Shown here piece after piece: positions 1-64,000 of a stretch of 64,000 nt of DNA. Below the pieces are notes generated by a model. That model had not been told where the DNA came from and searched no databases. It saw nothing but the letters and a program-made list of their open reading frames with translations. The translations under genes were made by a program, and so were the position numbers. The stretch covers positions 1 to 64,000 of the forward strand of contig JAPPIB010000041.1 in assembly GCA_028820695.1 (NCBI GenBank), read 5' to 3'. How positions within the stretch are numbered: position 1 is the stretch's first letter; the number at the start of each line of letters is the position of its first letter. The stretch comes from Acidiferrobacterales bacterium. GTDB lineage: Bacteria; Pseudomonadota; Gammaproteobacteria; Arenicellales; JAJDZL01.

Positions 1-243
1 ATTATACCGGCAGGGCTTTTCTTGTTTTTGACTTGTCTAAAGAGATTTCAGGGTGCTTTTGGTCCACCCCGACTCGACGAAATTCGGCTATATTAATCTG
101 TACACTGATTCATGACTTGGATACTCGTTTCTATATCAACTCGATGGAATTCCCAGCGCGGCGCCTGTGGTGCCGGATCTCATACGACAGGCGTGTCTAT
201 TTCATGAATCTCTCGAACCATCACATCAGCTAGGGAATTGCAA

Positions 244-912
244 TTGCATACTCCAAACCCATCCGCCCGCGAGCAGGTATTCGGAAACGTTCGCCATTCA
301 CTGGCGAGTCTGGGCCCGACAATCCGGCAAAACGCACAGACTGAGTACGACAAGGCCATGTCAACCGAGACACCGAGCCCGGTTGTCGATGGACTGCTGG
401 TCGAAAATTTCCTGGCCAAACATGGCGCGGTGCATGGTACATCGAAAACTGTTCGCAGTTATGCTGAGGTTCCGGCTGCGGTCAGCGAATTTCTCGACGC
501 GCACAGTCTGCCATCTGAAATGATCATGGGTGCGTCACCGTTTCTCAAGAACCTTGACTGGCCGGATAGCTGGCGGGTTGAGACGCGAAACGCCCGCAAG
601 ACAGATCTAGTTTCCGTGACCGACGCGGTATGCGCAATCGCCGAAACCGGTACAATCGTACATGTCAGTTCGCCCACCGCTTCGTCAACACACGCGTTTG
701 TGCCCGAAAACCACGTAGTGATTATCAATTCCGGCGAGATTGTGCGGCATCTTGACGATGCGTTGCGGCTGATCTCAGCCAGGATGGACGGCGGCACGTC
801 AGGTGTGCATATGATCACCGGTCCGTCAAAAACAGCAGATGTGGAGCAGACGATCCAATATGGCGCACACGGACCGCGACGTCTGCACGTAATCATGATC
901 GATGCCAAATAG
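244..912 (+). CDS. lutC: LutC/YkgG-type LUD-domain protein
   Basis: A 222-residue LUD-domain protein of the LutC family, whose members are the small subunit of the LutABC lactate dehydrogenase (L-lactate to pyruvate) in the cytoplasm. The C-terminal half has the family pattern AETGT, then ITGPS-TADVE and a GxHGPRRLH segment. The TTG at 244 is preferred because AGGGA at 232-236 lies seven bases upstream; the TTG at 238 is too close to it. The iron-sulfur partners lutA and lutB are not downstream, and the 240 bases visible upstream do not encode a LutB-like C-terminus, so the gene is an orphan as far as the window shows. It ends ten bases before fabA begins and may share its transcript. Family assignment is firm; lactate use is inference. 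Confidence 0.82.
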
Positions 913-919
913 TACCGCC

Positions 920-1438
920 ATGAATCTTAAATCGCAGCGTAAGTCTTGCTACAGCTATGATGACCTCCTTTCGTGCGGTCGGGGTGAGCTGTTCGGTGAG
1001 GGTAATGCACAGTTGCCACTACCGCCAATGCTGATGTTTGATCGCATAACCAATATTGACAGTGCGGGCGGAGAATATGGTCGGGGAATCGTAGAGGCGG
1101 AGTTGGATGTAAGCCCCGATCTTTGGTTTTTCGAATGTCACTTTCAGGGCGATCCCGTCATGCCTGGATGTCTCGGCCTCGATGCTCTATGGCAGCTGGT
1201 TGGATTCTACCTTGGCTGGCTCGGCAAACCTGGCAGCGGCCGTGCATTGGGCTCGGGAGAGGTCCGGTTCACAGGGCAGGTTACAGAAGATATAAAGCTG
1301 ATCACCTATAGGATTCACATCCGGCGGGTGATTGCCACCAAACTGGTCATGGGGATCGCCAATGGGATTGTGGAAGCAGACGGAAAACAAATCTATAAGG
1401 GATCTAATCTGAGAGTTGGGCTATTCAAGTTGAAATGA
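920..1438 (+). CDS. fabA: 3-hydroxydecanoyl-ACP dehydratase/isomerase FabA
   Basis: FabA dehydrates 3-hydroxydecanoyl-ACP and isomerises the trans-2 product to cis-3, the branch point of anaerobic unsaturated fatty acid synthesis in the cytoplasm. The protein carries the hot-dog fold signature with the catalytic His in [12 protein letters not shown] and the catalytic Asp in GLDALWQ, about 14 residues later. Starting at the ATG at 920 gives 172 residues, the same length as the E. coli enzyme; an earlier in-frame ATG at 902 would add six residues and overlap lutC. Its stop overlaps the fabB start (ATGA), so FabA and FabB are translated as a coupled pair. This pairing is characteristic of gammaproteobacteria and some alphaproteobacteria. 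Confidence 0.97.
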
Positions 1439-2652
1439 ATATGAGAAGGGTTGTTGTAACAGGACTTGGTATTGTTTCGAGTATTGGGCGCGACTGTCGC
1501 GAAGTGACTCAGTCATTGCGCGACGGTGTGTCCGGTGTCAGTTTTGAGCCGCAGTACGAGAAATTGGGGTTTCGCAGCCAAATTCACGGTGCGATCGATC
1601 TTGATCTGGATCGCGCCATTGACCGTCGGGCGCGTCGATTCATGGGAGACGGTGCGGCCTACAACTATCTTGCGATGCATCAAGCGATTGAGGACTCGGG
1701 TTTGGATGAGGAGCAAGTTTCCAATCCCCGAACCGGCATGATCATGGGTTCCGGAGGCGCCTCGACGGAAAACATCATCGCTGCCACCGACATGCTCCGC
1801 TCGAAGGGCATTCGCGGTGTGGGCCCATTTCGGGTTCCGCGAACCATGTCGAGTACCAATTCAGCGACCTTGAGCACCAACTTCAAGATTCGGGGAGTCA
1901 GTTATTCGGTCAGCTCCGCTTGTGCGACCAGCGCACACTGCATCGGCAACGCAATGGAACTGATTCAGCTGAACAAGCAGGACATTGTCTTTGCCGGCGG
2001 CGGTGATGAGATTCACTGGTCGATGACGATGCTGTTTGATGCCATGCGTGCCCTGTCAGGAAACTACAACGATTGCGCCGAGAGGGCGTCGCGTCCCTTT
2101 GATGTCAGCAGGGATGGGTTTGTCATCTCCGGCGGCGGCGGTGTCGTAGTCCTTGAGGAACTCGAGAGCGCACTTGCGAGAGGTGCGAGAATATACGCCG
2201 AACTGATCGGGTATGGCGCGACCTCTGATGGATTCGATATGGTCCAGCCCTCCGGTGATGGTGCCGTTCGGTGCATGCGGATGGCACTTGAAAATGTCGA
2301 TCAGCCCGTCGACTATATCAACGCCCATGGAACCAGTACTCCGATTGGCGATACGCAGGAACTGAATGCGATCTGCGAGGTTTTCAGCGATATACCCCGT
2401 ATTGCGTCGACCAAGTCGCTGACCGGTCATGCACTTGGGGCTGCCGGCGTCAACGAGGCAATCTATACCCTGTTGATGATGGATAACGACTTCATCAGCC
2501 CCTCGATCAATATCGAGGAATTGGACCCTGCCGCGGCAGATATGCCCATCGTTCGCGAACCGGAAAATATCGAGGTGAACACCGCCATGTCGAACAGTTT
2601 TGGCTTTGGCGGAACGAATGCGACCTTGGTATTCCAAAAATTGTCTCCGTAA
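1435..2652 (+). CDS. fabB: 3-oxoacyl-ACP synthase I FabB
   Basis: FabB is the cytoplasmic condensing enzyme that elongates cis-3-decenoyl-ACP made by FabA with malonyl-ACP. The 405-residue protein is co-linear with E. coli FabB. The Cys-His-His triad is visible: Cys163 in SSACATSAH, His298 in NAHGTSTP and His332 in [10 protein letters not shown]. The glycine-rich [11 protein letters not shown] segment closes the thiolase fold near the C-terminus. The ATG at 1435 overlaps the fabA stop; an ATG at 1441 would begin directly at MRRVVVTG, matching the usual N-terminus, so the start could be two codons later. The next gene begins almost immediately downstream. Confidence 0.97.
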
Positions 2653-2665
2653 TCCGCTTTCGGTC

Positions 2666-3760
2666 TTGACTTCAACGAAACAGGTGCTGATTCAGACACA
2701 TCGCAATCCCATGCATGTCGCGATGTGGCTGCTGATCATCTGTATCATGATTTACGGCGTGATTGCGATTGGTGGTTATACACGCCTGACAGATTCCGGC
2801 CTGTCCATGGTTGACTGGCACCCGATCTCAGGAGTGTTGCCCCCGCTTACACACACCCAATGGATTGCGGAGTTTGAGCATTACCAGCAATTTCCCGAAT
2901 ACAAGACCGTCAATAGTGATCTTTCGCTTCCGGGATTCAAGCGGATATTTTGGATTGAGTATGCGCATCGCATGGCTGGTCGGTTGGTCGCTCTGGCATT
3001 TCTGGTGCCATTTGCATTCTTTCAGATACGGGGCTATTTCAGTGTGGCGATGACCCTGCGGTTGATTGCGGTCTTCGTCGTCGGTGGCTTACAGGGCTTG
3101 CTGGGTTGGTACATGGTCAAAAGTGGCATGGTGGGTGATCCTTCTGTCAGTCAGTATCGACTGGCGGCTCATCTGGGTCTGGCAGTATTGCTCTATGGTT
3201 ATGTCCTGTGGCTGCTGATCGGGCTGGTCGGCACAAGAATCCGCCTGCACCATACTGGCAGCCCGAGGCGGCTGCTCGCCGGCATTGCCATCTGCATCAG
3301 CCTGGTCGCTATAATGCTGCTCAGTGGTGGATTCATGTCGGGCACGCGTGCAGGCTTTGTCGTCAATACATTTCCCCATATGAATGGAGAGTGGATTCCG
3401 GACCTGCTATTTTCGCTGACTCCGTTATGGGCGAATTTGTTTGAAAACGTGATCGCCATTCAGTTTATCCATCGCTGGGTCGCTTTCGCACTGGTTGTGG
3501 CGACAGTCTTTGTCTGGTTTCAGCGATTTTCCATGAGTCGTTCCTTGACTCGGGTAGTGCTGGACTCAGTGCTGGTCATCACGCTGTGCCAGTTTGGTCT
3601 GGGGGTGGCAACTTTGTTAAGTCGGGTGGAATTGCCGGTCGCGCTGGCACATCAATCCGGATTTGTGATCTTGTTGAGTAGTTTGATTATTTTACTGAGA
3701 ATGATTGTGATCGGTTTGCACAACGAAGCGACGAATCAGGGCAGAGCCGTGAACGGGTAA
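2666..3760 (+). CDS. ctaA: Heme A synthase (COX15/CtaA)
   Basis: An inner-membrane heme A synthase that oxidises the C8 methyl of heme O to a formyl group, needed for aa3-type cytochrome oxidase. It has about eight hydrophobic segments and the family signature GGYTRLTDSGLSM in the first loop, followed by EYKTVN, the EYAHRMAGRLV heme-ligand helix, and later conserved histidines in the IHRW and AHQ contexts. The start is uncertain. The frame is open from inside fabB, and TTG 2666, GTG 2684 and ATG 2711 all precede the first membrane helix by a family-typical distance with no clear ribosome site. I chose 2666 because it begins just after the fabB stop. No other cytochrome oxidase genes are seen nearby. 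Confidence 0.9.
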   Translation: MTSTKQVLIQTHRNPMHVAMWLLIICIMIYGVIAIGGYTRLTDSGLSMVDWHPISGVLPPLTHTQWIAEFEHYQQFPEYKTVNSDLSLPGFKRIFWIEYAHRMAGRLVALAFLVPFAFFQIRGYFSVAMTLRLIAVFVVGGLQGLLGWYMVKSGMVGDPSVSQYRLAAHLGLAVLLYGYVLWLLIGLVGTRIRLHHTGSPRRLLAGIAICISLVAIMLLSGGFMSGTRAGFVVNTFPHMNGEWIPDLLFSLTPLWANLFENVIAIQFIHRWVAFALVVATVFVWFQRFSMSRSLTRVVLDSVLVITLCQFGLGVATLLSRVELPVALAHQSGFVILLSSLIILLRMIVIGLHNEATNQGRAVNG

Positions 3761-3772
3761 GGAGGTATTGAA

Positions 3773-5113
3773 ATGCGAACTTGGATAAAAAATCCACTGG
3801 CAGTTTTTGCTGAGAATTCGGCCGGTGGAATGGTGATCGAAAATGACCGGATTGTTGAATGTCTTGCAAGCGGCGCCACGCCGCAAGTTTCCTGTGACAG
3901 CGTATTCGACGCTTCCGAGCACGTCATTTTGCCCGGGTTGATCAATGCCCACCATCATTTCTTCCAGACCTTGACCCGGGCCTACGGACCCGCATTGAAC
4001 AAGGAATTGTTTGCGTGGCTGACGACCCTGTATCCGGTCTGGTCTCGTCTGACTGCCGAACAGCTGGCAGACGCGACAGAATTGGCACTCACGGAACTTT
4101 TGCTTTCCGGATGTACAACAGCCTCCGACCACCACTACATGTTCCCGGAAGGGCTTGAGAACGGTATCGATATCCAAGTGGAGACTGCACAGAAGGTCGG
4201 CATACGTGTCGCATTGACTCGGGGCAGTATGGACCTTTCGGATGCCGAGGGCGGATTGGCGCCGGCTTCTACTGTCCAAACGACAGATGCGATTCTCGCC
4301 GATTCGGAACGCGTGATCCGGGAGCATCATGATCCGAGTGAGGGGTCGATGCAGCAGATTGCTCTTGCACCGTGCTCTCCGTTCGGTGTGACCCGAGAGT
4401 TGATGATCGAATCGGTTCGCATGGCTGATGAGTTTGGTGTTACCTTGCATACACATCTTGCCGAAACCCAGGATGAGAATAATTTTTGTATCAGGGAATA
4501 TGGCTGTCGTCCGGTCGACTATCTTGAAGGGGTAGGATGGATGAAAGACAATGTCTGGCTGGCGCATGGCATCCACTTCAATGACGAGGAAATCAAACGG
4601 TTGGGTGCGGCGAAGGTAGGCATTTCACATTGTCCGGGCTCAAACATGCTGCTTGCCTCCGGAATCTGCCCCACCCAGGAATTGCTGCAAAGCGGCGCCC
4701 GCATCGGAATTGGCGTCGATGGATCTGCTTCCGAGGATGCTTCCAATATGATTCAGGAAGCTCGGCTGGCGTTACAGATTCAGCGGCTTCGATATGGTTC
4801 GAAGAAAATTACGCACCTTGATGCGATCGAATGGGCCACACAGGGGTCAGCGGCGTGTCTGGGACGGGATGACATCGGTGTGGTCGCGAGTGGAAAGCAG
4901 GCCGACCTCGCGATGTACAAACTTGATGAGTTGCGGTTTTCGGGTGCGGGAGACCCGCTCGCCGCCTTGATACTCTGTGGCGCACATCGTGCTGACCGTG
5001 TCATGGTTGCGGGTGCTTGGCGGGTAGTTGACGGCGAGATTCCAGATGTTGACCTGTCGGAACTTATGGCACGTCATCAGGCATCATCGCGTAAGCTCAT
5101 GCAGGTGCATTGA
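3773..5113 (+). CDS. 8-oxoguanine deaminase (amidohydrolase)
   Basis: A 446-residue metal-dependent amidohydrolase of the AtzA/TrzN-like group, closest in pattern to the 8-oxoguanine deaminases that convert free 8-oxoguanine to urate. It is cytoplasmic, with no signal peptide. The zinc ligands are visible: H60 and H62 in INAHHHF, H228 in THLAE with E231 beside it, H265 in LAHG and D316 in GVDGS. The N-terminal WIKNPLA and the DKELFAWL-like segment NKELFAWL are typical of this subgroup rather than of guanine or cytosine deaminases. A very strong ribosome site, AAGGAGGT, spans the upstream heme A synthase stop and lies six bases before the ATG. A related hydroxyatrazine-type substrate cannot be excluded. 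Confidence 0.85.
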   Translation: MRTWIKNPLAVFAENSAGGMVIENDRIVECLASGATPQVSCDSVFDASEHVILPGLINAHHHFFQTLTRAYGPALNKELFAWLTTLYPVWSRLTAEQLADATELALTELLLSGCTTASDHHYMFPEGLENGIDIQVETAQKVGIRVALTRGSMDLSDAEGGLAPASTVQTTDAILADSERVIREHHDPSEGSMQQIALAPCSPFGVTRELMIESVRMADEFGVTLHTHLAETQDENNFCIREYGCRPVDYLEGVGWMKDNVWLAHGIHFNDEEIKRLGAAKVGISHCPGSNMLLASGICPTQELLQSGARIGIGVDGSASEDASNMIQEARLALQIQRLRYGSKKITHLDAIEWATQGSAACLGRDDIGVVASGKQADLAMYKLDELRFSGAGDPLAALILCGAHRADRVMVAGAWRVVDGEIPDVDLSELMARHQASSRKLMQVH

Positions 5114-5211
5114 TTGGGCGATCGTGTCATCAAACTAAATAAAGTATCTGAAATCAATAAGTTCGACAGTCTTGCTTCGTCTCTGATCGTCTTTGCAGCC
5201 CGGATTTGAGA

Positions 5212-5239
5212 TTTCCAGGCAATGAAGTTGGTTTATAAT
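5212..5239 (+). promoter_or_regulatory. Possible sigma-70 promoter of the ammonium transporter gene
   Basis: A perfect TATAAT at 5234-5239 stands 41 bases before the transporter ATG, with TTTCCA at 5212-5217 at 16-base spacing as a weak -35 match. The poor -35 suggests that an activator may help; no clear NtrC-type -24/-12 (GG-N10-GC) element was recognised. Confidence 0.4.
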
Positions 5240-5280
5240 TTTGCCATCAGTAGACTAACACCCAAGTCCGGGGGTTTCAT

Positions 5281-6672
5281 ATGATAATCGGTTGCCACAT
5301 TGATTGTGGGAAGGTCGCGAACAGGGTGTCAGAACGCTTGGCGCTCGTGGTCCCAATGATTGGGTTGTGTCTGATTTCCCCCGCAGCCAACGCTGCCGTC
5401 GAATCGGAATCGGCCTTCGTTTTCAATTCGTTCTCCTTTTTGCTTTGGGGCGCATTTGTCATGTGGATGTGCGCCGGTTTTACGATGTTGGAAGCAGGGT
5501 CCGTTCGCACCAAGAATGCGTCGGTTATCTGTATGAAGAATATCGGACTGTATTCGATCGCCGGCATCGCTTTTTATCTGATCGGATACAACCTCATGTA
5601 CGTGGATGTGAATAAGTTTGTAGGCTCATTTACGTTCTTTTACAGTTCAACACCGGCGGAATACGCTTTGTTGGACGGCAATGCTGAGGCGTTGGATGAA
5701 GTTCTGAAGTCCGACTATTCGACTATGTCGGATTGGTTCTTCCAAATGGTCTTTGTAGCGACTACCGCTTCCATTGTCTCGGGAACCTTGGCCGAACGAG
5801 TCAAGCTGTGGTCATTCTTTCTGTTCATCGCGGTGCTGACCGCGGTCATCTACCCGATCGTCGGCGCTTGGACTTGGGGTGGCGGCTGGCTGTCGGAACT
5901 TGGGTTTCAGGATTTTGCCGGATCATCGATCGTACACTCGACAGGTGGCTGGGCAGCACTTGCAGGTGCGGTGGTTGTCGGATCAAGAATGAATAAGTTC
6001 CGCAAGGACGGAAGAGTGAAAAACACACCCCCTTCCAATGTCCCTGCTGTCACATTGGGTGTCTTTATCTTGTGGCTTGGTTGGTTTGGTTTTAACGGCG
6101 GTTCCCAACTTGCGCTCGATTCGGCAGTCAACGTGGTCGCAATGAGTGTTATCCTGGTCAATACAAATCTTGCCGCTGCGGCTGGCGTTCTGGTTGCTGT
6201 GACTGTATCGCGACCTTTGCTGGGGCGTGTCGACTTGCTGGCGGTTCTCAACGGTGCGATCGCCGGTTTGGTGGCGATTACCGCTGGCCCGGACATACAG
6301 GCACACCAATGGGCGATTGTGATCGGTGGTGTTGGTGGCTTCATCAGTACTGCGGGCATCAAGGTGTTGGAAAAATTAAAGATTGATGATGTGGTTGGCG
6401 CCATTCCGGCGCACATGTTTGCCGGTGTCTGGGGTACGCTAGCGGTCTGCATTGCGGGCGGTGGAAACTTCATGGTTCAGCTCACCGGTGTCGTCGCAAT
6501 CGGAGCATTTACCTTTGTGACATCATTTGTCATTTGGAAAGTAATCAGTGCGACTGTCGGCGCGCGGGTAACCCCGACTGTTGAGGCATTGGGACAGGAT
6601 GTAACAGAACTGGGAATTGAGGCCTATCCGGAATTCGTAATCTTACCAGACGACGAAGATGCCGATGTTTAG
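5281..6672 (+). CDS. amtB: Ammonium transporter (Amt family)
   Basis: An inner-membrane Amt/Mep/Rh channel of 463 residues that imports ammonium. A cleavable signal peptide ends near AANAA, then come eleven predicted helices. The twin pore histidines are present: H219 in SIVHSTGG and H378 in IPAHMFAG. The Amt signature GWAALAGAVVVG and the cytoplasmic tail containing a TELGIEAYPEF segment, the usual GlnK contact region, are also seen. No glnK gene is adjacent, which is unusual because amtB is most often paired with glnK. The gene stands alone behind its own candidate promoter. Regulation by nitrogen is expected from the family but is not shown here. Confidence 0.95.
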   Translation: MIIGCHIDCGKVANRVSERLALVVPMIGLCLISPAANAAVESESAFVFNSFSFLLWGAFVMWMCAGFTMLEAGSVRTKNASVICMKNIGLYSIAGIAFYLIGYNLMYVDVNKFVGSFTFFYSSTPAEYALLDGNAEALDEVLKSDYSTMSDWFFQMVFVATTASIVSGTLAERVKLWSFFLFIAVLTAVIYPIVGAWTWGGGWLSELGFQDFAGSSIVHSTGGWAALAGAVVVGSRMNKFRKDGRVKNTPPSNVPAVTLGVFILWLGWFGFNGGSQLALDSAVNVVAMSVILVNTNLAAAAGVLVAVTVSRPLLGRVDLLAVLNGAIAGLVAITAGPDIQAHQWAIVIGGVGGFISTAGIKVLEKLKIDDVVGAIPAHMFAGVWGTLAVCIAGGGNFMVQLTGVVAIGAFTFVTSFVIWKVISATVGARVTPTVEALGQDVTELGIEAYPEFVILPDDEDADV

Positions 6673-7029
6673 AATGGCAGCCATTGGAACCGGGAATCAG
6701 CCGGCACGGTAAAATTGACATGAGGTTTTTGGATACTGAGGTAACATGCGATTTCGAAATCCGCGTTATGGACAATGTTGTTTTGGATAGTTTTCAGTTG
6801 TGTTTGAGATTAAAGTGTGTTCTAATGCAGACGCTGTGAATATTTGAAGTCGACCCGATATCGTTGAGTAGAATCAGGAGTCTGTCCCTTTGAATAACTG
6901 ACGACTTACGTGATCAATCGGGAAATCGTCTTCCATCGGGCGGAAGGAACCGGAGTCAGTTTGGACTGTCAGAATAAATCAGACTTTTTGTTTGTAGTTG
7001 AATCAAGTTAGGAATTTGGAGGTCATCAG
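6673..7029. other. Non-coding gap between amtB and the STAS gene
   Basis: About 357 bases with no convincing gene and no clear intrinsic terminator after amtB. A perfect 11-base palindrome ATGGCAGCCAT follows the amtB stop by two bases but has a one-base loop and no T-run. The right end holds a good ribosome site (TTGGAGG, 7015-7021) for the STAS gene. No strong promoter was recognised. Confidence 0.5.
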
Positions 7030-7368
7030 ATGGATATTCCTACAGAGAGAGTAGACGGAGCGCTAATCCTGCAGCCGAGCGGTAGAATTGATGGGCAAAA
7101 TGCTGTCGATTTTCAGACTGCAATTGAATCCATTGTCACTGATTCCGACAATGCGGTAGTTCTGGAATTGACTGATCTTGTGTACATCAGCAGCGCAGGA
7201 CTTCGAGTGATTTTGTTGCTTGCAAAGACTCTGAAGAGTCGAAATGCTCAGTTCGCGATGTGCTCGATTTCCGGATCAGTCAAGGATGTTTTCGATATCA
7301 GTGGCTTCGGAAAAATCATTTCGACTCATGACACCCGAGAAGGCGCTCTGAGCAGCATGAATTCCTGA
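7030..7368 (+). CDS. STAS-domain anti-sigma factor antagonist
   Basis: A 112-residue single STAS domain of the SpoIIAA/RsbV family. Such proteins bind and neutralise an anti-sigma kinase when unphosphorylated and are switched off by phosphorylation of a serine. The phosphorylation loop is clear: LVYISSAGLRVIL with serines at residues 54 and 55, preceded by a beta strand VVLELTD. The start has a strong ribosome site GGAGGTCATCAG directly upstream. About 2 kb away on the opposite strand lies a transmembrane protein with both a SpoIIE phosphatase and an RsbW-like kinase domain, which makes this STAS protein its probable substrate. That link is inference from proximity. No sigma factor gene is in the window. 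Confidence 0.9.
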   Translation: MDIPTERVDGALILQPSGRIDGQNAVDFQTAIESIVTDSDNAVVLELTDLVYISSAGLRVILLLAKTLKSRNAQFAMCSISGSVKDVFDISGFGKIISTHDTREGALSSMNS

Positions 7369-7698
7369 ATTGCTGCCAGCTAGTCAAGAAGAGCCCTATC
7401 ATCAGCGCGATTCATCCCGACTCAGACCTCCTCGCACAATCACCCTGATACATTCCATCCAAGTCTCGCTATAAGGCCTCGAGTCCATATCCCTGTGCTG
7501 GTTCTGTCGATAGTAACGGCGTAGCCGCTTGAATGGCTTGAAACTTGCCCGACCCGGCAGGGATTATTTTTCGAATTGTCGCAGTATATCTGCGGCATTC
7601 GCATTCAGGACGACTTGAATTGCGCGGGGCCAACGGTCCGCAACGCATGATTATCGAGGGAATCTGATCTGGGTAATCGTTCCCGGACTTGCGGGTTC
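7369..7698. other. Non-coding gap between convergent STAS and phosphatase-like genes
   Basis: About 330 bases separating two convergent genes. I see no recognisable coding sequence, no strong hairpin with a T-run on either strand and no tRNA-like fold. It probably contains only 3' untranslated sequence of both transcripts. Confidence 0.4.
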
Positions 7699-8280
7699 CT
7701 AGCCGATGTAGTCGATACCCGCCAATTCAAACTGATCCGATTGTACAAGCGAAACCCGTAGCATTCTTCCATTCGGGAAATTTGCCGCATCGTCATCGTC
7801 TGCCATCTCCAACAGTATCCTTGCCGTTCCTCGGCTGCCGACAATGATGGAACGGTGGTTGAGGAGCAGGTCATGAACTTGGTTCAATCCAAGAAGAAAT
7901 CTACTTCGAAATTCATCCTTACTCTCTCCGTTTTCCGGTGTTTCACCGGCCATTAACAACGGATTCACCACATCCGAGCTCTGGTTGTTCCACACGCCCA
8001 GCTTTCTCTCACGCAACAGCGGAAAGGATGTGATCTGCCCCTTGAATGCTTCGCACAGTATTTCCGCTGTCTCGATGCTTCGTTGATTCGTTGAGCAGAT
8101 GATTGTGTCAGGGGCTTCGCCGATCTGCCGCAAGACGTCAGTCGCCTGAAAAATCTGATTTCGGCCAAATTCGGTCAAAGCTGATTCGGAATCACCACCG
8201 GAAGCAACTTGCATCCTATTCGCGATCGTCTCGCCATGGCGAATGAACAAAAAACTGCACATGTCGGAACTAGCGTTCAT
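7699..8280 (-). CDS. Histidine phosphatase-fold protein lacking the second catalytic His
   Basis: A 193-residue member of the phosphoglycerate mutase-like histidine phosphatase superfamily. The phospho-acceptor motif FIRHGET (H15) and the acid in RERKLGVWNN (E91) are present. The second catalytic histidine, normally in a VSHGG or AAHGNSLR context, is not: the aligned segment reads VGSRGTAR (147-154), placing Ser149 where His should be. The fold is therefore clear but activity is doubtful; it may bind rather than hydrolyse a phospho-ligand, or use another residue. It is the last gene of the minus-strand sensor operon, overlapping the alpha/beta hydrolase start by 11 bases, so its role is probably tied to that system. 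Confidence 0.8.
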   Translation of the reverse strand: MNASSDMCSFLFIRHGETIANRMQVASGGDSESALTEFGRNQIFQATDVLRQIGEAPDTIICSTNQRSIETAEILCEAFKGQITSFPLLRERKLGVWNNQSSDVVNPLLMAGETPENGESKDEFRSRFLLGLNQVHDLLLNHRSIIVGSRGTARILLEMADDDDAANFPNGRMLRVSLVQSDQFELAGIDYIG

Positions 8281-9352
8281 CCGGATAAAGAACTCGATTG
8301 GGACGATAGCTCACGGATAGGACCTGATCGTCAACTCTGCGCCCATCATCCTGTAGCCAATTGGAAATGGCGGACGTCAACTCACTGTCTCCGAGAGATG
8401 GCGTGTGGCCGGAATCGAGAATATGAATGACGGAAAAATTCTCGTGACCCCGCATCCGGGCAATGGTCTCATCTGTTGTCGCATCACTTTCAACTCCGTG
8501 CAGCAATAGGACTGGGCATTGAACTGCGCTCCACTGGTCCCACAAGTCCAGACTTTGGCTCGCTTCCGCTCGGTAGGCCAGCATTGATCGTAAATCATGT
8601 CGATATATCCTACCTTGTTCGGTATCCGACCAACAAGTCTTGTGGTGCGAGCTGTGCAGCAGTACGGCATCCGGTGTTGGGCCTACATATTTCGCCGATG
8701 CGCCGATCCGCCTGAACATCTCAGAGGGAGTTCGAAAAATGTAATGCCGGCCCACGGCCCGTGCTCGCCGAGCTCGTCGCTCAACTGGAATATGCGGAGT
8801 ACTGTCATTGAGCACAATTTTACGCACCCGTTTGGGGTACCGGGCCGCAAATGATATTGCTATCGACCCCCCGAGCGACGAACCCAGCAGTGAACATGAG
8901 TCCAATCCCAGGTGAACCATCAACTGATTCAGCTGTTCTATGTAGGTATCCAGGTGATAGTCTGATGTTTCTGCCATCCAGCCACTGTAACCGCGGCCAC
9001 CGAGATCAAGCGCGATCACACGAACTTCGGGGTATGCGTCCAATGCCAGGAAATCGAAACGTTGGGCGACATTGGTTAATCCACCGATTGCAACAAGAGG
9101 TTGGCCATCGCCGCCTGAATCGGAAAAAGCAAGCGGAACGCTGTATGGCTTGCCGAAGCCGTAGTCAGGGTCCTGAAGTTCCACTGAATGTATATACTCA
9201 AAGCGATTCAGGACAGGCCAGTTTTCAAATTCGTCCCTGATCGCCAGTATCAGATTTTCGTATTGCGCCCAAGTCAACTTGTCGTACCGGTCATTGACGT
9301 TCATCTCCAGCCATTTGCGCAACGCAAAATCAACTTGTCGGCCGGAAGTCAT
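8270..9352 (-). CDS. Alpha/beta hydrolase
   Basis: A 360-residue soluble alpha/beta hydrolase fold enzyme of unknown substrate. An N-terminal extension of about 75 residues precedes the fold. The HG-like oxyanion strand reads AIGGLTN, the nucleophile elbow is LGSSLGGS (Ser159), and the acid and histidine are probably the Asp in GVESDATTDE and the His in DSGHTPS. The ALDLGGRGYSG segment is typical of esterase and lactonase-like members. It lies 30 bases downstream of the SpoIIE-type gene and overlaps the next gene, so it is co-transcribed with the sensory genes. Partner-switch loci of Bacillus contain RsbQ, an alpha/beta hydrolase needed with the PAS-SpoIIE protein RsbP, which is a useful precedent. 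Confidence 0.85.
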   Translation of the reverse strand: MTSGRQVDFALRKWLEMNVNDRYDKLTWAQYENLILAIRDEFENWPVLNRFEYIHSVELQDPDYGFGKPYSVPLAFSDSGGDGQPLVAIGGLTNVAQRFDFLALDAYPEVRVIALDLGGRGYSGWMAETSDYHLDTYIEQLNQLMVHLGLDSCSLLGSSLGGSIAISFAARYPKRVRKIVLNDSTPHIPVERRARRARAVGRHYIFRTPSEMFRRIGASAKYVGPTPDAVLLHSSHHKTCWSDTEQGRIYRHDLRSMLAYRAEASQSLDLWDQWSAVQCPVLLLHGVESDATTDETIARMRGHENFSVIHILDSGHTPSLGDSELTSAISNWLQDDGRRVDDQVLSVSYRPNRVLYPDER

Positions 9353-9382
9353 TCAGCGTGCACCGTGAGGGGTTGCACTGCT

Positions 9383-11971
9383 TTATTGATGATCAGGACG
9401 ATGAATCACCAGCGTCACGCGATTACGATTGTCAGTTCGTTCGTAGGTTGCTTTATCGACCAGGGTTTTTACGAAAAACACACCTAGTCCACCGATTTGC
9501 CGATCGTCCATGTCCGCTTCCAGATCCGGCGTGCTTGCCTCCAAAAACGGGTCGAAAGGATGACCACTGTCTTCCAGAACAATCTGCAGGGTGTTGGCGG
9601 TATGACTCACCGTCAGGCTGATGTCGGATTTCTCACTATCGTTCTTGAAGGCATAGCTCACGATGTTCGTGATCAGTTCATCCAGTGCAAGATTGGTATT
9701 GAATATCCATGCCTTGGGCCAGTTATTGGATTCTCCGAGTTGCTCAATTTCCTCAGCAATACGAGGAATTTCGGACAAATCACACTTCAAAGTCAGATTT
9801 ATTTCCATATCCTCACCATCCGTATCTGTAAACGTATCTGTACTACCGTGTATGTGATCCTTGACTCCAGCGTAGTGCAAGACTACGCACGTGATGTCGT
9901 CGAACTGCGGAGCAGTTCCTACAAATTTATCAACCGCCGTGATAATGTGCTTTACGTCGTCTCCAGCACCCCGATCGGGCAAAGACGATGCGACCTCCAG
10001 CAATCGGTCATCCCCAAATGCCTCACTATTCTCATTGAACGCCTCGGTAATGCCGTCTGTGATCATGACCAGCCGGGACTTTGGCGGCAGGAATAGCGAA
10101 TCCTCCTCAAAATTGAGGTTATCAAACATACCCAACACCATGCCCGCTGTCAGATCGAGTGGGGTAGCCCCGTCTTCGTTCACCAGAATCGGTGCGTTAT
10201 GTCCGCCATTTGCGTATGTGAATTGCCCAGTCGATTCGTTCAGGATTCCGTAGAAGAAAGTGATAAACAGATTCTCGTCATTGTGTGACTCAAGGAAGTT
10301 GTTGATTCTCTCCAACATACTGGCTGGCGAGCGTACATGTGCTGCCATGCCGCGCAACGAGGTTCTGGCCATGACCGCAAACAAAGCGGCCGGTACTCCT
10401 TTGCCTGACACATCGGCGATCGCCATCCCGATGTGCTCCTCATCAATTCTAAAATAGTCGAAGAAATCGCCTCCCACTTCCTTCGCTGGCCACATTCCGC
10501 CAATGATCTCAAACGCGTCGGACTGTTCACGTCGATGGGGCAGTAAGGACAACTGGACCCGGGTGGCGATATCCAATTCCTTGCGAAGTGCGATGAATGC
10601 CTGCTTTGTCGCGAGTGCGTCCCGCAGGCGCTGATGTTGGTCCTGCACCCGCGTTGACATGCTCTGAAAGGCTGTTGCCATCAAAAGCAGACTGTCTGTT
10701 CCGTGGATGGCCTTCGGGTCGAAGTCGTCAGCGGTAGGATCAATTGCGACCATAGATTCGGTTTCATTCCCGGATTTCGCATTTCGGTCGATTTGCTGTG
10801 CGATTTTGTCGAGTTCTTTCAGCATGGCAGCCTGTTCTTCACCATCCAGTGTGTCTGCGAGGCTTTTCATCTCACGATAGATGAACCTTTCTTGCCGCGC
10901 GCGCTGGCGTTCCCTGGATCGCCGAATCCGATTCAGCGTGATCATACCGGTGCGAAATACATTCACTGCGTTTCCAATCTGTCCGACTTCATCTTTTCCA
11001 CTTCTCATATGAACCAGCATCATAAGGTCGCCCCGGCTCAGTGCTTCAAGCACATGAACACCTTCCGTGAGAGACGCAAACGAATAACGCATGTAGAAGT
11101 AGATTGAGACGAGTGAGATCAGTGTAAAAACCACAATCGCCACAATTGTCAGTTGACTGATTTTTCTCTCTTGGAGAACCTGTTCTGTGACTTCAGTTAT
11201 GCTGACCAATCGACCCACAAGACTTCCGACATCCGCTATTTGCGGTAGCACGGTAACCGAGAAATATCGATCATCCTTGGAAATGGTCTGTGATGTGCTC
11301 AACTCACCGAGATCGACAAGTTCACCGTAGTTTTCCCAGATCTCAGGGTTCGGTGAGACCAGAAGCCGCCCGCGACGATTGAGAATCATGACTGAGGCGT
11401 CGTTGAGCTTTTCCATCTCGGAAATGGGCCAGATAATGTCCAGCGACATGATGCCCAGTCCCACGATCGAATCGACATCGTTGATGATCGGGAATCCATA
11501 CACCACTGCGGTGTTGCGCTGCTTGTCGTTTCCCACACCTCGGACAATGGAACGGTTCTTCACAGCATTCATTGCGACTTCTTCCGAGATGATCGGGCTT
11601 TGAAAGACACCTGAAAGGGATGAGAAAATCAAATTGCCATCCGAGTCGAGGATATCAAGGCGATCGGACACCTCCTCGGACATCAGCTGCCTGACAATCA
11701 GTCGTCCTGTGTTTCGGATCAGTTCGTAGTCCTGGTTTTCAATTGCCCCTACAAGCTCTCGGTTGTCTCGAACTATCCACGCCGAGTCTTCCATATTGGC
11801 AATGAACTCATCTTGGATTTTGCTCCACAGGTTGACTTCATCCGCAATAATCTCATCTGACAGCTGATTCCTGATCAGTTGCTCGCGCTCAAATGAGGCA
11901 AACAGGACCGCCGAACTGATGATTATGACGGTCAGTACGCTTAGCAGGCTGATTCGAGTTCGTAGCAGCAT
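9383..11971 (-). CDS. Transmembrane sensor with SpoIIE phosphatase and RsbW-like kinase domains
   Basis: An 862-residue inner-membrane signalling protein. Order: TM1 (about 9-27), a periplasmic sensor region (28-272, with a dCache-like feel), TM2 (273-295), HAMP (about 296-350), a charged coiled-coil linker, a SpoIIE/PP2C phosphatase domain (about 470-700) with EVGGDFFDY, ADVSGKGVPAAL, TDGITEA and FDDITCVVL metal-site motifs, and a C-terminal HATPase of the RsbW type (about 725-860) with ALDELITNIV, EDSGHPFDP and GGLGVFFVK. Having phosphatase and kinase in one chain resembles the CrsR/HsbR regulators of Shewanella and Pseudomonas, but those use a receiver domain while this one has its own periplasmic sensor. 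The expected substrate is a STAS protein such as the one at 7030-7368. Confidence 0.92.
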   Translation of the reverse strand: MLLRTRISLLSVLTVIIISSAVLFASFEREQLIRNQLSDEIIADEVNLWSKIQDEFIANMEDSAWIVRDNRELVGAIENQDYELIRNTGRLIVRQLMSEEVSDRLDILDSDGNLIFSSLSGVFQSPIISEEVAMNAVKNRSIVRGVGNDKQRNTAVVYGFPIINDVDSIVGLGIMSLDIIWPISEMEKLNDASVMILNRRGRLLVSPNPEIWENYGELVDLGELSTSQTISKDDRYFSVTVLPQIADVGSLVGRLVSITEVTEQVLQERKISQLTIVAIVVFTLISLVSIYFYMRYSFASLTEGVHVLEALSRGDLMMLVHMRSGKDEVGQIGNAVNVFRTGMITLNRIRRSRERQRARQERFIYREMKSLADTLDGEEQAAMLKELDKIAQQIDRNAKSGNETESMVAIDPTADDFDPKAIHGTDSLLLMATAFQSMSTRVQDQHQRLRDALATKQAFIALRKELDIATRVQLSLLPHRREQSDAFEIIGGMWPAKEVGGDFFDYFRIDEEHIGMAIADVSGKGVPAALFAVMARTSLRGMAAHVRSPASMLERINNFLESHNDENLFITFFYGILNESTGQFTYANGGHNAPILVNEDGATPLDLTAGMVLGMFDNLNFEEDSLFLPPKSRLVMITDGITEAFNENSEAFGDDRLLEVASSLPDRGAGDDVKHIITAVDKFVGTAPQFDDITCVVLHYAGVKDHIHGSTDTFTDTDGEDMEINLTLKCDLSEIPRIAEEIEQLGESNNWPKAWIFNTNLALDELITNIVSYAFKNDSEKSDISLTVSHTANTLQIVLEDSGHPFDPFLEASTPDLEADMDDRQIGGLGVFFVKTLVDKATYERTDNRNRVTLVIHRPDHQ

Positions 11972-11996
11972 GACTCAAAAGTTGATCAAAACGGGT

Positions 11997-13028
11997 TCAC
12001 TGAGCGTTACTTCGCTTGAACTCGGCAATTGAAATCACATTCATCGGCGGGTACAGGCCAAGTTCGCTCGCGACATCGATGTTGATCCAATACTGGAAGC
12101 GAGATAACCGGGCTACCGACAATTTTGACGCGTTGTCGCCGTTGACCAGTATTCGTTCCGCCTGAACGGCAGCCAGCTTACCGAGCGTGTGATAGTCGCT
12201 GACGAGGCCAAACATTGCCCGTGTGGTTCGCAATGGGGCCTGTGTTGATGCGAAAGTAGGCAGCCCGGCCTTCAGGGCAGCATCCGTATAGGCCACACCG
12301 TGCCGAAAAATAAACGAATCCGGCCCCATATACAGAATTTCCGCGCCGTCTTCCTTGGCTTTGGCTACCAGACCCGGCAGGGAATCGGGATCCGGAAGTC
12401 CGTCAGATTTCTTTGGGATCGGAAAGACCAAAAGCTCGATCCCCAACTGGGGTACAACTTCCTTCAGCTGAGAGACATTGATTCTGGAATTGCTTTGAGT
12501 CTCATCATAAATGACGGCCATTTTCTTGAAGGGTCGATAGGCCAGCATTGCATTGATCTGCGCTTCGATGGATGCGAGAAATGCGACACCAGTCACGTTT
12601 CGCCCCGGGAATTGAAAACTTTCAACGATGCCAGCACTGACTGGATACGCAACCAGGACAAAGATGCCGGGAATGTCTGTCACCTGGCCGTCGGCATCCG
12701 ATTCGTTGACTTTCCCAAAAATACTCAACGTTGTTCCGGTCCCCCAGGTGTAGACCAGATCCGGTTTAACCTGCTTGATTTCCTCAATGATTCCGGGTGC
12801 GTTCGCACGGTCGAGATTCAGATTTCGAATCGTCATTTCATAGGGAATTCCGCGTTGATTCAGATACTCCTGAAATCCTGCTTCAACTGCGGTTTCGCCG
12901 CGCCATACGACGGCGAAAATTTTGTACTTTCGATCGTAACTGACTTCCTGATCAGACTGCGCAGCGGCATGGTTCACAATCAAGTGTGCGGCAAGAAAAA
13001 ATAAAATCAGATAACTCTTTCTGAACAC
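11997..13028 (-). CDS. Periplasmic substrate-binding protein (ABC_sub_bind family)
   Basis: A 343-residue secreted binding protein with a signal peptide ending near HAAAQ (residues 20-24). The body matches the TrpX-like ABC_sub_bind family: two Rossmann-like lobes with YTWGTGTTLS, a VAYPVSAG hinge, FPGRNVTGV, a KMAVIYDE strand start and a C-terminal FQYWINIDVASELG. No ABC permease or ATPase gene is adjacent, so transport by a dedicated ABC system is not supported here. Its position between two transmembrane sensors, with gaps of only 4 and 25 bases, suggests that it presents a ligand to their periplasmic domains. The ligand is unknown; related proteins bind amino acids or aromatic compounds. 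Confidence 0.88.
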   Translation of the reverse strand: MFRKSYLILFFLAAHLIVNHAAAQSDQEVSYDRKYKIFAVVWRGETAVEAGFQEYLNQRGIPYEMTIRNLNLDRANAPGIIEEIKQVKPDLVYTWGTGTTLSIFGKVNESDADGQVTDIPGIFVLVAYPVSAGIVESFQFPGRNVTGVAFLASIEAQINAMLAYRPFKKMAVIYDETQSNSRINVSQLKEVVPQLGIELLVFPIPKKSDGLPDPDSLPGLVAKAKEDGAEILYMGPDSFIFRHGVAYTDAALKAGLPTFASTQAPLRTTRAMFGLVSDYHTLGKLAAVQAERILVNGDNASKLSVARLSRFQYWINIDVASELGLYPPMNVISIAEFKRSNAQ

Positions 13029-13032
13029 GGAA

Positions 13033-15198
13033 TCAACCCTGAGGTCTGGTTGTGGCTTGTCTTTTGAAATTCCGCGCTCTCGGACGGGACATGATCACCA
13101 AGAACATCACAATCAAGATGAATATGATTGCTCCGAATCCTGCAATGGCATTGTGATAGCCGAATTGACTGATCAGCCCAACGGCAACCAACGGTCCGAT
13201 AACCATGCCGATTCGTTCAAACACGCGGTATGCACTGACTGTCATTGTTCTTCCGATGGTGTCGGCATAATCGCTGGCAACTGTCAGAATGATCGAATTT
13301 TGGGAAGTCAGCAGCAAGGCATGACCGAATCCGAGTAAGAGAATCGCCACGACAACAGCATTGGTATTGCTGAGGCCGATCTGTTGTGAGAACAAAGTTG
13401 CAATACATCCTGCGCCCGCGAGCAGACCACCGGCAAAAACAACCTGGACAAAATTACGCGTCCTGTCAGCGTAGCGCGTGGAAACATAGATCAGGGCAAG
13501 TGTCGCCAAGCCGTAAAACATCATCAATCGTCCGACGGATGATTCATTGTGCCCCAGTTGGGTCAGGTAGAGTGGTACCAGATATGCAATAAAGCCGGAG
13601 ATCATCATTTTCGCCGGAATGGCTGTCAAGAACAAAACCGAAAAGAACCGGGGATCTTTGAGTAACGTGATTAATTCCCATGCGCTGATTATGGTTCGAG
13701 GTCTGCGATTTTCGATGGTGTCTCCTTCCGACCTGAAAATCTGATAGATGATCAGTCCCGAAGTCACTGCAAGACAAGCAGAAATCAGGAATGTTGCTTC
13801 AAAACCTATTCTGTTGGCAATCATTCCACCGATTGGCGGGCCACAGATTATGCCGACAAAAACTGCCGTCACGAAGATGCCTGTCGATTGGGAACGATTG
13901 TGTTCTCCGGCATTCTGGACAACCCAGCCTTCGGATGCAACGAAGATGAGACTGTAGCCTATACCCGTGAGCACTCGGAACGCAACCAGATCGTAGTAGG
14001 TCTGAGTCAGGAAATTACCGATGAAACCAACTGTTGCAATGACTACACCGATCAGGAAAATTCGATGCACGCCGAAACGTTCAACCAAGCCTCCGCCGAA
14101 TGGTGTGACAACCATCACCGCAAGCATGAACAGCGTGATCGGCAGGCTGATGAGGAGATCATGTGACAGCATCAGGTCTGTCGGTGCGTATTTGGACACG
14201 AATAGCGGAATGAACGATCTGGACAGCTCTTCTGAAAATATGAACATGAACAGCGGCACCCGAATCTGTGAAACCTGTTTCGAATCGACGTCCCTAATGC
14301 CGCTGAGGGTGAACTTCAAATCGAACGCCTCTCGTACACCATTGATTTTATTTCCGATTTTGTTGTCGATCTGTGCGTGCTTGAGTTCCGCAACCTCGAA
14401 AAGAAAATCGTTGTACTTGTGTTGCAGATTCTGGACTAAATTGTTGAAACTGGTTGTCAATTGCCCGATTTCATCCTTTGTCCTACCCACCAGACGGGTG
14501 GTAAATACGCCCCGCGAACCTTCTGCAAGCACCGTTCGGATATGGTTGATAGGTCTCGATATGCGACGACGCATGTAAAACCCGAGCAGTTCGAAGGTCA
14601 CCAGCCACGAAATCACGATCACAGTCAGGATTTCAAAGATCATTTCGAAAAACTGACTTCGAATATGCTCGCTGGTCACCCCCACGTGCAAAATCGTTGA
14701 ACCGGCCAATGTCTCAAGGATCGGAAATGCGCCATCGAGATATCCAAGCACGTCAGTTTCGAAATTCGCCTTGCTGATGTGTTGAAACTTCAACTCATTC
14801 AGTATGGTTTCGATGGTTGCCAGGTCGACACCCCGAACGAACAGCACCTGTCCATTCGGATCAATCATCGCGAGATATTCGATATCCATGTTTATCTGAA
14901 GGTAATTGTCGAAATAGTCTTCGACACCGACCAGTTGGTGGGGTGGAATATCCAGTTCGCCGACTGCGAATGCCAGTTCGGACGAAATGGTGTTGCCAAC
15001 CACCTCGGCTTTTTGGCTCAATTGTGGGCTGAGTTCCGTTTCAAAGCCAAGCAGGGCAAACCACGAAATCGCGAACTGTCCGCTCAGCAGCACCACGACT
15101 GATAGCATTACCATTCGGGCGAGCAAACCCCTTTGGTGTGTCAGGAACTCCTGAATTCCGAATTTCTCGCGTTCAAGTTTTTCTGGGATGGAATTCAC
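13033..15198 (-). CDS. Sensor-HAMP domain fused to an MFS transporter
   Basis: A 721-residue membrane protein of unusual architecture. Residues 28-50 form TM1, 51-185 a periplasmic sensor domain, 186-208 TM2 and about 209-260 a HAMP-like linker with SRPINHI and DEIGQLTTSFNNL. After a short linker come about twelve helices of a major facilitator transporter (about 312-705), including the loop motif GGGLVERFGVHRIF. Sensors of this shape normally end in kinases, cyclases or methyl-acceptor domains, so ending in a transporter suggests that ligand binding outside gates transport, or that the transporter reports flux to the sensor. The frame is continuous, with no stop or shift at the junction. It overlaps the upstream sensor gene by four bases (ATGA). 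Confidence 0.88.
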   Translation of the reverse strand: MNSIPEKLEREKFGIQEFLTHQRGLLARMVMLSVVVLLSGQFAISWFALLGFETELSPQLSQKAEVVGNTISSELAFAVGELDIPPHQLVGVEDYFDNYLQINMDIEYLAMIDPNGQVLFVRGVDLATIETILNELKFQHISKANFETDVLGYLDGAFPILETLAGSTILHVGVTSEHIRSQFFEMIFEILTVIVISWLVTFELLGFYMRRRISRPINHIRTVLAEGSRGVFTTRLVGRTKDEIGQLTTSFNNLVQNLQHKYNDFLFEVAELKHAQIDNKIGNKINGVREAFDLKFTLSGIRDVDSKQVSQIRVPLFMFIFSEELSRSFIPLFVSKYAPTDLMLSHDLLISLPITLFMLAVMVVTPFGGGLVERFGVHRIFLIGVVIATVGFIGNFLTQTYYDLVAFRVLTGIGYSLIFVASEGWVVQNAGEHNRSQSTGIFVTAVFVGIICGPPIGGMIANRIGFEATFLISACLAVTSGLIIYQIFRSEGDTIENRRPRTIISAWELITLLKDPRFFSVLFLTAIPAKMMISGFIAYLVPLYLTQLGHNESSVGRLMMFYGLATLALIYVSTRYADRTRNFVQVVFAGGLLAGAGCIATLFSQQIGLSNTNAVVVAILLLGFGHALLLTSQNSIILTVASDYADTIGRTMTVSAYRVFERIGMVIGPLVAVGLISQFGYHNAIAGFGAIIFILIVMFLVIMSRPRARNFKRQATTRPQG

Positions 15199-15980
15199 GA
15201 TTCGGTTTCGTCGAGTTCAATAACGTCCGAACTGGCTTTGCTCAAGGCAACCTGCACATTAAGAACTGACGTAGAAAAAGATTCAAATTCCGGATGGTTT
15301 CTGATGGTCGCTTCAAGATGTTTGCTGTCCTTTTCATTGTTCATGATGTCCTTGAATGCTTGCGTCATACTTTTCAAGTCTGTAATCGTGCCGCGCAAAA
15401 GCAAAATACATCCTACAAGACTCATGATGGCCATGAAGACAGCCACGACCAGACCGATGGTTATAAGGTGCCTGGTCTGTGCGAAAAAACTTTGGTCCAG
15501 GAATTCCCTGGAATAGCGTAAGGCGAGAGAGCCGACATTTTGATTGAGGTTATTCTGAATGGGTACTCCGACAACAGCCGCATCCCGCTCAAGCCGCGAC
15601 CATGAAGTGGAATTCTGATTCGCCCGCCATGCAAACACCCATTCTTCCGAAACCAGGTCGCCGATAAAACTCGGGTCGGTGCTGAACAATACCGAGCCTT
15701 TCTCATCAAACACCTCGATAGAGAGAATCATCTCGTCATTTCTTCGATAACTATCGAGTTCTTCCGATACGTCTTGCAAGGTTGACAGCGCCAGCCCCAA
15801 ATCCATCTGCGTTTCGAGCTTGTGACGAATATCGTTGACGATAAACTGAAATCTGGACGTCAGCAAATCGCTGTGGGTATGTCGGAACTTATCCAGACTC
15901 AGACCTATGGTCAATGCGATGCCTGCCATCAGTATTGTAACAAGCATGATGGAAATGCGTGAGGTAACGCCGAATTTCAT
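15195..15980 (-). CDS. Stand-alone transmembrane sensor without output domain
   Basis: A 261-residue inner-membrane protein with TM1 (about 9-28), a periplasmic domain of roughly 140 residues that includes a PAS/Cache-like strand pair IEVFDEKGSVLFST, TM2 (about 173-196) and a short cytoplasmic region of about 65 residues resembling a degenerate HAMP and coiled coil. No kinase, phosphatase or transporter domain follows. It is the first gene of the minus-strand operon, and its stop overlaps the start of the sensor-MFS gene. Its layout mirrors the sensor half of that protein, so the two may pair as a heterodimer. Function is inferred only from architecture and context. Confidence 0.8.
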   Translation of the reverse strand: MKFGVTSRISIMLVTILMAGIALTIGLSLDKFRHTHSDLLTSRFQFIVNDIRHKLETQMDLGLALSTLQDVSEELDSYRRNDEMILSIEVFDEKGSVLFSTDPSFIGDLVSEEWVFAWRANQNSTSWSRLERDAAVVGVPIQNNLNQNVGSLALRYSREFLDQSFFAQTRHLITIGLVVAVFMAIMSLVGCILLLRGTITDLKSMTQAFKDIMNNEKDSKHLEATIRNHPEFESFSTSVLNVQVALSKASSDVIELDETES

Positions 15981-16037
15981 ATCTCAGGTAAGTCGGTCTG
16001 TAAGTATGTGCGCGCGGATTAATGATCTCAGGCGAGA

Positions 16038-16066
16038 ATTATAACACTGTATCAACAACTTGATAC
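16038..16066 (-). promoter_or_regulatory. Promoter and 18-bp inverted repeat ahead of the sensor operon
   Basis: On the minus strand a perfect TATAAT lies at 16043-16038, 58 bases before the first sensor gene. Just upstream is a perfect inverted repeat GTATCAA-N4-TTGATAC (16049-16066), overlapping the space where RNA polymerase would meet a -35 element. No good -35 hexamer is present, so the repeat is a candidate activator or repressor site. The regulator is not known. Confidence 0.55.
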
Positions 16067-16569
16067 CTGTTAAATACCTCTGGGAACGTCAAGAGGGGAA
16101 CGGAGTCTGGTCGCGGAGGTGTACGCCAATGGAGGTTGTATCTTTCGCATTGTTCCAAGGATACGTGCTATTGCGGTTTGGTCTTGAAATCTCACGCATC
16201 AGGATTGATCAGCTATCGATCACCCTGATCGGAAACCCCCGACTGACTCCATTGGACCGACAGGTCGCGAGGCTCAGGCAATCCTTGAACATCAGAGAAT
16301 ACTGCGCTTTCGGCCGGTCCGTACCTTCATTTCAAATGACCCTGGAGTGTCGATTCTCTGGCTTGATATATTGCAACGCAACAATCACTCCAAGCGTATC
16401 GCATCTGCACGGTATCATTGAAGGAAGTGATCGAACGGATCAAGCGCAAGAGGGAGTTGATAATCATCAAATAGTATTTCCCTATATTGCGTTACAAGAA
16501 AAAGTCCGCACCAGACATAATATTTCAGGAAAAGATGATCGTCGATTGAAAAAATTTCCTTGTTGGGGG

Positions 16570-16606
16570 TTGACAATCTTTTATTCGATGATATATTGCA
16601 CTGCAA
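16570..16606 (+). promoter_or_regulatory. Phasin promoter with overlapping TTGC-N3-GCAA operator
   Basis: A perfect -35 TTGACA (16570-16575) is separated by 16 bases from TATATT (16592-16597). The palindrome TTGC-ACT-GCAA (16596-16606) overlaps the end of the -10 and the expected start site, a position suited to repression. PhaR-type repressors of phasin genes bind short TGC/GCA palindromes in other bacteria, so a PhaR-like regulator is a reasonable guess. Confidence 0.7.
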
Positions 16607-16637
16607 CATACAAATAAATTGTTTTTGATTTGGAGAA

Positions 16638-16988
16638 ATGAACATGCAGATCAATTATTCAGAACTTGCCAATGAGACATTTGGTGTGAACACAAAACTG
16701 ATCAACAAGTCAGTGGAACTCGGAGTCGAATCGGCTCAGCGAATTTTCAAGGGTGCTTCCGAACAGTCCGGTGCGTGGTTGAAGGTCAGGACATTTGATG
16801 ACCTCGTCGAAACGCAGGAAAACTGGAACGCCTTTGCCGTCGGTCAGATCCAGAATTCAACCCGTTCGGCGATTGAATTGGGCACCGAAGCTTACAACTC
16901 TTATCTGAGTCTTTGGGAAAAATACAGCCGATCCGCCGGTGAGGCTGCTGTAGCAGCGACCAAAGCGCCGGTCGCGAACAAAAAGTAA
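16638..16988 (+). CDS. phaP: Phasin family protein
   Basis: A 116-residue phasin, a small amphipathic helical protein that coats polyhydroxyalkanoate granules in the cytoplasm. The sequence has no Cys, is rich in Ala, Glu and Ser, and carries the phasin pattern with FDDLVETQENWNAFAV, the helix NSTRSAIELGTEAYNS and an alanine-rich tail with APVANKK. A GGAG ribosome site precedes the ATG at 16638; a second ATG two codons later is possible. It stands alone between its own promoter and a strong terminator, and its promoter carries operator-like palindromes, matching the tight control usual for phasins. No PHA synthase gene is in the window. Confidence 0.88.
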   Translation: MNMQINYSELANETFGVNTKLINKSVELGVESAQRIFKGASEQSGAWLKVRTFDDLVETQENWNAFAVGQIQNSTRSAIELGTEAYNSYLSLWEKYSRSAGEAAVAATKAPVANKK

Positions 16989-17051
16989 TTCCGCAAGATC
17001 AGAAACCGGATTGACGATTTCATAACTTAACTCCTCTTTTTCTATTGGTAG

Positions 17052-17086
17052 GGTCTGCCGTCGCAATGATGGCAGACCATTTTTTT
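17052..17086 (+). terminator. Rho-independent terminator after the phasin gene
   Basis: A perfect 8-base-pair stem GGTCTGCC/GGCAGACC (17052-17059 with 17071-17078) with an 11-base loop is followed by A and then seven T (17080-17086). It lies 64 bases past the phasin stop and ends that single-gene transcript. Confidence 0.92.
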
Positions 17087-17139
17087 GTGCGCCAGGCATG
17101 GCGCGCAGCGCCTTGACTGGCGCTATTGCGGTGCACCGG

Positions 17140-18579
17140 TTATCTCACAGCGATAATCGATGTCATTCCGGATTGCTGATGCTCAAGAATGTGACAATGA
17201 AACATCCACAGCCCCGGGTTATCGGCTACAAATGCGATTCGCGCACTGGATTGTGGATTCACAAGAACAGTATCCCTGATTGATCCCGCGGGCTCCAGCC
17301 CTGCTTCATTTTCCATCACCATGAAACTATGCCCATGCAGGTGAATCGGATGTTCCCATGCGGACCGGTTCACCAGATCGAACACGTATGACTTTCCGAG
17401 TTCAAGTATGAGCAAGGGAGGTTGATTGTGCGGGTCCGAGTGGATGGCCCCATTGGTTGCCCACAGTTTCCCCAGTCCTGCCAGGTCGCGTATGCCCTTG
17501 AACTCCCCATCCAGCCTGGCTCCCGCAAGACCGCCCATAGCGCCTCCTTCGAATACGATCCGATGACGCTCGGCATTGGCGACATCCGGTGCAGCGACGG
17601 GATTGGCTGAAAGGCGGGGCGGGGGAGCGCGGTCGGAAACTGATGTGACCTTGTTATCGCTTCGGACCAGGTGCATCAGCTCGTAAGCGAAGTTTTCGCC
17701 GTAGGAGTTGTCTATGACCGGGGTTGACTGTCCCGGGTCCCCGGTAACGTCCAAAATCAGGTCAGCTCTTTGTCCCGATCCCAGAACAATCGGATTTTCG
17801 TCAAGCGTATACGGCGCAATCGGATGTCCGTCCAGGGCGATCAACCATGGATTCAGTTCACTGAAATTGATTGCGAAAGTGCGCGCATTGGCCACATTCA
17901 CCAGTCGAAGGCGAATTCTCTCACCGGGATGAACCTGGAACTGATCGTGAATGCTGCCATTGACGGTTACAGCGTTGCCAATTCTTCCATTGTGGCTCGC
18001 ATCTCTCAGATTTCCGTCAAATGCGACAATCTGTGCCTCTTCGTCGAGACGCCAGTCATCCAGTACCCACACTAAATCTCGATCGACCACAGGCGGATCT
18101 TGCTCGTCCACAATCAAAACACCGCGAAGGCCCTTGCCGACTTGTTGTGAGCTGTTGATGTGTGGATGGTACCAGAACGTACCGGCGTCGTGAAGATCGA
18201 ACTCGTAGGTAAACGCATCGCCGGGACCGATTGGAGCCTGACTTAGAATCGACACTCCATCCATGCTCACCGGCACGCGCAGTCCATGCCAATGAACAGT
18301 AGTAGGCTCATCAAGCCGGTTCTCGACTTCCAGCCTGAGTCTGTCACCTTGCCTGAAACGAAGCAGTGGACCGGGAACCTCGAGATTGTAAGCGTAAACG
18401 TTGGTTGGGGGGCCCAGACCCGCCACCAAATCGACCTGAGCCGGTGACGCGATCAGCTGTTGTACAGGACTGGATGCCAGGGTCAGGCTCGGTACCGATG
18501 CGGATCCTGCGGCAAACATTGTGATCCGCAAAAAATCACGTCGGCTCAGTTGTTTTCGAAAATTCTCCAATCTGTCCAC
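17140..18579 (-). CDS. Multicopper oxidase, Tat-exported
   Basis: A 479-residue periplasmic multicopper oxidase of the CueO/laccase-like three-cupredoxin type. The Tat signal is clear: SRRDFLR at 12-18 followed by a hydrophobic stretch. Copper ligands are visible in all four motifs: HWHGLR (H96, H98), WYHPHI (H138, H140), HPIHLHGH, and the C-terminal HCHILEHQQSGM, in which Cys462, His467 and Met472 would hold the type 1 copper. The methionine-rich insert of CueO is not seen, so cuprous oxidase activity is not specifically supported; substrate could be a phenolic or metal ion. It is transcribed alone, divergent from the acyl-CoA ligase. Confidence 0.93.
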   Translation of the reverse strand: MDRLENFRKQLSRRDFLRITMFAAGSASVPSLTLASSPVQQLIASPAQVDLVAGLGPPTNVYAYNLEVPGPLLRFRQGDRLRLEVENRLDEPTTVHWHGLRVPVSMDGVSILSQAPIGPGDAFTYEFDLHDAGTFWYHPHINSSQQVGKGLRGVLIVDEQDPPVVDRDLVWVLDDWRLDEEAQIVAFDGNLRDASHNGRIGNAVTVNGSIHDQFQVHPGERIRLRLVNVANARTFAINFSELNPWLIALDGHPIAPYTLDENPIVLGSGQRADLILDVTGDPGQSTPVIDNSYGENFAYELMHLVRSDNKVTSVSDRAPPPRLSANPVAAPDVANAERHRIVFEGGAMGGLAGARLDGEFKGIRDLAGLGKLWATNGAIHSDPHNQPPLLILELGKSYVFDLVNRSAWEHPIHLHGHSFMVMENEAGLEPAGSIRDTVLVNPQSSARIAFVADNPGLWMFHCHILEHQQSGMTSIIAVR

Positions 18580-18886
18580 TTATCCGATGCGTCACTTCCA
18601 GGCTGCTGCCAGAAATCGGAGTCGTTTCAATTCGATCATTGAAGACCGAAGGTCATTATAGTGAGGTTTATCGAGCCTGTCGCCGGGTTGCGCACAACGT
18701 TGTGAAATCCGGGACAAGCGCGCCGATGGCACGCCGCGACACCACGGACGCACGCACTGTGCAATCCACCCGCCCTTGTTTGGGAACGATTCATCTCGGT
18801 TTTGTCATTGCAGTCCATAAACGGTAACCGTTGCTGACGTGTTACAGTAAAATTCTCTGCCAATGGGTTTCTGGAGGACTTGGATC
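18580..18886. other. Divergent intergenic region with a 13-base palindrome
   Basis: About 307 bases between the multicopper oxidase and the acyl-CoA ligase. A near-perfect inverted repeat AACGGT-A-ACCGTT lies at 18820-18832, and TAAAAT at 18848-18853 could be a -10 for the ligase, which would put the repeat at its -35 region. No gene is recognised in the rest. Confidence 0.35.
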
Positions 18887-20512
18887 GTGACGATATATGA
18901 TGAGAACCTGGACAAGAATCAAGCGAATTTCCACCCGCTCACGCCCTTGAGTTTCTTGCACAGGTCAGCTCGCGTCTTTCCCGACAAGGCGGCAGTCATT
19001 CATGGTGAACTGACCATCCCGTATCGTGAACTGTACACCAGGTGCAGGCGTTTGGCCAGCGCACTGAACAGGCGAGGAATCGGAGTTGGTGACACTGTTG
19101 CCGTCATGTGCCCCAATACACCGGCCATGCTTGAACTGCATTACGGCGTGCCGATGTGCGGTGCGGTACTCAATGCGCTGAATTACCGACTCGACCCCGC
19201 AACAATCGCGTTCATACTCGAGCATGGTGAGGCCAAGATATTGTTCACCGACCTCGAATTTTCAGACACCATAAGGGAGGCGCTGAAACTTTACGGCTCC
19301 GAGATCACCGTGATTGATATCGATGACACTCTCGGTGAGGGCGGCGAGTTTCTCGGGGAAACGGAATACGAATCACTGCTCGAGGAAGGAGACCCTGAAT
19401 TTCAGTGGCTTGTGCCGGACGATGAGTGGCAGGCGATCTGTCTCAACTACACTTCAGGTACCACCGGGAATCCAAAAGGCGTGGTGTTTCACCACCGAGG
19501 CGCCTACATCAACGCGCTGGGGAATTCACTGGTGTTCCAACTCGACAGCTCAAGCATCTACTTGTGGACGCTGCCGATGTTCCACTGCAACGGCTGGACA
19601 TTCACCTGGGGTGTAACCGCGGTTGCAGGGACTCACGTGTGTCTGCGCAAGGTTGATCCACAGTTCATATTCCCATCCATCCGGGACAATCAAGTCACAC
19701 ATATGTGCGGCGCACCGATCGTACTGAACATGTTGGTACACGCGCCTTCGGAACTGAAGGTTCGATTCGAGCAAACCGTGGAAGTCGCAACCGGTGGGGC
19801 CGCGCCGCCCAGCCAGGTTATCACTGAAATGGAGAAAATGGGATTTCGGGTGACCCATCTTTACGGATTGACTGAAACCTATGGTCCGGCCACCGTCTGT
19901 GCGTGGCAGCCTGAGTGGGATGGTCACGAACCCGGACGGCGCGCGCGGTTGATGGCGCGCCAGGGTGTCCACTATCCGACCCTGGAAGACGTGGCCGTAA
20001 TTGACCCGCAGACCATGCAAGCCGTCCCGCATGATGGTGAGACGATGGGCGAACTGATGGTACGCGGCAATACAGTCATGCGAGGATACCTGAAGAATCC
20101 ACAGGCATCACAGGAGGCTTTCGCCGGCGGGTGGTATCACACCGGAGATCTGGGCGTGACACATGAAGACGGATATATCGAGGTGCGGGACCGCTCCAAG
20201 GATATCATCATATCGGGCGGCGAGAACATCTCAAGTCTGGAAGTGGAGGATGTACTTTATCGGCATCCCGGAATCATGGAAGCGGCGGTTGTGGCGAAAC
20301 CTGATGAAAAGTGGGGCGAAACCCCCTGCGCGTTTGTGACCCCGGCACCCGGCCACGAAGAACAGCTGACAACAGACGATGTGATCTCCTGGTGCCGGGA
20401 AAACATGGCGCGCTACAAGGTGCCAAGTTCAGTCGTATTCGGACCGCTGCCGAAAACTTCGACTGGCAAGATCCAGAAGTTCGTGCTGCGTGACAAGGTC
20501 AATTCTCCTTAA
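18887..20512 (+). CDS. Acyl-CoA ligase, DmdB-like (AMP-forming)
   Basis: A 541-residue cytoplasmic AMP-forming CoA ligase resembling 3-(methylthio)propionyl-CoA ligases and medium-chain acyl-CoA synthetases. The P-loop-like A3 motif YTSGTTGNPKG is followed by the A5 motif YGLTETYG, then the A7 motif TGD and the hinge motif RSKDIIISGGENIS; the catalytic lysine lies in KTSTGKIQK near the C-terminus. The GTG at 18887 is preferred over the ATG at 18863, because GGAGG (18873-18877) lies nine bases upstream of it and the resulting MTIYDENLDKN opening matches family N-termini. Fatty, methylthiopropionic or branched short-chain acids are possible substrates. The neighbouring propionyl-CoA genes suggest feeding into that pathway. 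Confidence 0.9.
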   Translation: MTIYDENLDKNQANFHPLTPLSFLHRSARVFPDKAAVIHGELTIPYRELYTRCRRLASALNRRGIGVGDTVAVMCPNTPAMLELHYGVPMCGAVLNALNYRLDPATIAFILEHGEAKILFTDLEFSDTIREALKLYGSEITVIDIDDTLGEGGEFLGETEYESLLEEGDPEFQWLVPDDEWQAICLNYTSGTTGNPKGVVFHHRGAYINALGNSLVFQLDSSSIYLWTLPMFHCNGWTFTWGVTAVAGTHVCLRKVDPQFIFPSIRDNQVTHMCGAPIVLNMLVHAPSELKVRFEQTVEVATGGAAPPSQVITEMEKMGFRVTHLYGLTETYGPATVCAWQPEWDGHEPGRRARLMARQGVHYPTLEDVAVIDPQTMQAVPHDGETMGELMVRGNTVMRGYLKNPQASQEAFAGGWYHTGDLGVTHEDGYIEVRDRSKDIIISGGENISSLEVEDVLYRHPGIMEAAVVAKPDEKWGETPCAFVTPAPGHEEQLTTDDVISWCRENMARYKVPSSVVFGPLPKTSTGKIQKFVLRDKVNSP

Positions 20513-20590
20513 GCCATGATACCGACCGCTTGCCGATCGTCCAGACAAAGGGTCCAGATCACCGGACCGTTATTGCAGGTGCCTGGTTGA

Positions 20591-21565
20591 ATGCGGGCAT
20601 TTCTCTTTCTATTTCCGGGGCAAGGCGCACAATACGTAGGAATCGGCAAGGATCTGATTGCCGAATTTCCGCTCGCGGCACAAATCTATGATCAGGCCAG
20701 TTCGATCCTGGGTTACGACATGATCGCGCTGTGCAACGACGAGACCGGCGACGATATCAATCTGACCAGATACACGCAACCGGTGTTGCTCACCCATTCA
20801 CATGCCTGCATGCAGGTGTTCTTGCACCAAACCAGCCAAAAATACAGGCCCGGATTTGCCTGCGGTCACAGTTTGGGTGAATATGGCGCCCTGATTGCGG
20901 CACAGGCTTTGGAATTTGAGTCAGCCCTGAAGTTGGTGTCGGCTCGCGGAGCATGCATGGGTCAGCACGGAGGTGGTGAGATGCTGGCACTTGCGCTGTC
21001 TGAGAATCAGTTGACTCCCTTGATTGAATCTGGTCGCTGCGAGATTGCAGCCTGTAATCTGCCGGAACAGACCGTGGTCGGCGGTATGCCTGAAGAGCTT
21101 GATCAGCTTGCGCTGCGGATCGAGGAGGCGTTTCCCGGCAAACCCTCAACCCGCCTGAAAACGGAAGGGGCATTTCATACTTCGCATATGTTTCCGGCGG
21201 CGCAGGAGTTCCAGAGCCATTTGGATGATGCAGACATCAGGACTCCGACGATTCCTGTCGCGTCGAATGTGACCGGAGGATTCCATGATTCGCAGGCCGA
21301 AGCGATCAAACGCAATCTTTATCTGCAGCTTTTCAAACCCGTCCGATGGCACCGCAATCTTATGACGATCGCCGAGTCGGGCATTGATGCCGTCATTGAG
21401 TTCGGTGGCGGTCTCGGCGGTGGCAATGATCCTGCGGACAAACGACCGAATCTTGCCGGAACAGTGATGCGCTCGTATCGCGGACTCTCACCGCGGCCTG
21501 CGTATCATTCAGTCATCAATCTGAAGACGTTGCACGATACGATCGGTAAATTGGAAACGGCCTGA
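20591..21565 (+). CDS. Malonyl-CoA:ACP transacylase-like acyltransferase
   Basis: A 324-residue acyltransferase of the FabD family, which moves malonyl groups from CoA to acyl carrier protein through a serine ester. FPGQGAQ opens the chain; the nucleophile Ser94 is in CGHSLGEYGAL, the malonyl-binding arginine in SARG (R119) and the catalytic His196 in GAFHTSHM. It is not in a fabHDG-acpP cluster, and the GGGLGGGNDPADKRP insert near the C-terminus is not typical of housekeeping FabD, so it is more likely a paralogue with another acyl or carrier specificity. It follows the acyl-CoA ligase by 78 bases on the same strand and converges on the methylmalonyl-CoA epimerase gene. Confidence 0.85.
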   Translation: MRAFLFLFPGQGAQYVGIGKDLIAEFPLAAQIYDQASSILGYDMIALCNDETGDDINLTRYTQPVLLTHSHACMQVFLHQTSQKYRPGFACGHSLGEYGALIAAQALEFESALKLVSARGACMGQHGGGEMLALALSENQLTPLIESGRCEIAACNLPEQTVVGGMPEELDQLALRIEEAFPGKPSTRLKTEGAFHTSHMFPAAQEFQSHLDDADIRTPTIPVASNVTGGFHDSQAEAIKRNLYLQLFKPVRWHRNLMTIAESGIDAVIEFGGGLGGGNDPADKRPNLAGTVMRSYRGLSPRPAYHSVINLKTLHDTIGKLETA

Positions 21566-21612
21566 ATGGCGACCGCCGGCTTCATTTGCGGTTGGACACA
21601 CGTCAGGGCCGG

Positions 21613-22017
21613 TCAGACCTGCTCGATTTCGACCAGAGTCCCGCAAAAATCTTTCGGGTGCAGAAAAAGTACTGGTTTGCCGTGGGCTCCGATTCTGGGC
21701 TTGCCGTCTCCCAGCACGCGCATGCCTTGCCTGACCAGCTGGTCTCTGGCATCAACAATGTCTTCAACCTCGTAGCACAGATGATGGATGCCGCCCGCTG
21801 AATTTCTTTCGAGAAATCTCGCGATCGGTGAACTCTCACCCAAAGGCTCCAGCAACTCGATCTTGGTATTGGGCAGGTTCACAAATACCGTCGTGACACC
21901 GTGCTCGGGCAACGGCAACGGTTCGGAAACATCCGCACCTAAAACTTCATCGTAGACTTTTGCCGCCTGCTCCAGGTCATGCACTGCGATCGCGATGTGA
22001 TTGAGTCTGCCGATCAC
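21613..22017 (-). CDS. mce: Methylmalonyl-CoA epimerase
   Basis: A 134-residue enzyme of the vicinal oxygen chelate fold that interconverts (S)- and (R)-methylmalonyl-CoA in the cytoplasm. The paired beta-alpha-beta modules are visible, with metal ligands at H7 in LNHIAIAV, H78 or H79 in GIHHLCYEV and E130 in GTLVEIEQ. The HPKDFCGTLVE segment is diagnostic of the epimerase. The GTG start overlaps the pccA stop by four bases (GTGA), tying it to the propionate operon as its last gene. Confidence 0.95.
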   Translation of the reverse strand: MIGRLNHIAIAVHDLEQAAKVYDEVLGADVSEPLPLPEHGVTTVFVNLPNTKIELLEPLGESSPIARFLERNSAGGIHHLCYEVEDIVDARDQLVRQGMRVLGDGKPRIGAHGKPVLFLHPKDFCGTLVEIEQV

Positions 22018-24011
22018 TGTTCCTCTCCGAATTCGACGATCGGTTGATCCGATGCCAGACTGTCACCGATTTCCGCCATGACCCTGACGACGACTCCGTC
22101 GCGTTCTGCGCGCAGGGTGTTCTCCATTTTCATCGCCTCAACTACAGCTACGGGTTCGCCCTTCTTGACCGACTGCCCGACCTCGACCGCGAATTCAACC
22201 AGCAATCCAGGCATAGGTGACTTCAGGTAGGGCGAGACTTGCGCACTGTCTTTCTGGATCATATGCTGGTCGTATTGTGCAGCCGCAGGTGTCAACACCC
22301 GAAACACGGAGCGGTGACCGAAGTGATTGATCTGATACTCGATTCCCTTGCGCGCAACCTGTACACAGGATCTGCGGCCGTTCAGTGTGAAATAGAAATG
22401 ACTGCGCATGGGGCGCCAGTCGTGATGAAACTCCCAACTGCCACCGTCGCCATCGGTGAGCCGGTGACCTGATTCGAGCTCCTCAATCGTGAAGTTGAAC
22501 GCATTGCCAGATGTCGTCACGATCCAGTCGGTTGCCGCCGTCCAGTTGACGGTGTTCAACTGCCCGCCGAGCGTTGCCGAACGCAACTCATCACAATAGT
22601 GCATGATGTTCGCGATCATTGCTGCCACGATGACGCTGTCGCTGTCCGCGGACTCGCAGTCATAGCCTTCCGGAAATCGCTGCTCAATCATTGTGGTGGT
22701 CATGTCGCCTTGAAGCACCGCATCGTCCCGCACAAGTCTTTGCAGAAATGGCAGGTTGCTTATGACTCCGGTGATCTGATATTCATCCAACGCACTGGCC
22801 ATCAGATCGAAAGCCTCGGTTCTCGTATCCGCATGCGTGACCAGTTTTGCAATCATCGGATCGTAGTAGACTGATACCTCACCACCTTCCACCACGCCCG
22901 TATCCACACGCACGGTTTTGGATTGCGCGGGAGGACGACAGCGGATCAGCCGACCCGTTGACGGCAGGAAGTTTCGGGCCGGGTCTTCTGCATAGATTCG
23001 TGATTCGACCGCCCAGCCTGTTGTCTTGATGTCGCTTTGGGTGAATCCAAGTTCTTCCCCGGCCGCCACCCGGATCATGCATTCGACCAGATCGATTCCG
23101 GTTACAGACTCGGTGACCGGATGCTCGACCTGCAAGCGGGTGTTCATTTCCAGGAAATAAAAGTTCTGATCAGGATCGACGACAAACTCCACAGTCCCCG
23201 CCGACACATAATTCACTGCTTGCGCCAGCGCCACTGCCTGACTGGTGATATCGCGTCTTGCATGGTCATTCAGAAATGGCGATGGCGCTTCCTCGATTAC
23301 TTTCTGATGCCGACGCTGCAACGAACACTCCCGCTCGCCCAGGTGTAACACATGGCCCGGCTGATCGGCGATGATCTGAACTTCGATATGTCTCGGGTTC
23401 TCGATGAACTTTTCGACAAACACCCGATCATCGCCGAAGTGGGTTTTCGCCTCGCTTTGGGAACGCACAAATCCTTCCCGACACTCGTCATCGCTGAAAG
23501 CGAGCCGCATGCCTTTCCCGCCACCGGCCGAGGTTGGTTTGAGCATGACCGGATAGCCGATCTGCCGGGCCAGCTCAACTGCGTGCGCCGGACTGTCAAT
23601 AATATCGTCGAATCCTGGAATGGTATTGACGCCGGCCTGGCGTGCGATCAGCTTGGACTCGATTTTATCGCTCATGACGCGGATTGCATCTGCGCCAGGT
23701 CCGATAAAGGTGATACCCGCCTCATTCAATCGATGCGGAAAATTCGGGTCTTCCGACAAAAAGCCGTATCCCGGATGGACGGCCTGTGCTCCACTTTGTT
23801 GACAGGCATCGATAATGGCATCGATATTCAGGTAACTTTGCGCAGCCGGCGCAGGTCCGATTCGGATGGCCTCATCAGCAGTTTCCACGTGCAGTGCGCC
23901 GCGGTCTGGATCTGAATACACTGCGACAGTATCGATTCCGAGTCGCTTTGCAGTGCGCATCACCCGACAGGCGATTTCACCTCGATTTGCAATAAGGATT
24001 TTCTGGAACAT
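22014..24011 (-). CDS. pccA: Propionyl-CoA carboxylase alpha subunit (biotin carboxylase + biotin carrier)
   Basis: A 665-residue cytoplasmic subunit that carboxylates its own biotin using ATP and bicarbonate. The biotin carboxylase part spans about 1-445, with ANRGEIACRV at the start, the ATP loop GGGKGMR and catalytic motifs EKFIENPRHIE and FLEMNTRLQVEHPVTE. A BT-like linking region follows, and a C-terminal biotinyl domain carries the lysine (K628) in VEAMKMEN. Presence of the linker domain and of pccB next door separate it from acetyl-CoA carboxylase AccC. Methylcrotonyl-CoA carboxylase is the main alternative, but mcm and mce in the same operon decide for propionyl-CoA. Confidence 0.95.
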   Translation of the reverse strand: MFQKILIANRGEIACRVMRTAKRLGIDTVAVYSDPDRGALHVETADEAIRIGPAPAAQSYLNIDAIIDACQQSGAQAVHPGYGFLSEDPNFPHRLNEAGITFIGPGADAIRVMSDKIESKLIARQAGVNTIPGFDDIIDSPAHAVELARQIGYPVMLKPTSAGGGKGMRLAFSDDECREGFVRSQSEAKTHFGDDRVFVEKFIENPRHIEVQIIADQPGHVLHLGERECSLQRRHQKVIEEAPSPFLNDHARRDITSQAVALAQAVNYVSAGTVEFVVDPDQNFYFLEMNTRLQVEHPVTESVTGIDLVECMIRVAAGEELGFTQSDIKTTGWAVESRIYAEDPARNFLPSTGRLIRCRPPAQSKTVRVDTGVVEGGEVSVYYDPMIAKLVTHADTRTEAFDLMASALDEYQITGVISNLPFLQRLVRDDAVLQGDMTTTMIEQRFPEGYDCESADSDSVIVAAMIANIMHYCDELRSATLGGQLNTVNWTAATDWIVTTSGNAFNFTIEELESGHRLTDGDGGSWEFHHDWRPMRSHFYFTLNGRRSCVQVARKGIEYQINHFGHRSVFRVLTPAAAQYDQHMIQKDSAQVSPYLKSPMPGLLVEFAVEVGQSVKKGEPVAVVEAMKMENTLRAERDGVVVRVMAEIGDSLASDQPIVEFGEEQ

Positions 24012-24029
24012 GGGCTGGCACGGACCTGG

Positions 24030-25562
24030 CTACAGCGGGATATTGCCGTGCTTTCGCCAGGGATTTTCCAAATTCTTGTTTCTGAGCATTTCCAGAGATT
24101 GGCATATCCGTGTGCGCGTTCGCCTGGGCAGAATCACGTTGTCGACAAAACCGCGGCTGGCGGCAATGAACGGGTTAGCGAATTTCGCTTGGTATTCGTC
24201 GACCCTTGACGCGATCTTCTCCTCGTCATTCATTTCACTTCGAAAGATGATCTCAACCGCGCCCTTGCTTCCCATCACCGCAATTTCAGCGCTCGGCCAG
24301 GCGAAATTGACGTCACCGCGCAGATGTTTGGAACTCATGACATCGTACGCGCCGCCATAGGCCTTTCGTGTGATGATTGTCACTTTCGGTATGGTCGCCT
24401 CAGCATAGGCATAGAGCAGTTTCGCGCCGTGCTTGATGATGCCGCCGTGTTCCTGGGCTGAACCCGGCATAAATCCCGGGACATCGACCAAGGTGACCAC
24501 CGGGATGCCGAAGGCATCACAGAAGCGAACAAATCGGGCGGCCTTGATCGAAGACAGTATGTCCAGACAGCCGGCCAGGACGAGAGGTTGATTGGCGACG
24601 ATGCCCACCGTTGAGCCTTCCATACGGGCGAATCCAATCACGATGTTCTTCGCGTGGTCCGGCTTGAGTTCGAAAAAGTCCTCGTCATCGACAATTTTCA
24701 GGATCAGTTCGGTGACATCGTAAGGCTGATTGGGATCATCGGGCACCAACGTGTCCAATGAAGGCTCCTCCCGGTATCGGTCGTCGTCGGTGACGCGTGC
24801 AGGAACTCCACTTCGGTTGCTGGCCGGAAGAAAATCAAGGAACCGGCGCAGAATCAGACAGGCTTCGATGTCATTACTGAACGCGCCATCCGCAACGCCT
24901 GACTGTTCAGTGTGAGCGGCGGACCCACCGAGCTGTTCGGCCGAAATGTCTTCATGTGTGACAGTACGGGCGACATCGGGACCGGTGACGAACATGTAGG
25001 AACTGTCACGCACCATGAAAATGAAATCGGTGATTGCCGGTGAGTAGACAGCCCCGCCGGCACATGGCCCCATGATCAGTGAAATTTGCGGAATGACACC
25101 GGATGCCATGACATTGCGCTGGAAGATATCACCATACCCGCCGAGCGAGGCGACTCCCTCCTGAATTCGTGCGCCGCCAGAATCGTTGATCCCGATCACG
25201 GGCGCGCCGACTTTCATTGCCTGATCCATCACCTTGCCGATTTTCTCAGCATGCGCTTCCGACAAAGAACCGCCATATACGGTGAAATCCTGGCTGAACA
25301 CAAATACAAGACGTCCGTGAATGGTACCGAATCCGGTTACGACGCCATCGCCGGGAATCTTGGAATCTGCCATTCCGAAGTCCGGGCACCGATGCTCAAC
25401 AAACATATCCCATTCCTGGAAACTGTCCTTGTCCAGCAGAAGATCAATGCGTTCCCGTGCAGTCAGTCGTCCTTTCGCATGCTGTGCCTCAATGCGTTTG
25501 GGACCGCCGCCGAGTTGCGCCGCCTGGCGTTTTTGTTCCAATTGGTTGATGATGTCCTGCAT
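24030..25562 (-). CDS. pccB: Propionyl-CoA carboxylase beta subunit
   Basis: A 510-residue carboxyltransferase subunit that moves CO2 from biotin to propionyl-CoA, giving (S)-methylmalonyl-CoA. The two crotonase-like halves carry the oxyanion loops [12 protein letters not shown] with GPCAGGAVY in the first and [15 protein letters not shown] with the [10 protein letters not shown] segment in the second. The C-terminus contains [14 protein letters not shown], usual for PccB. It lies 18 bases downstream of mcm and 18 bases upstream of pccA, so the operon is compact. Confidence 0.96.
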
Positions 25563-25579
25563 ACTTGCTGCCTGTCAGA

Positions 25580-27748
25580 TCATATGCTGACTGACTCGGT
25601 CATCGACTTAAGATTGCTTTCGATCATCCCGAGCACATCAGGAATGGTACCCAGAATCCGGGTTCCGGGCCCGTAAACCGCGGCCACGCCTGCGTCTTTC
25701 AGAAAACAAACGTCTTTCGGTGGTACCACACCACCACAGATTACGACAACGTTGTCCGCACCTTCGCTCCTGAGTCCTTCAATGATCTTGGGAACCAGAG
25801 TCTTGTGTCCACCGGCCTGGGTCGATATGCCGACCAGGTGGACATCATTGTCGACGGCTTGTCGGACAATTTCCGCAGGCGTCTGGAACAATGCCCCGAT
25901 GTCGACCTCGAATCCGAAATCTGCATACGCGGTCGCGATGACCTTGGCACCGCGATCGTGCCCGTCCTGACCGACTTTGGCGATCAGCGCCCGCGGCCGT
26001 CGTCGATGCACCTTGGTAAAGGCATCGACCTTACGGCGGATTTCATTCACCTCGTCCGATTCGCTGATCTCTGTGCGATATACCCCGGCGATCGCCTGTG
26101 GGATGGCACGGTGCTGGCCATAGACGTCTCGCAACGTCTGTGTAATCTCACCGACCGAGGCGCGCTGGCGTGCGGCCGCCACCGAATGATGCAGCAGTCC
26201 CCACTCGCCCGCCTGGGCACACTCCCTGAGCTTGTCGAGAGCGGCACGGCAGCGTTTCTCATCGCGCTGTGCACGCACTCGGTTGAGCCGGTCGATCTGC
26301 GATTCGCGAACCGCCCGATTGTCGACCTCCAGCACATCGACCTCGTCTTTGGAATCGGCAACAAACCGGTTCACGCCGACAATCACGTCCTCTGAAGAAT
26401 CAAGACGCGCCTGACGTCGGGCGGCGGATTCTTCAATTCTTCTTTTCGGCATGCCGAGTTCAACTGCCTTGGTCATGCCTCCGCAGGCCTCGACCTCGTC
26501 AATCAATTTGCGTGCTTCGCGGATCATTGATGCGGTGAGACTCTCAACATAGTAGGATCCGGCCAGCGGATCGACGACGTTGGTGATTCCTGATTCCTCG
26601 CGCAGTATGAGCTGGGTATTTCGCGCAATGGAAGCGGAAAACTCACTCGGCAGGGCCAGCGCCTCATCGAACGAATTGGTATGCAAGGACTGCGTTCCGC
26701 CGAGGACGGCTGCCAGCGCCTCAACCGTTGTGCGAACGATATTGTTATAGGGTGACTGGCTGGTCAGGCTGACTCCGGATGTCTGACAGTGGGTTCTCAG
26801 CATCATCGACTCAGGCTTGGCGGGGGAGAACTGCGTCTGCATCAGTTGTGCCCAAAGGTATCTCGCAGCCCGCAGTTTTGCGACTTCCATGAACAGGTTC
26901 ATGCCGATGCAGAAGAAAAATGACAGACGCGGGGCGAATTCGTCTACTGCCATGCCCGTCGAAAGGGCGGCGCGTACATATTCGATTCCGTCCGCGATGG
27001 TGTAAGCGAGTTCCTGCACGCAGGTGGCACCGGCTTCCTGCATGTGATATCCCGAAATCGAGATTGGATTGAATCGGGGCATTTCATCTGTCGTGTATCG
27101 AATGATGTCGGCGACGATACGCATGGACTGCTCGGGCGGGTAGATGTAGGTATTTCGAACCATGAATTCCTTGAGAATGTCATTTTGCAACGTCCCCGAC
27201 AATTGAGACTGAGACACGCCCTGTTCCTCACCGGTGACGATGAACGTTGCGAGGATCGGCAACACCGCGCCATTCATGGTCATCGACACCGAAATGCGTT
27301 CGAGTGGAATCCGGTCGAACAGAATTTTCATATCCTCGACGCTGTCAATGGCGACACCGGCCTTGCCGACGTCCCCGACCACCCGTTCATGATCGGAGTC
27401 ATAACCGCGATGGGTGGGCAGATCAAAGGCGACTGACAGCCCGGTCTGTCCGGCCTTGAGGTTATCGCGAAAAAAACGATTCGACTCTTCTGCAGTGGAA
27501 AATCCTGCGTACTGGCGCACTGTCCACGGCCGGCCGGCATACATGGTCGCGCGCGGCCCTCTCACGTACGGTGGCAGACCCGGCAACGTCGCCATATGTT
27601 CGAGATCCGCCAGATCCTGGTCGGTATAGATCGGCTTGACTTCAATACCTTCCAGAGTCTGCGACTTCAGTTGACTTGGATCGCGATCTTTCAACTCGCG
27701 ACGGGCGGTCCGGTTCCAATCTTCCAGTGAGTGTTGCTTGAAAGTCAC
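25580..27748 (-). CDS. mcm: Methylmalonyl-CoA mutase
   Basis: A 722-residue adenosylcobalamin enzyme that converts (R)-methylmalonyl-CoA to succinyl-CoA. It is a single chain of the ScpA/MutB type, with the substrate barrel over about residues 40-560 ([32 protein letters not shown]) and the B12-binding domain at the C-terminus, in which D595 and H597 form the DxHxxG motif in QDGHDRG. The GTG start is preceded by GGGAG. Cobalamin must come from genes elsewhere. A MeaB-type G-protein chaperone, often adjacent, is missing here. Confidence 0.97.
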
Positions 27749-27796
27749 TGTGCCTTGCGCTCCCGCGACATCTGTGAAGTCAGGATTCGGGTCGGG

Positions 27797-29692
27797 TCAC
27801 GCTTTGGGGTAACCGACAGATTGCAATGATTCGGTGATCTCATCAAGAATGACCGGGTCGTCGATTGTTGCCGGCATCTGCCAGGATTCGCCGTCGGCAA
27901 TTTTCTGCATGGTTCCGCGCAGGATCTTTCCGGAGCGAGTCTTGGGCAGCCGCAAAACCACCAATGCTTCCTTGAACGCCGCCACCGGTCCGATTTCGTT
28001 GCGTACCAGCTGGACGCACTCCCGGACAATATCACCATGGTCTCGCGCACAGCCGGCATTGAGCACCAGAAATCCCAGTGGCAACTGGCCCTTGAGCGCA
28101 TCGGCCACCCCCGTCACCGCGCATTCCGCCACATCCGGGTGTGAGGTGAGCACCTCTTCCATGGCACCTGTTGAAAGCCGATGTCCGGCGACATTGATGA
28201 TGTCATCGGTCCGGGACATCACGTATACGTAGCCGTCCTCGTCGATGTAGCCGGCGTCTGCAGTCTTGTAGTAACCTGGGAAGTCGGCGAGATAGGCGTC
28301 AAAAAAGCGTTGTTTGGCATGCCATAAGGTTGGAAAGCTTCCAGGTGGCAGCGGCAGCTTGACAACGAGTGAGCCGATTTCGCCTGCGGCCACTTCCTGA
28401 TTGGCGTCGTCAACGGCCTTCAGGTCCCAGCCTGGAACCGGCACAGAGGGTGAGCCCTCCTTCACCGGCAATTGCTCGATACCGACACAGTTGGCGCAGA
28501 TCGCCCAACCCGTTTCGGTCTGCCACCAGTGATCGATGACTGGAACCTGAAGCTTGTTCTGCGCCCAGCGCAGCGTGTCCGGATCGGTTCGCTCACCGGC
28601 CAGAAACAGCGTCCTAAAATGGGACATGTCGTATTTTTCGAGATGGGTTCCGTTGGGATCCTCTTTCTTGATCGCCCTGAACGCAGTCGGAGCGGTAAAC
28701 AGCGCGGATACCTTGTGTTGTGAGATGACGCGCCAGAAAGCGCCTGGATCCGGTGTGCCCACAGGTTTGCCTTCATACAGGATGGCGGTATTGCCGGCAA
28801 AAAGCGGAGCATAGACGATATAGGAGTGCCCGACGACCCAGCCCACATCCGAGGCGGCCCAGAACACCTCACCCGGTTCCACTCCATAGATATTTTTCAT
28901 TGACCATTTGAGCGAGACGATGTGGCCGCCGTTGTCGCGTACCACACCTTTGGGCTGACCCGTGGTGCCGGAGGTATAGATGATGTAGAGCGGATCGGTT
29001 GCCATGACGGGTACGCAGTCGACCGGGCTTGCGCGAGTCATCACATCATTCCAGTCGTGGTCGCGTCCCTCAATCATTCGGGCTTCAGCCTGGGGTCGTT
29101 GCAGAACAATGCAGGCAGCGGGTTTATGGGAAGACAGTTCGACTGCCTTGTCGACCAGCGGCTTGTACTCGACAACCCGTCCGGGTTCGAGACCGCATGA
29201 GGCAGTGATGATTGCAACCGGCTTGGCGTCGTCAATGCGCACGGCGAGTTCATTGGAGGCAAATCCACCGAAGACGACAGAATGGACCGCACCGATACGC
29301 GCGCAGGCCAGCATTGCCATCGCAGCTTCGGGTACCATCGGCATATAGATGACGACACGGGAACCCTTCTCGACTCCCAGTTGCCTGAGCACACCGGCCA
29401 GCCGAGCAGTTTTGTCGAGCATTTCCTGATAGGTGAGGTGACGGATTTCTCCGGTCATCGCAGAGTCATAGATGATTGCGTCCTGATTGCCCCGCCCCTC
29501 GTTCACATGCAGGTCCAGTGCGTTGTAGCAGGTATTCACCTGGGCACCGGTAAACCAGCGGTAATACGGTCGGTCCGAGTCATCTAGAACCTTGTCCCAG
29601 GTTTTGTACCAGTGCACGTCATTCGCGATTTCACCCCAGAATTCATTGGGTGCCGCGAGCGAACGCGCAAATTCCTGTCGGTATCTGCTCAT
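27797..29692 (-). CDS. prpE: Propionate-CoA ligase
   Basis: A 631-residue AMP-forming ligase of the acetyl-CoA synthetase family that activates propionate to propionyl-CoA. Motifs include YTSGTTGQPKGV, the WQTETGW segment, the RTDDIINVAGHRL hinge and the acetylatable lysine in KTRSGKILR. Similarity over the whole chain is to PrpE rather than Acs, and the operon partners agree. The frame is open to a TTG at 29761, but the ATG at 29692 gives an N-terminus aligned with PrpE, and a promoter just upstream would begin transcription only a few bases before that TTG. It is the first gene of prpE-mcm-pccB-pccA-mce, which forms a full propionate to succinyl-CoA route. Confidence 0.92.
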   Translation of the reverse strand: MSRYRQEFARSLAAPNEFWGEIANDVHWYKTWDKVLDDSDRPYYRWFTGAQVNTCYNALDLHVNEGRGNQDAIIYDSAMTGEIRHLTYQEMLDKTARLAGVLRQLGVEKGSRVVIYMPMVPEAAMAMLACARIGAVHSVVFGGFASNELAVRIDDAKPVAIITASCGLEPGRVVEYKPLVDKAVELSSHKPAACIVLQRPQAEARMIEGRDHDWNDVMTRASPVDCVPVMATDPLYIIYTSGTTGQPKGVVRDNGGHIVSLKWSMKNIYGVEPGEVFWAASDVGWVVGHSYIVYAPLFAGNTAILYEGKPVGTPDPGAFWRVISQHKVSALFTAPTAFRAIKKEDPNGTHLEKYDMSHFRTLFLAGERTDPDTLRWAQNKLQVPVIDHWWQTETGWAICANCVGIEQLPVKEGSPSVPVPGWDLKAVDDANQEVAAGEIGSLVVKLPLPPGSFPTLWHAKQRFFDAYLADFPGYYKTADAGYIDEDGYVYVMSRTDDIINVAGHRLSTGAMEEVLTSHPDVAECAVTGVADALKGQLPLGFLVLNAGCARDHGDIVRECVQLVRNEIGPVAAFKEALVVLRLPKTRSGKILRGTMQKIADGESWQMPATIDDPVILDEITESLQSVGYPKA

Positions 29693-29772
29693 GCGATCAT
29701 TCCGGTTCCTGTTTGGTCTGCCCGAAAGTTCCGGCGTTCGAAAATCCGTGAAACTCCACAATTATCTCCAAT

Positions 29773-29802
29773 AAAATAGCGTAGAAACCGAATAACTGTC
29801 AA
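29773..29802 (-). promoter_or_regulatory. Sigma-70 promoter of the propionate operon
   Basis: On the minus strand TTGACA (29802-29797) and TATTTT (29778-29773) are separated by 18 bases. Transcription would begin near 29766, giving a leader of about 70 bases before the prpE ATG. The 102 bases shared with the divergent enoyl-CoA hydratase gene probably contain both promoters; the plus-strand one is less clear. Confidence 0.55.
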
Positions 29803-29862
29803 ACTTTGTCTGACACATATTCCGATATTCTTCGATCAATCAGGACAAGGAGCACCATACGA

Positions 29863-30639
29863 ATGGCTTACGAGCACATTATTACTGAAACGCGCGGAAA
29901 AGTTGGATTAATTACATTGAATCGCCCCAAGGTGCTGAACGCGCTGTCTTCTGAGGTCATGGACGAGCTGGGCGCCGCGCTCGATGCCTATGAAGCGGAT
30001 TCGGACATCGGCGCCGTTGTCATAACGGGCAATGAGAAGGCATTTGCCGCCGGGGCTGATATCAGCCAGATGAAAGATAATACGTTCGCGGATGCCTATA
30101 TGGGCAACTTCATCAGTCGCAACTGGGAGCGGGTCACCGAATGCCGCAAGCCCGTTGTCGCTGCCGTTGCAGGCTATGCACTCGGCGGCGGATGTGAGTT
30201 GGCGATGATGTGTGACTTTATCGTTGCCGGAGACAACGCGCAGTTCGGCCAGCCGGAAATTCTATTGGGAATCATTCCGGGCGCCGGAGGAACCCAGCGC
30301 CTGACCCGGGCGGTTGGAAAGTCCAAGGCAATGGACATGTGTCTGACAGGTCGCCGGATGGATGCCGAGGAAGCGGAGCGTTCCGGTTTGGTCTCACGCG
30401 TGTTTCCGGCCGATGAATTGGTTGACAGGGCGGTGGAGATCGCACAGGAAATCGCCCAGTTTTCGCAGGTGGCGGCAAGCATGGTAACAGAGACTGTTGA
30501 TCGCGCCTATGAGCTGACCCTCAGTGAAGGGATTCTCTTTGAGCGACGGGCATTCCATTCGATGTTTTCCACCAATGACCAGAAAGAGGGCATGGCCGCG
30601 TTTGTCGAGAAGCGAAAGCCGACCTGGCACAATAGCTGA
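29863..30639 (+). CDS. Enoyl-CoA hydratase (crotonase family)
   Basis: A 258-residue cytoplasmic crotonase, probably a short-chain enoyl-CoA hydratase adding water to 2-enoyl-CoA in beta-oxidation or amino acid breakdown. The two catalytic glutamates are visible: E112 in [12 protein letters not shown] and E132 in [14 protein letters not shown], with oxyanion glycines in AAGADISQM. The frame is open further upstream, but AAGGAG (29847-29852) points to the ATG at 29863, and the length then matches the family. It is divergent from the propionate operon and could feed it with propionyl-CoA from branched-chain or odd-chain substrates. Confidence 0.92.
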
Positions 30640-30854
30640 CCCCGTACCGGTCACGACAGAAACCGCCCACCACCGGCGATCCGGTGCGGACATTCGGCGA
30701 CTCTCAGATGGCAGGCAGCCACCGCCCTGAACGTGATCCGAATCGATTTCCGATCGGCACAAACGGTGCAGTGAAGGGTTTTTGACAGCAATTCGACTGG
30801 ATGGGGCGACGAAGCCGCCGCAGCCAACCGGGAATTCGCGAGATGATTGGCGGA

Positions 30855-31715
30855 TCAGGCCCAGGAAGCCCTGATCGGCACCCTCATGCTGCCGATGCTC
30901 TCGATCACGCACTCCAAAATATCGCCAGCTGAAACCGGCCCGACCCCTTCCGGTGTCCCCGACATGATTACGTCGCCCGGATAAAGCGTATAAAAGGACG
31001 ACGCAAACGAGATCAGCTTGCGGGTCGAATAGATCATATGGCTGGTGTTGGATTGCTGCTTGGTCTTTCCATTGACGGAAAGCGAGATTTCGAGATTGTC
31101 CGGATTCGTGATTTCGTTTGTAGTCACGATCCAGGGTCCAAGTACGGAGTGTGAATCGATGGCCTTGCGCAGGCTGCGGTCCTCAGTTCCGCGGACCGTC
31201 ATGTCAAGTCCGATCGTATAACCGGCGACATAGTCCAGCGCGTCTTCCTCAATGACGTTTCGACAGGTCTCACCGATGACGATGGCGAGTTCGACCTCGT
31301 GATCGGTGCGACGGGCCTCAAACCCAAGCCTTACGCCTTCGTCCGGACCGACCGGAACCGGAGACTTCAGAAAAAGTCCGTAGGTCTCAATGTCCTTCAC
31401 TCCGCCGGAAGGGCTGATTTCCTTGTCCGCATTGACCTCTTTCTGATGCAGGCGGTAGTTGACCGGCGCCCCGATGATTTTCGATGGTCGCGCGACCGGG
31501 CTGTTCAGGGTGATATCGCGCAGCGAAAGCGTTTCGGCAGTTCTGCGTAACTTGTGAAATTCCCCGGTCAGGTTTGCAAGGTTTGCAATGATCAGGTCAC
31601 CGGGCGGTTGCGGCCAGGTTGGCGTTTTGATTGAATTGAGCGCCACACTGACGTCCTGGACATTGCGGCCTTCCACCACCCCGATGTGATTTTCGTTGAA
31701 TCGACAGATTTTCAT
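30855..31715 (-). CDS. Fumarylacetoacetate hydrolase family protein
   Basis: A 286-residue FAH-fold protein. The metal site is complete, with E140 and E142 in DHEVELAIVIG and D171 in GLDMTVRG, followed by the loop GTPEGVGPVSAGD. Members cleave carbon-carbon bonds of diketo acids or decarboxylate or isomerise catechol-pathway intermediates; the substrate cannot be told from sequence. It is monocistronic, separated by 215 bases from the convergent enoyl-CoA hydratase and divergent from the mraZ promoter region. Confidence 0.88.
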   Translation of the reverse strand: MKICRFNENHIGVVEGRNVQDVSVALNSIKTPTWPQPPGDLIIANLANLTGEFHKLRRTAETLSLRDITLNSPVARPSKIIGAPVNYRLHQKEVNADKEISPSGGVKDIETYGLFLKSPVPVGPDEGVRLGFEARRTDHEVELAIVIGETCRNVIEEDALDYVAGYTIGLDMTVRGTEDRSLRKAIDSHSVLGPWIVTTNEITNPDNLEISLSVNGKTKQQSNTSHMIYSTRKLISFASSFYTLYPGDVIMSGTPEGVGPVSAGDILECVIESIGSMRVPIRASWA

Positions 31716-31912
31716 AGGCGTCCCATACGATGCATCTCATTCAATTCGATGACATCGTTTCCGATTAGTTTAACTCACAATTCGAACTGGTTATGAAGTT
31801 TCTGTTGGCAACCGGGAATTCAGCGCGAGAGATCGCAGGGCGACAATCGGTCGCCACCCGCTTCATTCGGTCAGTAGCTGACTATGCAGTAGATTCCAAA
31901 CCTCAAAAAAAT

Positions 31913-31977
31913 TTGACAGAACGTTCGAATGTGATATAAACAGTGCCATAAATTACCTTTTTGTGCCATTTAGTGCC
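31913..31977 (+). promoter_or_regulatory. dcw cluster promoter with MraZ-type operator repeats
   Basis: TTGACA (31913-31918), a 16-base spacer and TATAAA (31935-31940) form a strong sigma-70 promoter. GTGCC occurs at 31943, 31963 and 31973, with a weaker TTACC at 31953, so 5-base units recur every 10 bases across the start of transcription. MraZ binds 5-base repeats separated by 5 bases at its own promoter in E. coli, so this is a likely autoregulatory operator even though the unit sequence differs. Confidence 0.75.
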
Positions 31978-32011
31978 TAAAATATCCTAAGTGAAAAGGA
32001 ATAGAAAAATC

Positions 32012-32074
32012 ATGCAGTATCGCAAGAAAGTGCGCAGTTGCCGCAATTCATTCGGTCGGTCCGGCCCTGGGTGA
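32012..32074 (+). CDS. Possible 20-residue leader peptide before mraZ
   Basis: A short frame starting with ATG at 32012, preceded by AAAAGGA (31994-32000) at an 11-base distance, encodes a very basic peptide beginning MQYRKKVRS and ends with TGA four bases before the mraZ ATG. Its place and ribosome site suggest translational coupling to mraZ. It has no recognisable family and could be chance. Confidence 0.3.
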   Translation: MQYRKKVRSCRNSFGRSGPG

Positions 32075-32078
32075 TTTG

Positions 32079-32558
32079 ATGTATTCCGATTTTTCAGGCT
32101 TCAAGGAAGTGACTGTTGACGGCAAGGGCAGAGTTGTCATTCCAAAGATATTTCACGAAGGTATCCTCGGGGAGAGCGGTTCTTCCGTATGCGTTTCGAT
32201 GGACGTCCGACAGCAGTGCATCGTGATTGTGACCAAAGCGCGATGGGAGCGCCAACGAGAGGAGCTGACCTCCAACAAGTCCGTCAACGAGCAGATCAAG
32301 CGATTCAAGTTGGGGACGCACGAAATGGTCGATATGGACACAACCGGACGGATACTCATACCGAAGGCGTTTCGCAAGATGGCGGGCATAGAGCGGGAAG
32401 GCTTGATTTCCGGAGTTGGAACCAGACTCGAATTGTGGGACATGAATGTGTTTATCAGCTACTACGCCACAGTTCGTGAACAATCGAACAATCAGGGCAA
32501 TATCGAATCAGAGCAACGTATGTCCGCGAGCGAGACAATCGAGAATTTGAACCTATAG
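32079..32558 (+). CDS. mraZ: Transcriptional regulator MraZ
   Basis: A 159-residue MraZ with two AbrB-like swapped-hairpin repeats; the protein forms a ring that binds repeats in its own promoter and represses the dcw operon. Both halves carry the family signature: VDGKGRVVIPKIF in the first and MDTTGRILIPKAFR in the second. The ATG at 32079 is chosen over an adjacent TTG at 32076. It is the first gene of the division cluster, followed after 17 bases by rsmH, the standard arrangement. Confidence 0.95.
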   Translation: MYSDFSGFKEVTVDGKGRVVIPKIFHEGILGESGSSVCVSMDVRQQCIVIVTKARWERQREELTSNKSVNEQIKRFKLGTHEMVDMDTTGRILIPKAFRKMAGIEREGLISGVGTRLELWDMNVFISYYATVREQSNNQGNIESEQRMSASETIENLNL

Positions 32559-32575
32559 ATTATATAGCAGCCAGC

Positions 32576-33538
32576 ATGAACGTGAATCAAAGCGGCATTG
32601 CACGTCGGGACCATGTGCCGGTACTTCTGCCACAGGTGATTGATGCACTTTCGGTGAGCCTGAACCGGGATGGCATTTTCGTCGACGCGACCTACGGAAG
32701 AGGCGGTCACAGTGAGGCCATCCTGGACTTGCTGAACGACACGGGCAGGCTGTTTGTTCTTGACCGTGACCCGTCCGCAGTTGACGAGGCGAGACGAAAA
32801 CATCAGCGTGACAATCGGGTCACAGTCATTCATGCCAATTTCTCAGAGATCTCGACTGAGCTTCGAAACCTGCTGCCGCAGATCAAGGTTGACGGAATTC
32901 TTGCGGATCTCGGTGTTTCCTCACCGCAGCTGGATGAGTCTCATCGAGGATTCAGTTTCTCAAAAGACGGTCCGCTGGATCTTCGCATGAATCAGACCGA
33001 TGGTGTTTCCGCATCCGTCTGGCTGAGCACGGTCTCCGAACGGGAATTGTCCCATGTCCTGAAGTCTCTGGGCGATGAGCGGTTCGCACGGCGAATTGCC
33101 CGCAAGATCATTGAGTCGCGTCAGGCGCATCCCATCCGATCGACCGGCCAGCTTTCGAAGCTTGTCGCAGATTGTGTTCCGGCGACGGAGCCCCACAAGC
33201 ATCCGGCCACCCGGACTTTTCTGGCAATCCGAATGCATATCAACCGGGAATTGGAGGAATTGGAGAGTTTTCTGCCGAAATGCCTGCAGCTGCTCCGACA
33301 GGGCGGGCGGCTGGTATTGATCAGTTTCCAGTCTGCTGAGCACCGGATCATCAAGCGATTTCTCAAACAACAGTCCATCGGCTCGCCGGGACCGCGGGAG
33401 ATTCCCTTTCGTCAAAGCGAGTTCAGGCCAACAGTCAAGGTGATCGGCAAGCCGATCGGCACCGATCGCGACGAAGTCAGGATCAATCGCCGGGCGCGCA
33501 GCGCAGTGATGCGCGTGGCGGAACGAATCGGGGTGTGA
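32576..33538 (+). CDS. rsmH: 16S rRNA m4C1402 methyltransferase RsmH
   Basis: A 320-residue S-adenosylmethionine-dependent enzyme that N4-methylates C1402 in the ribosomal P site. The cofactor motif DATYGRGGHS, the acidic DRDP, DLGVSSPQLD and GPLDLRM segments are all present. The C-terminal signature, ISFHSLEDR in most bacteria, reads ISFQSAEHR here, with three changes; the rest of the protein is intact. It lies between mraZ and ftsL as in other dcw clusters, so identity is not in doubt. Confidence 0.95.
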   Translation: MNVNQSGIARRDHVPVLLPQVIDALSVSLNRDGIFVDATYGRGGHSEAILDLLNDTGRLFVLDRDPSAVDEARRKHQRDNRVTVIHANFSEISTELRNLLPQIKVDGILADLGVSSPQLDESHRGFSFSKDGPLDLRMNQTDGVSASVWLSTVSERELSHVLKSLGDERFARRIARKIIESRQAHPIRSTGQLSKLVADCVPATEPHKHPATRTFLAIRMHINRELEELESFLPKCLQLLRQGGRLVLISFQSAEHRIIKRFLKQQSIGSPGPREIPFRQSEFRPTVKVIGKPIGTDRDEVRINRRARSAVMRVAERIGV

Positions 33539-33544
33539 ATCACA

Positions 33545-33826
33545 ATGCGATTGCTCAAGAATCTACTCATCGGTATCTGTCTGGCATCTGCGATTGCGGT
33601 CATCTGGGTGCGGCACGAGAACCGGGTGCAGATTATCGAACTGCAGGACATCTATGAGCAGCGCGATAGTCTCAACATCGAGTGGCAGAAACTGAAGATC
33701 GAACTGGCCGCCATGGGCCGTCACGATCAACTGGCCAATTCCGCCGGTGCGGGTCTCGGCATGTCTCCGGCGCAGGAGCACTCGGTCATCTTCCTGAATC
33801 CCCAGGCGCAGTCTGTGGATGATTGA
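33545..33826 (+). CDS. ftsL: Cell division protein FtsL
   Basis: A 93-residue bitopic inner-membrane protein. A short cytoplasmic tip (MRLLKN) is followed by one membrane helix (about 7-22) and a periplasmic coiled coil (IIELQDIYEQRDSLNIEW), the layout of FtsL, which forms the FtsQLB complex that activates FtsWI. Sequence is poorly conserved in this family, so the call rests on size, topology and position between rsmH and ftsI. FtsB would be encoded elsewhere. Confidence 0.88.
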   Translation: MRLLKNLLIGICLASAIAVIWVRHENRVQIIELQDIYEQRDSLNIEWQKLKIELAAMGRHDQLANSAGAGLGMSPAQEHSVIFLNPQAQSVDD

Positions 33827-33837
33827 GATTTGCACCA

Positions 33838-35547
33838 ATGAAAGAAAGACGCCAACTCGTATCGAACCGCGACCTGATCCTGCTCGCGCTGATCATGCTG
33901 GGATTTGTCCTGCTGGCTGCCCGTGCCGCCCATCTTCAGGTATTCTTCTCGGCCGACCTGCAGGCGGCTGGCAGTGAGCGGTATGCCCGCAACGAACTGA
34001 TCAACCCCAATCGCGGCGTGATTACCGACCGCCGCGGAGAAACCCTTGCGCTCAGTACCGCGGTTGACTCGGCATGGGCGGACCCCGGAATACTGGTCAG
34101 ACACCCCGAACGGCTGGATGAGTTGGCTGCGGCCCTCGATCTGCCCGACTCCGCGCTGAAGAATAATCTGGAGCGCTACGCGGGACAGAACCGGCAGTTC
34201 ATGTACCTCCGGCGACATCTGACGTCCCAGCGATCCAGCCAGCTCAGCGAACTGAATGTTCCCGGAGTCTCGCTGAAGCGGGAATATCGACGATTCTACC
34301 CGCACGGCCCGATTACCGCGTCTCTGCTGGGGGTCACGGATATTGATGATCAGGGTATCGAGGGAATCGAATTTACCCGGGATGCCCAACTCAAGGGCAA
34401 ACCAGGCACGAAGAAGGTGATCAAGGACAGACGTGGACGGACTGTGGAATTCCTGCATGAGACTCGTGTAGAGGACGGAATAGATCTTCGTCTGAGCATA
34501 GATGCAAGAATTCAGCAATTGGTCTACAAAGAGCTACTGGCGGTGCTCACCAAAGAACGCGCGGCGCATGCTACCAGCGTCGTCGTTCACATCCCCACCG
34601 GTGAAATCCTGGCAATCGCGACTGCCCCGAGTTTCAATCCAAACCTGAACAGCGACTGGACAGTGAAACGCAATCAGGCAGCCAGCGACGTATTTGAGCC
34701 GGGGAGCATCGCCAAACCCTTTTTGGTGGCAAAAGCGCTGATGCAGGGAATCGTCACACCGAAGACTGTGATTGACACGTCGCCGGGATTCATGCACATC
34801 GACGGTTATATGGTCGAGGATATCAGGAACTACGGTCCGCTGTCGGTTGAGGACATCCTGAAGAAGTCGAGCAACATCGGGATGATCAAGATGGCATTGC
34901 AACTGGACCCGAATGAGTTGACGAAATTCTACCGCAACGTTGGATTCGGCACACGTACCGCAAGCGGACTGCCGGGAGATGTGGCGGGTCTGGTGCCGAC
35001 GCGGAACCGTTGGAGCGTGAGCGAGCAGGCGACACTGTCCTATGGATATGGATTCGCGGTCAACGCATTGCAGATCGTACAGGCATATGCCGCAATCGCC
35101 AATGAGGGCGTCCTGGTTCCGATCGTTATTTTTCCGGATGATGAAAGGACACAACCCCGCCGGGTCATGCCGCAGGACATCGCAGTCGAAATGAAACGGA
35201 TGCTTGAACGGGCCGTGACACCTACCGGAACCGCGCGGCGCGCCAAGATACCGCTTTATCGGGTGGCCGGCAAAACTGCGACAGTCCAGAAGTTGATTGA
35301 TGGTGAGTACAGCAGTGAACAGCATATAGCGATGTTCGTCGGATTTGCGCCGGCATCAAAGCCGGAATTGGCGGCCGTGGTGATCGTTGATGATCCGAAA
35401 GGCAAGATCAATTACGGAGGCGTGGTCGCGGCGCCGGTGTTTCGAAAGATTGTCTCATCCGCCCTGCGGATTCTCAATGTATCGCCCGATGATCTTGAGA
35501 CGACTGCAATCGAAGTGGCGACAGTACCGCACAAGGCACGATCATGA
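33838..35547 (+). CDS. ftsI: Peptidoglycan transpeptidase FtsI (PBP3)
   Basis: A 569-residue class B penicillin-binding protein that crosslinks septal peptidoglycan in the periplasm. One N-terminal anchor helix (about 12-30), the RGVITDRRGE pedestal motif and a transpeptidase domain with the SxxK nucleophile EPGSIAKPF (S290, K293), and the SxN motif KSSNIG (S344-N346). The third motif, KTG in nearly all members, reads KTA (479-481) in VAGKTATVQK. The ATG at 33838 is preferred to an earlier TTG. It overlaps murE by four bases. FtsI acts with FtsW, also in this cluster. The altered KTG is discussed as a finding. Confidence 0.95.
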   Translation: MKERRQLVSNRDLILLALIMLGFVLLAARAAHLQVFFSADLQAAGSERYARNELINPNRGVITDRRGETLALSTAVDSAWADPGILVRHPERLDELAAALDLPDSALKNNLERYAGQNRQFMYLRRHLTSQRSSQLSELNVPGVSLKREYRRFYPHGPITASLLGVTDIDDQGIEGIEFTRDAQLKGKPGTKKVIKDRRGRTVEFLHETRVEDGIDLRLSIDARIQQLVYKELLAVLTKERAAHATSVVVHIPTGEILAIATAPSFNPNLNSDWTVKRNQAASDVFEPGSIAKPFLVAKALMQGIVTPKTVIDTSPGFMHIDGYMVEDIRNYGPLSVEDILKKSSNIGMIKMALQLDPNELTKFYRNVGFGTRTASGLPGDVAGLVPTRNRWSVSEQATLSYGYGFAVNALQIVQAYAAIANEGVLVPIVIFPDDERTQPRRVMPQDIAVEMKRMLERAVTPTGTARRAKIPLYRVAGKTATVQKLIDGEYSSEQHIAMFVGFAPASKPELAAVVIVDDPKGKINYGGVVAAPVFRKIVSSALRILNVSPDDLETTAIEVATVPHKARS

Positions 35548-37028
35548 ACACGGCGTCAGTCAGCGAAACGAACGGAAAACGGCTGAGTTGCCTGCTCGAC
35601 GGCTTGCTCGACATCAGTCAGGCTGACGATGTTCACATCGACAATCTTTGCCTCGACAGTCGCGATGTGAATTCGGGAAGCCTGTTTTTTGCCGTACCGG
35701 GCAGCCGCGAGGATGGACGCAGCCACATCCGGCAGGCACTGCAGTCCGGGGCCGGTGCCGTACTGTATGAAACACAAGGATGGACGTTCGATGGCGCGGA
35801 TGAGAGTCGCGTACTCGGCGTTACCGATCTTCGCCGTCACATCGGTCCGGTTGCAGATATCTTCTATGACCGGCCGTCCTCGAAGATGCATGTTGTGGGC
35901 CTTACCGGCACCAATGGCAAGTCGACCTGTGCAATGCTCACTGCCCAGGCACTGACACGGCTGGGCAGCAGCTGCGGTGTGATCGGCACGCTGGGCTATG
36001 GATTCCCGGATGAGCTCGCGCAAAGTTCCCTGACAACACCCGATCCGATATCACTTCAACAGAATCTGGCGACGCTTGTTCACCAGCATGCGCAATATGT
36101 GTGTCTGGAAGTCTCATCGCATTCCCTGGATCAGGCAAGGAATGAGGGCGTGCGCTTCGGCACCGTCGTCTTCACCAATCTGACCCGGGATCACCTGGAC
36201 TATCACCGAACCGAGGAAAACTATCGTGCCAGCAAGTCAAAGCTGTTTACGGAGTCATCAGCCGCGTGTGCGGTGTTGAACATTGATGATGTCTTCGGAC
36301 GATCACTGGTTGATCGTTCCACCGCTGAACGAAATGTAACTTACGGTTCGGGCGATGCTGAGGTGCGACTTGTGGATTGCCTCGCGGACATCGACGGGGT
36401 GTCGCTGGGGATTGGAATCGATGGGCGGACGATCACTGTGCGCAGTCACCTGCTGGGCCGGGTCAATGCCATGAATATCCTGACGGTCGCTGCGGTACTG
36501 CACGCACTGCAATTCGATGTCGAGGATATCGAGCGTGGCCTGATGGATCTGAGGCCGATACCTGGTCGCATGGAGCGTTTTGTCGGAACCCCCGGACAGC
36601 CGACGGTATTTGTCGACTACGCACACACGCCAGACGGACTGGAAAACGCACTGACAAGCCTGCGCGAGCTGACTCGGGGTCGATTGTGGTGTGTTTTCGG
36701 CTGCGGCGGAGACCGCGACGCCGACAAACGACCGATGATGGGAGCAATTGCCGAGCGTTACGCAGATCGGATTGTCGTGACCGATGACAACCCGCGCAAC
36801 GAAAGTCCCGCGGGCATTGCCGGGCAGATCATGCAGGGGATGCGTTCGAAACACCAGGTCATTCACGAACGAGGCGACGCGATCCGCCACGCCATCGATC
36901 AGGCGGAACCACTGGATACGGTATTGATCGCCGGCAAGGGACATGAGACAACGCAAACCTATCGCAACGAGATTCGATCCTTCAGCGATAGGAATTTCGT
37001 GAGCCGGCTGATGGGGAGTGAGGCATGA
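35544..37028 (+). CDS. murE: UDP-MurNAc-L-Ala-D-Glu:meso-DAP ligase MurE
   Basis: A 494-residue cytoplasmic Mur ligase that adds the third residue of the stem peptide using ATP. The ATP loop GTNGKSTCAM, the central-domain SSHSLDQARNEG and the C-terminal domain with TDDNPRNESP are visible; the DNPR motif selects meso-diaminopimelate, so the cell wall is of the Gram-negative type. ATGA overlaps link it to ftsI upstream and murF downstream, indicating coupled translation. Confidence 0.96.
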   Translation: MNTASVSETNGKRLSCLLDGLLDISQADDVHIDNLCLDSRDVNSGSLFFAVPGSREDGRSHIRQALQSGAGAVLYETQGWTFDGADESRVLGVTDLRRHIGPVADIFYDRPSSKMHVVGLTGTNGKSTCAMLTAQALTRLGSSCGVIGTLGYGFPDELAQSSLTTPDPISLQQNLATLVHQHAQYVCLEVSSHSLDQARNEGVRFGTVVFTNLTRDHLDYHRTEENYRASKSKLFTESSAACAVLNIDDVFGRSLVDRSTAERNVTYGSGDAEVRLVDCLADIDGVSLGIGIDGRTITVRSHLLGRVNAMNILTVAAVLHALQFDVEDIERGLMDLRPIPGRMERFVGTPGQPTVFVDYAHTPDGLENALTSLRELTRGRLWCVFGCGGDRDADKRPMMGAIAERYADRIVVTDDNPRNESPAGIAGQIMQGMRSKHQVIHERGDAIRHAIDQAEPLDTVLIAGKGHETTQTYRNEIRSFSDRNFVSRLMGSEA

Positions 37029-38371
37029 TGGATATGCAAGTCGTCGCTCAGGCCGTCAACGGTGTACATGTCGGAGTCAATTCCTGGATTCACGGTGTCA
37101 GCACCGACTCGCGAACGATTGCGGATGGCAGCCTTTTTGTCGCTTTGCGAGGGGATAGATTTGACGGCCATGAGTTTGTGCGAGATGCCGTCGATTCAGG
37201 TGCGGCCGGGGCAATGGTCGAACAGTCGATGGATGTCACCGTACCTCAAGTGGTGGTCGAGGATACCGAAGTCGCACTCGGTCAGCTGGCCGCCGATTGG
37301 CGCGGCAGATTCGATACGCCTGTGATCGCGGTAACCGGATCGAACGGCAAGACAACAGTGAAGGAGCTCATCGGTACCATCCTGGGTGAGGCGTCATCAA
37401 CGCTCGTTTCTTCGGGGAATTTCAACAATTCGATCGGACTTCCGCTTTCGTTGTTGCGGTTCAGGGAATCTCACAGATTTGCGGTCGTTGAGATCGGAAT
37501 GAATCAGATCGGCGAGATACGCAACCTGTCGCAAATCGCGCGTCCTGACATTGCGGTAATCACCAACGCCGGCTTCGCGCATCTCGAACACCTCCAGTCG
37601 GTTCAGCAGGTTGCGATCGAAAAAGGCAGTCTGATGAGCGCACTCGACAGCGATGGCGTCGCGGTACTCAATCGGGACGATGAATATTTTGCCTACTGGA
37701 AAAATGAGGCTGCCGGACGGCGTGTGATCTCGTTCGGACTCAGTGCCGACGCGGACGTCTATGCGCAGTTCAAGCCACTTCAATTCAGTTCTGTTGTGCA
37801 TCTTGAGACCGAGCTCGGTGTCATTGAGGCGGAACTGAAACTTGCCGGCGCGCATAACGTGATCAATGCGTCGGCCGCGGTTGCCGCCGCGATCGGCGCT
37901 GGAGCGGGTTGCGGGGAAATCGCCGCTGGACTCGAAAAGATGCGGGCTGTTTGCGGCCGGTTGCAACTGCGAACACACTGTGCAGGTGGCAGTCTTGTGG
38001 ACGACACCTACAATGCCAATCCTGATTCAGTTGCGGTTGCATTGAAGGTGCTGGGAGATTTCGCCGGCGACCGACGTCTGGTCATTGGCGATATGTTCGA
38101 ACTGGGCGCGAATGTGGATGAATTTCATAGGGATATTGGGACACAGGCGCGAGCGGCCGGTGTCGGAAGACTCTATGCGGTCGGGGAATATTGCAGGAAT
38201 GCGGTACGGGAATTCGGCCGCGGCGCAACCCACTACGAGAATCAACAGGACCTGATCGAGGACCTGATGGGGACTCTGGATTCGACCACGGTCGTTCTGG
38301 TCAAGGGCTCGCATGGGATGAGAATGGAGCATGTAGCAAACGCACTGTGTACCGGGGGTGCGACATGCTGA
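37025..38371 (+). CDS. murF: UDP-MurNAc-tripeptide:D-Ala-D-Ala ligase MurF
   Basis: A 448-residue cytoplasmic ligase that adds D-Ala-D-Ala to the stem peptide. The N-terminal domain has GVSTDSRTI, the ATP loop is TGSNGKTTVKE, and the later motifs NFNNSIGLPLS, EIGMNQIGEI and the DDTYNANPDS segment are typical of MurF. It shares its last bases with the mraY start (ATGCTGA). A D-Ala-D-Ala ligase (ddl), which makes the substrate, is not in this cluster. Confidence 0.96.
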   Translation: MMDMQVVAQAVNGVHVGVNSWIHGVSTDSRTIADGSLFVALRGDRFDGHEFVRDAVDSGAAGAMVEQSMDVTVPQVVVEDTEVALGQLAADWRGRFDTPVIAVTGSNGKTTVKELIGTILGEASSTLVSSGNFNNSIGLPLSLLRFRESHRFAVVEIGMNQIGEIRNLSQIARPDIAVITNAGFAHLEHLQSVQQVAIEKGSLMSALDSDGVAVLNRDDEYFAYWKNEAAGRRVISFGLSADADVYAQFKPLQFSSVVHLETELGVIEAELKLAGAHNVINASAAVAAAIGAGAGCGEIAAGLEKMRAVCGRLQLRTHCAGGSLVDDTYNANPDSVAVALKVLGDFAGDRRLVIGDMFELGANVDEFHRDIGTQARAAGVGRLYAVGEYCRNAVREFGRGATHYENQQDLIEDLMGTLDSTTVVLVKGSHGMRMEHVANALCTGGATC

Positions 38372-39456
38372 CACATTTTTTCCTTTCGATGGCAGGTGAG
38401 CATACCTGGTTGAACATCTTTCGCTACGTCACTTTCCGAGGTGTCCTGGCAGTGATGACCGCACTGGCTCTGGGTGTGTTTGTATTCCCTTACACCATTC
38501 GGAAACTCACGCAGTATTCGATCGGCGAGGTGACAAGGGATGACGATGTGCCGATGCACTCCGGCAAGGGCGGCACGCCAACGATGGGCGGTGTCATCAT
38601 CATCCTCTCAGTGTGCATCGCAGTCCTGCTATGGGCGGATCTGAACGTGCGATTTGTGTGGATCGTGCTGATGGGGATGCTTGGATTTGCTGTCATCGGG
38701 TTTATCGATGATTGGATCAAGTTGAAAAGTGTCATCAACGGCACCCCGCGCGGCCTCAGTGTTCGCGTCAAGCTGCTGATGCAGATCGTGACTGCGGCTG
38801 TTATTGCGCTGGCCCTGTACATGACCGCGACATCGCCGGTGGATACGGCATATATCGTTCCGGTTCTCAAGGACATATCGCTCGATTTCGGTATCTGGTT
38901 CATACCGCTGACGATGTTGGTCATCGTCGCGACCAGCAACGCCACCAATCTGACAGATGGCCTGGACGGTCTCGCTATTTTGCCGATCGTCATGGTTGCC
39001 GGTGGTTTGGGAGTGTTCAGTTATGCAACCGGTCACTCCGTGTTTTCGCAATACCTTGCGATTCCGTTTATCGAGGGCGCGGGTGAGCTGGCAATTTTTT
39101 GTGCATCAATCGTAGGCGGTGGTCTGGCGTTTTTGGCATTCAACTGTCATCCCGCCCAGATTTTCATGGGTGACGTCGGAGCGCTTGCTCTGGGAACTGC
39201 CATCGCAGTTGTCGCCGTGGCGGTCCGACAGGAATTGGTGCTGTTCGTGATGGGGGGACTGTTTGTACTGGAAGCTGTATCAGTGATCACACAGGTCATT
39301 TCATACAAGCTGTTCGGTCGGCGGATCTGGCTGATGTCACCCCTGCATCATCATCTGGAACTGAAGCAATGGCCCGAGACCCGGATTACTGTCCGGCTTT
39401 GGATTGTTTCGTTTGTGCTGGTTCTGAGCGGACTGGCGACATTGAAAATAAGATAA
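38365..39456 (+). CDS. mraY: Phospho-MurNAc-pentapeptide translocase MraY
   Basis: A 363-residue inner-membrane enzyme with about ten helices that transfers phospho-MurNAc-pentapeptide to undecaprenyl phosphate, making lipid I. The conserved cytoplasmic loops are present: GKGGTPTMGG, GFIDDWIKL, NATNLTDGLDGLA, FNCHPAQIFMGDVGALALG and MSPLHHHLELK. GDVGA replaces the more common GDTGS near the Mg site. The frame is open further upstream inside murF, but the ATG at 38365 starts at the family position. Confidence 0.96.
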   Translation: MLTHFFLSMAGEHTWLNIFRYVTFRGVLAVMTALALGVFVFPYTIRKLTQYSIGEVTRDDDVPMHSGKGGTPTMGGVIIILSVCIAVLLWADLNVRFVWIVLMGMLGFAVIGFIDDWIKLKSVINGTPRGLSVRVKLLMQIVTAAVIALALYMTATSPVDTAYIVPVLKDISLDFGIWFIPLTMLVIVATSNATNLTDGLDGLAILPIVMVAGGLGVFSYATGHSVFSQYLAIPFIEGAGELAIFCASIVGGGLAFLAFNCHPAQIFMGDVGALALGTAIAVVAVAVRQELVLFVMGGLFVLEAVSVITQVISYKLFGRRIWLMSPLHHHLELKQWPETRITVRLWIVSFVLVLSGLATLKIR

Positions 39457-39469
39457 GAGAGGTATGGTC

Positions 39470-40831
39470 ATGCAAGCAACGCAAAATACTATAGGTAATT
39501 CGGTACCAAGTGCTGTTGTCGTTGGATTGGGGAAGAACAGCATCTCCTGCGCAGCCTATCTGATTGATGAAGGCTGGGACGTGGAGATGCTTGACGTGAA
39601 GCCACATCCGCAGCTGGAACGACTGGCCGAGTCGGAATTGCCCGGCATCATGATCCATTCGGAAGTGGATCCGTACGCCTTCATGAATGCGAACATGGTC
39701 GTCACCACCCGCGTGATGACGGGACAGTATTCACAAGTTGCTCAAATCGCCAGCGAATATGGATGTCGCACCGTTACCAGCCTGGAACTTTTCTTCGAAC
39801 GCTCGACAAAGCCTGTTGTGGCAATAGTCGGAAGCAATGGAAAGAGTACGGTGCTGGCATTGGTGGATGCGATTGCCAACCGTCAGGGACGCGCAACCTG
39901 TATCGACGCAAAATACGGCTATCCGTTCCTGGACCTGCTGGATGCGGATCAACCGGATGTCTACGTAATGGAACTGTCTGCCCAACAGCTGGCCCAGGTC
40001 CATTCAATCAGTCCTGACATCATCACGATTCTCAACCATTCGGCGGATAACGGTGCGGTGACGTCTATCGATACTGTGAAGCGGGTCGCCCGCAATGCCG
40101 ATTTGCGGATTGTGAACCGTGATGATCCGGCGTTCTCCAGTGCGGACCTCAAGGGGGCGCGCATTGAGTTCGGCCGCAGCGGTCCGAAGAGTGAATCAGA
40201 CTACGGTATCCTGACTGAAGGAAAGTCGCGCTGGGTCGTAAAAGGCACGGAAAAACTGATCAGGACCAATCATTGCGCGTTGCAGGGAAGTCACAATGAA
40301 CTCAACATTGTGGCGGCGTGTGCGCTCGCCGAAACGATCGGCTACGCCCCATCGGTGGCGCGAAACGCAATCAAGAATTTCAAGGCGCTGCCGTACAGCT
40401 GCGAGGATGAGGGTCGCAGGAATGGTATCCGCTGGGTGAATGATGCCAGATCGACGAATGTCGATTCCACGATCGCTGCAATCGAGCATTCCAAAGGGAA
40501 TGTAGTGCTGATTGCGGGTGGTCTGAGCCAGGGCGATGACTTCGCCAAGGTGGCCAGAAAGGTCAACGGAAAACTGACAGGTTGTGTGCTCTTTGGCTGC
40601 GACGGCTGGAAACTCAACCAGTCGTTCGATAGCGTCAAGAACAAGGAACTGGTCGAAAGCATCGATGATGCGATCGTCGCGGCTGAACAGATCGCGAGTG
40701 AGGGCGACTGTGTGGTGTTTTCTCCGGGTTGTGTCAGTCACGATATGTTTTCGGACTACCAACAGCGCGGTGAAACTTTCAGCAAGGCTCTGCAGACTCA
40801 TTTTGATGGTAACAACACTGACACAATCTAA
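39470..40831 (+). CDS. murD: UDP-MurNAc-L-alanine:D-glutamate ligase MurD
   Basis: A 453-residue cytoplasmic Mur ligase that adds D-Glu to UDP-MurNAc-L-Ala. The N-terminal Rossmann part begins VVVGLGKNSIS, the ATP loop is VGSNGKSTV, followed by ELSAQQLAQ, ILNHSADN and the C-terminal NDARSTNVDSTIAAIE and FSPGCVSHDMF motifs. Sequence is more diverged than its neighbours (GKS instead of GKT in the loop; Asn in LNHSAD where LNxTxDH is usual), but motif order and place between mraY and ftsW fix the identity. AAGAGAGG at 39455-39462 favours the ATG at 39470 over 39464. Confidence 0.92.
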   Translation: MQATQNTIGNSVPSAVVVGLGKNSISCAAYLIDEGWDVEMLDVKPHPQLERLAESELPGIMIHSEVDPYAFMNANMVVTTRVMTGQYSQVAQIASEYGCRTVTSLELFFERSTKPVVAIVGSNGKSTVLALVDAIANRQGRATCIDAKYGYPFLDLLDADQPDVYVMELSAQQLAQVHSISPDIITILNHSADNGAVTSIDTVKRVARNADLRIVNRDDPAFSSADLKGARIEFGRSGPKSESDYGILTEGKSRWVVKGTEKLIRTNHCALQGSHNELNIVAACALAETIGYAPSVARNAIKNFKALPYSCEDEGRRNGIRWVNDARSTNVDSTIAAIEHSKGNVVLIAGGLSQGDDFAKVARKVNGKLTGCVLFGCDGWKLNQSFDSVKNKELVESIDDAIVAAEQIASEGDCVVFSPGCVSHDMFSDYQQRGETFSKALQTHFDGNNTDTI

Positions 40832-41960
40832 AGACAGGGCAACCGCTCGCAGCGTGCTGTTCTTCGATCCGACGCTGCTGATTGTCTACCTGCTTCTGGT
40901 TGCCGTGGGCATTGTCACCGCCTATTCGGCGACAATCGCACAGGCGTTTGAAGCGGGTGACTCATTCTTGTACATGAGGAAGAATCTGGTCAACCTGCTT
41001 TTTGCGCTGACCGCAATGCTGGTTGCATCGCTGATCCCGGTCCGCTTCTGGCAAAAAACAGCTCCGCTTCTGCTGCTGGGTGGAATCGGGTTGCTGGCCT
41101 TGGTTTTCGTGCCGTCGCTTGGAGTTGAGGTGAACGGCAGCAATCGCTGGATCAGGGTGGCAAACTTCAACTTCCAGCCATCAGAGATCGCCGAGCTTGC
41201 GTTCATCGTGTTTACCGCCGACTATATTTCTTCACGGCGCAATCAGCTGAACGCCACCATTGTGGGCATTCTCCCGATTCTTGGCGTGTTCTCGGTTTTT
41301 TCAATACTGCTTTTGCTGGAGCCCGACTTCGGCAGTACGGTTGTTCTCGGAGCAGCCTTGATGTGCCTGCTGTATCTCAATGGAATGCGACTTTCCCATA
41401 TGGCAATGATTGCAGGTGCTGGAGTACTTGCCATAGCGGTTCTTGTGGTGCTGGAGCCCTATCGGCTGACGCGGCTGCTGTCGTTCATGGATCCGTTCGA
41501 GGACCCGTTCGATACAGGCTTTCAGCTGACTCAGTCCCTGATCGCCTTCGGAAGGGGTGAGATTTTTGGTGTGGGGCTTGGAAACAGCGTGCAGAAACTG
41601 TTTTATCTGCCCTATGCGGGATCAGATTTCCTGCTGGCGATCATCGCCGAGGAACTTGGGTTCATAGGCATATTTGCCGTGATCTCGCTGTTTGTGGTAC
41701 TGACTTGGAGAATTTTCCGCATCGGCTGGCTGGCAGGCGCGACCGGAGACCATTTTGCGATGGTGATGTGTCAGGGAATCGCAATCCTGATCGCGGTATC
41801 TGCGATGATCAACATGGGTGTGAACATGGGAGTCCTGCCAACAAAGGGGCTTACCTTGCCGTTCATGAGTGAGGGCGGGACAAGTCTTATTGCCTACTCA
41901 GCTGCAATTGGAATGATCTTCTCGGTGGAGCGTCGGGCGCGGAGAGTGTCGGAACAATGA
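40806..41960 (+). CDS. ftsW: Lipid II glycosyltransferase FtsW
   Basis: A 384-residue SEDS-family membrane protein with about ten helices that polymerises septal glycan together with FtsI. Hallmarks are NGSNRWI in the first large loop, FQPSEIAELAF, the catalytic Asp in LLEPDFGSTVVLG, the big periplasmic loop QSLIAFGRGEIFGVGLGNSVQK, and PTKGLTLPFMSEGGTS. The frame is open into murD; the ATG at 40806 gives a normal cytoplasmic N-terminus and overlaps the murD stop by 26 bases. Confidence 0.95.
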   Translation: MVTTLTQSKDRATARSVLFFDPTLLIVYLLLVAVGIVTAYSATIAQAFEAGDSFLYMRKNLVNLLFALTAMLVASLIPVRFWQKTAPLLLLGGIGLLALVFVPSLGVEVNGSNRWIRVANFNFQPSEIAELAFIVFTADYISSRRNQLNATIVGILPILGVFSVFSILLLLEPDFGSTVVLGAALMCLLYLNGMRLSHMAMIAGAGVLAIAVLVVLEPYRLTRLLSFMDPFEDPFDTGFQLTQSLIAFGRGEIFGVGLGNSVQKLFYLPYAGSDFLLAIIAEELGFIGIFAVISLFVVLTWRIFRIGWLAGATGDHFAMVMCQGIAILIAVSAMINMGVNMGVLPTKGLTLPFMSEGGTSLIAYSAAIGMIFSVERRARRVSEQ

Positions 41961-43033
41961 ATACTGTGATAATCATGGCTGGCGGCACCGGTGGGCACAT
42001 CTATCCGGCATTGGCTGTTGGTACAGCCTTGCGGGATCGCGGTGTGAAGGTCTTCTGGATGGGTGTTCGCGATGGCCTTGAATCCCGTCTTGCACGCGAT
42101 CAGGGATTCGAATTTGACTCGGTCAGGACCCAAGGCGTGTGGGGGAAGGGGGTCACACGCTGGTTGACGATGCCGCTGTGGCTATCGGTTGCGATCCTGC
42201 AGTGTGTCAGCATTATCTTGCGCCGAAGGCCGGATGCGCTCTTGGGGATGGGAGGCTATGTCTGCGGTCCCGGCGGTCTGGCTGGCTGGCTGCTTCGCCG
42301 TCCTTTGGTCATTCATGAATCTAATTTCATTCCCGGGTTGACCAATCGGGCGCTTGCGTTCCTCGCAACCCGTATTCTGACCGGTTTCGAGGATACAGCA
42401 ATTGCAGGCAGACCCATCTGGGTCGGCGTACCGGTCCGCGGGAGCATCATCGCGACAGGAGTCAGCCGCGATCTGTCCGATCTTGAGGCGCATCGCCCAC
42501 TGAATCTTCTCGTCGTCGGTGGCAGTCAGGGTGCGCAGAGTCTGAATGAGGGGCTTCCGCAGGCAGTTGCGGAACTTCCGGCAGATCTGATGCCGAAGAT
42601 AAGACATCAATCGGGGGCTGGACGCGGAGACGATACGGTACGACGTTATCGTATCCACGCAGTGGACGCTGAGGTCACCGAATACATCGACGATATGTCT
42701 GAAGCCTACCGGTGGGCTGACGTCATTGTCGCCCGTGCCGGCGCCATGTCGCTGGCAGAGATATCGGTGGTCGGACTGGCTGCGGTACTCGTGCCTTTCC
42801 CTTATGCGGCAAAAGATCATCAACGCATCAATGCCGAGATTTTTAAAGACAGGGACTGCGCCTTGGTCTGCATGGAAGGTGACCAGTTCATCCCGTGTCT
42901 GGTCGGGCATCTGAGGACGATTCTGGGCGACCGCGTGCTGATCCGAAAGATGTCGCAACGAATCCGGCAGATGGCGAGAACGGACTCGACTGAATTGGTC
43001 GCGACGAACTGTATTGACGTCATGCAATCATGA
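41957..43033 (+). CDS. murG: UDP-GlcNAc:lipid I N-acetylglucosaminyltransferase MurG
   Basis: A 358-residue peripheral membrane GT-B glycosyltransferase that makes lipid II. The N-terminal loop MAGGTGGHIYPALA, HESNFIPGLTNR, the linker VVGGSQGAQSLNE, and the donor-site segment with ARAGAMSLAEI and PFPYAAKDHQ are all in place. It overlaps ftsW by four bases (ATGA). In many relatives murC follows; here murB follows instead. Confidence 0.96.
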   Translation: MNTVIIMAGGTGGHIYPALAVGTALRDRGVKVFWMGVRDGLESRLARDQGFEFDSVRTQGVWGKGVTRWLTMPLWLSVAILQCVSIILRRRPDALLGMGGYVCGPGGLAGWLLRRPLVIHESNFIPGLTNRALAFLATRILTGFEDTAIAGRPIWVGVPVRGSIIATGVSRDLSDLEAHRPLNLLVVGGSQGAQSLNEGLPQAVAELPADLMPKIRHQSGAGRGDDTVRRYRIHAVDAEVTEYIDDMSEAYRWADVIVARAGAMSLAEISVVGLAAVLVPFPYAAKDHQRINAEIFKDRDCALVCMEGDQFIPCLVGHLRTILGDRVLIRKMSQRIRQMARTDSTELVATNCIDVMQS

Positions 43034-43043
43034 GTCGGCACCC

Positions 43044-43958
43044 ATGAAGGCATCAAATTTTCTGGATATACCCATGCATGGATTGAAAGGACAATTGCGA
43101 CAGGATGAGCCGATGAGTCGGCATACCAGCTGGCGAGCCGGCGGTTGTGCGAGCATGTTCTACACACCGAAAGGCAAGGATGACCTGGGAGAGTTCCTGA
43201 GTCGGGTGCCGGATGATGCTGACATCGCCTGGTGCGGCCTGGGCAGCAATATGCTGGTTCGAGATGGCGGGTTTCCGGGAGTTATGATTTCGACGCTGAA
43301 AGGGTTGAGCACATTGCACAAGGCAGGTGAGACGCAGGTGTATGCCGAAGCGGGTGTGCCGGGGGCGAAACTTGCGAAGTATTCGGTGGGAAATTCGCTT
43401 TGCGATGCTGAATTCATGGTCGGTATACCGGGTACTGTCGGCGGGGCGCTGGCAATGAACGCGGGTTGCTTCGGTGCGGAAACCTGGGACATTGTCGGTC
43501 ATGTCGATACGATCAACCGCAGCGGTGAGCAAAAAACGAAGGATCGCGATGAATTTGACTGGGGCTATCGGTATGTCGGCAAGGACAGTGATGAATGGTT
43601 TACCGGCGCACAGTTCCGCCTTACGCTGTGTGACGGCAACCTGGGCAAGGAGAACATCAGGCGGCTTTTGAAGACGCGATCGCAGACCCAGCCGATTCAG
43701 ACTGCGAATGCAGGGTCCGTGTTCCGAAATCCGCCCGGCGACTATGCGGCACGGCTGATCGAGACCGCCGGGCTGAAAAATTTTCAGATCGGTCAGGCCG
43801 GCATATCCGCGGTGCACGCGAATTTTATCGAAAACAAAGGCGAGGCGACAGCGAGTGATATTGAGAATCTGATTGATCATGCTGTCGAAGAGGTCGAACG
43901 GGTCCATGGGGTTCGACTAGAGCCTGAGGTCAGAATTATTGGAAGGACAACATCGTAA
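43044..43958 (+). CDS. murB: UDP-N-acetylenolpyruvoylglucosamine reductase MurB
   Basis: A 304-residue cytoplasmic flavoenzyme that reduces UDP-GlcNAc-enolpyruvate to UDP-MurNAc with NADPH. It is a type II MurB (without the extra loop of the E. coli enzyme): SRHTSWRAGG, the FAD site GLGSNMLVRDGG, GIPGTVGGALAMNAG, the catalytic Ser in GSVFRNPPGDYAARLIE and the Glu in EPEVRIIG. The ATG at 43044 gives the normal length. Its place between murG and ftsQ is known from alphaproteobacteria and some gammaproteobacteria, where murC usually precedes it. Confidence 0.95.
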   Translation: MKASNFLDIPMHGLKGQLRQDEPMSRHTSWRAGGCASMFYTPKGKDDLGEFLSRVPDDADIAWCGLGSNMLVRDGGFPGVMISTLKGLSTLHKAGETQVYAEAGVPGAKLAKYSVGNSLCDAEFMVGIPGTVGGALAMNAGCFGAETWDIVGHVDTINRSGEQKTKDRDEFDWGYRYVGKDSDEWFTGAQFRLTLCDGNLGKENIRRLLKTRSQTQPIQTANAGSVFRNPPGDYAARLIETAGLKNFQIGQAGISAVHANFIENKGEATASDIENLIDHAVEEVERVHGVRLEPEVRIIGRTTS

Positions 43959-43971
43959 GAGGGTGGCGAAA

Positions 43972-44832
43972 ATGAACAGGAATCAACGGTATCAAAATTT
44001 CGTGCAGCTGGTCCGCAAGAACAGTGCGGCCGGCAGTGAATCCTCGCGCGGCGGGGGAGTCATTGTTGTATCGATTCTGGCAGTTGTCATGTCGGCGGGC
44101 GCTATTTTCGGGTTGGGTGTGGACTATCTCCTGCATCCCCAGCGGTTTCCATTGAAACACATCAATGTTGAGGGAAAGTTGGTCAACACGCATCCCAGTC
44201 AGATACAGAATGCGATTGCGCAAGTGATCTCCTCCAGCAACATTCTGCAAGTGGATGTATCGAAGACCGTTGCCGCGGCACAGGCGTTACCCTGGGTGGA
44301 AAATGCATCCATCAGTCGAAGGTGGCCGGACACACTTGATGTACGAGTAAGCGAAAGAGTCATCAGCGCCCGCTGGAATTCCGACAGATGGCTGGATCAG
44401 ACAGGCGTCGCGGTGACTTTGCTAAACCATGCTGACGAGAGTCTTCCTGTTTTGCGCGGCGAAAATGGGTCCGGGAAGGAGGTGCTGAATGCGTATCGGA
44501 AATTCGAGAAGATTTTTCGCAACTACGGATTGGAAGTGACCGAGCTCTCAAGATCGGCAAGAGGAAGCTGGGATGTCGAGCTGCAGGCCGCCGAGTCCGA
44601 ACCGGCACCGGCGGGCGATTTGGTTGCAGGTGCAAACAGGATCAAGGTCATACTTGGACAGATTGACCCGGCAGCCAGAGTCGAGCGGTTTGGCCGATTG
44701 TATTCCGAATTACTTCACGATGTTGCTGAGCAGATTTCAGTGGTGGATATGCGCTATCCCGACGGAGTGGCGGTGCGCTGGATCGATGAAGAGCCCCGAT
44801 TGGATGGGGTCATCAAATTGAAAAATTCTTAA
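43972..44832 (+). CDS. ftsQ: Cell division protein FtsQ
   Basis: A 286-residue bitopic inner-membrane protein of the divisome that joins FtsL and FtsB. A basic cytoplasmic region is followed by one helix (about 26-48), a POTRA domain starting at FPLKHINVEGKL, and the FtsQ beta domain, with the PWVENASISRRWPDTLDVRVSE pattern seen as two conserved pieces. AAGAGGG (43957-43963) supports the ATG at 43972 over the earlier TTG at 43939. It lies between murB and ftsA. Confidence 0.93.
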   Translation: MNRNQRYQNFVQLVRKNSAAGSESSRGGGVIVVSILAVVMSAGAIFGLGVDYLLHPQRFPLKHINVEGKLVNTHPSQIQNAIAQVISSSNILQVDVSKTVAAAQALPWVENASISRRWPDTLDVRVSERVISARWNSDRWLDQTGVAVTLLNHADESLPVLRGENGSGKEVLNAYRKFEKIFRNYGLEVTELSRSARGSWDVELQAAESEPAPAGDLVAGANRIKVILGQIDPAARVERFGRLYSELLHDVAEQISVVDMRYPDGVAVRWIDEEPRLDGVIKLKNS

Positions 44833-44847
44833 CGGAGCGACAAGCAA

Positions 44848-46149
44848 ATGGGGAACAGTAGAAAGTCAGAGAATCAATTCATAGTGGGGCTGGACGTCGG
44901 CACGTCGAAAATCGCCGTCGTTGTATGCGAGGTTTCTCCTGTCGGAGATATTGAGGTGATCGGAGTAGCCGAGCAGCCTGCGCTTGGAATGGATAGAGGC
45001 ATGGTGTCGAACATCGACCTCATGGTCCGGTCCATCAAGCAGGCGATCGCTGAGGCCGAGACGATGGCAGACTGCGAGATTGTGGGGGTGTTCGCCGGCA
45101 TAACCGGAGCTCATATTCGCAGTTACAACTCAAGCGGTGTGGTTGCGATCAAAGGAGGCGAGGTGAGTCAGGATGATTTGTCGCGTGTCATAGAAGCGGC
45201 ACAGGCAGTACGAATTTCCAGCGACGAGAAGATTCTCCATGTTCTGCCTCAGAACTTCAGTATTGATGATCAGGATGGGATTCGAGATCCGGTCGGCTTA
45301 TGCGGTGTCCGGCTGGAGGCGAATGTACATGTCATAACCGGAAATATCAGCGCAGTGCAGAATATTCTCAAGTGCATCAAGCTCTGTGACCTTGAGGTTG
45401 TTCATGTCATCTTGGATCACATTGCGTCAGGTGAGTCGGTACTGACCGACGACGAGAAGGAACTGGGCGTGGGGATGCTTGACATCGGCGACGGAACGAT
45501 GGATCTGGCAGTCTACTGTGAAGGTGCGTTGCAGTATTCGGTGACGTTTTCCATGGCTGGATCGCAGATCACAAACGACATTGCGGTCACCATGCATACG
45601 CCAACATCGTCAGCCAAGAAAATCAAACACCGGTACGGCAGTGCCATAGCGAGCACAGTCGACGGTGAGAATTTGATTGAGTTGCCTGGCATCGGCGATC
45701 AACCTGTGCGTTCGGTTCGACAGAAATATCTTGCGGAAGTGATTGAATCTCGCATGGAGGAGTTGTTTCACTTGGTGCTCAACGATCTGAACCAGACCAA
45801 CAACATCAGCATGCTCCGATCAGGCATGGTGCTGACCGGAGGCGGTTCGCGGCTCGAAGAGGTGGTTCCGCTGGCGGAAAGAATTCTCAATCTGCCGACT
45901 CGGCTCGGACTCCCGCGCTATGCAGGACCTCTATGCGAGGTTGTGAATCATCCGATGTTTGCAACGGGTTTGGGTCTTTGCCAGTTCGGTTGCGCCAATC
46001 GGGATGTTTTTGGCTTGACTGCTGATGATTCCACCGACTTGCACTCGAGCGCGGTCAATAAGCTGCTGGAATACGCTCGAAAGTTGTACACGCGCCCGGA
46101 ACCTGAATGGATTGCGGTGCAGCCGACGGATGGGCGATTGAAGGGGTGA
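44848..46149 (+). CDS. ftsA: Cell division protein FtsA
   Basis: A 433-residue actin-like ATPase that tethers FtsZ filaments to the inner membrane. It has VGLDVGTSKIAVVV (phosphate 1), a 1C subdomain, LDIGDGTMDLAVY (phosphate 2) and MVLTGGGSRLEEVV (adenosine loop). FtsA normally ends with an amphipathic membrane-targeting helix. Here a helix-like segment AVNKLLEYARKLY (about 402-414) is followed by a 19-residue tail rich in Pro, so the helix is internal. The ftsZ gene does not follow directly; 527 bases with small ORFs come between. Confidence 0.95.
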   Translation: MGNSRKSENQFIVGLDVGTSKIAVVVCEVSPVGDIEVIGVAEQPALGMDRGMVSNIDLMVRSIKQAIAEAETMADCEIVGVFAGITGAHIRSYNSSGVVAIKGGEVSQDDLSRVIEAAQAVRISSDEKILHVLPQNFSIDDQDGIRDPVGLCGVRLEANVHVITGNISAVQNILKCIKLCDLEVVHVILDHIASGESVLTDDEKELGVGMLDIGDGTMDLAVYCEGALQYSVTFSMAGSQITNDIAVTMHTPTSSAKKIKHRYGSAIASTVDGENLIELPGIGDQPVRSVRQKYLAEVIESRMEELFHLVLNDLNQTNNISMLRSGMVLTGGGSRLEEVVPLAERILNLPTRLGLPRYAGPLCEVVNHPMFATGLGLCQFGCANRDVFGLTADDSTDLHSSAVNKLLEYARKLYTRPEPEWIAVQPTDGRLKG

Positions 46150-46219
46150 ATTCTTTAGTCCTGATTGTTGACGTTGTTATTCAACACTTTGCAGTGGATA
46201 GACGGGAGAATGCAGATCA

Positions 46220-46531
46220 ATGACAAATGAGCTGCCTGACAAAATTGTCGCGCGAGGAGTTGGCAACATCGATCCGCGTCAAGAAGAGATGGAGAGGGTC
46301 GGTGCGTGCTCTGAGCAAGGTCATGGAAGTGAGCCGGTCGAAGACGGGGCCGGACAAGCCGATGAGTGGGATTCGAAACGATCGGATGTCCGGAATCGTT
46401 CCCGGACGCGGTATTTGCGCGGAAGAGTGCCGGCAAACTCCAAAAGACGAACCCAGGGTCACGAGGAATCCCGCGATCTGCCATTGAGACAGCGAATGAA
46501 GATTTATCGAAATCGTCGTCAATCAAGGTGA
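46220..46531 (+). CDS. Hypothetical charged 103-residue protein between ftsA and ftsZ
   Basis: I do not recognise this frame. It starts with ATG, has GGGAGA about eleven bases upstream (46203-46208), and the predicted protein has an acidic middle (SEPVEDGAGQADEWD) and a very basic C-terminal third (RNRSRTRYLRGR, MKIYRNRRQSR). First codon positions are rich in G and A, as in real genes, but overlapping frames on both strands are also open. It has no membrane segment or signal peptide. If real it would be a lineage-specific passenger or division factor; it may be chance. Confidence 0.35.
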   Translation: MTNELPDKIVARGVGNIDPRQEEMERVGACSEQGHGSEPVEDGAGQADEWDSKRSDVRNRSRTRYLRGRVPANSKRRTQGHEESRDLPLRQRMKIYRNRRQSR

Positions 46532-46565
46532 TCTGAAGTGAAGGTTATCGAATTCAGGAAATGCA

Positions 46566-46661
46566 GTGAATGAGAGTGACAGAAAGGTCTCAGTGAGTCG
46601 GTACGGTACGAAGTTGTCGGAACAGTCGGTTTTGAAGCGACTATTAGAAATCTATAAATAG
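46566..46661 (+). CDS. Possible 31-residue peptide directly before ftsZ
   Basis: A GTG-started frame with AGGAA (46556-46560) five bases upstream encodes 31 residues ending in a helix-like LSEQSVLKRLLEIYK and stops one base before the GGAG that serves ftsZ. Its ribosome site, spacing and position allow translational coupling to ftsZ. No family is recognised. Confidence 0.3.
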   Translation: MNESDRKVSVSRYGTKLSEQSVLKRLLEIYK

Positions 46662-46676
46662 CGGAGTAAATAATTT

Positions 46677-47930
46677 ATGCTTAATTCAACTACACCTAGT
46701 TTGTTCGAAAAGCGGTTTTTCCCCCAGCAGGATGATGCTTACAACCTGAATGCGATAATCAAGGTTATTGGAGTCGGTGGTGGCGGAAACAATGCAGTCG
46801 AATATATGATTAATGAGTCCATAGAAGGAGTTGAGTTTCTCGTCGCCAATACGGATTCGCAAGTGCTGGCGAGAATGAAATGTCCACAACGTATCCAGAT
46901 TGGACAGGAACTCACCAAGGGTTTGGGTGCCGGGTCCGATCCGGAAGTTGGACGCGAGGCAGCATTGGAGGATAAGGACGTCCTGGTCGAGCATCTCAAG
47001 GACGCGGATATGGTTTTCGTAACTGCCGGACTCGGTGGTGGTACCGGTACCGGAGCCGCGCCGGTCATCGCATCTGCGATCAAGGAAGCAGCGCCGAATA
47101 TGGTTGTTGTTGCGGTTGTCACGACACCGTTTGTTTTTGAAGGTGCCAAAAGGATGAAGTGTGCGAACATCGGCGTGGAGAAGCTTAAGTCTGCAGTCGA
47201 CTCGCTGATCACAATCCCGAACGAAAAACTTCTGTCAAACACATCTACAATGAGAAATGCCTATAGCGAGGCCAATGATGTGTTGATGAACGCCGTCAAG
47301 GGAATTGCTGACATGGTTACTCAGACCGGGTTTATCAATGTCGATTTTGCCGATGTTCGAACAGTCATGTCCAAAGCAGGTCAGGCTGTCATGTGTAAAG
47401 GGGCCGCGACCGGTGAAAACCGAGCGACGAACGCCGTGCTGGATGCGATCAACAATCCGCTGCTTGACGACACCGACGTTGCTGAAGCGAAAGGAATTCT
47501 GGTGAATGTCATTTCAAATACAGACATGACACCACAGGAATTTTCGGATATCGGTCAGGCAATCAACGAAGTCGCGTCGGACGATGCTGAGATCATAATG
47601 GGCCAGCAATACGATGATGAGGTCGGTGATGAATTGAAGGTGACAATTATTGCGACTGGACTGGGAGCGAAGGCTGAAGAAACCGAAACAGCCGAAGAAC
47701 CGCAAGCATTTGCAGAGCACGAACCAGCTGAAGTCGAAACTGAAGCCGAGTCCGGTCATGAGTATGAGTCGCAGTTCAATGGTTTTCCGTCCACATTTGT
47801 CGGAACGGAAATCGACGATCTCATTTCCCCAGTGGAAAGACGGGAAGAACCGGCTGTGTTGCGAACCAGATTCAGTTCAGTGGTGCAGCCAGTGTACGAA
47901 AACAGCAATGGACACATGTCGGAAAGCTGA
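46677..47930 (+). CDS. ftsZ: Cell division GTPase FtsZ
   Basis: A 417-residue tubulin homologue that forms the Z ring on the cytoplasmic face of the membrane. The tubulin signature GGGTGTG (120-126), the N-terminal GVGGGGNNAV, and the T7 loop NVDFADV (221-227, with D223 and D226) show an active GTPase. The acidic, Glu-rich linker runs from about 330 to 388. The C-terminal peptide that binds FtsA and other partners, usually DIPAFLR at the very end, appears as EEPAVLR (390-396) followed by 21 further residues. A GGAG site lies ten bases before the ATG. Confidence 0.97.
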   Translation: MLNSTTPSLFEKRFFPQQDDAYNLNAIIKVIGVGGGGNNAVEYMINESIEGVEFLVANTDSQVLARMKCPQRIQIGQELTKGLGAGSDPEVGREAALEDKDVLVEHLKDADMVFVTAGLGGGTGTGAAPVIASAIKEAAPNMVVVAVVTTPFVFEGAKRMKCANIGVEKLKSAVDSLITIPNEKLLSNTSTMRNAYSEANDVLMNAVKGIADMVTQTGFINVDFADVRTVMSKAGQAVMCKGAATGENRATNAVLDAINNPLLDDTDVAEAKGILVNVISNTDMTPQEFSDIGQAINEVASDDAEIIMGQQYDDEVGDELKVTIIATGLGAKAEETETAEEPQAFAEHEPAEVETEAESGHEYESQFNGFPSTFVGTEIDDLISPVERREEPAVLRTRFSSVVQPVYENSNGHMSES

Positions 47931-48353
47931 TTTTCGGAATTTGACGACCCGCACCTGAACGATTTTGCTGACCTGGGAAACTGACTTCAGGCAACTTGTT
48001 TGCAATGATGAGTATACTTGGGTGTATCAGCGCGTTCAGGGTCGGAATGTCTTGATTGGCGCACTGTTCGGAACTATGGATTCTACGGGACTTGTGATGA
48101 AAGCGGACGCTCGGTCGATATCGGATAGAGTGCCAGCTTTCTCAATCTGAACGGCTTTTCTGAATTCTATTGACGGGATGATCCAACAAATATGTTCAGA
48201 ATATATTTTCTTTAGAAATTTTTTGCGAAAGGTTGTATATTATTGCCATATCCTCCAAAGTTATTGGAATCAACAACATTCCAAAAAAATTACGACAATT
48301 ATTTGTTGAACGATTCTCTGTAGCTGATGTTTTTTCTTGGTATAGATTGACGA
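47931..48353. other. ftsZ-lpxC intergenic region
   Basis: About 423 bases; the right half (48180-48350) is AT-rich and likely holds the lpxC promoter, with TATATT at 48236-48241 as a weak -10 candidate. A perfect inverted repeat TTGGAAT-N7-ATTCCAA lies at 48264-48284, followed by six A. No terminator with a T-run follows ftsZ. A 61-codon open frame in the left half looks like chance. Confidence 0.4.
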
Positions 48354-49268
48354 ATGGTTAAACAAAGAACGCTAACGAACGTAATTACTGGAACCGGCGT
48401 CGGATTGCATACAGGCGTGAAAGTCTGTCTGACTCTCAATCCAGCTCCTGTAAATACCGGTGTGATTTTCAGAAGGGTCGACCTGGACAGCGCGATTGAA
48501 ATTCCGGCTCGCGTCGAAAATGTCTCAAATACCAATATGTCGACCACCATCCAAAAGGACGGTGCATCGGTGTCGACGGTAGAACATCTGATGTCAGCAT
48601 TTGCAGGGCTGGGAGTTGACAACGTTTATGTCGATGTCACAGCCGGTGAGGTTCCGATTATGGATGGCAGTGCACACCCGTTTGTATTCCTGATGGAGTC
48701 AGCGGGTCTGGAGAATCAGAACGCAGCCAAGAAGTTTATCCGGGTAAAGAAAAAGGTCGAGGTCCGGGAAAAGGACATGTGGGCCAGGTTCGAGCCGCAC
48801 AGCGGATTCAAGATCTCATTCACGATTGATTTTGAGCAGCCGGTCATGAAGAACTCCAGCCAGACTGTCAAAATAGATTTTGCGGCCACATCATACAAAA
48901 ACAGTCTGTCCAGAGCCCGTACCTTTGGTTTCATGTCTGATCTGGAAACCCTGCACGAAGCTGGCCTGGCTCAGGGTGCGAGCTACCATAACGCGATCGT
49001 GATGAATGACTTTCATGTGCTCAATGAGGATCAGTTGCGATACAAAGACGAATGTGTTCGACATAAGGCGTTGGATGCGGTCGGGGATATCTATCTCCTC
49101 GGTCACTCCGTTATCGGGGCGTTCTCTGCGCATAAGTCCGGCCATTATCTGAACAATCTTCTATTGCAGGAGTTGCAAGCAAACGAGTCTGCCTGGGAAT
49201 TGGTCGAATCTGACGACTTTGAAGAGGTTCCGGCCACTCTGATGCGACCTGCTTTGGGAACCGCCTGA
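48354..49268 (+). CDS. lpxC: UDP-3-O-acyl-N-acetylglucosamine deacetylase LpxC
   Basis: A 304-residue cytoplasmic zinc enzyme for the committed step of lipid A synthesis. The opening KQRTLTNVITGTGVGLHTG matches the family; zinc ligands are H78 in STVEHLMSAF, H237 and D241 in RHKALDAVGD, and the general acid H264 is in KSGHYLNN. It confirms an LPS-bearing Gram-negative cell. No clear ribosome site precedes the ATG, although N-terminal alignment fixes the start. LpxC amount is usually controlled by FtsH proteolysis through the C-terminus. Confidence 0.97.
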   Translation: MVKQRTLTNVITGTGVGLHTGVKVCLTLNPAPVNTGVIFRRVDLDSAIEIPARVENVSNTNMSTTIQKDGASVSTVEHLMSAFAGLGVDNVYVDVTAGEVPIMDGSAHPFVFLMESAGLENQNAAKKFIRVKKKVEVREKDMWARFEPHSGFKISFTIDFEQPVMKNSSQTVKIDFAATSYKNSLSRARTFGFMSDLETLHEAGLAQGASYHNAIVMNDFHVLNEDQLRYKDECVRHKALDAVGDIYLLGHSVIGAFSAHKSGHYLNNLLLQELQANESAWELVESDDFEEVPATLMRPALGTA

Positions 49269-49355
49269 CTCGCGAATCGATCATAAGTCACTTCCGTGAC
49301 AGGTTCCTGCATGCCAGTCATCCGACAGCGCTTACATACGCAGGCCTCCTGGGAA

Positions 49356-49814
49356 CTAGTCGTCGGGTCGTTTTGGAAGTTTGCTGAGTCGCAGGAACAC
49401 TTCCCTTGCCTCTTTATTTTTCGACTGCGCGGCCAGTCGTTGAAATAAATCCCGCATGCGCGGTGTAATGGTACGGGACTGTTGTTTCTTTTTCTTTCGT
49501 AGCGGCGTGCCGGGAGATTTCTGCACCCGGATTCGAACGCTCATTTCAGTCAGGTTCCTGAATCCGTTTTCCTGTAGAGTCTGCAGGATACTGTTTTGCT
49601 GATTGATCAGTTCATGTGCCCAGGTTGAAGAGTTTACCGATACATAAAGAACGTCGTCTTCGATCGTCAGCGAGTCTGTGTTGTCGTAAATCGATGCCCC
49701 TGCGGCTGACTTCCAAGTTCTGTAAATATCCGAATTCTTGAAGTCCGGAGACTTCCTGAGGACATCGCTTTCCTCAAGAAAGCTGGATAGAATCTTGTAG
49801 TTGGGTTTGTCCAT
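49356..49814 (-). CDS. dciA: DUF721/DciA-family protein
   Basis: A 152-residue small basic protein of the DUF721 family, which includes DciA, the ancestral loader of the replicative helicase DnaB. The family KH-like core is visible: W-K-AAG near residue 34, LYVSVNSSTWAHELINQQ and the strand MSVRIRVQ. A lysine-rich stretch KKKKQQ follows. In Pseudomonas and relatives the gene lies between lpxC and secA, matching its position here, although it is on the opposite strand and secA is not seen. Helicase loading is inferred from the family. Confidence 0.78.
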   Translation of the reverse strand: MDKPNYKILSSFLEESDVLRKSPDFKNSDIYRTWKSAAGASIYDNTDSLTIEDDVLYVSVNSSTWAHELINQQNSILQTLQENGFRNLTEMSVRIRVQKSPGTPLRKKKKQQSRTITPRMRDLFQRLAAQSKNKEAREVFLRLSKLPKRPDD

Positions 49815-49850
49815 TTGGAACGATTCGCTAAATGTGGATAAAGTTGCCTG

Positions 49851-51173
49851 TCAGCATTCAGATTCCGCATCGGTTTCGTTTCGCGGAATCAATCCGGCTA
49901 TGCGGCTCAATTCATTGATTTCCGGCTCCGCCTGGTGCAGGTCGGGATCATAACGCTCGATGCCATCGGTGTCCGCTTTTGTCGGTTTTCTCCTAAGTCC
50001 CCTGAGGTGATGGTAAAAAAGTTTTGAAGGGACAGCGTAGTGAATTCCGAATATCGTTTTCGGTCTTTGATTCAGTCCCACTATTTTCGCAGTCAGGAAC
50101 CGACTGTTGGAGATTGCATAGATCAGATGATCCTTCCACGACAATCGGATTTCCCCAGTCTTCGGGAAATTCGGGATTGCAACGTGCACGGAGTTGTACT
50201 TGACCCGGTTGAACTTATAGATGTACTTGGTCTTGCCGAATGGTTGGATTCCCTGATCAGGCCGTCTGAACGATTGATGCCAGACTCTGGCAGGCTCAGG
50301 AATACTGCCTGATCTGGGATGTTGTCTTGGAATCCAGCTCTCCCTCGTTCGAATCGAACTGATTCGTTCATCCTTGAAAGTCGAGTCAAGATGTTCAAGC
50401 AGGTTTTGTCCGGACTTGTTGACCAGATATTCATCCAGGTCCGTGTTGATACAGTAACCGCCCTCGATCGAAAACCTCAATCTGCAGTGATTCATGGCTC
50501 CGCGTTGCGCGAACTTATCCGGTGACTGACCATATTCGAATGGCCATTCAACGAAAACGATGTTCACGTCGATGTCCAAGTCTTTCAGTCTTCGCAGGAT
50601 GGTTTGGCGGTCCGAACTTCCGTTGTCATAAAGTATGACTCGCTGTACGTTGTGAAGATTCCTGTGCCACCTGATCCAGTCTTCGATCCATTCAATATGA
50701 TTGTTCTTTTGGATAGTTGAAATCGTAAGCCTGTTGGTTGGGCTGCACACCCGTGCATTCACACTGCGCGAGGTATCTATCGCCAGGCTGACACTGAATA
50801 CGGGAAACTCAAAGTTCAGCGTCAAGCCGTCCTCAACCTTGTCCGGCGCTTGCACTTCGAGAATGCAAATGGTTTTCATTTCTGTCAGCCGATGCGGCAG
50901 TTTCATTTCGTTGCACCGAACCTGCATGGGCATGAGACTTTTTTTCAGATTCAGGAGTCGGGGACCGATTCCGATAAATTTGTTTTCTGAATGGTGATAG
51001 AACACATCGTAGAAGACTGTAAGGCGGTCAAAGGACTTGTGCTGCAGTTCCTCCTTCGAAAGATTGGCGTTGCGGGGATGCAGTTTCCGGGTTATGTTCA
51101 GATTTGCAGGAACGCGGATGCTGGACACCGCGTAGACTTCAACGGATGCGGACTTGTGTGGAATTGATTTCAT
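49851..51173 (-). CDS. Glycosyltransferase family 92-like protein
   Basis: A 440-residue predicted glycosyltransferase. The central region has the pattern common to GT92 (DUF23) and related GT-A enzymes: KNNHIEWIEDWIRWH, then VILYDNGSSD, and a DxD-type metal site in NTDLDEYLV. The N-terminal 130 residues are unlike known domains, and there is no signal peptide or membrane helix. Sugar donor and acceptor are unknown. It may act on surface polysaccharide or lipopolysaccharide, together with the glycosyltransferase-like gene at 51496, but no polysaccharide cluster is present. Confidence 0.68.
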   Translation of the reverse strand: MKSIPHKSASVEVYAVSSIRVPANLNITRKLHPRNANLSKEELQHKSFDRLTVFYDVFYHHSENKFIGIGPRLLNLKKSLMPMQVRCNEMKLPHRLTEMKTICILEVQAPDKVEDGLTLNFEFPVFSVSLAIDTSRSVNARVCSPTNRLTISTIQKNNHIEWIEDWIRWHRNLHNVQRVILYDNGSSDRQTILRRLKDLDIDVNIVFVEWPFEYGQSPDKFAQRGAMNHCRLRFSIEGGYCINTDLDEYLVNKSGQNLLEHLDSTFKDERISSIRTRESWIPRQHPRSGSIPEPARVWHQSFRRPDQGIQPFGKTKYIYKFNRVKYNSVHVAIPNFPKTGEIRLSWKDHLIYAISNSRFLTAKIVGLNQRPKTIFGIHYAVPSKLFYHHLRGLRRKPTKADTDGIERYDPDLHQAEPEINELSRIAGLIPRNETDAESEC

Positions 51174-51495
51174 GGGAATATCAGAACAATGTATCCATTC
51201 TGAAGTCGACTGTGGATGCTGCTTGAGAATTTTGCCGAGCGTTTTGATTCAGACCGAATCCAGCAGACATTTTCGGACATTTGCAAGCCAGCTGCAGTTC
51301 AGCACCCTTGTTGAACCAACAATATAATATATCAGTTTGAATTTACGCGAATCTGAGCCGCAATTTTCTTCCCTAGGTGAGTGTTGAAACCGATCCTGCC
51401 ATTGCGCAAGATTTCACTTTTGGCTGTGACCTGTTCAAACGGGCAGTCCAGGTGACGAGCGCGGATTCAAGACTCCTAAACCGCCGAACGATACC
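51174..51495. other. Divergent gap between two glycosyltransferase-like genes
   Basis: About 322 bases with an AT-rich patch containing TATAAT at 51323-51328, not supported by a good -35 at the right distance. Divergent promoters are expected here. No gene is recognised. Confidence 0.35.
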
Positions 51496-52248
51496 ATGTC
51501 CAGAAATGTGATAACGATCAAGTGGGGAAATCTATACGGTCCCCATTACGTCAATCGGTTGTACAGCGCAGTCCGACGTAACTTGACGGGAGACTTCCGT
51601 TTCGTCTGCTTTACTGATGATTCGGAAAACCTGCGGCCGGAAATCGAGACGTATCCAATTCCGGACGTCATTGATCCCCGGGCACTTTCGAGTTTCGCAA
51701 ATGGTAAGAAACAGCAACTGTTCCAAAGCGGTATTGGCGATCTTGAGGGCTCATGCCTGTTTTTTGATCTCGATGTCATTATCGTGGATTCGATTGACTG
51801 CTTTTTTGACCATAGGCCAGGTGAATTCTGCATTTGCAAGGAGTGGTTGCCGCCCCATCAGGTACTGAAGCACAAGATCAAGGGCCGACAGTTCGGTGGA
51901 AATTCATCTGTATTCAGATTTGAAGCAGACTCCATGCAATTTGTCGTCGATATGATGAACAAGGATGTCAGTTATCCTCAGCAATTCAGGCTGGAACAGC
52001 GATGGCTGTCGCATGTGCTGAAAGATTACATGGTGTGGTGGCCAGATGAATGGGTTAGAAGTTTCAAGCATCGTCGCCCCGTCTATCCATTGAGTTTCGT
52101 GTTTCCGCCGGTCCTTCCACAGGGTTCCCGAGTCATGGTCTTTAACGGTCCCCTGAAGCAGTCTCACGCAATCATGGGGAATTACGAACTGTCCCCTCGA
52201 AGAGTATGTCGACCAGCTCGCTGGGCGGCTGAGCACTGGATCGACTAG
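51496..52248 (+). CDS. Glycosyltransferase-like protein (GT8-type pattern)
   Basis: A 250-residue cytoplasmic protein with a nucleotide-sugar transferase pattern: an opening TIKWGNLYGPHYVNRLYS, the strand FRFVCFTDD, and a DxD motif in FFDLDVIIVD at about residues 91-100, followed by FGGNSSVFRF. These resemble small GT-A enzymes of the GT8/GT32 area found in surface polysaccharide loci. No clear ribosome site precedes the ATG. It is divergent from the other glycosyltransferase-like gene, and the acceptor is unknown. Confidence 0.62.
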   Translation: MSRNVITIKWGNLYGPHYVNRLYSAVRRNLTGDFRFVCFTDDSENLRPEIETYPIPDVIDPRALSSFANGKKQQLFQSGIGDLEGSCLFFDLDVIIVDSIDCFFDHRPGEFCICKEWLPPHQVLKHKIKGRQFGGNSSVFRFEADSMQFVVDMMNKDVSYPQQFRLEQRWLSHVLKDYMVWWPDEWVRSFKHRRPVYPLSFVFPPVLPQGSRVMVFNGPLKQSHAIMGNYELSPRRVCRPARWAAEHWID

Positions 52249-52273
52249 GCAAAGCCAGTCCTGAACCCGGCCT

Positions 52274-53164
52274 GTGACACCTGTGCCAATGGACGACTCT
52301 GAGCGAATGGAATCCCTGGTGACTATGAATCGGACAGTGGTTGATCAACATCGGTTTTCGACAAAAGCAGTGAATCCAGTCCGAAGAACATACTTCGACA
52401 AGCTCCTGAGCAAGAATCGACTCTTGTTCATCTCGTGCATTGTCTCAGGCATGTTGATGCAAGTTTCAGTTGTGGACGTCAAGGCTGAAACCTGGCGTGG
52501 ATTGGCCGTTGCGCCGGAGTATAGATGCTCTCCTTACAATTCAAGGGATTATCACTACCCACAATCTGTTGAACCTGAAATCATCAATTCTATTGGGAAG
52601 ATCTACAGTCCCTATACCGGAAACTGCTTTTCCAACCGTCGACAGACAGACATTGAGCACATTGTTGCCCGTTCCGAAGCCCATGACAGCGGGATGTGTT
52701 CCGCCACCAAGGAGACGAAGTCGCGGTTCGCCAGGGATTTGCTGAATCTGACTCTGGCGAGCCCACAAGTCAATCGGTCGCAAAAGGTCGCCAAGGACGC
52801 AGCCGACTGGATTCCGGAACTGAATCAGTGCTGGTTTGCCGCAACCGTTGTGGCAGTCAAGCGAAAATACAAATTGACGGTTGACAAGAGAGAGGCTGTC
52901 GCACTGGAGAAAATTCTTTCCAATTGCGAATCGACCGAGATGACAGTACGTGCATGTCGCTCCATCGTATCCCCGACACGATCGTCGAACACCACTGGTG
53001 GAACTGTCGATGTCGGTGACGCGCTGGCGCAATGGGACGACAATTCAAACGGAAGGATTACCTGCAAAGAGGCCACAAGGCACGGAATTGCACCGGTGAC
53101 AAGTGACCATCCGGCATATCGATTTATGCGTGACGGCGATGGCGACGGTGTTGTATGCGAATAG
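52274..53164 (+). CDS. Exported HNH nuclease-like protein with excalibur domain
   Basis: A 296-residue protein with an N-terminal hydrophobic segment (LLFISCIVSGMLMQVSVV, about residues 54-71) that is probably a signal or anchor, an HNH/GmrSD-like nuclease core with DIEHIVARSEAHDSG and a following helix RFARDLLNLTLASPQVNRSQKV, and a C-terminal excalibur calcium-binding domain ending DGDGDGVVCE. Proteins of this type are seen as secreted nucleases. The start is uncertain: GTG 52274, ATG 52289, ATG 52307 and ATG 52325 are in frame. It follows the glycosyltransferase-like gene by 25 bases, so it may share its transcript. Confidence 0.75.
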   Translation: MTPVPMDDSERMESLVTMNRTVVDQHRFSTKAVNPVRRTYFDKLLSKNRLLFISCIVSGMLMQVSVVDVKAETWRGLAVAPEYRCSPYNSRDYHYPQSVEPEIINSIGKIYSPYTGNCFSNRRQTDIEHIVARSEAHDSGMCSATKETKSRFARDLLNLTLASPQVNRSQKVAKDAADWIPELNQCWFAATVVAVKRKYKLTVDKREAVALEKILSNCESTEMTVRACRSIVSPTRSSNTTGGTVDVGDALAQWDDNSNGRITCKEATRHGIAPVTSDHPAYRFMRDGDGDGVVCE

Positions 53165-53211
53165 GGGTATGCGTCGTCATTGACCCTGGAGCCTGCCCGG
53201 CATGATTGCAA

Positions 53212-54276
53212 TCAGACCTCTATCAGTTGAGTCCAACCGTAACGATCTTCGATTTCTCCACGCTGTATGCCGACAATTGTGTGATAAAGATGGCGACTCA
53301 ATTCACCGGATTGTCCGTCATTGATTACATGGAGTGATTCTCGATAGCCGATACTGCCAACTGCGGTGATGACTGCGGCTGTTCCGCACCCGAATGCTTC
53401 TTGAAGTGTATTGAGTTGCACTCCCTCAATGATCTCATCGATTTCAACGAGTCTCTCGTCGCATTCGATGCCCATGTCGCTGACGATGCGCAACACGCTG
53501 TCTCGCGTCACGCCAGGTAGAATCGTGCCGCGCAGTTCCGGGGTTACCAATCTGTCATTCAACAGGAAGCAGATATTCATTTGGCCGACCTCTTCGATGT
53601 ATTTGTGATCGACGCCATCAAGCCATAGGATCTGTGCATACCCTTTCTCGCGCCCTTCCCTTGAGGCAAGAAAAGTAGCTGCGTAATTGCCGCCTGCCTT
53701 CGCAAAACCGGTTCCACCCTGAATTGCGCGCGTGTATTTCTCCTCGGCCTTGAGCGACACGGCCGGGAAGTCTGACCCGAAATATCCGCCAACGGGAGAA
53801 AGAATGACAAGATAACGATATCGGTCTGCGGGCCTTACATCCAGCTGTGGTTCATCCGCAAACATGATCGGACGGATATACAGTGCCTGTTTCTCACCGG
53901 GTGGTACCCATCGATGGTCCACGCGGATGAGTTCCTTGATGGAATTGATGAAAGTGTCCTGATCAACCAAAGGCATGCACATACGTTCGCACGATGCGCT
54001 CAAGCGGCGGTAATTCATCTCGGGTCTGAAGATTCGAATTTCTCCATCTACGCCCCGGTAAGCCTTCATTCCCTCGAAAATGGCCTGTCCATAGTGCAGG
54101 GAGGCCGAAACCGGATTGACTTCAATCGGCCCGAAAGGCTCTATGCGATGGTTGCGCCACTTGCCGTCCACATACTCCATCGCGAACATATGGTCGCTGA
54201 AAAGAGAGCCGAACGTAATTTTTGCGAAATCAACTTCGTTGATTCGGCTCTGTGTAGTTCTGTGAATTTCCATCAA
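53212..54276 (-). CDS. ilvE: Branched-chain amino acid aminotransferase
   Basis: A 354-residue fold-type IV PLP enzyme that interconverts Leu, Ile and Val with their keto acids. The opening LHYGQAIFEGMKAYR, the PLP lysine K193 in GTGFAKAGGNYAA, EVGQMNICFLL and the phosphate-site GCGTAAVITAVG are diagnostic. The long N-terminus makes it the eukaryote-like BCAT type II form rather than the 309-residue E. coli type. It is transcribed alone toward the HNH gene. Branched-chain breakdown could supply propionyl-CoA to the operon at 21613-29692. Confidence 0.95.
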   Translation of the reverse strand: MMEIHRTTQSRINEVDFAKITFGSLFSDHMFAMEYVDGKWRNHRIEPFGPIEVNPVSASLHYGQAIFEGMKAYRGVDGEIRIFRPEMNYRRLSASCERMCMPLVDQDTFINSIKELIRVDHRWVPPGEKQALYIRPIMFADEPQLDVRPADRYRYLVILSPVGGYFGSDFPAVSLKAEEKYTRAIQGGTGFAKAGGNYAATFLASREGREKGYAQILWLDGVDHKYIEEVGQMNICFLLNDRLVTPELRGTILPGVTRDSVLRIVSDMGIECDERLVEIDEIIEGVQLNTLQEAFGCGTAAVITAVGSIGYRESLHVINDGQSGELSRHLYHTIVGIQRGEIEDRYGWTQLIEV

Positions 54277-54576
54277 TTGAAAGAGGGTTTTTCCTGCAGA
54301 TCGCGGATGTGATTGAGATCAATTGCGGACGAGATGGTGTTGACTCAGATGGTTCAACCGGCAAGCCCGCGGGATTCGGATTTCGAGCAATTTTAGCATT
54401 ACGTCATATCCGGGACTGCCAAATTGTCTGTGACCACCTGATACCCAACCCACATCCGGGCCTCTTGCGCAATCGTGTCATGCCCTGCAGATGGTATCCG
54501 CCGCAATGTTCACCAGATCTTCCTGAACTTGGTGCGTGGCCGTGACAATGCGGGCATGTGAGATGGGGATGAGTGA
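54277..54576. other. Gap between ilvE and fhcC
   Basis: 300 bases between two minus-strand genes. It probably holds the ilvE promoter. A 61-codon minus-strand frame (54404-54589) that begins inside fhcC encodes a Cys/His-rich peptide (CPHCHGH, HCGGYH); it is listed as a finding rather than as a gene. Confidence 0.35.
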
Positions 54577-55395
54577 TCAGGCCCCGCATCGAATGATCTC
54601 ACCCATTCCGCCATGGCTGAGGTCACCGACAAACCGAACATGAGGTTCGCCAAGTTTTTCGTACAGATCCATTGGCTCTCCAATCTCAGTCAGATATTTT
54701 TGGAAAATAGTCAGGTATCCGTCACCTGCGAAGGGCTGTCCGACAAATCTGTCGCTGGGCAAATCCAGACTTTCAGCGCATAGGATTGATCCTCGCTTCA
54801 TATGAACGCCCAGTTCATCGCCCACACTCCCGAACAACATGACAGTTCCGGCAATCATTGAGGAGCATGCACCGCCACCCGCACTCCCCTGAACAATGAT
54901 CAGTCCCCGTCGCATGCGATCACCCAACCGCTCGCCGGCGTTTCCTTTGACAATCACACAACCTTCATTCATTGAGAATTTGCTGCCTGGCAACCCGGAC
55001 GCCAGGTAGTCTCCGCAACTTCCTCCGACCCGTATCAGTCCGCCCCGCATCGAGTTTGCGCAAAAATCCCCCGCATCGCCTGTGATCGTGATGGCGCCGC
55101 CTGACATGTGAAAACCTGTCAGAGCTCCAGCATTCCCGACAATATCAATGGATCCATGTTGCATCCCACTTCCAATTCGTTCGAAAGTCGAGCAGGCGGC
55201 ATCGAACACGATATGATTTGGATTGTTGCCAGACACTGCGAACAGGTCACCGACCAATACCGCATCACGTCCTTTATTGATCTTGATCCGTTCAATCTCG
55301 CGGATTCTCATTCCAATGAGCTTATCCGGCCTGAGCTGGGTCAGGTCTATGGGCCTTGTCACTTCAGTTATCGGTGTAAACTCAAGTGGCTTCAC
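54577..55395 (-). CDS. fhcC: Formyltransferase/hydrolase complex subunit C
   Basis: A 272-residue subunit homologous to FwdC/FmdC of archaeal formylmethanofuran dehydrogenase. It is a right-handed beta-helix of repeated G-G motifs (GDFCANSMRGGLIRVGG, GERLGDRMRRGLIIVQG), like the C-terminal domain of glutamate synthase. In methylotrophic bacteria the Fhc complex moves the formyl group from H4MPT to methanofuran and hydrolyses it to formate. The frame is open to 55455, but the GTG at 55395 overlaps the fhcD stop (GTGA), matching the other tight junctions of the operon. Confidence 0.92.
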   Translation of the reverse strand: MKPLEFTPITEVTRPIDLTQLRPDKLIGMRIREIERIKINKGRDAVLVGDLFAVSGNNPNHIVFDAACSTFERIGSGMQHGSIDIVGNAGALTGFHMSGGAITITGDAGDFCANSMRGGLIRVGGSCGDYLASGLPGSKFSMNEGCVIVKGNAGERLGDRMRRGLIIVQGSAGGGACSSMIAGTVMLFGSVGDELGVHMKRGSILCAESLDLPSDRFVGQPFAGDGYLTIFQKYLTEIGEPMDLYEKLGEPHVRFVGDLSHGGMGEIIRCGA

Positions 55396-56288
55396 GACAG
55401 CAATTCGCTCAGATAAAAATGGTGTTTGCCTAATTTGCCGCCGAAATTCGAACACGTGATTTCAATGACACCTTGGTGGCGATTGCTCTTGCAGGCTGCG
55501 GTGATTCCCTGTCGCATGGCATCGGCAACCGCTTCATACGTCAGACCGTCAATCACGATTTCCAAAACTGCCTGTGCCCCAGCCGGCAGTTCGGACTCGA
55601 CAAGTCCTCGCAGAGTTGGGCAGTAGGCGTCATTTGTTGACGCAGTCATGAACGTGTACTTGGAACCCACTTTGGAACCAGACCGGACAACGCCGCCTGG
55701 GAAAGGTGTGATCACGTCAGGAAGTTGAGCAATCGCCGCAACTGCACTTTGTGCGGCAGACATCGCGCAATCAATGTTCGCGGCAACAATCAGAAAATTG
55801 CCGCCTGCCACCGCTTCAACCCGGTGAGTCGTATCCTCGCAGACAAACTCTCCGTCCATCACCGGTATCCGCCAGTAACGGCGGTTACCGAGCTTCTTGG
55901 AAATCTGATACCCATCACCGAAGTAACGGATCGCCTTTCCGATTGCGATGGTTTCGCCCTCGTCAATACCGGAGAATACAGCACTCGTCGGAGTCGTAAG
56001 GATGCACTGCCCAATCCTGTCCCGAAGCTGATTTTCGAGTTCGCCGCCGGAGACGGCAAAGAACAACAGCGAAACACCCGGCCGCCCGTCTGGCGTCTCA
56101 CAAGCGGTCAGACTTCTTTCGATTCCTGCTTCAAGCTTGCATGCTACGACTGAAGTCGCGAAGCCGGTTGCTGCGTTGGCAGCATGCATGACCCATTTTT
56201 CATTCCGCGCGGTAACAATCAGACGGGCGGCTTTGATGGAGAAAGCCTCGGCAAAGGTATCCTTGATGGTCACGCCATTCAGTTCCAT
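55392..56288 (-). CDS. fhcD: Formylmethanofuran:H4MPT formyltransferase
   Basis: A 298-residue cytoplasmic formyltransferase (Ftr/FhcD) that exchanges the formyl group between H4MPT and methanofuran. The chain opens MELNGVTIKDTFAEAF, with TARNEKWVMHAANAATGFATSV and the IPVMDGEFVCEDT segment, all typical. The protein is the bacterial form of the archaeal enzyme and supports a complete H4MPT C1 pathway. Its start overlaps the fhcA end by ten bases. Confidence 0.96.
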   Translation of the reverse strand: MELNGVTIKDTFAEAFSIKAARLIVTARNEKWVMHAANAATGFATSVVACKLEAGIERSLTACETPDGRPGVSLLFFAVSGGELENQLRDRIGQCILTTPTSAVFSGIDEGETIAIGKAIRYFGDGYQISKKLGNRRYWRIPVMDGEFVCEDTTHRVEAVAGGNFLIVAANIDCAMSAAQSAVAAIAQLPDVITPFPGGVVRSGSKVGSKYTFMTASTNDAYCPTLRGLVESELPAGAQAVLEIVIDGLTYEAVADAMRQGITAACKSNRHQGVIEITCSNFGGKLGKHHFYLSELLS

Positions 56289-57934
56289 GTATGCTGCACT
56301 ACCTCTGAGCCGATGGCGTTTGCCATTTCGTCATCGCTGATGACGAAATTCGACAACTGCATGCTGCCATTGTGTTCAAAATACCGTTCCAGTTCGCGGC
56401 GGATGTTCTGATCGTATTCGGGATGCGCTCGATGTGAGCGACCGGCGATAACCTGCCTGATCTCCCCATCGTGCACGACAGTCTTTCCGTCTTTGATCAC
56501 CCTGGCGGGTCTCGCAAATACGTTTTCCCAATTGTCGTTGTGACGATACAGTACGATGTCCGCGTTCGCGCCCGGCCCCAGATGTCCCCGGTCTTTCAGT
56601 CCAAGCGAACGTGCTGGTCCTGCACGGGTTATGATCGCGATCTCATAAAGGGAGTATTCACGTGCGATCTCAGCGACGCAGCTCATCCGAGCGGCGGCCT
56701 GATTGATATTGGAAAGTGCATGATCGCGATAATCCTTGTCCATCAACAGCCGAATCAGGTGTGGATAGGTTGTAAATGACGCACCGTTGGGATGATCTGT
56801 CGTCAGAAATACCTGCCAGGGATTGTCAATCGCAAGGAACAGTTCCAGACCGACTGTCCATTGCAGGGCATTGGCATAACTCCTTGAGCGGTAGCGAAAC
56901 GGTACCACACCGCAGCCTGCCTCGCATTCAATGTCCATGAATGCGGACTTCCCCGGATACGCATGATCTCGGTTTGCAAACTGATGCATGGTATCAGCAG
57001 AAACGGTGACGGTCTGGCCAAACATCACATGCCCGACGTCAACCGAAATCTGCGGGTTTTGCCGTACAAGTTCTGCGATCGATGTTGCTGCAGACGAAAA
57101 TCCCTGCTTGCCTTCCGTACCGTAACTGTGGAACTGTACATGTGCGAGGTGCAGCGGCAATCCGTCCGCTGCCTTGACAGTACTGATTGTTGAGGCGAAA
57201 TTTCCCGGAACGCCCAGATTGCTGGCGTGTACGTGAAGCGGATGCTGAAGGTTGATGTCATGCAGCGCTTCCGAAAGTGATCTGACAATTTCGCCCGGTG
57301 TCACGCCATAGTGTTTATGCGGTTCGTCCACATCAAGTGCCCGTTGGTTGAACTTGAATGCACTGATTCCTCCTGGATTGACCACTTTGACTCCGATGCA
57401 TTGAGTTGAATCCACCATGAACGCGATGTAGTCGCGGATTATTGCGGCGTCGGCACCTTTTGCCAACAACCTGAGGAAATACTCGTCGTTTCCCAAGACC
57501 AGGTAACCTCCGGTATCGAGCAGGGGGGTATCGGCCATTTCCATGTGCGCCTGTCGGGCGTTCGAGGGAACGATTGCCGGTTCAAAGCACATGGTGTAAC
57601 CCAGTTTGGCATATTCGTACCCGGTAATGAAGGTGGACGGTACGACACCGCCTGATCCGGACCTGAGGAAGCCGTCATTTGTCACTTGATGGGCATCACA
57701 ATCTTCGGTCATCATCATGCGTGCGATGTTGACCTTGCCACCGCCGATGTGCGTATGGATGTCGATACCGCCTGACATGATGAAAAGGCCACTGGCGTCG
57801 ATGGTCTCGTCGATCCTTGTGTCGCCCGGAGGCCTGTCCACGATACGTTCATCGTCAATGTAAAGGTCTTGCACGACACCATCAACACCATTGATCGGAT
57901 CGTAGACTGTTCCGCCTTTGATTCGGGTCAGCAT
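56279..57934 (-). CDS. fhcA: Formyltransferase/hydrolase complex subunit A
   Basis: A 551-residue metal-dependent amidohydrolase subunit homologous to FwdA, which hydrolyses formylmethanofuran to formate in bacteria. The zinc motif SGGIDIHTHIGGGKVN is visible, along with later GVKVVNPGGISAFK, HVHASNLG, HLAHVQFHSYG and the TTDHPNG segment holding the catalytic aspartate. The frame is open to 58183, but the ATG at 57934 (MLTRIKGG) gives the usual start and overlaps the fhcB stop by seven bases. Located between fhcB and fhcD. Confidence 0.95.
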   Translation of the reverse strand: MLTRIKGGTVYDPINGVDGVVQDLYIDDERIVDRPPGDTRIDETIDASGLFIMSGGIDIHTHIGGGKVNIARMMMTEDCDAHQVTNDGFLRSGSGGVVPSTFITGYEYAKLGYTMCFEPAIVPSNARQAHMEMADTPLLDTGGYLVLGNDEYFLRLLAKGADAAIIRDYIAFMVDSTQCIGVKVVNPGGISAFKFNQRALDVDEPHKHYGVTPGEIVRSLSEALHDINLQHPLHVHASNLGVPGNFASTISTVKAADGLPLHLAHVQFHSYGTEGKQGFSSAATSIAELVRQNPQISVDVGHVMFGQTVTVSADTMHQFANRDHAYPGKSAFMDIECEAGCGVVPFRYRSRSYANALQWTVGLELFLAIDNPWQVFLTTDHPNGASFTTYPHLIRLLMDKDYRDHALSNINQAAARMSCVAEIAREYSLYEIAIITRAGPARSLGLKDRGHLGPGANADIVLYRHNDNWENVFARPARVIKDGKTVVHDGEIRQVIAGRSHRAHPEYDQNIRRELERYFEHNGSMQLSNFVISDDEMANAIGSEVVQHTWN

Positions 57935-59187
57935 TGCGGGGAGTCCAGTTTGGCCAGAATCGATGTCAGGATTGCCTCGGCAGATGGAAGCACTGAGCAA
58001 ACAGTGCGCTGGATATGCATCGCGACAACCTGATCGGTCCGGAAAAGGTGTCCGTCGTGGTGAACGCCTGGTATGCCGATCGGGATGAACAGTTGGGAGC
58101 GGGTTGGTCGCGAATGAGAGATCACGATTGCATCTGCCTTCGATTCGGGAATTTGCGGTTGGACTTCGAGTCCGCCAACCCACACAATAAGATCGACATC
58201 ATGTCTTTTTTCAAGAGATCGAAATGAATGATACGCCGGAAAATAGTCGGGCCGGCCGGTACGGAAGCTCAACGGGAGAGGTTTGCCAAATTGCCAGGTC
58301 GCTACCTGATTGACTGTGGGCTCGCAAGCCGATCTGGAAACGACCAGTCCGGAACAGCGTCCATTGACGTTCACCGACTGAATCAATTGATTGATGGAGT
58401 CCAGCGCGAGGTCGCCAAGAGGAAAATCAAAGTCCGATTCGGCCCAGATCACGACCGGGTACTCGGCGTCGGTTATCATGTCTGTCAAGCGATCGATCTG
58501 TTCATTCGAGATAAAACCAAGACGGTGGTTGTGCCTTTTGCCTTGTACTCCAAGACTGACCGCATCAGCCAGCATTCCAAATCGTTCGGGGGTGCATTCG
58601 AACGATATTGAACCCTCTGGCGTCTCCCCGTTTCCAGTGCCGATCATCACAAGCGACGTCGATCGAGCACAGGGATGGTCGTCTCGATGCGGAGGTCGAA
58701 GCATATTCGGAATCCGCGGACAGTCTGCAATCGGTCCGTGGCCGAACATGACAATCAAGTCGGCACGGTTACGGATTTCGGATAGGGTCGTAAGGTAGCC
58801 TCCGGAACGTTGGATACGAGACGCTTGCGAGTGGGCGGCGCTGCCGTCGGCGCTCATGATGACCGCGGACTTGCGTTCCGCAAGTTTCAGAGCAGCTCGA
58901 CTGCCGGCAACATCGGTGTACATCCCTGTAATCACCATCGCTTCTGACTTGGAAACCAATTCGGCAGCGGTTCGAATTGCTTCGGGGTGAGTGGCCGGAT
59001 TTCCGAATATATGACATTTTTCGTCCATCGGTGTGACGATGCCGGAATATCTGGAGTTTGCGATACCGCAACCCCTCGCGTCGAATGGGTGACCGGTGGA
59101 GTCGGACCGGGCAACGATGTCATCACACAGCAGTGCGCAAAATGGACAGATCGCATCGTCTCGGACATTCGAAGCGGTGGAAGACAT
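57928..59187 (-). CDS. fhcB: Formyltransferase/hydrolase complex subunit B
   Basis: A 419-residue subunit related to FwdB/FmdB of the molybdopterin oxidoreductase superfamily. The bacterial FhcB keeps the N-terminal Cys motif CPFCALLCDD and a GHGPIADCPRIP region, but the complex is not a redox enzyme. The frame is open to 59367; the ATG at 59187 starts six residues before the conserved region and gives the family length. First gene of the minus-strand order fhcB-fhcA-fhcD-fhcC, the same set seen in methylotrophs. It diverges from the H4MPT synthesis and oxidation genes. Confidence 0.9.
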   Translation of the reverse strand: MSSTASNVRDDAICPFCALLCDDIVARSDSTGHPFDARGCGIANSRYSGIVTPMDEKCHIFGNPATHPEAIRTAAELVSKSEAMVITGMYTDVAGSRAALKLAERKSAVIMSADGSAAHSQASRIQRSGGYLTTLSEIRNRADLIVMFGHGPIADCPRIPNMLRPPHRDDHPCARSTSLVMIGTGNGETPEGSISFECTPERFGMLADAVSLGVQGKRHNHRLGFISNEQIDRLTDMITDAEYPVVIWAESDFDFPLGDLALDSINQLIQSVNVNGRCSGLVVSRSACEPTVNQVATWQFGKPLPLSFRTGRPDYFPAYHSFRSLEKRHDVDLIVWVGGLEVQPQIPESKADAIVISHSRPTRSQLFIPIGIPGVHHDGHLFRTDQVVAMHIQRTVCSVLPSAEAILTSILAKLDSPQC

Positions 59188-59502
59188 CTTGAAATGACGA
59201 ATACTATTTACAATAAGACTGTCCGGCCGCAGATGAATGTGCGTCACATACCCACAACTGGAAAATGCAATCGATACCGTCGAACTTGAGTCAAAGCAGA
59301 CATACAGAATCACTCCAAAGCCACACAGGCCGAACTGACCGACGGAACTGGATTCCGACAGTATCAATTATCTCATATTATCAATCTGTTATAAGTATGA
59401 ATTTCCGTACGGACGAAAAAGTTCATGGACATGGAAGTATTTTCTTGAGGTTTTCGATGACAAACTCCCGATCACTTGACTGTGTCAGGGCAAACACCTG
59501 AT
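59188..59502. other. Divergent control region of the H4MPT genes
   Basis: About 315 bases between fhcB and the beta-RFAP synthase gene. An AT-rich core contains two copies of TATCAAT (59362-59368 and 59379-59385) 17 bases apart and TTATAA at 59389-59394. Both transcripts probably start here, but no promoter could be fixed. Confidence 0.4.
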
Positions 59503-60450
59503 ATGCAGCGGGTTACCGTAATCGCACCGGCCCGCCTGCACTTGGGATTTGTCGGACTGAATAGCAGCTCGGCACCTGAATTGGGGGCACTGGGGGTCGC
59601 AATTCAACGTCCTTCGATGACTGTCAGGGCACAAAAATCGTTACGGTGGAACGTATCGGGCTCCATGCAGGGTGAGGTCCGGCGATGTATCGATAGACTC
59701 ATTACCGCATTCGAACTGGAGCAGCCACTTCACTTCGAGGTTGCCAGTACTATTCCTGCGCACATCGGACTGGGCTCGGGGACTCAGCTGGCGTTAGCGG
59801 TCGGAGTCAGTATTATGCGCCTCAATGACATCTCAATTCCAATTGCCCGATTGTCCCATCTGCTACGACGCGGCGAGCGTTCCGGGATTGGAACGGCGGC
59901 GTTCTTGCAAGGGGGATTTCTTGTTGATACGCATGCTTCGACGAAAGATGAGGTGCGTACGATAGCCCATAGATTGGAGTTTCCGGCGAATTGGCGCATC
60001 CTGCTGATCTTTGATGACGATTATCAGGGAACTCACGGTGATATCGAAACGGATGCTTTTTGCAAACTGGGCGGATTTTCAGATTCGCTGACCGAACGGT
60101 TGCAGCGAATCCTGCTTGATCAGGTACTGCCTGCACTGGAACGCGGGGATGTCACCGACTTCGGTGATGGCATCACGACAATCCAAAGACATGTCGGAGA
60201 TTTTTTCAGCCCGATTCAAGGTGGCAGATATCTTAGTCCGGGCGTGGCCGACGTGCTGTCGATAGCTGAGAAACTTGGGGGAGTCGGGGTTGGTCAGAGC
60301 TCCTGGGGTCCGACCGGATTTGTTATATTGGATACTGAGTCAAGTGCGTTGGAATTGCAAACTGAGTTGCTGGAGACTCGAAAAAGTTTCGGCGTTCGAC
60401 TCGAAATCTGCAAGGGTCGCAACGAAGGCGCGCAGATTCAGGTTGAGTGA
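59503..60450 (+). CDS. Beta-ribofuranosylaminobenzene 5'-phosphate synthase
   Basis: A 315-residue GHMP-fold enzyme that condenses p-aminobenzoate-type precursors with PRPP and releases CO2, the first committed step of methanopterin synthesis. The opening APARLHLGFVGLN, the GHMP motif IPAHIGLGSGTQLALAVG, ERSGIGTAAFLQGGF and the late GVGVGQSSWGPTGF match bacterial and archaeal homologues (ORF4 in Methylobacterium). The ATG at 503 of this kilobase is chosen over a TTG at 59476 because it starts at the conserved strand. It heads the plus-strand H4MPT genes. Confidence 0.93.
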   Translation: MQRVTVIAPARLHLGFVGLNSSSAPELGALGVAIQRPSMTVRAQKSLRWNVSGSMQGEVRRCIDRLITAFELEQPLHFEVASTIPAHIGLGSGTQLALAVGVSIMRLNDISIPIARLSHLLRRGERSGIGTAAFLQGGFLVDTHASTKDEVRTIAHRLEFPANWRILLIFDDDYQGTHGDIETDAFCKLGGFSDSLTERLQRILLDQVLPALERGDVTDFGDGITTIQRHVGDFFSPIQGGRYLSPGVADVLSIAEKLGGVGVGQSSWGPTGFVILDTESSALELQTELLETRKSFGVRLEICKGRNEGAQIQVE

Positions 60451-60495
60451 AGTCCTGAAATTCAGTGACAATAGACCGTAGCTGACGAGAGAGTC

Positions 60496-61392
60496 ATGGC
60501 AAGACCGAAAATACTGCACATGATCACACCGGGTCGGAATGTCAGTGCATTTGATGCGAATATGGCAGCCGATGCTGGCTATGAGATCATCATTCCACAT
60601 ACAGAAGTGACGATCGATGACATATCTGACCTGGTTCAGGATGCGATTTTTTCCAGGCCACCCAAGAACGCCGCTTCGACTGGATTGTTCATCGGAGGTC
60701 ACGACGTGAATGTGGTGGCAGACATGCTGGAAGTCGTCAGAAGTTCTACCGTGCCACCTTTTGAGTTGTCTGTATTCGCCGACCCCAATGGCGCATTTAC
60801 CACTTCGGGTGCGCTGATTGCGCTGATTGAGGAACATCTCCGACAAGAGGACGGCAAGGGACTGGATGCGCGAACAGTAAAGATTTTCGGTGGCGGGCCT
60901 GTTGGTCTGTGCTCTGCCATTTTGGCCTTGAATCTCGGAGCGAAGGCAACTCTGGCAAGATTGACAGCAAATGCCCGGTCGGATAGTGTCAGAAACTTTG
61001 CTTCACGTTACGATATGGAGATTCCATCCGAGTCAGCCATTGACGATTCCCAACGAATTCAGGCAGTGTCCGACGCTGAGGTGATCATCTGTACTGCGAA
61101 GGCGGGCGTTCAGGTTCTGGACAAATCGATGCTGGATCAAGCCGAACGCCTGTTGGTTGCCGTTGACGTCAATGCTGTGCCACCGTCAGGAATTGAAGGT
61201 GTCGGCGCTTCCGACAATGGCAATCGTGTTGAGACCGCTCGGGGGTCATTCGCAGCGATGGGTGCACTGGGTATCGGTGGATTGAAATACAAGGTGCAAA
61301 ACCAACTGTTCGAACGCATGCTGACCTCACAGGACTCAGTGGTGATTGATTTGCCGGAAGCGTTTGATGAAGCCGTAAAGCATGTTGGATGA
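60496..61392 (+). CDS. mtdB: NAD(P)-dependent methylene-H4MPT dehydrogenase
   Basis: A 298-residue cytoplasmic dehydrogenase that oxidises methylene-H4MPT to methenyl-H4MPT. The N-terminal HMITPGRNVSAFDANMA and the Rossmann motif FGGGPVGLCSA (residues 131-141) are characteristic of MtdA/MtdB; the later AAMGALGIGG helix is also present. Position among H4MPT-specific genes favours MtdB over MtdA, which also uses tetrahydrofolate. A GAGAG ribosome site precedes the ATG. It overlaps the next gene by 11 bases. Confidence 0.93.
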   Translation: MARPKILHMITPGRNVSAFDANMAADAGYEIIIPHTEVTIDDISDLVQDAIFSRPPKNAASTGLFIGGHDVNVVADMLEVVRSSTVPPFELSVFADPNGAFTTSGALIALIEEHLRQEDGKGLDARTVKIFGGGPVGLCSAILALNLGAKATLARLTANARSDSVRNFASRYDMEIPSESAIDDSQRIQAVSDAEVIICTAKAGVQVLDKSMLDQAERLLVAVDVNAVPPSGIEGVGASDNGNRVETARGSFAAMGALGIGGLKYKVQNQLFERMLTSQDSVVIDLPEAFDEAVKHVG

Positions 61393-62518
61393 CCGTCGGT
61401 GTGTCATCATTGGTTTGTCTGTCAGGGCATTGGCGCAGTCGGCAGTGAAGGCGGGAATCGGTGTTTTTTCGATAGATTGTTTCGCTGACCTGGATACCGA
61501 TGCGATCTCGATCCAATCCCGCACCATAGCTTGGGATGGAATCGGTCTTGACTCCAGGTCATTGGTCGAAGCCATTGAAAGGTGTGACCCTGACAACGGA
61601 TGTCTCCCGATCATTTACGGTGGAGGGCTGGAGCATACGCCGGACATCCTTGATCGGATCTCACAGAATCGAAGGCTGTTAGGGAACCCGGCGGATACGG
61701 TCATGAGGATTTGCAACCCGCAGACATTCTTTGCCGCACTCACGAGGCTCGGTATTCCTCATCCAGCGACCGAATTCAGTCCGCCGATTGACCGGAAGTT
61801 CTGGTTGCTCAAAATGACCGGTGGCAGCGGAGGTACGCACATCGAAAACTACGTGGACCAAGTCCCAGCGGCCGGGCATTACTTTCAACAGCGCGTGCCG
61901 GGAAAGACAATAACGGCAACTGTACTCGCCAGTGAGTGCGAAAGTAAGATTGTCGGATTTTCAGAGCAGTGGTTTAGCGATGCTGATAAAGACCGGCCGT
62001 TCACTTATGGTGGAGCGGTTTCAATTGACAGCCGACAGGCGATATCGAAACAAACCTTGAATTCGATACAACAGCATATTGGCACTGTCATAACCTATTT
62101 CAGACTGCGGGGTCTGTTGTCCTTTGATATGGTGATTGATGGCCACAGGTGGCAACTTCTGGAAGTCAATCCGCGTCCTGGCTTTACCTTTGAGCTTCAC
62201 GAAGGCAACGATTCGTTCATTGCGGCGCACTGGAACGCGTTTGATGCGAAACACACGCAACTGCGATCAATATCGCTTGACGGGATTTTTCGCGCACACT
62301 GCATTGTTTATGCATTGGACCATATTCGTATCCCTGCACACTGGAAGTGGCCGAATTGGGTAACTGATCGGAATCGACACGATGTGAGCGTATCGAAGTA
62401 CGAGCCGCTTTGTACGGTCAATGCGCAATGCTCGTCTGCAGAGGCTGCAAGACGAAAGGTGATGGAAAGGTATCGCGAAATGATTGAAATTGCCAGCGAC
62501 TGGGTTGAGAAACACTGA
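61382..62518 (+). CDS. ATP-grasp protein of the H4MPT cluster
   Basis: A 378-residue ATP-grasp enzyme similar to the ATP-grasp genes found beside mtdB and mch in methylotroph H4MPT clusters. A Rossmann-like N-terminus (CVIIGLSVRALAQSA) is followed by the ATP-grasp core with KMTGGSGGTHI, FQQRVPGK and the metal site LLEVNPRPGFTFEL. Such enzymes join a carboxylate to an amine and probably build the methanofuran or H4MPT side chain, for example adding glutamate, but the exact step is not known. It overlaps mtdB and ends two bases before mch. Confidence 0.85.
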   Translation: MLDDRRCVIIGLSVRALAQSAVKAGIGVFSIDCFADLDTDAISIQSRTIAWDGIGLDSRSLVEAIERCDPDNGCLPIIYGGGLEHTPDILDRISQNRRLLGNPADTVMRICNPQTFFAALTRLGIPHPATEFSPPIDRKFWLLKMTGGSGGTHIENYVDQVPAAGHYFQQRVPGKTITATVLASECESKIVGFSEQWFSDADKDRPFTYGGAVSIDSRQAISKQTLNSIQQHIGTVITYFRLRGLLSFDMVIDGHRWQLLEVNPRPGFTFELHEGNDSFIAAHWNAFDAKHTQLRSISLDGIFRAHCIVYALDHIRIPAHWKWPNWVTDRNRHDVSVSKYEPLCTVNAQCSSAEAARRKVMERYREMIEIASDWVEKH

Positions 62519-62520
62519 CA

Positions 62521-63501
62521 ATGACCGGTTCGCGTAAAGATTGGCCGAGTGTGAACGAATTGGCTGCTCCTTTGGTGCAGGCTCTTGTTCAGGACGCGCG
62601 GTCACTTGGACTTGCGGTCGACAAACGATCAGACGGGGCGACTGTTGTGGATGCCGGAATCAACAGTCCCGGCAGCTTCGAGGCAGGTCGACGGATTGCG
62701 GAAGTATCGATGGCTGGCCTGGGTGACGTTTCGTTTTCCCTGCCGCGAACTGTACTGAACGACTGCCCGGATATTCGTGTGCAGACTGACTCACCGGTTC
62801 TCGCCTGCTTGGGAAGTCAGTATGCCGGATGGAGCCTTGAATATCCGGATCCTGAATTCCGGGCATTGGGATCGGGTCCGGCACGGGCGCTTGCCGCAGT
62901 TGAGTCCCTTTACGAGCATATCGGTTATCGTGATCAGTTCGACCAAGCTTGCATCGTAATCGAGACATCGGACTTCCCGCCGGATGGGATGATTGAACAG
63001 ATTGCGAACGAATGCTCAATTCGTCCGGAAAACCTGACGCTCATATTGACACCGACCGGCAGTCGCGCGGGTGTGACGCAGATTGCGGCAAGGGTCGTTG
63101 AGGTTGCGATGCACAAGGCTCACGAAATTCAATTTGACATCAATTCCATTGTGAGAGGAGAGGGAACCGCAATTGTGGCTCCGCCATGTGCTGATTTCCT
63201 GTCTGCGATGGGTCGGACCAATGACAGCATTCTGTATGGCGGCGAAGTTACACTTCAAGTCAGTTGTGACTCAGCGAGCGCAGAACTTCTTGCCAGGAAT
63301 CTGCCGAGTTGCAATTCATCTGACTACGGAATTCCGTTTTCGGAGACATTCAGGAACTGCAATTATGATTTTTATCAGATTGACCCGATGCTGTTCAGCC
63401 CAGCTCAGGTTTCAATTCACAATATTGCAACAGATGAGTGGTTTTACTCGGGGAGAATCAATCGTGACTTGCTGGAACAATCATTTCGGTCGGGAGAGTG
63501 A
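62521..63501 (+). CDS. mch: Methenyl-H4MPT cyclohydrolase
   Basis: A 326-residue cytoplasmic enzyme that hydrolyses methenyl-H4MPT to formyl-H4MPT, between MtdB and the Fhc complex. The sequence matches Mch throughout: SVNELAAPLV, VVDAGINSPGSFEAG, the QYAGWSLE segment and SGPARALAAVE. Together with mtdB and fhcBADC it gives the methylene-H4MPT to formate route. It lies two bases after the ATP-grasp gene, and the next gene starts within a few bases of its stop. Confidence 0.95.
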   Translation: MTGSRKDWPSVNELAAPLVQALVQDARSLGLAVDKRSDGATVVDAGINSPGSFEAGRRIAEVSMAGLGDVSFSLPRTVLNDCPDIRVQTDSPVLACLGSQYAGWSLEYPDPEFRALGSGPARALAAVESLYEHIGYRDQFDQACIVIETSDFPPDGMIEQIANECSIRPENLTLILTPTGSRAGVTQIAARVVEVAMHKAHEIQFDINSIVRGEGTAIVAPPCADFLSAMGRTNDSILYGGEVTLQVSCDSASAELLARNLPSCNSSDYGIPFSETFRNCNYDFYQIDPMLFSPAQVSIHNIATDEWFYSGRINRDLLEQSFRSGE

Positions 63502-63503
63502 GT

Positions 63504-64000
63504 GTGCGAGTCGTCATCTTCTCGAACGCGAATGGCTGGCATGAAAGAAAATTGATCGCCGCTTTGCGCAGCATCGGCGCAGAGCCGGCCGTTGTGTCGC
63601 TAGCCGACTGCGTATTCTCACCTTCGGGGCAGTTCGGTGGTGTTCGCATTCCAGGGTTCCCGGACGAGTTGCCATCGGCGGCATTTGTCAGGGGGATTGC
63701 AGCGGGTAGTTTCGAGCAGGTCACACTGCGCTTGGGATTTCTCCATGCACTGGCGCAGATGTCAGTCCGGGTGGTCAATTCGGCCAAGGTGATTGAACGG
63801 ACGGTTGACAAGTCGATGACGAGTCATCTGTTGATTCGAAATTCCGTCGCGACGGTGCCGGCGTGGACCTGCGAGAGTAGGGAATATGCATTGGAGCTGA
63901 TACGAAGCTCGATCAGATTGAAGCGCAAATTGGTTCTCAAACCGCTTTTCGGTTCTCGTGGCCGCGGGCTTGAACTCATCCAGGCAGAATCGGATCTTCC
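63504..64000 (+). CDS. RimK-like ATP-grasp protein, cut by the window end
   Basis: The first 165 codons or so of a gene that runs off the right edge. The sequence begins RVVIFSNANGWHERKLIAALRSIGAE, given here as two pieces of one N-terminal domain, with TVDKSMTSHLLIRNSVATVPAW and the ATP-binding KRKLVLKPLFGSRGRGL typical of RimK-type ATP-grasp ligases. Homologues near mch in methylotrophs are thought to add glutamate to a methanopterin-type or methanofuran-type cofactor. GGGAG (63492-63496) supports the GTG at 63504 rather than the GTG at 63498, which overlaps the mch stop. Confidence 0.82.
   Translation, partial: MRVVIFSNANGWHERKLIAALRSIGAEPAVVSLADCVFSPSGQFGGVRIPGFPDELPSAAFVRGIAAGSFEQVTLRLGFLHALAQMSVRVVNSAKVIERTVDKSMTSHLLIRNSVATVPAWTCESREYALELIRSSIRLKRKLVLKPLFGSRGRGLELIQAESDL

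Follow-up and report, generated by a model that had tools for sequence, protein, structure and literature searches.

The window is the whole 64,000-nucleotide stretch of DNA analyzed here, from an Acidiferrobacterales bacterium. Six minus-strand genes in it are tightly packed, with overlaps of 4 to 11 bp or gaps of no more than about 30 bp, and a STAS gene is convergent to this block at a distance of 330 bp (Table 1). The STAS gene is preceded by a good ribosome-binding site (GGAGGT). The coordinates and domains given for these seven genes in an earlier note, made from the sequence alone, agreed exactly with the open reading frames. An ammonium transporter (Amt) gene that was absent from that gene set lies on the STAS strand, 357 bp upstream of STAS.

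Table 1. Genes of the locus, with positions in the window
Feature	Position	Strand	Remark
Orphan membrane sensor, TM-PDC/Cache-like-TM, without output domain	15195..15980	-	Core gene 1
Sensor-HAMP-MFS fusion, N-terminal TM-PDC-TM-HAMP, then antiporter-type MFS	13033..15198	-	Core gene 2
Periplasmic binding protein, PF04392, TrpX-like superfamily	11997..13028	-	Core gene 3
Membrane SpoIIE (PP2C) phosphatase and RsbW-type kinase fusion, N-terminal Cache-like sensor, HAMP	9383..11971	-	
Alpha/beta hydrolase, Ser and His intact	8270..9352	-	Accessory
Histidine-phosphatase-fold protein, second catalytic His replaced by Arg/Lys	7699..8280	-	Accessory
STAS anti-sigma-antagonist-type protein	7030..7368	+	Predicted substrate (Ser54/Ser55)
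Ammonium transporter (Amt), marine subtype TIGR03644	5281..6672	+	Proposed eighth member

The lone sensor matched no family in a Pfam search. Its AF2 model (pLDDT 87.5) contains a PDC/Cache-like domain flanked by two TM helices, and its Foldseek relatives are the sensor domains of WalK, DcuS, CitA, sporulation kinase D, and RsbU. The sensor-MFS fusion matched the Pfam families HAMP (1.5e-10) and MFS_1 (2.5e-44) and was modeled by AF2 with a pLDDT of 82.8 and a pTM of 0.76. By Foldseek, the MFS domain shares fold and similarity with the NorA, VMAT, and MdfA antiporters, and it resembles exporters of the proton-antiport (DHA1-like) type. The binding protein matched ABC_sub_bind (PF04392, 7e-21), while no ABC permease or ATPase is encoded among the genes of the locus. 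Coupling of this locus to uptake, as the earlier note had proposed, is therefore not supported.

The SpoIIE-kinase fusion matched SpoIIE (1e-49) and HATPase_c_2 (3e-20) in Pfam, with weak matches to dCache and HAMP. The four metal-binding Asp residues of SpoIIE were kept in 44 of 44 sequences, and the kinase part, with its RsbW-type HATPase_c_2 domain, matches RsbW. The STAS protein (Pfam STAS, 9e-21) matches TIGR00377 (ant_ant_sig) and SpoIIAA/RsbV-type structures, and the loop with the phosphorylatable Ser, SSAG, was conserved in all 35 sequences compared. The source genome encodes a single SpoIIE protein, the one at this locus. The remaining HATPase_c_2 matches are larger open reading frames of histidine kinase size, and the other STAS matches are two large open reading frames (743 and 611 aa) and one 126-aa protein. 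In line with the earlier note, it is plausible that the 862-residue fusion serves the STAS protein, its predicted substrate, as both phosphatase and kinase. Phosphatase and kinase are separate genes in other lineages. Apparent stops in the SpoIIE frame of one such genome (G002) simply mark the boundary between the two genes, and a single stop in the SpoIIE frame of another (G040, locus L055) is explained likewise.

The hydrolase matched Abhydrolase_1 (2.5e-16), and its catalytic Ser and His were intact in 19 of 19 sequences. It had been likened to RsbQ, an identity that we rejected on finding that RsbQ is not among the best 60 of its 205 solved relatives. The histidine-phosphatase-like protein matched His_Phos_1 (1e-21). 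It retains the first catalytic His in 17 of 17 sequences but has Arg or Lys in place of the second in all 17, and it therefore lacks the pair of His residues required in branch 1 enzymes of this family.

We used the binding protein alone as bait to fetch 79 loci, of which 70 had full flanks and were used for counts. An MFS gene directly adjoined the binding protein gene upstream in 69 of these 70, and a sensor match was found upstream in 67. The loci span the alpha-, beta-, and gammaproteobacteria. In an independent draw of 399 genomes across the phylum, an MFS match lay beside the binding protein in all eight other positive genomes, and a draw across the class gave the same result in both positive genomes. 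Three kinds of fusion join the components: sensor-kinase, found in Rhodobacterales as a kinase-TM-sensor-TM protein; sensor-MFS, which in two loci (L097 and L123) also takes in the lone sensor; and phosphatase-kinase, as at this locus. The core consists of the lone sensor, the sensor-MFS fusion, and the binding protein.

Gene order was conserved throughout the genus (six genomes) and, at protein identities of about 40 to 60%, in five genomes of another family, so that the co-conservation check proposed in the earlier note came out in its favor. Recurrence of the same order in 10 related genomes, two of which are without the hydrolase and phosphatase genes, puts it far beyond chance. Distance matrices of the components, enzymes and sensors included, correlate with r mostly between 0.8 and 0.95, values that are not controlled for the species tree. 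The seven genes thus stand as an evolutionarily kept unit, but the hydrolase and the phosphatase-fold protein are accessory to it and its outputs are exchangeable. The SpoIIE/RsbW-type/STAS switch was complete in 29 of the 70 loci, partial in 13, and absent from 28, so the primary role of the core need not be partner switching. Other outputs beside the core are a receptor Ser/Thr kinase (7 loci) and a GNAT protein (43 loci, often alone); where the hydrolase and phosphatase are missing, a GNAT gene mostly adjoins that of the binding protein. Type VI secretion genes adjoined the triad in a single Vibrio plasmid and were not among the large flanking open reading frames of nine other loci, and a link to that system was rejected. 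Because this core turns up in many Proteobacteria with varying switches joined to it, it looks like a plug-in signaling module that has escaped description and that here possibly controls ammonium uptake.

Two outputs had been suggested for the switch, sigma factor control and cyclic di-GMP control. No GGDEF match was found in the source genome, which is 97.6% complete; 8 of 14 control genomes were positive. Cyclic di-GMP output is therefore not supported, and a diguanylate cyclase branch of the SiaABCD or HsbD kind was set aside. The same genome has only two matches to sigma-70 region 2, proteins of 593 and 307 aa that correspond in size to RpoD and RpoH, and no SigB/SigF-like or ECF sigma factor. 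Classical sigma control is thus not supported, and a SigB/SigF branch was rejected as well.

The Amt gene offers another candidate. It belongs to a distinct Amt clade with its own conserved C-tail; STAS adjoins 19 of the 29 clade members but none of about 32 other Amts. At least five genomes depart from this linkage. Four (G331 to G334) have the clade Amt with the STAS gene elsewhere, next to malate dehydrogenase or transglutaminase genes where neighbors were checked, and one (G032) has STAS without the clade Amt; Amt is accordingly not a universal neighbor of STAS. Action of STAS on Amt is our leading guess for the output, a tentative one.

We think it fairly probable that a sensory module of orphan PDC sensor, sensor-HAMP-MFS fusion, and PF04392 protein is wired to the only SpoIIE/RsbW-type/STAS switch of the genome. 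This reading draws on co-inheritance, domain order, fusions, intact catalytic residues, and the absence of GGDEF, SigB-like, and ECF sigma proteins, all features read from sequence. A small periplasmic molecule, which the MFS domain may itself have exported, would be captured by the binding protein. The lone sensor, the MFS fusion, and the phosphatase/kinase may then use their periplasmic domains to sense either the binding protein in its loaded form or the transporter's state, presumably through contacts between sensors. The signal would set the balance of kinase and PP2C phosphatase within the 862-residue protein and thereby the phosphorylation state of Ser54/55 in STAS. Unphosphorylated STAS would act on a target outside sigma and cyclic di-GMP control, for which the linked Amt is the best candidate. 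A bolder and more doubtful form of this proposal makes two claims: that the triad is a new transport-sensing module, widespread in Proteobacteria, whose output can be exchanged among partner switch, receptor Ser/Thr kinase, and GNAT, and that STAS in this lineage directly controls Amt, as GlnK does for the other Amt.

Other explanations account for parts of these data. The GNAT, hydrolase, and phosphatase-fold enzymes could make or modify a small molecule that the MFS exports and the binding protein reports to the sensors, a quorum-sensing-like analogue of LuxPQ. The exporter type of the MFS, the position of GNAT beside the binding protein, and the co-inheritance of enzymes and sensors are consistent with such self-signaling. 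We consider it unlikely, as the window contains no GNAT gene, the GNAT has only distant relatives among the small-molecule acetyltransferases in the PDB, and the enzymes could equally modify proteins or detoxify a ligand. Some of the same evidence bears on chemical defense, in which the MFS would export a toxic compound that the binding protein senses, the enzymes would inactivate it, and the partner switch or kinase would tune the response. Multidrug exporters are nearest to the MFS, and the distant relatives of GNAT include antibiotic acetyltransferases, but a conserved binding protein without an importer is unusual for drug resistance and the Amt link is left unexplained, which makes this quite improbable.

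We give equally little weight to a classical output, in which a sigma factor (RpoH-like), an anti-sigma-like partner, or a diguanylate cyclase is released or bound by STAS, in the manner of RsbVW or HsbA. The RsbW match of the kinase and the antagonist-type matches of STAS point that way; the lack of GGDEF and the presence of just two sigma-70 proteins, matching RpoD and RpoH in size, point against it. Mere clustering of unrelated nutrient-uptake and signaling genes is highly improbable. Every family is common on its own, but the neighborhood data contradict this explanation, with the core MFS gene kept in all but one of the loci counted, three kinds of gene fusion, and three classes.

The wired module shares features with several known systems. 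In LuxP-LuxQ, TorT-TorS, and similar pairs, a periplasmic binding protein reports to membrane sensors that feed histidine kinases. The binding protein here may by analogy report to membrane sensors, but the outputs of the module are a partner switch, a Ser/Thr kinase, or none, and it includes an MFS fusion. CrsR and HsbR, which act on the STAS proteins CrsA and HsbA, resemble the fusion: each carries a phosphatase domain together with an RsbW-type kinase domain. They differ in input, which is a cytoplasmic receiver domain, and their output is on sigma/FlgM or the diguanylate cyclase HsbD. Chlamydia RsbU, whose structure 6mab is among the Foldseek matches of the lone sensor, resembles the phosphatase as a membrane PP2C protein with a periplasmic Cache-like domain; we know of no binding protein or transporter partners for it. 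SypE of Vibrio fischeri differs from the fusion in being a response regulator of a two-component system, which is not known to include the binding protein, MFS fusion, and PDC sensors that distinguish the locus. As proposed here for the fusion, SypE acts on one STAS protein, SypA, as serine kinase and phosphatase alike, and the target of SypA is not described as a sigma factor (PMC8256260). SiaABCD of Pseudomonas aeruginosa is a sigma-free partner switch that has, like the locus, a membrane PP2C phosphatase with HAMP, but it has a separate kinase, SiaB, a substrate site at Thr68 of SiaC, and a diguanylate cyclase output, SiaD (PMC7647112), unlike the source genome with its lack of GGDEF proteins. 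The NCBIfam SiaA profile matches residues 437 to 696 of the SpoIIE-kinase protein, far below cut-off. Literature searches for HAMP-MFS, SBP-SpoIIE, or STAS-Amt systems returned nothing relevant, in line with the earlier note, which knew of no described system with this set.

If the proposal is correct, a large set of Proteobacteria would share an undescribed way of reading periplasmic molecules through a transporter-sensor fusion that plugs into different phosphorylation or acetylation outputs, and partner switching would gain a binding-protein input. The Amt-STAS pairing makes it possible to test whether a partner switch acts on a membrane transporter instead of on transcription or cyclic di-GMP. 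Carriers of the module include the cultured strains Azospirillum brasilense Sp7, Thalassospira, Tistlia, Roseospira, and a Vibrio.

The seven genes that an earlier note had described at this locus were borne out, with both their ORF coordinates and their domains unchanged. The lone sensor had no Pfam match above the cut-off and no NCBIfam or PHROG family match. Its AlphaFold2 model, made from a deep alignment (pLDDT 87.5), consists of a transmembrane (TM) helix, a PAS-like periplasmic sheet, a second TM helix, and a short helical cytoplasmic tail, and Foldseek ranked the sensor domains of WalK, DcuS, CitA, sporulation kinase D, and Chlamydia RsbU among its matches. On the basis of this layout and ranking, the lone sensor is predicted to be a receptor of the sensor-kinase type without its kinase. 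The model of the 721-residue protein (pLDDT 82.8, pTM 0.76) runs from TM-PDC-TM-HAMP into an MFS transporter, the latter closest to the proton antiporters NorA, VMAT, and MdfA by Foldseek, and sequence likeness agrees.

The five other genus genomes all encode a full-length relative of the phosphatase/kinase, as do five genomes from another family of the order, and their neighborhoods were fetched up to 19 kb. The genes stay together, so that the outcome named in the earlier note as refuting the locus did not occur: the order sensor, MFS, binding protein, SpoIIE, (kinase), hydrolase, phosphatase, and then convergent STAS is kept across the genus and the second family at ∼40 to 60% identity. The hydrolase and phosphatase genes are missing from two genomes (G032 and G040), and the STAS gene of a third (G027) lies 20 kb from the rest. 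The phosphatase-kinase fusion recurs in 4/5 other genus genomes and in two alphaproteobacterial MAGs (L062 and L063); beyond the genus, the two are mostly separate genes. The nearest records are MAGs of Arenicellales and other gammaproteobacteria, whose bin names suggest an origin in marine sponge metagenomes. Binding proteins of two alphaproteobacterial MAGs (L053 and L057) match as well as those of genus members (61% versus 59% similarity), pointing to horizontal transfer or MAG mixing.

With the binding-protein alignment as sole query, a single scan covering 84,980 species genomes gave 79 loci from the best 80 of 137 relatives, spread over alpha-, beta-, and gammaproteobacteria. Among the 70 loci with sufficient flank, the sensor-MFS gene lies directly upstream of the binding protein in 69 and a lone-sensor match is present in 67, the exceptions being weak or rearranged. 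These counts are not circular, because the loci were chosen by the binding protein alone. In an even draw from the phylum, 8 of 398 other genomes encode the binding protein, each time adjoining a sensor-MFS match, and a class draw by MFS added two loci that combine MFS and binding protein. A megaplasmid of Azospirillum brasilense Sp7 harbors the triad along with a GNAT gene.

What accompanies this triad varies. SpoIIE, RsbW-type kinase, and STAS are complete in 29/70 loci and partial in 13; GNAT occurs in 43, in 18 as sole output; a membrane Ser/Thr kinase that bears dCache and HAMP domains occurs in 7; and hydrolase and phosphatase are both present in 16. The RsbW-type kinase is fused to a TM-sensor-TM unit in four Rhodobacterales loci (L079, L083, L087, and L102), and in L114 it bears two TM helices with no scoring sensor match. 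Fusion of the lone sensor to the sensor-MFS protein is seen in L097 and L123 and, judging from profile matches, in L127. Across all components, pairwise distances are correlated (r mostly 0.8 to 0.95, uncorrected for the species tree). Given these varied outputs, cross-lineage fusions, and correlations, we read the system as probably one sensing core with interchangeable effectors. The sequences themselves show the conserved unit, the domain order, the fusions, and the catalytic residues; by inference, the core would read a ligand and control the kinase and phosphatase, and through them a target. Among known systems, SypE-SypA (PMC8256260) comes closest for the dual enzyme and SiaABC (PMC7647112) for a sigma-factor-independent partner switch with a membrane PP2C phosphatase; a system joining binding protein, MFS-HAMP fusion, and partner switch was not found in the open-licence literature.

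In distant loci, the hydrolase and phosphatase-fold genes accompany a Ser/Thr kinase in place of SpoIIE, so we assign both to the signaling module and not specifically to the partner switch. Ser and His are intact in 19/19 hydrolases, and a carboxylate in 17; the closest solved relatives of the enzyme are not RsbQ, contrary to the parallel drawn earlier. The phosphatase-fold protein matches the function-unassigned family phrog_12933 (1.1e−19). It retains the first catalytic His and Glu, and the second His is replaced by Arg or Lys (GS[RK]G) in 17/17 members of three classes, a conserved substitution and not decay.

The earlier note placed sigma or cyclic-di-GMP control downstream of the switch. 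The genome, 97.6% complete, encodes only two sigma-70 proteins, of RpoD and RpoH size, and no GGDEF domain, a search that was positive in 8/14 control genomes; both outputs are therefore unlikely here. It has one SpoIIE protein, at the locus, one RsbW-type kinase (two other HATPase_c_2 matches sit in 349- and 482-aa ORFs), and one STAS protein of the locus type, other matches being two large ORFs (743 and 611 aa) plus a 126-aa protein.

The ammonium transporter (Amt) preceding STAS offers another candidate target. Its clade (≥66% identity) is present in 10/11 locus-carrying genomes of these two families, the exception being G032, and was not found in any relative that lacks the locus; in all 10 it lies beside STAS. 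The gaps are 53 to 89 nt, but 357 nt in the window and 325 nt in its nearest relative, and in G027 the pair is intact though ∼20 kb from the sensor operon. STAS adjoins 19/29 clade Amts (alphaproteobacteria included; three divergent) versus 0/∼32 other Amts, and of the ten clade Amts that lack this neighbor, a few are near contig ends. In the clade, a C-terminal tail, R[VI]SPxVEELGQDxxELGIEAYPEF plus an acidic end, replaces the EEExxGVD motif. The sole P-II gene of the genome adjoins a different Amt. Four genomes (G331 to G334) with a clade Amt have STAS elsewhere, which counts against the link, and action of STAS on this Amt is a tentative and rather doubtful reading.

Coordinates of features in the window and in fetched loci (L)
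Feature	Location	Coordinates	Strand	Observation
Amidohydrolase gene	Window	3773-5113		Also close to Amt in three or more of the other genus genomes; could be an ammonia-releasing deaminase, judged by family
Ammonium transporter gene	Window	5281-6672	+	TIGR03644 marine subtype; same strand as STAS
Histidine-phosphatase-fold gene	Window	7699-8280		Compared with 16 relatives
Phasin-like gene	Window	16638-16988		Past the operon's upstream end; same place in 4/5 other genus genomes
Tandem Amt pair	L026 (G004)	2011-4987		Before STAS; upstream copy ∼60% identical to the window's
Receptor Ser/Thr protein kinase	L093	3430-5949		C-terminal dCache and HAMP; divergent from triad, adjoining hydrolase and phosphatase-fold genes
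Receptor Ser/Thr protein kinase	L108	3195-5822		As in L093
RsbW-type kinase fused to guanylate-cyclase-like domain	L121	12158-13936		Adjoins STAS gene, beside triad
Triad on Vibrio sp. THAF190c megaplasmid	L219	4522-15967		Immediately precedes genes for type VI secretion (VgrG-like, DUF6931, ImpA, VipB); two-component pair on the opposite side
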